Assembly: GCA_016784425.1 (NCBI GenBank)
Contig: JADHUQ010000003.1
Location: 1 to 37,372 of the forward strand
DNA from: Candidatus Delongbacteria bacterium
GTDB taxonomy: Bacteria; CAIWAD01; BS150m-G50
Reading direction: 5' to 3'
Length of the DNA stretch: 37,372 bases
Positions within the stretch are counted from its first letter, which is position 1. Each line of letters starts with the position of its first letter. Below are positions 1 to 37,372 of this stretch, piece by piece. Position numbers and translations under genes: made by a program. Under the pieces are notes generated by a model. The model had not been told where the DNA came from. It made no database searches and saw nothing but the letters and a program-made list of their open reading frames with translations.

Positions 1-961
1 GAAAGGTAGTGGGATGCGGGAATATTCGGCCATACCAGTGAAGTGACTGCAGGTCCAGCAAACCGATACCCAGGGTTCGTTCAGCGGGACCAGGATTCTG
101 CTTTAGAAAAGATTCCAGCCAGTAAAGACCCCAGCGCAGCTGCAGGTGATGAAAACAGTTCAGTTCCCATCCGAGATGTACCTCCTGCGACATATCAGCC
201 TGCTCTTCATCGGTGACATTGCGAAAATCGAGCGCCATCCGCATCCGATAAAAGCCTGGAAAGGGTAGCTTCCATTGATATTGCACCCCGGCGTTGAGAC
301 TGTTGTCGGCCAGTCGGTCACCCTGTAGACGGATTTCGCTGGCCCCCCCCGGCAGGTCAACAGCGGTTAATCCAACCTGCATTCTCCAGGCAGGACGGAG
401 AATTATTCCATAGATCAGACCGGTATCCCGCTCACCACTTTCAGGATTCCAGATAATCGGCAGCGAAACACCGAGGGTGACCTTGTCATCCATACGGTAG
501 GCAGCAGCCAGATAACTGACCGTCTCCTGCGAGCCGAGGTCGCTGTTCCAGGGATCGTCACCTCCGTTAACGGTTCGACCGATGAGTTGCTCAGCAGGTA
601 TCAGGGTCAAGGCTAATCGCTTGAAACGCAGATGTAACGAGGAGATGTAAAGTGACCAGGGAAAAGCCCGGCGCCAGCTGTCTCTGGAGTCACTGCTGTT
701 TTCAAGCTTCACCAGCAGCGGTACCGGATTGAGCATCAGGGTGAAAGCGGGCGCATGTGAACCACTGGTAGGATAACCGGCGGCGGGATTGTAACAGGCT
801 GCAGCAACCCAGTCACTGCCCGCGGCGAAACAGCCCCCCATACCCATAACTCTGGCACTGTGGCTGCTGACCAGCGTATACTGGTCGGCCCCGGTCGCAA
901 CCATGGTCACAGCCAGTAGAAAACCGGCGACCAGACTGCCATAGGAATCAGATAAGCGCAT
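1..961 (-). CDS. Outer-membrane beta-barrel protein, PorV/UPF0164-like (3' end outside window)
   Basis: Frame read by hand from ATG at 961 is open to the window edge: MRLSDSYGSLVAGFLLAVTMVATGADQYTLVSSHSARVMGMGGCFAAGSDWVAAACYNPAAGYPTSG..., i.e. a signal peptide plus an 'ARxMGMGG...NPAA' N-terminus typical of PorV/FadL-like barrels. Overlaps the lnt 3' end by 14 nt. Not in the ORF track because it runs off the edge. Confidence 0.65.
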   Translation of the reverse strand, partial: MRLSDSYGSLVAGFLLAVTMVATGADQYTLVSSHSARVMGMGGCFAAGSDWVAAACYNPAAGYPTSGSHAPAFTLMLNPVPLLVKLENSSDSRDSWRRAFPWSLYISSLHLRFKRLALTLIPAEQLIGRTVNGGDDPWNSDLGSQETVSYLAAAYRMDDKVTLGVSLPIIWNPESGERDTGLIYGIILRPAWRMQVGLTAVDLPGGASEIRLQGDRLADNSLNAGVQYQWKLPFPGFYRMRMALDFRNVTDEEQADMSQEVHLGWELNCFHHLQLRWGLYWLESFLKQNPGPAERTLGIGLLDLQSLHWYGRIFPHPTTF

Positions 962-2453
962 TCTTCTTCTTTTTGCTGACTTTACTGCGCCACGAGACGG
1001 AACCGTAGAACATCAACAGGTATAAGGCGACACAGAGCAATGTCAACCGCATCAGCGGCCGCCCCCAGGATAGGTAGATCGACTCCCCACCCAGGAGGGG
1101 GACATTACAAATCAGAATATCCTGTTGTTCCACCGGCAGTATGGCGATGGTGTTGCCCCACCCGTCCAGCACCGCGGAGATTCCGTTGTTGGCGGCACGT
1201 ACCAGCGGTCTGCCGGTCTCAATAGCCCGAATCTGGCTCTGGGCGAAATGCTGGGCGGGTTCCAGGGTGTTGCGGTACCAGCCATCGTTGGTGATATTGA
1301 TCAACAGGTTGGCACCCAACCTGACCCTCTCATTAAAAAGCTGCTGGAATATGCTCTCAAAACAGATAGTGGGCGCGACTGCCAAAGTACTGTCCATCAG
1401 CTGGAGAACAGGTTCCCGGCAACCGGGGGCGAATTCCGCCTGTCCCAGATTGATCGATCCCAGCGAGGGCAGCCAGCGCTGAAAAGGAAACCGTTCGCCG
1501 AATGGCACCAGCTGTACTTTGTCATAACGGAGACTATGCGTGGTGGCATCAAAAAAGAAAACACTGTTGAAAATCTGCTTCTGTTCTTTGAGAAACTGAG
1601 ACGCGAGGGCACCGATGGCAATCGTAACCTGGTTCTCGGAAGCGGCCTGTCGCAATGCCAGCCGCCAGCGAGCACTGCGGTTGAGATAAAGCGGCGCTGC
1701 GGTTTCCGGGAATACTATCAGCTCTGCACCCCGCATCTGTGCCTGGTCAAAAAGTGCCATATTCAATGCCATCACGCTGTCGCAGGGGGCGCTCCATTTG
1801 ACATGCGGATCGAGATTGGGTTGGATGACGGCTACCAGTAGTGAATCTCCGGTTGGGTACAACACCTGTTCGTTCAGCTTTTCTCCCATAAAGGGCAACA
1901 GTAACAGGACCAATCCGGTAGCGATCGCCAGAAGACGCCACTTGTTGCGGCGAATAGCCATATAGATGAGAAAATTCATTGCCCCGACCCAGATGGTAGC
2001 GCCGAAGACACCGACCGTGGCAAAAATACCGGGCGTGGGGAAGGACAACTGGGTTACACCCAGCGCTACCCAGGGGAAACCGAGATCCCAGAAAGAGGTG
2101 ATATACTCAACCAAGGCCAGCATCAGGGGGATCTGCAGAAAGGCGGGACGCCCGACATGGCTGTACTGATAAGCTACGCTTTGAAAGATGAGTCCCCACC
2201 AGATGGAGAGATAGACAATGGCCAAAAGAGCTGTGGCAGTGGCTGCCCACAGCGAGAGGGCGCTGTTGGCAGCTATCCAGTGAAGTGTAAAGCCGTGGTA
2301 AACCAGACCACTTACAAATCCATATATGAATTTGCGTTTCCCCTGCTCTATCGCTACAAACCAGGGGATAAACATCACCCAGGCCAGCACAAAGAGGGGA
2401 AGCGGGGGAAAGGAGAGCGCACCCAACAGACCGCTGAAAACCATGCTGATCAT
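948..2453 (-). CDS. lnt: Apolipoprotein N-acyltransferase
   Basis: 501 aa; N-terminal TM helices (FSGLLGALSFPPLPLFVLAWVMFIPW) and C-terminal nitrilase-like domain (LIVFPETAAP, CFESIF, NITNDGWY). Confidence 0.93.
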   Translation of the reverse strand: MISMVFSGLLGALSFPPLPLFVLAWVMFIPWFVAIEQGKRKFIYGFVSGLVYHGFTLHWIAANSALSLWAATATALLAIVYLSIWWGLIFQSVAYQYSHVGRPAFLQIPLMLALVEYITSFWDLGFPWVALGVTQLSFPTPGIFATVGVFGATIWVGAMNFLIYMAIRRNKWRLLAIATGLVLLLLPFMGEKLNEQVLYPTGDSLLVAVIQPNLDPHVKWSAPCDSVMALNMALFDQAQMRGAELIVFPETAAPLYLNRSARWRLALRQAASENQVTIAIGALASQFLKEQKQIFNSVFFFDATTHSLRYDKVQLVPFGERFPFQRWLPSLGSINLGQAEFAPGCREPVLQLMDSTLAVAPTICFESIFQQLFNERVRLGANLLINITNDGWYRNTLEPAQHFAQSQIRAIETGRPLVRAANNGISAVLDGWGNTIAILPVEQQDILICNVPLLGGESIYLSWGRPLMRLTLLCVALYLLMFYGSVSWRSKVSKKKKNALI

Positions 2454-2857
2454 AACTGTTCGTCCAAATATTCCTGCAGAATCAAGGCTGCAGCGTAACC
2501 ATCAACAATTCCTTTGTCCTTACGCACGTTGCGACCATGCAGGTGAAGCAGTTCGCGGGCGCGTACTGATGAAAAATCTTCACTCACCCGATGAATCGGC
2601 AACCCCCATTCCGACATCAGGGCGATGAACTGCTCGATCTCCGGAACCAGCGTTCCAGGGGTACCGTTGCCCCGCATGGGGATGCCGATAATGATCGTCC
2701 CGATCTCATACTCCCGGCAGAGATCCTGGATGGAACTCAGCAACATCGAAATATCCCGTACCGCAATTGTCGTCAGGGGACGGGAAATCAGGCCGGTGGG
2801 ATCGGAAACCGCCACCCCGGTGCGGGCGCGTCCGTAGTCAATTGCCAGAAAGCGCAT
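2450..2857 (-). CDS. ruvX: Putative pre-16S rRNA nuclease / Holliday junction resolvase RuvX (YqgF)
   Basis: MRFLAIDYGRARTGVAVSDPTGLISRPL...IIIGIPMRGNG...DEDFSSVRAR-like YqgF fold motifs. ORF extends to 2926 but internal ATG at 2857 is the likely start; ATGA overlap with lnt. Confidence 0.88.
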   Translation of the reverse strand: MRFLAIDYGRARTGVAVSDPTGLISRPLTTIAVRDISMLLSSIQDLCREYEIGTIIIGIPMRGNGTPGTLVPEIEQFIALMSEWGLPIHRVSEDFSSVRARELLHLHGRNVRKDKGIVDGYAAALILQEYLDEQL

Positions 2858-3056
2858 GCAAGAAGATAAGCGCTGTGCTGATTTTGTAAAGGAGAAGTGA
2901 TGAAAGTGGTCAGCAGCCAACTTCAAACAGGTTGAGAGTCAGCGGGACAGAGGACCGACCGGCCCGGCTGTGGGGAAACCGGTGGTCAGGAGAAGTCGCG
3001 TTTACAACCGTTTTCAGGTTTTCAAAGAATGGACAGCGGGGTTTGAGCGGAAGGTG

Positions 3057-3560
3057 CTAGAAATCGAGGGAACGGATCATCTTCAGGAACTGTTCCCGCC
3101 AGAGAGTCGTATCTGGACCGTTCAGGGGATGCTCCAGCCGGAAAGCGAAGAAACGCTCCTGACGTTCGAGAACTGCAACGCAGAGCTCATGCCTGATACC
3201 CTCCACCTGGAACTGCATAACCCGTAACGGCAGGGTGCCAACTGTTGTTGCCAGTATGCTGTCCAGCACATCCTCACTCTCTACCTGTGGGGGGAAAGCG
3301 AGCTGTTGCTCGAAAAATTCTGTCAGATCCAACTGCTGGTTGTCGATACGGATTGCGAAATGAGCAGCAATCTTGGTGGCGTGCCCGGAAAAGATGATCG
3401 ATCCAAAACCGGTTTCATCCAGCAGTTCACGATAGTTCCAGGAAACAGGAAGTTGCAGGGTGAAATCATAGGTGTCATTGTGATACACACGGGGGTTCTC
3501 TCCACCACCGCAGGAGGTAAGAAGAATCAGCAGGCCGAAAAAGCAGAGTGTGCGTAGCAT
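3057..3560 (-). CDS. Putative lipoprotein of unknown function
   Basis: 167 aa beginning MLRTLCFFGLLILLTSCGGG: signal peptide with lipobox LTSC. Start region lacks a clear SD (see findings). Confidence 0.7.
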   Translation of the reverse strand: MLRTLCFFGLLILLTSCGGGENPRVYHNDTYDFTLQLPVSWNYRELLDETGFGSIIFSGHATKIAAHFAIRIDNQQLDLTEFFEQQLAFPPQVESEDVLDSILATTVGTLPLRVMQFQVEGIRHELCVAVLERQERFFAFRLEHPLNGPDTTLWREQFLKMIRSLDF

Positions 3561-3636
3561 AAAAAAACAGGTCGGTGGTTAAAGATGACTTGAGGCAAAA
3601 CCGATAGGTAAATTGTCGGTCCATTACCTCCTGTCC

Positions 3637-3684
3637 GGGGAAACAGTTACTGCCGCTCAAGTGGTGCTGTTTCCCCCTTTTTTT
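3637..3684 (+). terminator. Perfect 10-bp inverted repeat plus T7 (intrinsic-terminator-like in + direction; 5' leader hairpin in - direction)
   Basis: GGGGAAACAG (3637-3646) ... CTGTTTCCCC (3667-3676) followed by CTTTTTTT. Confidence 0.55.
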
Positions 3685-3834
3685 GTGATGTGGAAACAAA
3701 ATAACCAGTAATTCACGATCGGCTTGGCATTACCATTCAGCAAAAATGGAGTGCTGGAACTGACGAGTAATGGGAAATACTATGCGCCTGGCGGATGCCG
3801 GTCAGGTACCCGGCACCCGCAGGGTAATATCTTG

Positions 3835-4554
3835 TTAGAAAGGGGTTGTAAAGAACTTGCGTATACCGATGTTGAAACAGACTGCGTGCATCATGGGGCC
3901 GTCACCGGTTTTAAGATTCTGGGAATTACGTGAATCGGGAATTTTTCCCAGATAAAGGTCACCGCGTGCATAGAAATCGAGCGTCGTACCGAGGTTGTAC
4001 ATCATCCCATAACCGAGATTGAATACAAACCCGGACTGCACTTTACGATAGTCTTCAATCCAATCATCCTCAACGTCGTACATGGAAACCCGGTAAGTAC
4101 CTGTTACCACACCGGCACCCAGGTCAACAAAGGAACTGAGTTGGCTGGTGGGATTAAATTCATAACGCATACCGACAGTGAAAGTATGAAAATTGAAACG
4201 CCTTTCGGTGCGATCAACCCTCTCTTTCAGCAGGAAATCAGAGACATAATAATTGAGTTCATCATCCAGATCAGATCCCTCGGTTACCGGTGCGACGAAG
4301 TACTGCAATTTCATGATCAGATCACGTCGACTAAAACGATGACCCAGAACCACATTGCCCATTCCGCCAGTGCCAAAGTCACCCTGAAGTTTGAAAACAT
4401 CGCGGTACAGGTTCACCTTGTTGGGTGAAGTGAAGGTTTCCTGATCCAACATATAGTGACCACCTACACCCAGTTCAAAATAGTCACGTGGAATACCAAA
4501 CGCTGTGGTTATAAAAGCCAGTGTAAAAACCAGTCCCAGCTTCAACTGCTTCAT
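3835..4554 (-). CDS. Outer-membrane beta-barrel protein
   Basis: 239 aa; signal peptide MKQLKLGLVFTLAFITTAFG, alternating amphipathic strands, C-terminal Phe (RKFFTTPF); SD AGGAGG just upstream. Confidence 0.7.
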   Translation of the reverse strand: MKQLKLGLVFTLAFITTAFGIPRDYFELGVGGHYMLDQETFTSPNKVNLYRDVFKLQGDFGTGGMGNVVLGHRFSRRDLIMKLQYFVAPVTEGSDLDDELNYYVSDFLLKERVDRTERRFNFHTFTVGMRYEFNPTSQLSSFVDLGAGVVTGTYRVSMYDVEDDWIEDYRKVQSGFVFNLGYGMMYNLGTTLDFYARGDLYLGKIPDSRNSQNLKTGDGPMMHAVCFNIGIRKFFTTPF

Positions 4555-4860
4555 TCATTCCTCCTGTTCGAGGTTGATGGATAATGTGTTTTTAGATAAT
4601 CCGGTTGTCTTGTTTTCATGTCCAGACCGGTGACAGCTATAGCCAGGGTGGTTTACCACACTCTGGGTCCGAAAGCTTCCTCAAATAATTCTTCCAATCA
4701 GAAACGGAACTATGATGATCGAGAAGTTTACATTTCGTAAAACGCAACCGCTGAACGGTTCCTTTTCTTTCCAGGAACTTAACAAAAAACTGATAAAAGT
4801 CTATCAAGTCCAGTGATTTGCAACATCCGCGCCAGTTTCTACTAAATATGATGGTAACCT

Positions 4861-7074
4861 TCAGACGACCGTTTCATCACGCCGCTCTACCCGGACAATG
4901 CCCTTAATCCCCTTCAAATGGCGGATGACACGCTCCAGGTGATCCCGATCATGCACCTCCAGCACAAATTTCCCGATCGCCAGATTGTCCTGTTTGCGCA
5001 TATTGAACTGCCGGATGTTGATCTCCATCCGCGCCAGCACATCGGAAAGGTCGTGCAACATGTTGCGTCGATCTTCACCGACGACGATAATCCGTGCCAG
5101 GAAATAATTGCTGTCTGCCACATCCCACATTACCTCGACCAGTTTGTCCGGATTGGCATGGGTCATCTGCTGGGCGTTGCGGCAATTGGAACGGTGAATT
5201 GTAATCCCCTTGCCGGTAGTAATAAAACCGTTGATCGCATCCCCAGGCAGCGGCTGACAACAGCGTGCAAAATTTACCATGATGTTGTGCAGCCCCTGCA
5301 CCCGGATTGCGGTTGATTTCTGTTTATCGGTCCGGCTCAGCCGCGAGCGCAACCGTCCCATTATAGTAGTGCTGCTTTCTGGTGTTTTCAGCAATCGCAG
5401 GAATTCACGAAGTTGCAGTTCTCCCCGCCCCAGGGCGGCATGGAGCAGATCGTCCTTATGAAAACCGGCCTGTTTGGCCAGGTCGTGCAGCTCAACCGGG
5501 TTCAAATGCAGTTTACGTCGAGTCAACTCGCGCTGTAACATCTCTCGCCCCAGTTCAACAGCCGACTGGTGATGCTCATCCTTGAACCAGCGACGCAGAC
5601 GGGAACGGGCACGGGAAGTATGAACGAATTTAAGCCAGTCAAGACTGGGCTGATGCGACTGGGAGGTGATGATCTCCACGGTCTGACCTGACTTCAGCTC
5701 CTTATCCAGCGCAATGATACGGCCGTCGGTCTTGGCGCCGATGCAATGCAGCCCGACCTCGGAGTGAATGCGAAAGGCAAAATCGACCGGTGTGGAACCG
5801 GCCGGTAGTTGAATCAGCTTCCCCCCGGGGGTGAAAACAAAAATATCATCGTGGAACAGATTACTCTTCAGGCTCTCCATGAAGCCGGCATCAGCCGGGG
5901 TAGCGTTCTGCTCCTCCAGCATCTCCTTGAACCAGCGGAAAAAACTGTCCAACTCTGAGTCGGGACTTCCCTCCTTGTAGTTCCAGTGGGCAGCGATGCC
6001 ATGCTCCGCCACCCGGTCCATCTCCTGGGTGCGGATCTGCACTTCGAAGAGGTGACCACCCGGTGCTACCGCCTTGGTGTGTAGCGACTGGTAGTTGTTT
6101 GATTTCGGTGTGGCGATATAATCGAAGAACTGGTCAGGAACAGGTGTGTAGATTGCGTGAATGGTCCCGAGCACATAGTAACACTCGTCATTATTCTCCA
6201 CAATAATCCGGATGGCGAAGAGGTCGTAGATTTCGTCAAACTGCTTTTGTTGTTTCCACATCTTATTGTGGATAGAGTAGAAGTGCTTGGCGCGCCCCTT
6301 GATACGGGCAGCGACACCATCCATCTCCAGTTTACTTTTGATCGGTTCGATGATCTCCTGAATCACCGATTCCCTCTCTTCGTGACTCAGATCAACCTGT
6401 TGTTCGACCGCGGCATACTCCTGGGGCTGCAGGACCTGGAAACAGAGATCCTCCAGTTCTCGCTTGATGCGGGCCATACCAAAACGATGTGCAAGCGGCG
6501 CATAAACCTCTAGTGTCTCCTCGGCAATGCGCTGCTGTTTCCCCTGTGGGATATAAGAGATGGTCCGCATGTTGTGCAGGCGATCTACGAACTTGATGAA
6601 AATCACCCGCAGATCGGAGGACATGGAGAGCAGCATTTTGCGGAAGTTAAGCGCTTGCTCGTTCTCAGTGCTGGTGAACTTGAGATCACTGATCTTGGTT
6701 ACCCCATCCACCAGTGCAGCGATCTCAGGACCAAACTCCCGCTCTACCTTGCTGATGGAGATGTCGGGATTATCCTCTACGACATCATGCAGCAGACCGG
6801 CGACCAGCGTATTCTGATCCATGCGCATCTGCGCCAGTATCAGGGCAACCTGCAGGGGATGCATTAGGTAGGGTTCCCCGGAACGACGAAATTGACCGAG
6901 GTGAGCGCGATAGGCGAAAACGAAACCGCGCCAGATCAGTTCCTCATCTACCTGTTCGCATTGTTCCAGGAGTGTATCACAGATTTGCTGGAGCAGCTGG
7001 AGCATGGTGTCGCGATGCTCGTCGTCACCGATATCATTCTGGAAGAGTTCCTGCGTCAGACTGCACAGTGGCAT
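4861..7074 (-). CDS. relA: Bifunctional (p)ppGpp synthetase/hydrolase, RelA/SpoT homolog
   Basis: 737 aa; HD hydrolase motif (LLHDVVEDNPDIS), synthetase domain (YSIHNKMWKQQKQFDEIYDLFAIRI, EVQIRTQEMDRVAEHGIAAHW), TGS domain (FVFTPGGKLIQLPAGSTPVDFAFRIHSEVG) and C-terminal ACT domain. Confidence 0.95.
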   Translation of the reverse strand: MPLCSLTQELFQNDIGDDEHRDTMLQLLQQICDTLLEQCEQVDEELIWRGFVFAYRAHLGQFRRSGEPYLMHPLQVALILAQMRMDQNTLVAGLLHDVVEDNPDISISKVEREFGPEIAALVDGVTKISDLKFTSTENEQALNFRKMLLSMSSDLRVIFIKFVDRLHNMRTISYIPQGKQQRIAEETLEVYAPLAHRFGMARIKRELEDLCFQVLQPQEYAAVEQQVDLSHEERESVIQEIIEPIKSKLEMDGVAARIKGRAKHFYSIHNKMWKQQKQFDEIYDLFAIRIIVENNDECYYVLGTIHAIYTPVPDQFFDYIATPKSNNYQSLHTKAVAPGGHLFEVQIRTQEMDRVAEHGIAAHWNYKEGSPDSELDSFFRWFKEMLEEQNATPADAGFMESLKSNLFHDDIFVFTPGGKLIQLPAGSTPVDFAFRIHSEVGLHCIGAKTDGRIIALDKELKSGQTVEIITSQSHQPSLDWLKFVHTSRARSRLRRWFKDEHHQSAVELGREMLQRELTRRKLHLNPVELHDLAKQAGFHKDDLLHAALGRGELQLREFLRLLKTPESSTTIMGRLRSRLSRTDKQKSTAIRVQGLHNIMVNFARCCQPLPGDAINGFITTGKGITIHRSNCRNAQQMTHANPDKLVEVMWDVADSNYFLARIIVVGEDRRNMLHDLSDVLARMEINIRQFNMRKQDNLAIGKFVLEVHDRDHLERVIRHLKGIKGIVRVERRDETVV

Positions 7075-7082
7075 GATATGTC

Positions 7083-8486
7083 CTAGAAACCGATCTCCTC
7101 AGCAGCTCGCTCCTGACCGGGTGCCGGTGGAGGTGCATTATCCTCAGCGATGAATTCCTCGAAACGCTGAATATGTTTGTGGAAGGTAAGCTTAACCGGG
7201 CCGATCGGACCGGTGCGGTTCTTGCCGACATCGATGAGTGCCTGATTCTCCAAAGACTTACCGGAATCGTCAGTTTTGCGATAGACCTCGTCGCGATGGA
7301 CAAACATGACGATGTCGGCGTCCTGCTCGATAGCGCCGGAATCACGCAGATCTGACAGTATCGGCCGTTTAGACTCTTTGCGACGCTCGCTCTCGCGGGA
7401 AAGCTGGGAAAGAGCGACCACTGGAATTTCAAAATCCTTAGCCATCGCTTTCAGGGCACGGGTTGCGGCAGCCACCCGTAGCGCCTGATTATCAGCGTCA
7501 GGCAGATGCATCAACTGCAGGTAATCGATAAACAGCATATCGACCTTGTCACCAGTCATCGACAACCGCTGCAATTTTGCCCGCAGGTCGGTCAGGGATA
7601 CTTTACTGGTGTCGTCGATAAAAACCTGGTAGGAGGCCAGATTGGCTGCGGCCCGCGCCAGTTTGCGGGTCTGGGTATCACGCAGGATAGAACCACTCTT
7701 GAGGGGGGTGAGGGAAACGCCTGATTCGATCATGATCAGACGCATACCCAGTTCCTTCCAGGTCATTTCGAGGGAGATGAAGGCGATCTTGTAATTGTGG
7801 GCAGCCGCATTACGGGCTAAATTGAGGGCAAATGCGGTTTTGCCCATACCGGGCCGCCCGGCCAGCACCACCAGGCTGCCGGGACTGAATCCTCCCAGCA
7901 TCCGATCAAGGTCAGGAAAACCGGTGGTGATCCCCTGCAGACCGCCCCCCTTCTGCTGGATCGACTCGATCTCCTTCATAACATCTTTCATCCCCTCGGC
8001 TGTGGGAATAAAATCTCTCTGCAACGATTGGCCGGTGGAGAGCCGGTAAAGCTGGTCCTCAACATCCCGCAGCAGCTCATCAAAGACTGCCGCCGGGGAG
8101 TTGCCTTCACGCTGCAACCGGTTCCCGATCCGGATCAACTCCCGCAACAGGGCATGCTGGTGGACTATTTCAAGGTGGTACTGGACATTAGCGGTGGAGG
8201 TGGTTACAGCCAGACAATCGGAGAGATAGCTGCCGCCGCCGGCTTGCTCCAGGCTCTCCATCTTCTCCAGTTCTGCGTGGAGCGTCACAATGTCGATGGG
8301 GCGGCCCTCCTCAAAGAGCCGCTGCATCGCTTTGAACATGACTTTATGTTCCAACTGGTAGAAATGCTCAGCCTGCAGATTTTCCAGCACCAGTGCGCAG
8401 GCATCCTGATCTATCAGCATACTGCCGATTACCTGTTGTTCCGCCTCATTGGAATGGGGCGGTTGCAGCCGGTCGGTGTCACTCAT
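7083..8486 (-). CDS. dnaB: Replicative DNA helicase DnaB
   Basis: 467 aa; N-terminal PPHSNEAEQQVIGSMLID, Walker A LAGRPGMGKTAFALN, VDMLFIDYLQLM, LSQLSRESERR, SDLRDSGAIEQDADIVMFVHRDE. Confidence 0.96.
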   Translation of the reverse strand: MSDTDRLQPPHSNEAEQQVIGSMLIDQDACALVLENLQAEHFYQLEHKVMFKAMQRLFEEGRPIDIVTLHAELEKMESLEQAGGGSYLSDCLAVTTSTANVQYHLEIVHQHALLRELIRIGNRLQREGNSPAAVFDELLRDVEDQLYRLSTGQSLQRDFIPTAEGMKDVMKEIESIQQKGGGLQGITTGFPDLDRMLGGFSPGSLVVLAGRPGMGKTAFALNLARNAAAHNYKIAFISLEMTWKELGMRLIMIESGVSLTPLKSGSILRDTQTRKLARAAANLASYQVFIDDTSKVSLTDLRAKLQRLSMTGDKVDMLFIDYLQLMHLPDADNQALRVAAATRALKAMAKDFEIPVVALSQLSRESERRKESKRPILSDLRDSGAIEQDADIVMFVHRDEVYRKTDDSGKSLENQALIDVGKNRTGPIGPVKLTFHKHIQRFEEFIAEDNAPPPAPGQERAAEEIGF

Positions 8487-9216
8487 CTATATTTTCTCCC
8501 CGGTAGATGGCGCGAACACGTTTCATATCTTCCCAGGCCGGTTTTTTCCAGTGCGGATTACGCAGCAGCGCTGCAGGGTGATAAGTAACCATCAGCGGTA
8601 TGCCATGATAGTCGTGCAACTGTTCCCGCATCTGTCCCAGTGAATGCGTCCCCTTGAGCAATGTGTTACCGGCGATACGGCCCAACGCCAGGATGAGGGT
8701 CGGCCGGATAATCTCAAGTTGTTGTATGAGAAAGGGCTCACATTGCTCTACTTCCTGGCTGTTGGGATCGCGGTTCAGGGGGGGGCGGCATTTCAGAACA
8801 TTGGCAATATAGACCTCTTCGCGGACCAGACCGATGGCAGCCAGTATCTTGGTCAGCAACTGCCCCGCCCTGCCGACAAAGGGGACACCCTGTGCATCCT
8901 CGTCTGCTCCCGGCGCTTCACCAACCAGCACCAGACGGGCTGTAGCACTACCTGTCCCGAATACAACCTGCTGGCGTGTCGCCGCCAGAGGACATTTTTT
9001 ACAGACCAGCAGCGACTGTTCCAGACCGTACAGATCCTCAGCCGGCGTTTTGACACTAGCTGTCTCCGGTGCAGAGGTCTGTGCCATGCTTCCCTCGTTG
9101 AGATAAATGTGCTTACCGAACATAGACTGTTGACGCCAGAATTCACACACCTGTTCGCGATCCATGGGGTCACCGTTCCTTGGAAGAGTTTGCTCCCGGT
9201 GATACTCTACGGTCAA
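8479..9216 (-). CDS. Family 4 (Fe-S) uracil-DNA glycosylase
   Basis: 245 aa; CKKCPLAATRQQVVFGTGSATARLVLVGEAPGADEDAQGVPFVGRAGQLL, VLKCRPPLNRDPNSQEVEQC, and VTYHPAALLRNP; four Cys of the family-4 Fe-S cluster. Confidence 0.92.
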   Translation of the reverse strand: MTVEYHREQTLPRNGDPMDREQVCEFWRQQSMFGKHIYLNEGSMAQTSAPETASVKTPAEDLYGLEQSLLVCKKCPLAATRQQVVFGTGSATARLVLVGEAPGADEDAQGVPFVGRAGQLLTKILAAIGLVREEVYIANVLKCRPPLNRDPNSQEVEQCEPFLIQQLEIIRPTLILALGRIAGNTLLKGTHSLGQMREQLHDYHGIPLMVTYHPAALLRNPHWKKPAWEDMKRVRAIYRGENIDE

Positions 9217-10457
9217 TCTGTATTCTGGCTTGCAGCGAATCGTGCTTGCAGCATGCTGGCCAGTTTTTGGAGCAGCGACCAGGCTACCGCCTCTTTGTGA
9301 CCGGACAACTCTTCGCTGGTGCCATCCGGGGTCATCAGGTTCAATCTGATTTCATCCCCCTCCAAACCCTGGTCCGGATGGTTGAGACAGATAAGGTCGA
9401 GTTGCTTGCTCTCCATTTTCCGCCTGGCTTCACTTTCACCGTCATCTGTTTCCAGGGCAAAACCGATCAGCAACTGCTGCTGCTTCCTGGCACCCATCCG
9501 CGCCAGGATATCCGGTGCAGCCTCTAACTTGAGATCTGGAACACGCTCCCCCTTTTTCAGTTTGCTAGCACTATAGAGCGGCATCCAGTCGGTAACGGCT
9601 GCTGCAGCGATAAAAACATCACAGTTGTCAAATTCGCCACCCACAACCTGCTCCATCTCGCGGGCGGTGGTAACCTGCAGCAGACGGCAACCGATCGGTG
9701 GTGCCAGTTGGGTGGGGCCGCTGACGAGGGTGACCTCAGCTCCCAGTACTGCCGCAGCTTCTGCCAGGGCATATCCCAGGCGTCCTGAGGAGCGATTGGA
9801 AAGATAGCGTACCGGATCGAGTGGTTCTCGGGTGGGACCGGCGTTTATCAACAACCGTGAGCCTTTAAGTGACATTCCCGCTGACAGCAGCCAACCGGCA
9901 GCACGGGCGATTGCGACCGGCTCCGCCAGTTTGCCAGTGCCGGTATCGCCACAGGCCAGCGCACCGGAGACTGGATCCACCAGGTGGACACCCTGTGTGC
10001 GTAACAGTTCCAGGTTACGCTGCACGGCGGGATTGTGATACATGCGTGTATTCATGGCTGGAGCAAAAAGCTGGGGACAGTCACAGGCACAGATGGTGGT
10101 ACTCAAGAGGTCATCGCAGATGCCACCGGCGGCTTTACCGATGATATTTGCCGTGGCGGGTGCTACCAGCAGGAGGTCGGCCCAACGGGCAATCTCGATA
10201 TGATCGATCTCCCAGTGAGCAGGATCGCTGAAACTGTCAACCAGTGTAGGGAAACCGGTCAGACTGCTGAAGGTCAGAGGTGTGACAAAGCGGGTGGCGT
10301 TGCGTGTCATAATCACCCGCACCTGTGCTTCACCGCGTTGCAGGTGGCGTAACAGTTCAACCGCCCGGTAGGCGGCAATTCCACCGGTAACACCGAGGAT
10401 GAGCTTTTTATTTTTCAGCAGCTGCGTCGTCATCCTTTTCCCCACCGGAGTCATCAT
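9213..10457 (-). CDS. coaBC: Bifunctional phosphopantothenoylcysteine decarboxylase / phosphopantothenate-cysteine ligase
   Basis: KLILGVTGGIAAYRAVELLRHLQRGEAQVRVIMTRNATRFVTPLTF..., APAMNTRMYHNPAVQRNL, INAGPTREPLDPVRYLSNRSSGRLGYALAEAA. Start may be at 10433. Confidence 0.95.
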   Translation of the reverse strand: MMTPVGKRMTTQLLKNKKLILGVTGGIAAYRAVELLRHLQRGEAQVRVIMTRNATRFVTPLTFSSLTGFPTLVDSFSDPAHWEIDHIEIARWADLLLVAPATANIIGKAAGGICDDLLSTTICACDCPQLFAPAMNTRMYHNPAVQRNLELLRTQGVHLVDPVSGALACGDTGTGKLAEPVAIARAAGWLLSAGMSLKGSRLLINAGPTREPLDPVRYLSNRSSGRLGYALAEAAAVLGAEVTLVSGPTQLAPPIGCRLLQVTTAREMEQVVGGEFDNCDVFIAAAAVTDWMPLYSASKLKKGERVPDLKLEAAPDILARMGARKQQQLLIGFALETDDGESEARRKMESKQLDLICLNHPDQGLEGDEIRLNLMTPDGTSEELSGHKEAVAWSLLQKLASMLQARFAASQNTD

Positions 10458-10731
10458 TCAGATAGTGGTAGTTCAGTTTTTTGTCCAGCATCTCCTGGAT
10501 TGCTGTAGTGGTCGCTTTGGGAAACTTGGGTACGACAAACTCATTTTCCGGTTCCAAGATGTAATCGGGATCACCCATGGTGTCCAGGTACTCCTGACGG
10601 AGTTTCTCAATAGTGTCGTGCTGCAACTGGTTTATCTGACGAGCACGTTGAGCCATGATGAGGATAGCTTCGTAGATGTTCTTGGCTGTTCCATCAAAAT
10701 CTGAGGCTGTTGTTTTCTGGAAATTCGTCAC
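10408..10731 (-). CDS. rpoZ: DNA-directed RNA polymerase omega subunit-like protein
   Basis: 107 aa; NIYEAILIMAQRARQINQL resembles the omega/Rpb6 core motif; located between gmk and coaBC, as rpoZ typically is. Confidence 0.75.
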   Translation of the reverse strand: MTNFQKTTASDFDGTAKNIYEAILIMAQRARQINQLQHDTIEKLRQEYLDTMGDPDYILEPENEFVVPKFPKATTTAIQEMLDKKLNYHYLNDDSGGEKDDDAAAEK

Positions 10732-10752
10732 TGGGTTTCCTTTCCTTTATTC

Positions 10753-11334
10753 TCAATTGTTGTTTTGCAGGATCCGGTCAATCAACTCTGATATGACCTG
10801 AATGGTCTCTTCGATCGGCCCGTCATTATCCACCCGATAATGAAACCGGGTAGCAAGTGTCAACTCGCTTTCCAGCCGGGACAACCTTAGTTCAATCTGC
10901 TCCGGCGTCTCGGATTTACGCCCTACCAGGCGGAGACGGTAAACCGCCGGATCGGTCACCTGGATGAAAATCAGATGCGGCTGCTCCAGCACTTGTTTCA
11001 GAGTCAGCGCTCCCTTGACATCCACATCGAAAACAGGATAGCGGCCTTTTTCCCAGATGCGGTCCACTTCGGCCCGGAGCGTTCCATAACGATGGTCGTG
11101 CACCGGTTCCCACTCCAGGAATTCTCCCCCCGCCAGACGCCGATCAAACTCCTCATTGGACAGGTAATAGTAATTACGGCCCTCCTGTTCCAGGTTTCGA
11201 GCCGGTCTGGTAGTACAGGAGATTGAGAATTCCAGATCGTCCCGTTGCCCCAATAAGCGTCTGATGATAGTGGTTTTGCCGGTACCACTGGGTGCTGCTA
11301 TTACAAAGGCATGCGGTAAACGCTTTTCCGACAA
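10753..11334 (-). CDS. gmk: Guanylate kinase
   Basis: 193 aa; AFVIAAPSGTGKTTIIRRLL, SCTTRPARNLEQEGRNYYYLSNEEF, EFLEWEPVHDHRYGT. Confidence 0.95.
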   Translation of the reverse strand: MSEKRLPHAFVIAAPSGTGKTTIIRRLLGQRDDLEFSISCTTRPARNLEQEGRNYYYLSNEEFDRRLAGGEFLEWEPVHDHRYGTLRAEVDRIWEKGRYPVFDVDVKGALTLKQVLEQPHLIFIQVTDPAVYRLRLVGRKSETPEQIELRLSRLESELTLATRFHYRVDNDGPIEETIQVISELIDRILQNNN

Positions 11335-11336
11335 CG

Positions 11337-12212
11337 CTACTCCAGATTCTGTACCTGCTCACGCAGGCATTCCAGTTCCTCTTTGATGCTGACCACCAGG
11401 TGTGAGATTTCAGCCGAAACGCTTTTGGAAGCGATGGTGTTTCCCTCGCGGTTCATCTCCTGCAGCAGGAAGTTGAGCTTCTTGCCGATCGGTTCCTGTT
11501 CCCGCAGTGTCCCCCTGAACAGCTTGATATGGCTGCGTAGACGAGTGATCTCCTCGTTGATGTCGAGTTTATCCGCCAGCATTGCGACCTCGAGATCAAG
11601 CCGTTCCGGCGTCATGTTCTGTCGCTCAGTCAATTTGGCAACGCGTTTCATGATTGTATCACGTACGGTGTCGCGGTTACGCCGGAAGGTAGTGTTGACC
11701 AATCCCAGCTGTTGTTCCATCGCCAGCAGGCGTTGACGGAAATCAACCAGCAATTCCCGCCCTTCGGCAGTGCGCATCTTCCGGAACTCCCGCAGGGCAT
11801 GTTGCAGTGCTGTCTGGGTCAGTGTCCACAGCTCCGGGTTCTCACGATTCTTGCGTGTTTCGCTGAGCAGGCTGCTGAAGGCGGGCAGATGGGAAAGACG
11901 CAGGTCGTTTTCCAGGCCATGACGTCGAGCCAGCTGGTCAGCCTCTTTGAGCAATCTCCCGATCATATCCGGCCGGAGGTTACCTAGACCCCCCTCCTCA
12001 ACTCGTGTCACCGCGATATAGAGATTCAGTTTACCCCGGGCGACCTGTGCCTTAACCAGATCACGCACCTCCTGCTGATAAAAATAGAGTTCTCGTGGCA
12101 GGTGAAGATTGAGATCGAGGAAACGGCTGTTGACGGCGGAAACCTCCGCGAACACCTCCCAGGTGGAACTGCTGCGGGAAGCGCGTCCAAATCCGGTCAT
12201 GCTTTTTACCAT
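11337..12212 (-). CDS. yicC: YicC family endoribonuclease-like protein
   Basis: 291 aa; MVKSMTGFGRAS N-terminus and HIKLFRGTLREQEPIGKKLNFLLQEMNREGNTIASKS C-terminus diagnostic of YicC/YloC. Confidence 0.93.
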   Translation of the reverse strand: MVKSMTGFGRASRSSSTWEVFAEVSAVNSRFLDLNLHLPRELYFYQQEVRDLVKAQVARGKLNLYIAVTRVEEGGLGNLRPDMIGRLLKEADQLARRHGLENDLRLSHLPAFSSLLSETRKNRENPELWTLTQTALQHALREFRKMRTAEGRELLVDFRQRLLAMEQQLGLVNTTFRRNRDTVRDTIMKRVAKLTERQNMTPERLDLEVAMLADKLDINEEITRLRSHIKLFRGTLREQEPIGKKLNFLLQEMNREGNTIASKSVSAEISHLVVSIKEELECLREQVQNLE

Positions 12213-12325
12213 ATCACCTCGTTAAGTCACAGTTGCAGGTGTGATGTTCTCTTTTCAGGGTATTACCATGATTATCCCGGAACAGTAACTCCGAGCCGCC
12301 TACATATCTGAAATTCAGAACCTAA

Positions 12326-12354
12326 ATTATACCTTTTCCTGTTGCGGATTTCAA
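12326..12354 (-). promoter_or_regulatory. Near-consensus sigma70 promoter for the yicC-gmk-rpoZ-coaBC-udg-dnaB-relA block
   Basis: On the minus strand: TTGAAA (12349-12354), 17-bp spacer, TATAAT (12326-12331), upstream of yicC start at 12212. Confidence 0.75.
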
Positions 12355-12417
12355 CTGAAAAGGAGGGGATACTGTTTTAGCTGCCGGGACGGTTTGATTG
12401 GGAAAACCGACGGATCG

Positions 12418-12900
12418 CTAATCGGTGTCGGCTTCCTCATTGATTTCCGGTTGGATCCTGTTCACTTCGGCTTCGGTCAGCGGTAACCAGGTGATCGCCC
12501 CGGAGGGGCAGAACTTGACACACATGGGATCACCGTCGCAAAGATCGCACTTCACCGGGTAATCGGTAACCGGATCGAAATAGATATTCCCGAAAGGACA
12601 GGCGGCCACACAGAGATGACAACGAACACAGCGGAGATCGTGGTGCACCAGAGCACCGGTCTCCAGGTTCCACTGCAGTGCATTGGTGGGACAAATGGTG
12701 GCGCAGGCTGCCTCGTCACATTGCAGGCAGATAAGAGGCGTATTGATCAGTCGGGATTCATCCGCTTTGATGACCTTGATGTTGATGCGGGATTTTCCCG
12801 GTTGCCCCTGCAGACTGCTGTGGGTAAAGGCGCAGGCCAGTTCGCAGGACTTACAGGCGATACAGAGTTCCGGGCGGACATGAAATCGGTTTTCCATCAA
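12418..12900 (-). CDS. Polyferredoxin, CooF/HycB-like, four [4Fe-4S] motifs
   Basis: 160 aa; CIACKSCELAC, CLQCDEAACATICP, CVRCHLCVAACPFG, CDLCDGDPMCVKFCP. Confidence 0.88.
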   Translation of the reverse strand: MMENRFHVRPELCIACKSCELACAFTHSSLQGQPGKSRINIKVIKADESRLINTPLICLQCDEAACATICPTNALQWNLETGALVHHDLRCVRCHLCVAACPFGNIYFDPVTDYPVKCDLCDGDPMCVKFCPSGAITWLPLTEAEVNRIQPEINEEADTD

Positions 12901-13673
12901 ATCACCTCTTCCGATCTGTCAATGATCCTGTTGAACCTGTCGACGGTCTGTTTCTGCTTGCAGTCAGCGCACTGTTCCAGGTAGTCTTCCGGCAGCTGCT
13001 GCCGTTCGCTGAAGTACTGCTTCATCTCGGGTGTCAGCTTGAGGGAGCGCCCACATTCGCTGCAGGCGATCAGTTTGAACTCCTTATACCAGATCTTACG
13101 TTTTAATCCCCGCTCTTCGAACCTGATGTGACCGGTCGGGCAAACCTGGGCGCAGATAGTGCAACCGATACAACTGGCGGATGGTTCACTGAAAGGGGTA
13201 TCCACCTTTTTCAATCTGCCCCGTTCCACAGTGGCGATGGCGTTCATACCGAGCTCGCTGCAGACACGGGTACAGAGACCGCAGAGAATACAATCATCAC
13301 CTGCCGCATCCACTACGTAGCTGCTGGCCAGGATTCCATATTCAGACGCCAGATCCTGGATTACCCTGGAGTTGGGACTGGAAGCGAGCAGCAGATCGAG
13401 GATGGTGCAGCGGATCCGGGTAACTTCGCTGGAATGAGTCTGTACGATCAATCCCTCCTCTACCGGAAAGAGGCAGGAGGTGACATAATTCTTCCAGCCG
13501 TCCCAGCTCTGCCGGGTGATCTCCACTGTACAGAGACGACAGGCGCCAAAGGGCTCCACCGCTGCGTGATGACAGAGGGCGGGGATTTCGATATCCTGCC
13601 GGCGAATAGTCTCCAACAGCATTTCTCCCGCCGGTGCCTTTATCTGCTTTCCATTTATGGTCAATGTTACCAT
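12897..13673 (-). CDS. NuoG/HoxU-like [2Fe-2S]/[4Fe-4S] electron-transfer subunit
   Basis: 258 aa; N-terminal [2Fe-2S] pattern CHH...FGACRLC...C, then CILCGLCTRVC and CIGCTICAQVC [4Fe-4S] pairs; C-terminal CSEC...CADC. Confidence 0.85.
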   Translation of the reverse strand: MVTLTINGKQIKAPAGEMLLETIRRQDIEIPALCHHAAVEPFGACRLCTVEITRQSWDGWKNYVTSCLFPVEEGLIVQTHSSEVTRIRCTILDLLLASSPNSRVIQDLASEYGILASSYVVDAAGDDCILCGLCTRVCSELGMNAIATVERGRLKKVDTPFSEPSASCIGCTICAQVCPTGHIRFEERGLKRKIWYKEFKLIACSECGRSLKLTPEMKQYFSERQQLPEDYLEQCADCKQKQTVDRFNRIIDRSEEVI

Positions 13674-13682
13674 GCAAGGCTC

Positions 13683-15536
13683 CTAGTGAACTTCTACAGC
13701 ATCAAAATTACACACCGCCATGCAGGCACCGCATTGTGTGCACTTGTCCTGATCGATGACATGCAATTTCTTCTTTTCCCCGGTGATGGCCACATCCGCG
13801 CAGGGCTTCACACAGGCTCCACACCCGGTACATTTTTCGTTGATCGTATAGATGATCAGATCCCGACAAACACCGGCCGGGCACCGTCTGTGCAGGATAT
13901 GCTCCAGGTACTCCTCCCTGAAGTACTTCAACGTTGAGAGCAACGGGTTGGGGCCGGATTGTCCGAGACCGCAGAGGGATCCGCGGACGATAACCTCCGA
14001 CAGCTGCTCCATCCTGTCGAGATCCTGCTCACTGCCCTGCCCCGCACAGACCTTCTGGACCAGGCCATGCAACTGGTAGAGCCCTTCACGACAGGGAACA
14101 CATTTGCCGCACGATTCCTTGACCAGAAACTCCAGGAAGTATCTGGCGACATCCACCATGCAGGTCAGGTCGTCCATGACTATCATACCACCGGAACCCA
14201 TCATGGAGCCGTTGGCGGTCAGGGTGTCAAAGTCAACCGGCAGGTCTAGCATTGAATCCGGCAGACAGCCACCTGAAGGTCCACCGGTCTGAACCGCCTT
14301 AAACGGCCGGTCGTCGATAATCCCGCCACCCACATCAAAGATAATCCGCCGCAGGGTGATCCCCATGGGGACTTCGATCAGGCCGGTGTTACGTACTTTG
14401 CCGACCAGTGAGAACACCTTGGTGCCGGCTGACTTGGGGGTGCCTATCTTGCAGTACCAGTTGGCTCCCTTATCAATTATGATCGGGACATTGGCATAGG
14501 TTTCGACATTGTTCAGTACGGTGGGTTGATCGTAGAGACCCTTCACAACTGAGCGGATGTATTTGGCGCGGGGTTCGCCCACTTCACCGGCGACAGATTT
14601 CATCAGGGCTGATGATTCCCCGCAGACAAAAGCACCAGCCCCACGGGCGATACGGATGTCAAAGGAGAATTCAGTGCCAAAGATGTTCTTCCCCAACAGA
14701 CCGATCTCGCGACAGTCTTCGATCGCTTTTTGAACATGTATAACAGCCAGCGGATATTCTTCGCGCACATAAATGTAGCCCTGGTTGGCACCGACCGCAT
14801 AGGCTGCGATGATCATACCCTCCAGCACTGCGTGAGGATCCCCTTCCATGATGCTGCGATCCATGAACGCGCCGGGGTCACCCTCGTCGCCATTGCAGAC
14901 GACATAGCGCATCTCGGACTCGACGTCGGCACAGGTCTGCCATTTGCGACCGGTTGAGAAACCGCCGCCGCCGCGACCACGCAGCCCCGAGCGTGAGATT
15001 TCGTCAATCACCTCCTGTGGTTGCATCCTGCGCAGAGCCTTGTCGAGTGCTGCATAACCGCCGTTGCCGATGTACTCCTTGATATCGTGTGGGGCAATCT
15101 TACCCAGATTCCGTAATACAATACGCTGCTGGTGCGTAAAAAAATCAACTTCCGGATAATGGGTTATTTTCTGTCCATCGACCGGGTTGGTGAAAAGCAA
15201 CCGCTCGATCACTACCCCCTTGCGGATAGTAGTATCGATGATGTCGGTTACCTGGCTGGTTTTGACCTTGGTATAGAAGATACCTTCCGGTTCAATAATC
15301 ACCAGAGGACCCTGCTCACAGAAACCGTGACACCCGGTAGACCGCACCGCTTCGAAGGAAAACCCGGTGATCCGCTTCTTCTTCATGACAATCCGGAATT
15401 CATCAACGATGGCCTGAGCACCGTTGGCAAGACAGCCGGTACCGCAGCAGATCAGTGCTTTCCTGGTGAACTGCTTGTCCCGGGTCAGGAAATCCCTTTG
15501 AACCTGCTTGAGTTGCCTGGAATTCTTAATACACAT
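13683..15536 (-). CDS. NuoF-like NAD(H)/FMN-binding subunit with N-terminal thioredoxin-like [2Fe-2S] and C-terminal 2x[4Fe-4S] domains (HydB/HndC type)
   Basis: 617 aa; RGRGGGGFSTGRKW, CNGDEGDPGAFMDR, GAGAFVCGESSALMKSVAGEVGEPR, ESCGKCVPCREG, and C-terminal CTGCGACVKPC / CTQCGACMAVC. Confidence 0.94.
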   Translation of the reverse strand: MCIKNSRQLKQVQRDFLTRDKQFTRKALICCGTGCLANGAQAIVDEFRIVMKKKRITGFSFEAVRSTGCHGFCEQGPLVIIEPEGIFYTKVKTSQVTDIIDTTIRKGVVIERLLFTNPVDGQKITHYPEVDFFTHQQRIVLRNLGKIAPHDIKEYIGNGGYAALDKALRRMQPQEVIDEISRSGLRGRGGGGFSTGRKWQTCADVESEMRYVVCNGDEGDPGAFMDRSIMEGDPHAVLEGMIIAAYAVGANQGYIYVREEYPLAVIHVQKAIEDCREIGLLGKNIFGTEFSFDIRIARGAGAFVCGESSALMKSVAGEVGEPRAKYIRSVVKGLYDQPTVLNNVETYANVPIIIDKGANWYCKIGTPKSAGTKVFSLVGKVRNTGLIEVPMGITLRRIIFDVGGGIIDDRPFKAVQTGGPSGGCLPDSMLDLPVDFDTLTANGSMMGSGGMIVMDDLTCMVDVARYFLEFLVKESCGKCVPCREGLYQLHGLVQKVCAGQGSEQDLDRMEQLSEVIVRGSLCGLGQSGPNPLLSTLKYFREEYLEHILHRRCPAGVCRDLIIYTINEKCTGCGACVKPCADVAITGEKKKLHVIDQDKCTQCGACMAVCNFDAVEVH

Positions 15537-15537
15537 G

Positions 15538-15993
15538 CTACTTCCTCTTCAGCAGTTTCGCGGCCTTGTTGACGTTCAGAGAACCGTGGTACTTCTCATT
15601 GACGATCACCACCGGAGCCATCGCACAGGCGCCAACACAGGCAACCGCCTCAAGAGTATACTCACTGTCACTGGTAGTCTCCCCGGCTGAAATACCCAGT
15701 TTGTGCTCCAGTTGATCCTGGATCAACCTGGCGCCACGAATGTGGCAGGCGGTTCCCAGACAGACCTTCACGATATTTTTACCACGCGGTTTCAATGAGA
15801 AGGAGTTATAGAAGGTAGCTATGGATGCCACCTTGCTCAGCGGTACAGCGAGTGTCTCGGCGGTCAGGGTCAGAGCTTCCGGTGGAAGATAGTGGTACTC
15901 CTGCTGTATGTCCTGCAGTATCATGATGAGCGACTCCGAGCTTTGCCGGTGTCGGGCGATGATCTCGGGTAACCTGCTGAAGTCTTGACACAT
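15538..15993 (-). CDS. NuoE-like [2Fe-2S] thioredoxin-fold subunit
   Basis: 151 aa; LIMILQDIQQEYHYLPPEAL, ATFYNSFSLKPRGKNIVKVCLGTACHIRGA, EAVACVGACAMAPVVIVNEKYHG. Confidence 0.93.
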   Translation of the reverse strand: MCQDFSRLPEIIARHRQSSESLIMILQDIQQEYHYLPPEALTLTAETLAVPLSKVASIATFYNSFSLKPRGKNIVKVCLGTACHIRGARLIQDQLEHKLGISAGETTSDSEYTLEAVACVGACAMAPVVIVNEKYHGSLNVNKAAKLLKRK

Positions 15994-16042
15994 AATCTTT
16001 CCTTATGCCTGCCGGGTGTCCCGGTCTGAATCAATACACTGG

Positions 16043-16594
16043 CTAAGCGTTAATCCCACTCTGTGAGATGGAGTTTTTACCGTGGCGAAAACAGGCGATA
16101 TTCAGCTCGATAAACTGCGGTTTGGCGGCAAAGCTCTGACGAATATGTTCTTCGACAGTCTCATCAGGAATGATCCCGGTGACAGCTTGAAATACACCCA
16201 GGATCACCATGTTGGCCGCCCGGGGATTGCCCAACTCCTGGGCAATGTCATTCGCCCTGATCTGGTACTGTATCAGATCATCCCGTTCACTGACGATGTC
16301 GATCAGGGAACTGTTGATAATCAGTTTGCCGCCGGTCTGCATCATCGGTGCAAATTTCTCCAGTGATGGCCGGTTCATGGCGATGACCACACTGGGTGTG
16401 GAAACGACCGGCGAGGCTACCGGTTCATCCGCCAGCACCACTGCGACATTGGCAGTCCCCCCCCGCATTTCAGGTCCGTAAGAGGGAAGCCAGCTGACAT
16501 ACAGGTTTCCCGCCATACCGGCATAAGCTATAATCTGTCCTGCCCGCAGGATGCCCTGTCCGCCAAAGCCGGCGAAGACTGACTGAATCAACAT
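16043..16594 (-). CDS. vorC: 2-oxoacid:ferredoxin oxidoreductase gamma subunit
   Basis: 183 aa; MLIQSVFAGFGGQGILRAGQIIAYAGM...YGPEMRGGTANVAVVL typical of POR/KOR/VOR gamma domain. Confidence 0.85.
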   Translation of the reverse strand: MLIQSVFAGFGGQGILRAGQIIAYAGMAGNLYVSWLPSYGPEMRGGTANVAVVLADEPVASPVVSTPSVVIAMNRPSLEKFAPMMQTGGKLIINSSLIDIVSERDDLIQYQIRANDIAQELGNPRAANMVILGVFQAVTGIIPDETVEEHIRQSFAAKPQFIELNIACFRHGKNSISQSGINA

Positions 16595-16597
16595 CGG

Positions 16598-17353
16598 CTA
16601 AACCTCCTCCGGCGACTTCAGAATACCCAGCTTGTAGTGTTGCAGCGTATTGTCCCGAATATGCTCGAGAGACTGTTGTGGGGTCAACCCCCAGTTGGTC
16701 GGACAGGTTGAAAGAATCTCGACCAGCGAGAAACAACGGTTGTCTACCTGGTTCTGGAAAGCACGCCTGATCAGTTTTTTGGTCTGGATCTGGTGCAGCC
16801 CATCATGGACGGAACAACGTACGATGAAACCGGGGGTGGCCTGCGTAGCCAGTGCTTCCGATACGGCAACCGGGAAACCGGTCTGGCTGACATCGCGTCC
16901 GTCGGGTGAGGTGGTGGTGACCTGTTCCGGCAGGGTCGTTGGTGCCATCTGGCCACCAGTCATTCCATAAATACCGTTGTTTATAAAAATAACGGTTATC
17001 TTTTCGCCACGGTTGGCAGCATGAAATATCTCGTTGAAACCGATCGAGGCCAGATCGCCATCACCCTGGTAGGTATAGAGGATCAGATCGGGTCGGGCCC
17101 GTTTGGCTCCTGTTGCCAGGGCGGGTGCACGACCGTGTGGAGCTTCCATGAAATCGTTGTTGAGATAGTTGTAAATCAGCACGGCGCATCCCACCGGTGC
17201 GACACCGACAGTACGTTCCCTGATATTCAGTTCTTCAAGCACTTCCGCCACCATCCGGTGGACCACTCCATGGGTACAACCGGGACAATAGTGAGTCGGA
17301 ACATCCTTCATCGCCGTGGAGATCTTGAAAGCCAGCTCCATGGGGGACCTCAT
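16598..17353 (-). CDS. vorA: 2-oxoacid:ferredoxin oxidoreductase beta (TPP-binding) subunit
   Basis: 251 aa; HYCPGCTHGVVHRMVAEV, VGCAVL, HGRAPALATGAKRARPDLILYTYQGDGDLASIGFNEI, NNGIYGMTGGQMAPTT. Confidence 0.9.
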   Translation of the reverse strand: MRSPMELAFKISTAMKDVPTHYCPGCTHGVVHRMVAEVLEELNIRERTVGVAPVGCAVLIYNYLNNDFMEAPHGRAPALATGAKRARPDLILYTYQGDGDLASIGFNEIFHAANRGEKITVIFINNGIYGMTGGQMAPTTLPEQVTTTSPDGRDVSQTGFPVAVSEALATQATPGFIVRCSVHDGLHQIQTKKLIRRAFQNQVDNRCFSLVEILSTCPTNWGLTPQQSLEHIRDNTLQHYKLGILKSPEEV

Positions 17354-18402
17354 TTGATAAGTTTCAACAACTGCTGCCTGATCTCGGCCGGGGTTGGAAC
17401 GATACCACCGGTGCGTCCGTAAAATTGCACCGCCCGTCGTCCTCTTACAGCCAGCCGGACATCTTCCACCATTTGCCCGGTGCTCATCTCGATTGCTATC
17501 ACTTTGCGTGCCCTGGCAGCAGCTTTGTAGATAGCAGAACTGGGGAAAGGAAAGAGGGTGATCGGTCTGACAATACCCACCCGGTGGCCTTCCTGGTTCA
17601 GTTCATCGATGGCAGTTTTACAGATACGGGCCATCATCCCATAGGAGACGACCAGGACATCCATCTTATCTGTGACGGCATATTCTTCAAAGCGGATTTC
17701 GTGCTGCTCCATCAACCGGTACTTGGCGAGCAGTTCCAGATTATTGTTTTCCAGCTGCTGCGGATCGAGAAAAAGCGATTTCACAATGGTGGGTGGGCGA
17801 TCTTTAGCGCCGGTGTTGGCGTAACTGCGATCGATACCTTCAGGCGTATTATACTCACGAAATTCTACCGGTTCCATCATCTGCCCTATCATTCCATCCC
17901 CGATAATCATCACCGGATTGCGATATTTATCAGCCAGATCGAAGGCATCCATTACCAGGTCGGCAGCTTCCTGTACACCGGCCGGGGCCAGTACCAGCAG
18001 ACGGAAATCTCCATGACCACCCGCCTTGGTCGCCATGAAATAATCTGACTGGGCTGGCAGGATGCCGCCCAGGCCCGGTCCCCCCCGCACAATGTTGATC
18101 AACACTGCAGGTAACTGGGAACCGGCGAGGTAGGAAATTGCCTCTGACATCAGTGCAACGCCGGGACTGGAGGAGGAGGTGAAAACCCGCTCACCCACCG
18201 CAGCGGCGCCGTAAACCATATTAACAGCACCCAATTCGCTCTCAGCCTGGACAAAATGGCCACCCACTTCCGGGAGTCTTCTCACCATATATTCTGCTAT
18301 TTCTGTTTGCGGGGTTATTGGATAAGCAAAATAATTACGACAATTTGCACGTATAGCAGCTTCTCCAAGTGCCTCATTTCCTTTCATCAGTACTTTTGTC
18401 AT
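17350..18402 (-). CDS. vorB: 2-oxoacid:ferredoxin oxidoreductase alpha subunit (VorB-like)
   Basis: 350 aa; MTKVLMKGNEALGEAAIRANCRNYFAYPITPQTEIAEYMVRRLPEVGGHFVQAESELGAVNMVYGAAAVGERVFTSSSSPG, most reminiscent of VorB-type alpha subunits. Confidence 0.88.
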   Translation of the reverse strand: MTKVLMKGNEALGEAAIRANCRNYFAYPITPQTEIAEYMVRRLPEVGGHFVQAESELGAVNMVYGAAAVGERVFTSSSSPGVALMSEAISYLAGSQLPAVLINIVRGGPGLGGILPAQSDYFMATKAGGHGDFRLLVLAPAGVQEAADLVMDAFDLADKYRNPVMIIGDGMIGQMMEPVEFREYNTPEGIDRSYANTGAKDRPPTIVKSLFLDPQQLENNNLELLAKYRLMEQHEIRFEEYAVTDKMDVLVVSYGMMARICKTAIDELNQEGHRVGIVRPITLFPFPSSAIYKAAARARKVIAIEMSTGQMVEDVRLAVRGRRAVQFYGRTGGIVPTPAEIRQQLLKLIK

Positions 18403-18511
18403 ATTTTGTTCCTCAAAGGAGCTGTTGGCTTCCTGTCACCTGTATCAGAATAGGGAGCTGGCTCTTTCCAACCGGAAATCCTGTTTCCGGCGGGCAGCCG
18501 GGAAACTCGAA

Positions 18512-18745
18512 TCAGTAGTCGTAATAATGCACCATAACCCCGTTGAGCCCGATCTGAATCACCTGGTCCGGGCAGGTTACTGCACACAAACGGCAGCCGA
18601 TACACCGGGGTTGGTCTGCTACTTCAGCAAAGAAGTAACCCTTTTCATTTATGTTTTCAGAAATAGCGAGCACATGCTGGGGACAGGCGTAGATACAAAG
18701 CTCACAACCTTTGCATCGTTCCTGCCTGATCAGAACTCTGGGCAT
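18512..18745 (-). CDS. 2x[4Fe-4S] ferredoxin, delta subunit of the oxidoreductase
   Basis: 77 aa; CKGCELCIYACPQ and CIGCRLCAVTCPD. Confidence 0.88.
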   Translation of the reverse strand: MPRVLIRQERCKGCELCIYACPQHVLAISENINEKGYFFAEVADQPRCIGCRLCAVTCPDQVIQIGLNGVMVHYYDY

Positions 18746-18794
18746 AAGGACCTCTTCTTAAACAGAGCACCCTCCTGCAACCACAGGTGGGCAA

Positions 18795-19547
18795 TCAGAT
18801 CTGGATACGACCCCGCGCTTTACCATACTGTACATTTGGCTCCTGCCAGGGGGGACGCATAAGACGATGGATTTGCAGCAGTGGCACGTCGTAGTCGGTT
18901 GGGGAGATCTCGGCGGCAACCTGCCGCTCGACAGTCATAAATAGAAAGGGAAGTCCTGACTTTGCAGCCAGTTGACTGGTAATCTCGTACCCCCCGGCGA
19001 GCACTGAAGCATCGGTTTCATCCATCAGATGTGCGTTTGCCGCCAGGGCTGTTATCCTCATCCCGGCAGCCTGCTCGATTTCTTTCATAACGCGTGACGC
19101 ACCCTGCACTGTGCTGGTAAAGGGGCGGAGAACATTGAGAATAAAGATGAACTCCGTCTCCTCCGTATTGATGGCACCCTGCAGGGAACGTAATACACGT
19201 GCACCGACATCGTCACCCCCGACATCTACCACCACATGACGCTGGGGATCACTGAGATGACCGCGCACTTCCGGCAGGATAATCGGCAGTTCCGCAAAAA
19301 ACTGCTCACCACGGGGAACGACCACTTCCACGCCGGCCGCTTCCAGAAATTCGACAGCTTCCCGGGAGCGAAAATAGGGATTGACGATATCCAGATCAAT
19401 TATTGATTGGGATTCGTGGAACTGTTTGAGGTAAACAGCAAGATTAACAGCAACTTCGGTTTTACCACTGCCATAGGCGCCGGTGATAATCAGCGCTCGT
19501 CTGGATAGATTTTTGATGATCGCATCATCAGGCATGTAACGGTCCAT
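18795..19547 (-). CDS. P-loop ATPase of unknown function (CobQ/MinD-like fold) heading the 2-oxoacid oxidoreductase operon
   Basis: 250 aa; Walker A ITGAYGSGKTEVAVNLA, DLDIVNPYFRSREA, VVVDVGGDDVGARVL. Confidence 0.7.
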   Translation of the reverse strand: MDRYMPDDAIIKNLSRRALIITGAYGSGKTEVAVNLAVYLKQFHESQSIIDLDIVNPYFRSREAVEFLEAAGVEVVVPRGEQFFAELPIILPEVRGHLSDPQRHVVVDVGGDDVGARVLRSLQGAINTEETEFIFILNVLRPFTSTVQGASRVMKEIEQAAGMRITALAANAHLMDETDASVLAGGYEITSQLAAKSGLPFLFMTVERQVAAEISPTDYDVPLLQIHRLMRPPWQEPNVQYGKARGRIQI

Positions 19548-19580
19548 CTCTGTAATTGTGCGGCTTTGATTACTACTTTT

Positions 19581-19624
19581 AAGCTAAGATTCAGCGCAAG
19601 CTAAGATTCAGCGTAAGCTAAGAG
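19581..19624. repeat. 17-bp tandem repeat, about 2.5 copies
   Basis: AAGCTAAGATTCAGCGC (19581-19597), AAGCTAAGATTCAGCGT (19598-19614), AAGCTAAGAG (19615-19624). Confidence 0.9.
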
Positions 19625-19632
19625 CAGTGATG

Positions 19633-19660
19633 CTTATACTTGTGCATTACAACAGGTCAG
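19633..19660 (-). promoter_or_regulatory. Possible sigma70 promoter for the ATPase/vor/nuo-like operon
   Basis: Minus strand CTGACC (19655-19660), 16-bp spacer, TATAAG (19633-19638), about 90 nt upstream of the ATPase start. Confidence 0.35.
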
Positions 19661-20015
19661 TCATGATGTCTGCCGGTTCCAGGGTAATAACATCGAGGTC
19701 GACAGCCCGGATTACAATCAGCTCATGGAACACCTGCCAGCCGGGGTAAAGGATCATTTTAGTAAACTGACGCACCGGGCTAAGCTGGCGGATGCGTTGC
19801 TATTACTGATGTAACTGAGTAGTAAATGTAGATTTAAGGAGGAAATACTCCAAGGAAAAAGTACTTTCTCCCCCTGTCTCCCCCCCGCAAAGAGGGTTTT
19901 TCGACCAACGGTTTGTGGTTTACAGGAGCTGAAAGTTTCAACAGTCCGCATGGACAGCTGGGGAAGAGGAAGTAATACTCTTCACAACTCAACACTCTAC
20001 CGCTTTTACACCTGA

Positions 20016-20942
20016 CTAATCCTCAATGACCCGTCCGTATCTGACTGCCAGCCACTCACCTTCCCTGTTGGAAGCCGTTTCACGGAGTGGAAACCGGGCG
20101 GCGAGTTGCTGCAACTGGAGACGGTCTGAAACGAGGGGACCACTGATCAGAAGTTCTCCACCAGGTTCAGTCAACCGGACCAGTTCGCTGAAGAGCTGCT
20201 CGATCAGGGGGAACAGCATGTTTGACAATACCATCTGAAAACGATAGTGCTGTTCAAGCTGGCCTGGTTGAAGGAGCCGGAAAAAGGTTTCATGAGCAAC
20301 CTGGTTGAGGAGGGCGTTCTCGCGGGCGTTGTCGATGGCAACTTCGTCAATGTCAATACCGAGGGCAAAGGGAGCGCCCCGTTTGATAGCCGCCAGCGAA
20401 AGGATGCCACTCCCGCAACCGACATCAAGCACATTGAGTCCGGTCAGATCGGCGGTATCCAGCCAGGATAACAGCAGACGGGTGGTCGGATGGGTTCCGG
20501 TACCAAAAGCCATACGGGGATGGATCGTCAGCGGTGTCACACCCGGCTGTGGTTCCGGTTTATTCCAGGGGGGATGAACAATGAAATTGCCGACGCGGGT
20601 AGGTTGCCAGCTTTCCTGCCAGCTGGTGTTCCAGTTGACTTCCGGAAGTCCCTCCCTGTGCAGTGAATAGTCAGTCCTGGTATTGTTGAGTCTGTCATAT
20701 TCTGCGTTATAGTTTGTTAGTATCTTTTCGTAAAGACTGCATTCCATCTCTGATTTAAAATATACCTTAAGTCCTCCGATAGTTTCTTCGATTCCCGTTG
20801 CCCCGTTTTCGAAAGCGAGGTTGGCGATATTGTCACGGGTGTCCTCACCTGTTTCTATGCTGAGGCAGAAGTACATCGAGGCGACTCCGTTGAGAAACCC
20901 AGGTAGAATAGAGCATTCCGGGATGGCCAGGGGTGCAGTCAT
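20016..20942 (-). CDS. prmA: Ribosomal protein L11 methyltransferase
   Basis: SAM-binding LNVLDVGCGSGILSLAAIKRGAPFALGIDIDEVAIDNARENA, PWNKPEPQP, HPRMAFGTGTHPTTRL. ORF-track start (TTG, 20948) could be ATG 20942 or 20876. Confidence 0.93.
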   Translation of the reverse strand: MTAPLAIPECSILPGFLNGVASMYFCLSIETGEDTRDNIANLAFENGATGIEETIGGLKVYFKSEMECSLYEKILTNYNAEYDRLNNTRTDYSLHREGLPEVNWNTSWQESWQPTRVGNFIVHPPWNKPEPQPGVTPLTIHPRMAFGTGTHPTTRLLLSWLDTADLTGLNVLDVGCGSGILSLAAIKRGAPFALGIDIDEVAIDNARENALLNQVAHETFFRLLQPGQLEQHYRFQMVLSNMLFPLIEQLFSELVRLTEPGGELLISGPLVSDRLQLQQLAARFPLRETASNREGEWLAVRYGRVIED

Positions 20943-20968
20943 CGCCAAAGTCGCCTGCAGACAAGGGA

Positions 20969-23900
20969 TTACCGGCCAACAATGTTGGTGTTGACATTCA
21001 GACGCAGCTCCTGAAAACTGACTCTTCCGGATGGATCGCGGTTATCAAGACGCTGCCCGAACTCATACTGGATACCACCGGTAACATTGGGGGTGAAACT
21101 GTAGCGCGTTTCCAGTCTGACCGTCCAGTTTCGATTGAAATTCTCACTCGACCATTCATCCACGCCGTTGAAGGAGCTGCGGTTTGAAGTATTGGAGCGG
21201 GTGTAGGTCATCGTGAAATTGACATCATTGCGCAGTGAACCTGTTTTCATAAACCAGAGTTTGAATGGCAGTTTTGTCCCTCTACCGAGTCGGTAGGTGG
21301 TCGCGATGCTCAGATCTCTCGTATTGCTGTACTCGGCATCACGCATTTCACCAGGTTCTGAGATACCGAATGACATACGCTGATTGTAGGAGGCAGTTGT
21401 CGAGAAGCGACCGATCCAGGTGATGTTGAGTCCAACCAGGGGATTGAAGTTACGTTCGTATTCGAGTCGATTCAGACCAAGATAATCACCGAAGTCCCGG
21501 AAGGTTCTCCGGACCATGCCGGAGTAGTGATGCGACAGGTTGATCGACTGGCAGATATTCGAAACCCAGGGAAGGGATTCGAGATGGTTCCAGCGCAGTT
21601 GATAATCAGGGATTCTCACCAGTGGAATCTCATTATCAGTACCGACATTTTCTTTTAACAAATATAGCGGCAAACCGGTCCAGCTCTCCTGTCGGCTCTC
21701 GGTTTCTCCCCAACCACGCTGGATATCGATGTCGTATTGAAAATCGAGGTCGATATCACGAGTCACTTTCATCTGGGTGGTGACTCCGTAACCGCGGGTG
21801 ATGGAGGAGGTAGGATTAAAAATATACCCAGACTCAGAATTGAGCTGTTCTCTACCGGAGCCTGGATTTGATTCCAGTCCTAATTGATACGCCAGAGAAG
21901 CGTGTCGGCTGCCTGATCCGATCCCTTTGTCGTAGATGTCGTAACCGGGATCAGATTGGGTTCTGGTCAAGGTGGAGGTCAACCGGATATCCCCCAGTTT
22001 GCTGAGTACTGAATAGGTGCCCTGACGCGCGCTCCGGAAAGCACTGTCCAGTCGTTCACCCAGCGGGACCCCGGGTGTTTCAATCACCTCGGCCACAGAG
22101 GCTGAATCTGCTGCCTCCCCTTCACTACCCCTTGAACCACCACCCGCCTGGGAGCGCTCGTCCTGCGCCGGTGGCCGATTGTTGCGTCGGCTGCTGCCGG
22201 AACGGCCAGCTTTCGGCACCTGCAGCAACCAGGCGAAGATATCCTGTGGCTTCAGGGTACCATTGCCGGTAAGTGTGTTCTGGCTTCCCAGATCAACACC
22301 TTTTCGTGGATCGGCCAGGGTGCGATTCCAGGAATACTGCGTACTGTAATTGAAATCGGGGCGCAACCAGTTCAGGAACGAGGGTTGAAACTTCAGATTG
22401 GCGCTCTGCTGAATACTGCGGTCCTGAGCGAAGAGGTCGGTGGCTGCATCCTCATAGTGGTAGGTGGTGCTGTCCGTTGTATCGTACAGGTCACGCAGCC
22501 TGAAATAGAGATCGGACTGATAAGAACGATTGTAGGATAATGAGAATGACCGGAATGGTGACAGGGAATATTCAAAACGCCTGGACATGGTATAGGTGTG
22601 GTTTTCACTGGTGGTATTGTTGCGGTTATATCTCATATTCTCCGTCCAGGAGGTACTGGCACTGACACCTAGACGGGTCGGGAAATAACGGAAATTGATG
22701 TTCCGTAAACCACCCAGTAGCGGCATGCCCTCCGTCCAATTGAAAAGCGGCAACTCGTGCCTCCAGTTCGGTGAATTGCTGTAGGAGGTGCTGATCTGCT
22801 CACTGCGGGTGGTATCGGCGGCAATCTGATCGTTGCTGACATAGGTCTGTGAGACATCATATGATACAGACAGCTTATCGAGAGTATGGCTCAGCCAGGG
22901 ATTCTCCGATCCGGTCTTGCTGAAACTGATACTGCCATTGAGGGTGTGACGCCGATTGAGTATCTCTTCAGGTGGGTTATCCGGAACCAGCCGATCATCA
23001 CCGGGGAAGTACTTGGGGGAAGAAACCGATCTGTTACTGCTGAGGGACAGCGGGATGTTGGTACGCCAGGGTCGGGGCAGGAATTTATCAAGGTGGATCG
23101 TGCTGTTGGCCACCTCTGAGGTAGTGTTGTCGCCGGTTCCCATCCTCTGTTCGATAGTATGGAACTCAGAGTCCCGTTTTTCCAGCCGCCCGTAAAGGGT
23201 CATGAAATCGGATAGCCGCAGATTAACCGCCACCCGCTGGGCCTGTCCCACTTCCCGCTTTACATCGGATACCCGCAACTCATTGAAATAGACTGCTTCA
23301 CTGTTAGCCACAGCGTCATGGTTGGTTACACCGAGATAGAGAAAACTGACATCATTCAGTGATGGATTGCCCTTCACCAGCACATAACCGCCATCCGATA
23401 TCTGCTTCGGTTTTTCCGGATCCGGTTGATCCTTGGAGGAGCGACTGAACTCCTCCAGATCGGTAATCTCCTCGAAGATAATGTCCATGTTGTTCAGCTG
23501 CCAGCCGGCAGTCAGATAGCGGTGATATTCGTAGTAATCCTGTTCGGTGGATGCGAGCCGCAAACGGATCTCCAGGACGGAATCAGGGAAAACCTGCTCC
23601 CGTAATTCACTGCCCCCCCGGATAAACATTTTCAAACGGTTGTAATCGGTCAGCCGGACCCGATCATTGAGAATCTTGTAGATCCAGAAAGTGGAGTCGG
23701 CAGGCAGTTCATCCAATTGCATAACCAGTGACTGCTCCTTCTGGTAAGCACCGGTGATGGCGTCCCGGTGGCCCTGAACACCCGCTGGCGGCTCATAGTC
23801 GCTGTTTTCATGCGTATTGATGACAGCGACATTACCGTAGGCCAGGGTATCACCACTGGCTGTAACCGGGTAGATTTCACGCCATTCATTTCCGACCAGC

Positions 23901-26900
23901 ATAAAACTGGCCAGCTGCAGAGAGGTGGACTGATGGAATCCCTCAAACCAGATGCGAACCCCGCGAATGTTCTGAAACGTGGGATTGTTCCAGGCGATTT
24001 CGTACTCCTTCAACGGGATGCGATACAGGGTCCAGCCATAGGAATTCTGTGAGACCTGGTAACGTGACCAGGGGGAAGCGGGATCGGTGGAAAGGGTGTA
24101 GCTGTAATAGTTTTCGATTGTGTCCAGAACACCGTTGTTGTTACGATCTTCGGTGTCGGGCAGGTAGGTTGCAGCATCGGCACCGTTGTTCTCCAGCCCT
24201 TTGAACCACTGTCCGTTACTCTCATCGCGGTACTGCCAGTCATCACGCGACCACGGCTCCAACGCTTCCTTGCGGTTATTGCCATTGATGTCCCAGAAGT
24301 CATAAAAGGAACCAAACTCCGCCACCATGGCGGTTGAATCACCCGACCAATGGGCCATGGCGGCGGTACCGGGCCAGGGGGGATCCTCACCCGCGCGACC
24401 ATCGATACCGATATCCTCCCCCTCATCCAGCAGACCGTTGCCGACATTTACCAGCGCCGGCTCAATCCGATCCTCGGTATCCAGCTGGCCGTTGGGGATG
24501 ACATCCTCAGAGATCTCACCCAGCTCGATGTGGATCAGTCCACTGCGATCACCTGAAGATCGAACCATCAACTCAATATACTTGGTGTTGCTCTGGTCAG
24601 GATTTGCACCGCGGAAATCATGATAGAAACCGCCCCAGCTACCCCCTTCCGGGATTTCCTGTCCCTGCTCACCGGTTTCATAGAGGAGAGGATAAAAGTC
24701 CATCTGCAATATCTGCAGGTCATCGTTCTGCAGATTTCCGGAATCATACTCCTCCCAGATCTCCTGCTTGGGAACCCGTTGCCGGGGGCTGTAAGCGGTC
24801 GCAATCCCGCGATCTCCGGTCAGAGTGTGGGCGGGGCTGGAAGAGATGAACCAGGCGCCGGATCGCATACCGAGATCCTGTTCCCGCTTTATCGACTCGA
24901 AGTCGTCAAGATAGGCGACGCCGTTGTTGTCACCCGTTGCTGGATTGTTGAGGGGGTTGGGGTTGGGAATAACCCGGGCGATCTCCCCTTCAATACTGAT
25001 CTCAGATTCCTGCTCCGCCTCTACCAGCGGTATGGAATCGATCATCCGGGTGAGAAAGCGGGGATGAAACTCCAGTGCACCGTTGAGGTCCAGCACCAGG
25101 TTGCGCATCGGTTCGTTCCCGATTCTGACCTTGTCCTCCTGGATCTGCTGATTGAGATACAGGACAGTCGCCCCCAGGTAGGATGCCTCATCAAAGTTGT
25201 ACTGCCCGCGGACACCCATGATGGTCTTCTTTTCGATGGAGATCATTTCATGATTCTGGTAGGTGATCTCCAGGCTGGCGCCGGGATTATCAGCTTCACT
25301 GGTCAGGATGGTGACGATACCGGCCACGTAGTCGATCGTATAGTCTTTGTCCCGCTGCAGTTTCTGACCGTTGAGTTTAACCGTCTCAGATCCCTCGATA
25401 ACATTCCAGCCCAGGTCGTATACCTTACTCAGTGTCAGGACGCTGGTCTCCATGTAGAAACGCTGGCTCAGGCGCTGGAAGTCGTTGTGGGTGGTTGGGA
25501 TGTTGTAGATCGTCTCCAGCGTATCAGCCTCGTTAAAATTGGTCTGCAGAGTGCTGTCCGCCACGATGACATAGGCGTCCTGCTGGCCAAACGGTTCCAG
25601 TGAGGGAAAGGAGATTATCCCCGTGTTGGTATCAATCCAGCGAGAATCGATTTTGTTGTCCGGTGACTGCTGACCGGAGGTGTTTTCATTATCGAGATGC
25701 AGAATTTCGATATAGGGAACACCACCCTGGTGATCTGGATCGGAACTGCCGGTAGTGTATCTGCGAATGGCAAAATTCAGGTCGTCGATACTCTTGCCAG
25801 CGGTGGCCACCTGATACTTGTTACGCAGCATCAGATCCCAGTGAGGCGTGGCGGGATCCTGGTGTGAGTCGCGGAGAATATAGACTGCATTATCCCCGTA
25901 GAGAGCAGGTGAGGGGAATTCCACACCCAGTTTGTTCTTGAAGGAAACTGCCAGGATATCGTTGGGTCGGAGATAACTGTTGATGAGGATATACCCGAGA
26001 TCATCATTGCGCTGGTATTCGCTGTCACTCAGGCGGCGCATCGGCTGATTGGTATAGATCGGTGTGTCCTCACCCTCTTCATAGATATCCAGGTTCTCAT
26101 CACCGCTGGCTGAAGAGATGTACATTTCGACAAAGTCAACCCTACTGTTTGCATTCACCAGGTGTTCCCAGCGATCAGTGTAGACAGGATAGGCAATGCG
26201 ATAGGAATGGCTGAGAAAGAAGTAACGATCGGAGATGAACTGCGTGGGGAAAATCTGCGACTTCTGTTCCGATTGTCCACCGGTGAATGTCTGCGACTGG
26301 TTTTCTCCATGCTCGACACTCATGATGGCGGTCATATTGAGTGGACCGAATTGCATGACGGTTTTCAATCCGAACAGCCCGGAATTACGACCGGAGAAGG
26401 TGACAAAATCGGCACCCGGGAGTGAGAGGCTGACATTACCGGCGGAGATCGATTTGATAATCTCATCTTCGGTTCCGGTATAGGTCAAACGCAGTGAGTT
26501 TTGCCAATCGAAAGTATTATCGGTGTCCTGATCAATGTTGATATCAACTTTCTGGCCAATTTTCCCGACAATGGTGAACCGCTGCTGCATGTCCATATTG
26601 AAATTAGTGTTGTTCGCCTGGTTGGTATAGGAATCCTGTCGCTCCCGTTTTTCCTTACGAAAGCCACCGTTGATATTGATATTCCCGGTTGCATCCAGAC
26701 CGATGCGACCGTCCCCGAAAAACTTGCGGAAGGTCTTGTTACGGACTTTAAAGGGGATGTCGATCTTCAGGGCGCCACCGGCACGTTGCTGGACCTGGTT
26801 CTTGGTACGCAGCATCTCATGACGCAACTGCTGAACCGCATGATGCAGCAGCATCCGTTCATAGTAAGCTTCAGTAGTGAGAAAAATGACATACTGGAAG

Positions 26901-27295
26901 GTGCTGTCCTTATCGAGATACTCCAACCGGACCAGGGTATCACTCATGACAGTTCGAATAATCAACTGGACCGGCTCTGTAGCAGTCAGACGGGGTTGAA
27001 AACCGGCGCTTTGCCAGCTGGCAGCCAGAAAAGGGGTTTCCGCGGAGGGATAGGTAGCGTCATGGTAGATATATTCTTTTGCTTTAACTGCAAGACTCAG
27101 CGATGACAAAAACAGTCCCGGGAGCAGGAGAAGCCAGAGCAATAAAGGATGACGACGAAGGCACTTCCGGAAGTGTCGCCTGCAGACAGGTTCTGGTATT
27201 GGTAATTGTGTTGCTCGCATATGAACTAGAGCTGTGCAGCGGAAGTCGGCGATACCTGCTCTGGTATTTATTGCTCCGGTTTCCTCATCGCACAC
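20969..27295 (-). CDS. sprA: SprA-like giant outer-membrane protein (type IX secretion translocon family)
   Basis: 2108 aa; FFGDGRIGLDATGNININGGFRKEKRERQDSYTNQANNTNFNMDMQQRFTIVGKIGQKVDINIDQDTDNTFDWQNSLRLTYTGTEDEIIKSISAGNVSLSLPG is characteristic of SprA N-terminal repeats; C-terminal half is beta-strand rich. Signal peptide RRHPLLLWLLLLPGLFLSSLSLAVKA. Start is GTG 27295 (SD GAGAAGGA) or ATG 27220. Confidence 0.85.
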   Translation of the reverse strand: MCDEETGAINTRAGIADFRCTALVHMRATQLPIPEPVCRRHFRKCLRRHPLLLWLLLLPGLFLSSLSLAVKAKEYIYHDATYPSAETPFLAASWQSAGFQPRLTATEPVQLIIRTVMSDTLVRLEYLDKDSTFQYVIFLTTEAYYERMLLHHAVQQLRHEMLRTKNQVQQRAGGALKIDIPFKVRNKTFRKFFGDGRIGLDATGNININGGFRKEKRERQDSYTNQANNTNFNMDMQQRFTIVGKIGQKVDINIDQDTDNTFDWQNSLRLTYTGTEDEIIKSISAGNVSLSLPGADFVTFSGRNSGLFGLKTVMQFGPLNMTAIMSVEHGENQSQTFTGGQSEQKSQIFPTQFISDRYFFLSHSYRIAYPVYTDRWEHLVNANSRVDFVEMYISSASGDENLDIYEEGEDTPIYTNQPMRRLSDSEYQRNDDLGYILINSYLRPNDILAVSFKNKLGVEFPSPALYGDNAVYILRDSHQDPATPHWDLMLRNKYQVATAGKSIDDLNFAIRRYTTGSSDPDHQGGVPYIEILHLDNENTSGQQSPDNKIDSRWIDTNTGIISFPSLEPFGQQDAYVIVADSTLQTNFNEADTLETIYNIPTTHNDFQRLSQRFYMETSVLTLSKVYDLGWNVIEGSETVKLNGQKLQRDKDYTIDYVAGIVTILTSEADNPGASLEITYQNHEMISIEKKTIMGVRGQYNFDEASYLGATVLYLNQQIQEDKVRIGNEPMRNLVLDLNGALEFHPRFLTRMIDSIPLVEAEQESEISIEGEIARVIPNPNPLNNPATGDNNGVAYLDDFESIKREQDLGMRSGAWFISSSPAHTLTGDRGIATAYSPRQRVPKQEIWEEYDSGNLQNDDLQILQMDFYPLLYETGEQGQEIPEGGSWGGFYHDFRGANPDQSNTKYIELMVRSSGDRSGLIHIELGEISEDVIPNGQLDTEDRIEPALVNVGNGLLDEGEDIGIDGRAGEDPPWPGTAAMAHWSGDSTAMVAEFGSFYDFWDINGNNRKEALEPWSRDDWQYRDESNGQWFKGLENNGADAATYLPDTEDRNNNGVLDTIENYYSYTLSTDPASPWSRYQVSQNSYGWTLYRIPLKEYEIAWNNPTFQNIRGVRIWFEGFHQSTSLQLASFMLVGNEWREIYPVTASGDTLAYGNVAVINTHENSDYEPPAGVQGHRDAITGAYQKEQSLVMQLDELPADSTFWIYKILNDRVRLTDYNRLKMFIRGGSELREQVFPDSVLEIRLRLASTEQDYYEYHRYLTAGWQLNNMDIIFEEITDLEEFSRSSKDQPDPEKPKQISDGGYVLVKGNPSLNDVSFLYLGVTNHDAVANSEAVYFNELRVSDVKREVGQAQRVAVNLRLSDFMTLYGRLEKRDSEFHTIEQRMGTGDNTTSEVANSTIHLDKFLPRPWRTNIPLSLSSNRSVSSPKYFPGDDRLVPDNPPEEILNRRHTLNGSISFSKTGSENPWLSHTLDKLSVSYDVSQTYVSNDQIAADTTRSEQISTSYSNSPNWRHELPLFNWTEGMPLLGGLRNINFRYFPTRLGVSASTSWTENMRYNRNNTTSENHTYTMSRRFEYSLSPFRSFSLSYNRSYQSDLYFRLRDLYDTTDSTTYHYEDAATDLFAQDRSIQQSANLKFQPSFLNWLRPDFNYSTQYSWNRTLADPRKGVDLGSQNTLTGNGTLKPQDIFAWLLQVPKAGRSGSSRRNNRPPAQDERSQAGGGSRGSEGEAADSASVAEVIETPGVPLGERLDSAFRSARQGTYSVLSKLGDIRLTSTLTRTQSDPGYDIYDKGIGSGSRHASLAYQLGLESNPGSGREQLNSESGYIFNPTSSITRGYGVTTQMKVTRDIDLDFQYDIDIQRGWGETESRQESWTGLPLYLLKENVGTDNEIPLVRIPDYQLRWNHLESLPWVSNICQSINLSHHYSGMVRRTFRDFGDYLGLNRLEYERNFNPLVGLNITWIGRFSTTASYNQRMSFGISEPGEMRDAEYSNTRDLSIATTYRLGRGTKLPFKLWFMKTGSLRNDVNFTMTYTRSNTSNRSSFNGVDEWSSENFNRNWTVRLETRYSFTPNVTGGIQYEFGQRLDNRDPSGRVSFQELRLNVNTNIVGR

Positions 27296-28284
27296 ATATC
27301 CTTCTCGTTCTTTCTGGATGGTCTGCTGCTGTTGCGGGCACGATAAATGATCTCCGGACGCCCGCTGGCAGGTATCACGACACGCATCAGGTCCGCGGCA
27401 AGAACTGCCCCGGGAAGTTCCTGTTCAAGCTGCTCCTGGATTACATTACCTCGATTCAGGTAACGGGAGCTGACATGTGTGAGTATCAGATCTCTTACGC
27501 CAGCCTCCCTGGCAACCTGAACGGCGTCACTCACAGTTGAGTGCTGGGTTCGACGGGCGTTCTTGCGGTCGTCATTGTCATATGTACTTTCATGGATCAG
27601 AATATCAGCCTTGCGGGCAAGATCGACTGAGGCTGTTGTGTAAGTTGAGTCGGTAATGTAGACGATTTTCCGACCTGGCAGTGGCGGCGTGACCAGATCA
27701 CCGCTGCTGATAATCCTGCCATCCTTAAGGGTGATATCCCTGCCCTCTTTCAGCAGACGACGCTCCGGTCCCTCCGGAATACCTAACTCGGCTGCCAGCG
27801 CTGCGTTGAGTCGCCCGGGACGCAATTTCTCGACCAGCGAATATGCCAGTGTGTAAATGCGGTGTCGCACCCGCACTGCCTCCAGCCAGTACTCCGTAGT
27901 TTCAAGAATTGTCTGCGGTTCTTTGCCAATCGTCAGTTCATGAATTTTCAGGGGGTAATTAAAATCGGTTTCAGATATCCGTTTCATGAAACGTACATAT
28001 TCGGCGATTCCGGGCGGACCAAAAATCTGAAGCGGTTCTTCCCGTTTGTTCAGTTGGAATGAGGTCAGCAAACCGATCAATCCGTAGAAGTGATCGCCGT
28101 GCAGGTGGGTGATGAGAATCTTCCTGATTCGTGACCGCTTCAAGGGACTGCGTATAATCTGATGTTGCGTCCCCTCACCGCAATCAAAGAGCAGGACTTC
28201 TCTCTCCCTCTTGCAGGCGAGGGCGGCCACGTTTCGCTCAAAAGTCGGGGTCGCCGAGCCGGTCCCCAGGAAGACTAATTCCAT
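27268..28284 (-). CDS. rnz: Ribonuclease Z
   Basis: 338 aa; MELVFLGTGSATPTFERNVAALAC, LITHLHGDHFYGLIGLL, ILIHESTYDNDDRKNA, HSTVSDAVQVAREAGVRDLILTHVSSRY. Confidence 0.95.
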   Translation of the reverse strand: MELVFLGTGSATPTFERNVAALACKREREVLLFDCGEGTQHQIIRSPLKRSRIRKILITHLHGDHFYGLIGLLTSFQLNKREEPLQIFGPPGIAEYVRFMKRISETDFNYPLKIHELTIGKEPQTILETTEYWLEAVRVRHRIYTLAYSLVEKLRPGRLNAALAAELGIPEGPERRLLKEGRDITLKDGRIISSGDLVTPPLPGRKIVYITDSTYTTASVDLARKADILIHESTYDNDDRKNARRTQHSTVSDAVQVAREAGVRDLILTHVSSRYLNRGNVIQEQLEQELPGAVLAADLMRVVIPASGRPEIIYRARNSSRPSRKNEKDMCAMRKPEQ

Positions 28285-28750
28285 ATGGATAAGTTAAGTC
28301 CTTATAGTATTGCTACAGATGAATGACCGAAATCAGGAAGACATTCTATAGCAATAGTAGTTACCGCGGCTTATGACGTTTCCTAAAGGACATTCTTACA
28401 AGCTTACAAGCATCGGTAGAATAGTGATTTTTTAAGTAAATGAAAATGCGGGGTTATGCAAAAGAAATCGCCAGGTGAATTGATCCCGGCAGGGAGACAA
28501 GGCAGCAACCCAGTCTTTGACCGATGATGTTTCAGTCTCAAGATAGAGCTGCCTTCCAGGTGAACTTAATTACAGGAGAAACTCAAACCTCACTTATCTG
28601 CTCAAGTTTCCTACCTCTAAAAATGCGAACTTTGCCCCAGTTGTTATCGCAAAATCGTTGTGGAAGAGATGAGCCGGGGAGCCGTTACAGTAAAAGTAAT
28701 CTTGTCTTTCTGACAGTCCTGTAATGGTCTGCAACAGCTGTTCGGATTAC

Positions 28751-28785
28751 AAAAAAAAAGGCAAATGCGGGGAGCATTTGCCTTT
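28751..28785 (-). terminator. Strong intrinsic terminator (minus strand)
   Basis: 12-bp perfect stem AAAGGCAAATGC/GCATTTGCCTTT (28757-28768 / 28774-28785) with 5-nt loop TCCCC on minus strand, followed by six further Ts. Confidence 0.85.
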
Positions 28786-28843
28786 GGGAAGTGTACGAAA
28801 GACGATTCAACAATATTAGGGAGTGTAATATAGAAGCGTTCGC
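28751..28843 (-). ncRNA. Predicted ~90-nt small RNA from a sigma54 promoter
   Basis: Lies between the sigma54-like promoter (28854-28870) and the intrinsic terminator; no convincing ORF; contains ACACUCCC, ACACUUCCC and a UCCCC loop. TSS estimated about 12 nt after the -12 element. Confidence 0.5.
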
Positions 28844-28853
28844 TTATTAGCAA

Positions 28854-28870
28854 AGCAAACTGCGTGCCAA
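28854..28870 (-). promoter_or_regulatory. sigma54 (RpoN) promoter -24/-12
   Basis: Minus strand TTGGCACG-CAGT-TTGCT; GG-N10-GC spacing exact; matches consensus YTGGCACG-N4-TTGCW. Confidence 0.75.
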
Positions 28871-28944
28871 AATATTACACAGCTTCTTACACTGTTTATT
28901 ATTGATTTACATACATTATCATACTGGGGCTGATTCGTTGTTTT

Positions 28945-29077
28945 GGTGATATAAACCACTGCTGCAAAGAGTTGTTGCTCTAATGTAAGAAATACAGTAC
29001 AATTCAGCCATTTATGGAACGATAATGGATCAAACAGGAGTTGTTAGTCTTAACCACAATAATGGTTTATATCAACC
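28945..29077. repeat. Pair of 12-bp inverted repeats (candidate regulator binding sites)
   Basis: TGATATAAACCA (28947-28958) and its exact reverse complement TGGTTTATATCA (29063-29074), extended as GGT(T)GATATAAACCA. Confidence 0.6.
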
Positions 29078-29206
29078 GTTCATCAAAAACCAGATAATCC
29101 TGTTCATTTTGACCGGAGCACGCAATTTCACCACCTCATGCTGAAGAAGAAATTCTTGTAGAAGTGTACAAAGAGGTATAACTTTGCTGGAAATGAGGAG
29201 GCAATT

Positions 29207-30673
29207 ATGCGTTTAGTCACGATCGCTGTTTTCCTGGGGTGCTCGCTGGTAACCGGTTGGGCACAGGGGAATTCTCCGGTAGAACCTGCGGCGGAGGGAT
29301 CTACACAACCCTTTCATCTGTCTGTTGGTGTCGGCGCTGTGACAATGGACGGAGAAACATATCAGCAGATATCGCTTCGCCCTGAGATTCCTCTGGGTAA
29401 GTTTGGAATCGGTCTTGATATCACCATTTTCTTTGATGCAGATGGTAATATACGCAGCAAGGATTGGGATGAGCCGGCTGATTTACTGGACAAGATCCGC
29501 TACCTGCGTTATGGCCACCCCGGGGAGCAACTCTATATCCGTGCCGGAGCCCTGGATAATGTTACCCTCGGCTACGGCATCCTGATGAAACACTATTCCA
29601 ACTCAATTGATTACCCTTCAGTCAGAAGACTGGGTGCAAATTTTCAGGTGCGGGGGGCCGGTTTTCAGCTGGAGGGTATGTTCAACGATTTTCGGGAATT
29701 GACTGAACCTGGTCTGCTCGGTGTCCGGATGAGTCGGCCGCTACTCTGGGGTTTCACCGCCGGTGCCTCTATTGTAGCTGACGGCAACCAGTACGCCAAT
29801 CTGGTAGACGAGGACAACGATGATGTGCCGGATGAGCTCGATCGTTTTCCTGGTGAAAATGACACGGAAGTATACAGCTGGCTGGCGGCACTGTACCAGA
29901 GCAATCAGCTTGCCTACGATGGTTTAAGGGGTCAATACCCCGAGTGGCCGGAAGATCCGACCACCGCCACACCCGACTATACACCGGGCAAAGATCCGGT
30001 TACCGCAGTCGCCTTCGATCTCGGCTATCCCCTGCTGGGTAATAAATTACTCCTCTATGCCCAGGGTGCGCACTTTGTGGCGCATGGTTTTGGCATTGCA
30101 GCCCCAGGTGTAGTTTTTCAACCGGTCAATTCCCTGAGTATGGGTGTTGAATACCGATCCTACACCGACGAGTTCATCCCTGAGTTTTTCGATAGAACTT
30201 ATGAGCTCAATCGTTATTCCGTGGTGGATGTTAATGGTCAGGCAGCACTCAGGTCACGCGAATCATATCTGTTGGCTAACGCAAAGGCAGCTCGAGGTGT
30301 TTACGCAAGTGTCAATTTCCAGCTGCTGAGTCTGGTGGATGGTACCCTGGCGTACACCAGCATGCATCCGGTGGCTGAAGGGGATCAGACCAATACAATA
30401 TACGGTTCGCTAGGGCTTAATATGGCGCGTGTCCCCAAACTGACGGAGCTTTCCGCCTATTATTATCAGGCAAACGTGAAGAAGTTGTTCATACTGGAGC
30501 CAAACGCGTTACCTATCTGGGGTTACAAGATCGGTTACGAGATAACCAGTGGTGTCAATCTGCTCCTGAACTACCGTTATACCTATCAGGATCTTGACGG
30601 TGACGGTATAATCAGCGGAACTGCTGAACAGGTAAAGACATTTTCCATCGAAACATATTTCACGGTGCGGTAG
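29207..30673 (+). CDS. Outer-membrane/periplasmic beta-rich protein with Asp-rich calcium-binding-like loops
   Basis: 488 aa; signal peptide MRLVTIAVFLGCSLVTGWAQG; loops DEDNDDVPDELDRFP and DLDGDGII; SD GAGGAGG upstream. Confidence 0.75.
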   Translation: MRLVTIAVFLGCSLVTGWAQGNSPVEPAAEGSTQPFHLSVGVGAVTMDGETYQQISLRPEIPLGKFGIGLDITIFFDADGNIRSKDWDEPADLLDKIRYLRYGHPGEQLYIRAGALDNVTLGYGILMKHYSNSIDYPSVRRLGANFQVRGAGFQLEGMFNDFRELTEPGLLGVRMSRPLLWGFTAGASIVADGNQYANLVDEDNDDVPDELDRFPGENDTEVYSWLAALYQSNQLAYDGLRGQYPEWPEDPTTATPDYTPGKDPVTAVAFDLGYPLLGNKLLLYAQGAHFVAHGFGIAAPGVVFQPVNSLSMGVEYRSYTDEFIPEFFDRTYELNRYSVVDVNGQAALRSRESYLLANAKAARGVYASVNFQLLSLVDGTLAYTSMHPVAEGDQTNTIYGSLGLNMARVPKLTELSAYYYQANVKKLFILEPNALPIWGYKIGYEITSGVNLLLNYRYTYQDLDGDGIISGTAEQVKTFSIETYFTVR

Positions 30674-30713
30674 CAGCTGGGATCCTGTGCAGTCTGGTCA
30701 GGCCAGTTTTCTC

Positions 30714-30742
30714 TTGTAAAAAACTGGGGAGCATGGTAGACT
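30714..30742 (+). promoter_or_regulatory. Likely promoter of the tRNA gene
   Basis: TTGTAA (30714-30719), 17-bp spacer, TAGACT (30737-30742), C-rich discriminator (GTTCCCCG) and tRNA start 22 nt downstream. Confidence 0.5.
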
Positions 30743-30764
30743 GTTCCCCGTTCAAGTTTGGCCA

Positions 30765-30838
30765 GGGCGATTAGCTCAGTTGGTTAGAGCGCATGCCCCA
30801 CACGCATGAGGCCGCAGGTTCGAACCCCGCATCGCCCA
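30765..30838 (+). tRNA. tRNA-Val (CAC)
   Basis: Cloverleaf by hand: acceptor GGGCGAT/ATCGCCC, D-stem GCTC/GAGC, anticodon stem CATGC/GCATG with loop CCCACAC (anticodon CAC), T-loop TTCGAAC. CCA not encoded. Confidence 0.85.
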
Positions 30839-30866
30839 TTAATTTCCACAGTAAATTGAAACTGCT

Positions 30867-32903
30867 TTGCGTAAGAAGATTCCCTTCACAAACCTCCGTA
30901 AATCCCTGCGACAAACTGTCAACCTGCTGAAAACACAAGACCAGGCATTTGTGCTGGTTACGGCCGTGCTGATCGGGATCGCCGGTGGTTATGCGGCGGT
31001 GGGAATTCAATACGCTATCAAGGGTTTCCAACTGATCTTCTGGCAGCATGAATACTCGCTGGATTACATCCGACAGTTGCCCTGGTGGTGGAAAATAGCC
31101 GCGCCGGCGGTCGGTGGCCTGATTGTGGGGCTCATCATCCAGTTTGTGGCTAAGGAGGCCAAAGGGCATGGTGTTCCGGAAGTCATGGAAGCGATCCTCC
31201 TGCGCAATGGCCGCATCCGGCCCCGGGTAGTAATTGCCAAACTGTTCGGTTCTGCCATCTATATCGCCTCCGGTGGATCGGTGGGACGGGAGGGTCCGGT
31301 TATTCAGATCGGATCAGCTATCGGGTCGAGTGCCGGTCAGCTGCTCGGTGTCAACACTAACAGGATGAGGACCTTTGTCGCCTGTGGTGCAGCTGCAGGT
31401 ATCGCTGCCGCTTTCAACGCTCCGGTGGCCGGAGCGCTTTTTGCTATTGAAATTCTACTCGGCGACATCGCCGTACTCCAGTTCAGTCCCATTGTAGTTG
31501 CCTCTGTCTCGGCGACAGTTGTCTCCAGGCATTATCTGGGTGATTTTCCTGCCTTCTCTGTCCCCCACTATGAAATGATCAGCGCCTGGGAGTTACTGCT
31601 CTATCTGGGACTCGGTCTGCTCTGTGGCCTGGTAGCCTCCGGTTTTATCAAGGTGTTGTACGCCTCAGAAGACCTGTTCGATCGGTTCAAATATCCTGAT
31701 TCACTCAAAGGTACCATCGGCGGTCTCCTGATCGGCATCATCGGCGTTATGGCACCGGAGATTTTCGGTGTCGGATACGACAGTATCGATGCGGCGCTGC
31801 AGAGTAACATGATCTGGAAGCTGGCTTTTATACTTGTCCTGGTCAAGATACTTGCTACCTCAATCTCACTGGGTTCAGGGGGATCCGGTGGTATTTTTGC
31901 CCCATCCCTTTTTCTCGGTGCAGCCACCGGTGCCTTTTTCGGGGGGCTGGCACATCTTATCTTCCCGACGATCACCGCTAATCCGGGCGCTTACGCCCTG
32001 GTCGGTATGGGGGGAGTGGTTGCCGCCACCACTCACGGGCCAATTACTGCGATATTGATCATCTTTGAGATGACAAATGACTACAAGACAATCCTGCCCC
32101 TCATGTTGACCTGTATTGTTGCTACCATCATTGCACTGAGGATCAACAAGCATTCAATTTATACGCTGAAACTTTTCCGCCGGGGGATAGACCTGCAGAA
32201 AGGCCGGGAGGTAAATGTTCTCAAGTCTATCCGGGTAGAAGATGTCTATCACAAAAGTATAGAACGGATTGATGAAAGCGCTTCCTTCACAGAAGTTGTC
32301 AGCCGGCTTTACAGCAGCCAGCATTCCTGCCTCCATGTCCTGAACCAGGCGGGTGAGCTGACCGGTGTGATTTCCATGAATGAGATCCGCCAGACTCTGG
32401 CAGATTATAATGAACTCAAGAATCTGCTGATCGCCGCTGATATCAGCAATGATGTCCTCGTTTCAACCAGCCAGGAGGATACACTCGACGATGTGATGAA
32501 AGCTTTCGGCAGCTATCATCTGGATGAAATGCCGGTACTCGATGAAAATGGTGATATTCTCGGTACGGTCCAGAAAACCGATGTGATACAAACCTACAAT
32601 CGCCTGATTTCACTGAAGGACATCTCAAACGAGATCAGTTCCGGGATCAAGCATGCCCGCAAAAAAGAAGCGGTACATGTGGTCGATAACTATTTCGTAA
32701 AAGAGATTGAGGTGCCGGATTACTTCCTGGGTCGGCGCATCGGTGAGTTGGACATACGCAATGAATACAAGCTGGAAATCCTGTTGATTTTTCCAACCGT
32801 TGATACTTCTCAGGCAATCCAGCCAGATTTCAATTATATGTTTACCCCGGGGAACCACCTGCTGGTATTTGGTAACGAGAAGGACATCCTGAGGCTGGAA
32901 TAG
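30867..32903 (+). CDS. ClC-family chloride channel/antiporter with C-terminal CBS pair and RCK_C/TrkA-C-like domain
   Basis: 678 aa; GHGVPEV, GGSVGREGPVIQIG, GGSGGIFAPSLFLGA, two CBS repeats, C-terminal EIEVPDYFLGRRIGELDIR...TPGNHLLVFG. TTG start in the ORF track is uncertain. Confidence 0.9.
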   Translation: MRKKIPFTNLRKSLRQTVNLLKTQDQAFVLVTAVLIGIAGGYAAVGIQYAIKGFQLIFWQHEYSLDYIRQLPWWWKIAAPAVGGLIVGLIIQFVAKEAKGHGVPEVMEAILLRNGRIRPRVVIAKLFGSAIYIASGGSVGREGPVIQIGSAIGSSAGQLLGVNTNRMRTFVACGAAAGIAAAFNAPVAGALFAIEILLGDIAVLQFSPIVVASVSATVVSRHYLGDFPAFSVPHYEMISAWELLLYLGLGLLCGLVASGFIKVLYASEDLFDRFKYPDSLKGTIGGLLIGIIGVMAPEIFGVGYDSIDAALQSNMIWKLAFILVLVKILATSISLGSGGSGGIFAPSLFLGAATGAFFGGLAHLIFPTITANPGAYALVGMGGVVAATTHGPITAILIIFEMTNDYKTILPLMLTCIVATIIALRINKHSIYTLKLFRRGIDLQKGREVNVLKSIRVEDVYHKSIERIDESASFTEVVSRLYSSQHSCLHVLNQAGELTGVISMNEIRQTLADYNELKNLLIAADISNDVLVSTSQEDTLDDVMKAFGSYHLDEMPVLDENGDILGTVQKTDVIQTYNRLISLKDISNEISSGIKHARKKEAVHVVDNYFVKEIEVPDYFLGRRIGELDIRNEYKLEILLIFPTVDTSQAIQPDFNYMFTPGNHLLVFGNEKDILRLE

Positions 32904-33084
32904 GCACATCCGCGACAATGTTTGCGACACCGATGATCACATACCATTGATACCAGACTCCACTCACCCTCAAAACCGCACACCAAGTCCATACAGTACA
33001 CACCTCTGCACACTGAACTGCATCACACAGCTTCGGCAGTCATGGTGAATCTGAGTCGGTTCCGGTCAGGGTTGGGAGGAGAAA

Positions 33085-33561
33085 CTAGGTTTGCGCCAAC
33101 AGCAGTACTACCGCCTGGGCGGCGATCCCTTCACCGCGACCGGTGAAACCAAGCTGTTCGGAAGTTGTCGCCTTCAGGGAGACATTCTCCAGAGGTGTAT
33201 CGAGGAGAGGGGCGATCTGTTCCCGCATGGCGGGCAGGAAGGGAGCAACCCGCGGTTGCTGTAAAACCAGGGTGGCATCCAGATTACCCAGGCGATAACC
33301 CCGTTCCTGGATCAGTTGGAAGACCTGTTTCAGCAGTTCGCGACTGTCGCAACCTGAGTAGCGGGGATCGTCATCAGGAAAGTGCTGACCGATATCGCCC
33401 AACGCCAGCGCCCCCAGCAGTGCATCACAGATGGCGTGCAGCAGGACATCGGCATCGCTGTGCCCGGCCAGACCCAGTTCGTAAGGAATTTGTACCCCGC
33501 CCAGGATCAGAGGACGATCCGGCACCAGCCGGTGTACATCAAAACCGCAACCAATCCGCAC
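33085..33561 (-). CDS. ispF: 2-C-methyl-D-erythritol 2,4-cyclodiphosphate synthase
   Basis: 158 aa; [63 protein letters not shown]. Confidence 0.97.
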
Positions 33562-34330
33562 AGTGCTGCTCCTTTACCAGATATTCGGCATATTCCAGAT
33601 CTGCCGGTGTGGTTATCTTCAGGGCGGGGCCGTCATCCTCCAGCCAGACCAGGTTGACCCCCGGTAAGCGTTCTACCAGTGAAGCGTCGTCGGTACCGAG
33701 GAACCGGTCCCGCTCCGCAAGGGTGTAGGCTTTTTTCAACAGGGCTGCCTGAAACAGTTGTGGGGTATGGACGGCTACCAGAAGGGAGCGGTCGAGTGTG
33801 GCGATAACGGTTCCCTTCTCCACCCTTTTCACAGTATCGGTAATCCGCTTTCCCGGCAGGGCACCATCAGCGGTGACCGCCAGCTCCAGCAGCTGCCTGA
33901 TAACCGAGGGCCCCACCAGAGGTCGTACACCATCGTGTACCGCCACGTGGTGATCATCCGGGACCAGTTTAAGCGCATGGCGGATGGAGTGCTGCCGTTC
34001 GGCACCACCGGCAACAGGAGTGACCTGCTCCGTAAGATCATGCTCCCCGAGTAAACTTTGAACCTTCTGGCGATCAGCAGGGGGATAGGTCAACAGGACC
34101 CGGACACAACCGGCCTGGAGCAGAGCGTCAAGACCATAAAGCAGCAACGGGTATCCGTTCAGCAACTGCCACTGTTTACGCTCACCAGCATCATTACCAA
34201 AACGACTGCCCTGCCCCGCCGCGGTCAGAATCCCGGTACAGGGACTTACGATAGGATGACTGGGTAAACTTGCTGTCATTTTGCTCGCGTTGGGTCGTAC
34301 TGCAACACCATCATGTAAAGAGTGAGCCAA
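33539..34330 (-). CDS. ispD: 2-C-methyl-D-erythritol 4-phosphate cytidylyltransferase
   Basis: [40 protein letters not shown]-like [48 protein letters not shown]. Start probably 34279. Confidence 0.94.
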
Positions 34331-34381
34331 TCATTGTTCGTTGGCGGTGCGCCAGCAGCTCAGGGACACAGACCTCTGTGA

Positions 34382-35410
34382 TCAGAGAATCATCATCGCG
34401 TCGCCGTAACTGAAGAACCGGTAATGCTCCCGCTTGGCTTTGCGATAGGCTTTCATGATCAAATCCCTGTCATAAAAGGCGGAAACCAGCATCAACAGCG
34501 TAGAACCGGGCAGATGGAAATTTGTGATCAGACCATCCACTACCTTAAACTTGTAGGGGGGATAGATGAACTTGTCGGTCCAACCCTCTGTCGCCTTGAT
34601 CCGCCCTGAGAAGGTGGCCACGGTTTCCAGCGTCCGGGTGACAGTAGTACCGACCGCTATAATCCGTTTGCCCTCGGCAATCGTCCGGTTGATAGTATCC
34701 GCGGCCTGTTGCGGAACCTGGTAATACTCGGAGTCCATACGATGACGGCTGAGATCCTCCACCGTGACCGGGCGAAAAGTGCCAAGGCCAACGTGCAGCG
34801 TCAGAAAGGCGGATTTCACCCCTTTCTTCTCGAGCTTGTTCATCAAGCGGTTGGTGAAATGGAGACCGGCGGTAGGTGCGGCTACGGCGCCGACCTTGTC
34901 GGCGAAGATAGTCTGGTAGTATTTTTTATCGTCGTTGTCCGGTTCCCGTTTGATATATGGCGGTAGTGGAGTCTTACCGTATTTCTCGATCACCTTGTAG
35001 AGATCACCATCGTAATTGAAACGGACTACCCTGCCACCCGAAGTAGTATTATCGATAATCTCACAGTGGATTCCCCCCTCAATGGTAATCGTGTTACCCA
35101 TCCGCACTTTGCGGGCCGGTTTAACCATGATTTCCCAGAGGTTGTTGTTCAGCTCCCGCAACAGGAAGACCTCGATCTCCGCGTCGGTTTTGTCCTTGTG
35201 GCCACGCAGACGCGCCGGAAAGACCCGGGTATCATTGAACACCAGGCAATCACCAGGTTCCAGCAGTTGGTCCAGCTCCCGGAAAATCAATTCGTGTGTC
35301 GAGTGGGTTGCGCGATCAAGCACCATCAAACGGGCTTTATCCCGCTCTTTTAAAGGTGTTTGAGCAATCAGTTTTTCCGAAATCGGGTACTTGAAGTCGG
35401 ATAACCTCAT
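34382..35410 (-). CDS. queA: S-adenosylmethionine:tRNA ribosyltransferase-isomerase
   Basis: MRLSDFKYPISEKLIAQTPLKERDKARLMVL, FNDTRVFPARL, VAAPTAGLHFTNRLM, HVGLGTFRPV, FHLPGSTLLMLVSAFYDRD. ORF track starts upstream at 35512; ATG 35410 fits the family. Confidence 0.96.
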   Translation of the reverse strand: MRLSDFKYPISEKLIAQTPLKERDKARLMVLDRATHSTHELIFRELDQLLEPGDCLVFNDTRVFPARLRGHKDKTDAEIEVFLLRELNNNLWEIMVKPARKVRMGNTITIEGGIHCEIIDNTTSGGRVVRFNYDGDLYKVIEKYGKTPLPPYIKREPDNDDKKYYQTIFADKVGAVAAPTAGLHFTNRLMNKLEKKGVKSAFLTLHVGLGTFRPVTVEDLSRHRMDSEYYQVPQQAADTINRTIAEGKRIIAVGTTVTRTLETVATFSGRIKATEGWTDKFIYPPYKFKVVDGLITNFHLPGSTLLMLVSAFYDRDLIMKAYRKAKREHYRFFSYGDAMMIL

Positions 35411-35450
35411 ATTGATCCTCGCTATTGGTTCCGCCGTTGTCATCGGCGGA

Positions 35451-36491
35451 TTATTCTTTATTACTTGTGAACAGATCTCTGTTTCCTGAGTTGTCGGTCT
35501 GCCGTTCAACACCCAGATGTTGCCAGGCCAAAGGGGTAACCACCCGCCCCCGCAGGGTTCTCTCCAGAAAACCCTCTTTAATCAGAAACGGCTCATAAAC
35601 CTCTTCGATAGTACCGGCTTCTTCACCGACAGCTACCGACAGGGTATTCAATCCCACCGGGCCACCCCGGTACTTGTGGATGATAGTATGCAGAATTTTC
35701 TGGTCCATTGGATCCAGGCCACGCGCGTCGATATCGAGACGGTCCAGAGCGTGCCGCGCCAGGGCTGCCGTAACCCGACCATCCCCTTCCACCTCGGCGA
35801 AATCCCTTACTCGCCGCAACAGTCGATTGGCGACGCGGGGTGTGCCACGGGAACGCATTCCGATTTCGTGAGCGCCGTCCCGCTCCAGCTCCACCTCCAG
35901 CAACCGGGCGGAACGGTGCAGAATCTCAAGTATCTCCTCCTGGTTGTAATACTCCAGATGCGAAACGATACCGAAACGGTCACGCAAAGGGGAGGTCAAC
36001 AGACCGGCGCGGGTGGTGGCCCCAATCAGGGTGAAGCGTGGTAGATCCAGCCTCACACTACGGGCGGAAGCGCCACTGTCCAGCATAATGTCCAGCCGGT
36101 AGTCCTCCATCGCCGGGTAAAGATACTCCTCAACCACATGGTTCAACCGGTGTATTTCATCAATGAAGAGGATATCCCCCTCCTGCAGGTTGGTCAACAG
36201 CCCCGCCAGGTCAGCTGGCTTATCCAGCACCGGGCCGGAAGTTACCGTAATCTGGGCCTGCATGCTGCCTGCAATGATGTGTGCCAGAGTGGTCTTGCCG
36301 AGACCGGGAGGACCATAAAAAAGACAGTGATCCAGTGCCTCCTGACGACCAGCGGCAGCACTGATGAAAACCCTGAGGTTGTCTTTGATCCGCTGTTGCC
36401 CGACAAACTCGTTGAAATCAGTCGGGCGCAACCGGTTTTCGAGTTGATCCTCAGGTGTGTATTTGCCGGTAATGGTTCGTTCCAGATTCAT
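35451..36491 (-). CDS. ruvB: Holliday junction branch migration ATPase RuvB
   Basis: 346 aa; [79 protein letters not shown]. Confidence 0.97.
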
Positions 36492-37075
36492 TTCCTACCA
36501 TGATGTTGCAAGACGCTGCGCAAAACATCCTCCACCGACAGCTCCGGATTTTCGTGCAACTGTCGATGAACCTGCGGTTCCACCCGGGCGCGGTTGAATC
36601 CCAGCGCTTCAAGTGCTTCCAGGATCGCAGCAAGATTTGAGTCATCCTGCTCTTTACCGTCACTGAGTTCAACCTGTTGCAGTTTCTTACCCAGCTCCAG
36701 CAGCAACCGTTTGGCGGTCATTTTGCCGACACCGGGTACCGCCGTGAAGCTGGCTTCGTCACCGAGGTGTACTGCCCGCAGCAGTTCCGCGCTGCTCATC
36801 GTCGAAAGCACCGCCAATGCAACCTTGGGGCCGATCCCGGAGATGGCGATAATCTGCAGAAACAGGTCCCGCTCGTCCGTAGCGGCAAAACCAAAGAGCT
36901 GTGTCTGTTCCTGTACAGTGTGCTGATGAATGTAGACCTGCGCTTCGCAGTCCCGGGGCAAAGTCACCGCTGTACGTAACGAACAACGCACCCGATAGCC
37001 AATACCCTGATTTTCCACTACCAGGGTAGTGTTACGATTAACGGTGATCTGACCTTTGATATAATCGAACATCAA
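36488..37075 (-). CDS. ruvA: Holliday junction branch migration protein RuvA
   Basis: 195 aa; [63 protein letters not shown]. Confidence 0.96.
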
Positions 37076-37372
37076 CTATCCTGAACGGTTGGCTGTTGTA
37101 AACTGCGGTTGCTGGGAATGAGTGATCGCCACCCCCAGTGCATCGGAAGCATCCAACGGTGTCGGTGGTTCCGACAGACCGAGGAGTTTTTGAACCATGA
37201 ACTGCACCTGTTGTTTGACGGCAGCACCGTTGCCTGTTACAGCCTTTTTGACTTCCCGTGGCGTGTATTCTGCCACCTTGATATTACGGTCGAGGATCGC
37301 TACGATTGCGGCGGCCCGGGCATGTCCCAGACGCAGAGCGGAAGTGGAGTTACGACTGACAAAGATATTCTC
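37076..37372 (-). CDS. ruvC: Holliday junction endonuclease RuvC (5' end outside window)
   Basis: Frame open to window edge: ENIFVSRNSTSALRLGHARAAAIVAILDRNIKVAEYTPREVKKAVTGNGAAVKQQVQFMVQKLL...PLDASDALGVAITH. Confidence 0.93.
   Translation of the reverse strand, partial: ENIFVSRNSTSALRLGHARAAAIVAILDRNIKVAEYTPREVKKAVTGNGAAVKQQVQFMVQKLLGLSEPPTPLDASDALGVAITHSQQPQFTTANRSG

Follow-up and report, generated by a model that had tools for sequence, protein, structure and literature searches.

The 922-bp gap between the rnz gene (27268-28284, minus strand) and a divergently oriented gene (29207-30673) rather likely contains a free-standing gene for a sigma54-dependent, Hfq-independent small RNA (sRNA) that probably pairs with Shine-Dalgarno regions; its transcription, the identity of its enhancer-binding protein (bEBP), its pairing and its targets are points that we infer from the features listed in Table 1. 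The window, i.e. the whole stretch of DNA that was analysed, is one entire contig (C149, 37 kb) of genome G000, which has a size of 1.94 Mb and is 67% complete. Four genomes of the same class (G001 to G004), all from another family, were used for the comparison within the class.

A free-standing, RpoN-dependent RNA gene had been proposed in the first-pass annotation of this DNA, and at the level of the sequence this is supported by the promoter, the terminator and the presence of rpoN and bEBP genes in the genome.

Table 1. Positions of the features in the window and of the related class non-coding RNA (ncRNA) in the comparison genomes.
Feature	Position	Strand	Basis
Sigma54 -24/-12 promoter element TGGCACG-CAGT-TTGC	28855..28869	-	sequence; chance expectation
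Predicted small RNA, no ORF, 93-95 nt, predicted +1 at about 28843-28845	28751..28845	-	sequence and fold prediction
5'-terminal AGCGAA region (AAGCGAA from 28845), 10 nt past TTGC	28840..28845	-	comparison of sigma54-like sites
UCCC motif 1, in CACUCCC, predicted unpaired in hairpin loop	28819..28822	-	fold prediction
UCCC motif 2, in GUACACUUCCC, predicted unpaired in linker ahead of terminator	28786..28789	-	fold prediction
UCCC motif 3, terminator loop UCCCC	28770..28773	-	fold prediction
Intrinsic terminator: 12-bp perfect stem, loop TCCCC, T9 tract	28751..28785	-	strict search and shuffles
Promoter-flanking 9-bp inverted repeat GTGTAATAT / ATATTACAC	28823..28880 (arms 28880-28872, 28831-28823)		repeat search
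12-nt inverted repeat, proximal copy TGATATAAACCA, at about -105; speculative enhancer (UAS) candidate	28947..28958		
12-nt inverted repeat, distal copy TGGTTTATATCA (inside GGTTTATATCAACC dyad), at about -225; speculative enhancer (UAS) candidate	29063..29074		
Weak candidate target: GAAGTGTAC-AAAGA within the divergent gene's leader, complementary to UCUUU(C)GUACACUUC of the sRNA	29161..29174	+	duplex prediction
Class ncRNA in G004	L079:2157-2349	+	
Class ncRNA in G003	L110:783-974	-	
Class ncRNA in G001	L149:1501-1692	-	
Class ncRNA in G002	L151:1451-1656	-	

Promoter and terminator upstream of rnz

On the minus strand positions 28870-28855 read TTGGCACG-CAGT-TTGC and form a perfect -24/-12 element with GG at 28868-28867 and GC at 28856-28855, the exact N10 spacing placing the transcription start near 28843-28845. 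Rereading the strand reproduced the previously claimed match to the RpoN consensus with GG-N10-GC spacing in a non-coding region. The site is one of five exact matches to TGGCACGN4TTGC in the genome. Its putative terminator, previously described as a 12-bp stem-loop with a U tract, was recovered with the 12-bp stem, the loop TCCCC and a T9 tract. It starts 70 nt past the promoter on the same strand, with the stem-loop spanning 28785-28757 and the nine T spanning 28759-28751. According to a strict definition it is the sole terminator of such strength on both strands of the 37-kb window, and none of 4000 shuffled 200-nt stretches contained a comparable one.

The combined observation of promoter and terminator is confirmed as real and far above chance. 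A fortuitous promoter look-alike followed by an isolated terminator, with no sRNA being made, has to be weighed against the following numbers. For a genome of this size, base composition predicts roughly one exact site (an estimate based on the 11 defined bases), and of the five that occur, one (L003) falls inside an ORF. However, according to a dinucleotide Markov model the expectation amounts to 3e-4 for the 922-bp gap and 0.025 for the window as a whole, and to meet such a site together with the contig's best terminator, 70 nt away on the same strand, would be far rarer. Since the neighbouring gene diverges, there is also no other upstream gene that needs a terminator. We regard such a coincidence as very improbable.

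The product of rnz contains metallo-beta-lactamase domains, and a sprA-like gene (SprA_N) follows on the same strand without a gap. This arrangement would also fit an attenuated leader of rnz-sprA, in which transcription starts at the sigma54 promoter, usually stops at the terminator and continues into rnz and sprA, a type IX secretion gene, when a signal permits it. Between the terminator and rnz the minus strand yielded no sigma70-like promoter, and many sigma54 sites of the genome precede genes for exported proteins, both of which would be in line with this scenario. It nevertheless seems unlikely, as there is no antiterminator partner (the longest complement to a terminator arm within the 60-nt leader comprises 4 nt), the terminator is unusually strong, and no good sigma54 site on the same strand lies upstream of rnz in any of the four relatives. 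Moreover, the terminator ends 467 nt ahead of the rnz start at 28284, in agreement with the earlier value of about 465 nt. The earlier view that the RNA is not a leader of rnz is accordingly favoured over the leader model.

Further upstream the two copies of a 12-nt inverted repeat are 100% complementary to each other and lie 104 nt apart. Their location at about -105 and -225 is enhancer-like, and we speculate that they may serve as bEBP enhancer sites. The repeats were absent upstream of the other sigma54 sites and are confined to this locus. A search with the enhancer dyad GGTTKATATMAACC gave many matches, none of them near other sigma54 sites, and the matches near the bEBP locus L035 fall within coding sequence.

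Predicted RNA and possible targets

The interval between the predicted start and the terminator contains no credible ORF, as had been stated before, and no ATG. The predicted RNA of 94 nt folds into a weak 5' domain followed by the terminator, and its folding z-score of -6.3 is mainly owing to the latter. The repeated UCCC motifs noted in the first-pass annotation are present in three copies (P = 0.015 in mononucleotide shuffles), and each of them is predicted to be unpaired with a probability of about 1.0 for all 5' ends from 28846 to 28841. Their description as single-stranded has to be qualified, since motif 1 lies within a weak hairpin loop and motif 3 forms the loop of the terminator.

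This layout resembles that of LhrC1-5 of Listeria monocytogenes, in which three redundant UCCC-type motifs are distributed over a stem-loop, a single-stranded linker and the terminator loop (PMC4132741). In LhrC each of these motifs is able to contact the Shine-Dalgarno region of lapB, and its action does not require Hfq (PMC4132741). RsaE/RoxS, SprD and FsrA are UCCC-motif RNAs that can be grouped with LhrC as near systems. In contrast to the RNA of the window, which has a sigma54 promoter and occurs as a single copy, LhrC1-5 are multicopy RNAs of a Gram-positive bacterium under control of the LisRK two-component system, and no sequence relation was found based on Rfam. With respect to its promoter the window RNA is similar to Qrr1 (PMC10162802), GlmY/GlmZ (PMC3844500) and CrcZ/CrcY (PMC6292655), which are likewise short RNA genes with a -24/-12 promoter that needs a bEBP and an intrinsic terminator. 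However, these RNAs belong to Proteobacteria, another phylum, and act together with Hfq or RapZ or titrate Hfq-Crc, whereas no Hfq was found in the genome of the window. A search of the window RNA against Rfam (including Qrr, GlmY/Z, CrcZ, LhrC and RsaE) produced no match at the gathering score and nothing relevant at E <= 10.

A trans-acting sRNA pairing with Shine-Dalgarno regions is the interpretation which we infer, and it gains strength from the LhrC-like layout and from the C-rich loops of an RNA present throughout the class (see below). The sigma54 polymerase would occupy positions 28869-28855 and start at about 28844 once an ATP-driven enhancer-binding protein acts, perhaps from the inverted repeats about 105 and 225 bp upstream, and the intrinsic terminator would end the resulting RNA after about 94 nt. 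Through its three exposed UCCC patches the RNA would make redundant contacts to G-rich Shine-Dalgarno regions, and this pairing would keep several mRNAs from being translated, independently of Hfq as in the case of LhrC. As most sigma54 sites in the genome lie ahead of genes whose products are exported or belong to the envelope, the RNA would represent the repressing arm of this regulon.

Alternatively, the repeated UCCC/ACACUYCC motifs could titrate an RNA-binding protein instead of forming base pairs. The motifs are repeated, alike and predicted to be unpaired, sigma54-dependent sponges are known from CrcZ/CrcY, which titrate Hfq-Crc (PMC6292655), and the idea works without Hfq. On the other hand, the copies number only three and all differ in length, no UCCC-binding protein is known in the lineage and Hfq was not found, so that a function as protein sponge appears improbable.

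Regarding potential targets of the predicted sRNA, duplex predictions against 141 leaders with two energy schemes revealed no outstanding candidate. The leader of the divergent gene ranked 4 to 9 (shuffle P 0.005-0.07) and is only a lead. The product of this gene, a protein of 488 aa without any Pfam domain, is presumably an outer-membrane protein, judging from its sequence. It is conceivable that the RNA acts as a specific antisense-like regulator of this gene by pairing of UCUUU(C)GUACACUUC with its 5' leader, given that the duplex comprises 14 pairs with one bulge and reached shuffle P values of 0.005-0.008 with unrestricted duplexes. When loops were restricted, however, the leader ranked ninth of 141 (P 0.03-0.07). 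The pairing site may furthermore lie upstream of the gene's own transcription start, and the adjacency of rnz and the outer-membrane gene is not kept among the class relatives, as followed by synteny via either gene. We consider this role quite improbable.

The relatives have a small coiled-coil-like ORF (RRFKMHKRTLEARLQAVREERDDLR) ahead of the outer-membrane-protein gene, and this ORF has a sigma54 promoter to itself (L049:780-1140, with counterparts in L048 and L050). A gene encoding a protein 43% identical to the outer-membrane protein of the window was detected in a MAG labelled Thiomargarita, a gammaproteobacterium (L053:5908-7338), where it sits in a neighbourhood unrelated to that of the window; this suggests either lateral transfer or a binning error.

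Sigma54 in the host genome and its relatives

A check for rpoN and bEBPs, which had been recommended earlier, was positive: the genome contains rpoN and eleven strong as well as two weak matches to Sigma54_activat. Sites with at most one mismatch from TGGCACGN4TTGC are present in fourfold excess (57 versus 14 in the reversed control) and the consensus is therefore in use in this genome. Among about 100 sigma54 sites inspected in five genomes the window site alone lacks an ORF and is followed by a strong terminator within 100 nt, while many of the others precede ORFs or fall within long frames.

Genes behind sigma54 sites of the host genome are predicted to encode C25 gingipain-like and C10 peptidases, an S41 protease, a VWA/VIT protein, a DUF2807 protein, an outer-membrane efflux protein (OEP) and a flagellar rod protein; these sites in front of exported or envelope genes are located in L016, L084, L014, L005, L098, L099 and L100. 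Sigma54 may hence control genes for secreted proteins in this lineage, which agrees with a published view that sigma54 controls the exterior of bacteria (PMC3162934) and makes envelope targets a natural first guess for the RNA. Several class genomes furthermore encode small proteins of 35-50 aa ending in a membrane-like SSPxFLL... stretch (e.g. MEKIFEVHSFDLGNSPAIRQMARRVAFHSNLLISSPVFLILLLVLCLFGM) directly behind sigma54 sites, as observed in L079:1571-1723 (+) and near sites in L110, L078 and L059.

No match to Hfq was obtained in the five class genomes with a search that was positive in control genomes, a result that is weak for the host genome of the window, being only 67% complete.

Sigma54-dependent sRNAs and UCCC regulators (PMC4132741) are each known already. 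The papers searched contained no precedent for their combination, a sigma54-dependent sRNA with a UCCC layout, in an uncultured lineage without detectable Hfq. The sigma54-dependent sRNAs in these papers come from Proteobacteria, and most of them are linked to Hfq or RapZ. The case of the window suggests that bEBP-gated riboregulation is wider than known and able to run without Hfq.

A conserved sigma54-associated RNA in the class

The ORF-less sigma54 sites of the relatives brought to light a different putatively sigma54-driven ncRNA of about 195 nt, which lacks an ORF as well and is present in all four same-class genomes. Its promoter is kept in each of them with a perfect or near-perfect sigma54 match. 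According to RNAalifold it consists of a 14-bp closing stem, a hairpin with a C5 loop, a third hairpin and a terminator; it also exhibits several unpaired C-rich (C5) motifs and an invariant 25-nt block, ACACCACCGTTTGATTTTGCTAATTC. Two-sided compensatory changes were detected in 7 of 48 pairs, and the C5-loop hairpin shows compensatory changes; for four sequences this covariation is modest but consistent. A covariance model (R1) found one strong match (152-219 bits) in each of the four genomes and no match at E <= 10 across the host genome of the window, and no Rfam family matched. The class ncRNA appears to be a new conserved structured RNA with modest covariation support, and it would link sigma54 in this lineage to post-transcriptional control. 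In G004 the gene for a protein of the SSPxFLL type is located about 0.6 kb ahead of it.

The class ncRNA shares with the window RNA the sigma54 promoter, the register of RGCGAA, unpaired C-rich motifs, the terminator and the lack of an ORF, but differs in its length of about 195 nt, its 14-bp closing stem and the ACACCACCGTTTGATTTTGCTAATTC block, which the window RNA does not possess. The hexamer [AG]GCGAA exactly 10 nt past TTGC occurs in five of 135 distinct sigma54-like sites, namely those of the four class ncRNAs and of the window; the chance value of about 5e-4 per site has to be discounted, since the test was done after the match had been noticed. Within 28000-29300 the best match of R1 covers 28845-28758, restricted to the ends of the model and with a score of 7.8 bits (rough local E-value 0.0085). 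In a gapped alignment the similarity between the window RNA and the class ncRNA was not exceptional compared to 98 other sigma54 sites and homology is therefore not claimed; a distant kinship is suggestive only. Searches for a DNA homologue of the window RNA in 97 genomes found none, and within the class merely pieces at chance level were obtained at E <= 10.

It is possible, though doubtful, that the class carries a lineage of sigma54-dependent, Hfq-independent RNAs characterised by an RGCGAA start and exposed C-rich loops, in which the window RNA would be a stripped-down member of 94 nt and the 195-nt form a new structured family, both jointly acting as the repressing arm of a sigma54 regulon of exported and envelope proteins.

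The inverted repeat flanking the window promoter was also considered as a sign of kinship to the class ncRNAs and was rejected: the spacing is similar to that of CCCATTCG..CGAATGGG, but the register is 8-11 bp off. The two arms of the CCCATTCG / CGAATGGG repeat, separated by 35-38 nt, lie on either side of the class ncRNA's sigma54 promoter in all four genomes (L079:2088-2175 and the corresponding positions in L110, L149 and L151). As its upstream arm is not transcribed, this repeat may represent the site of a regulator.
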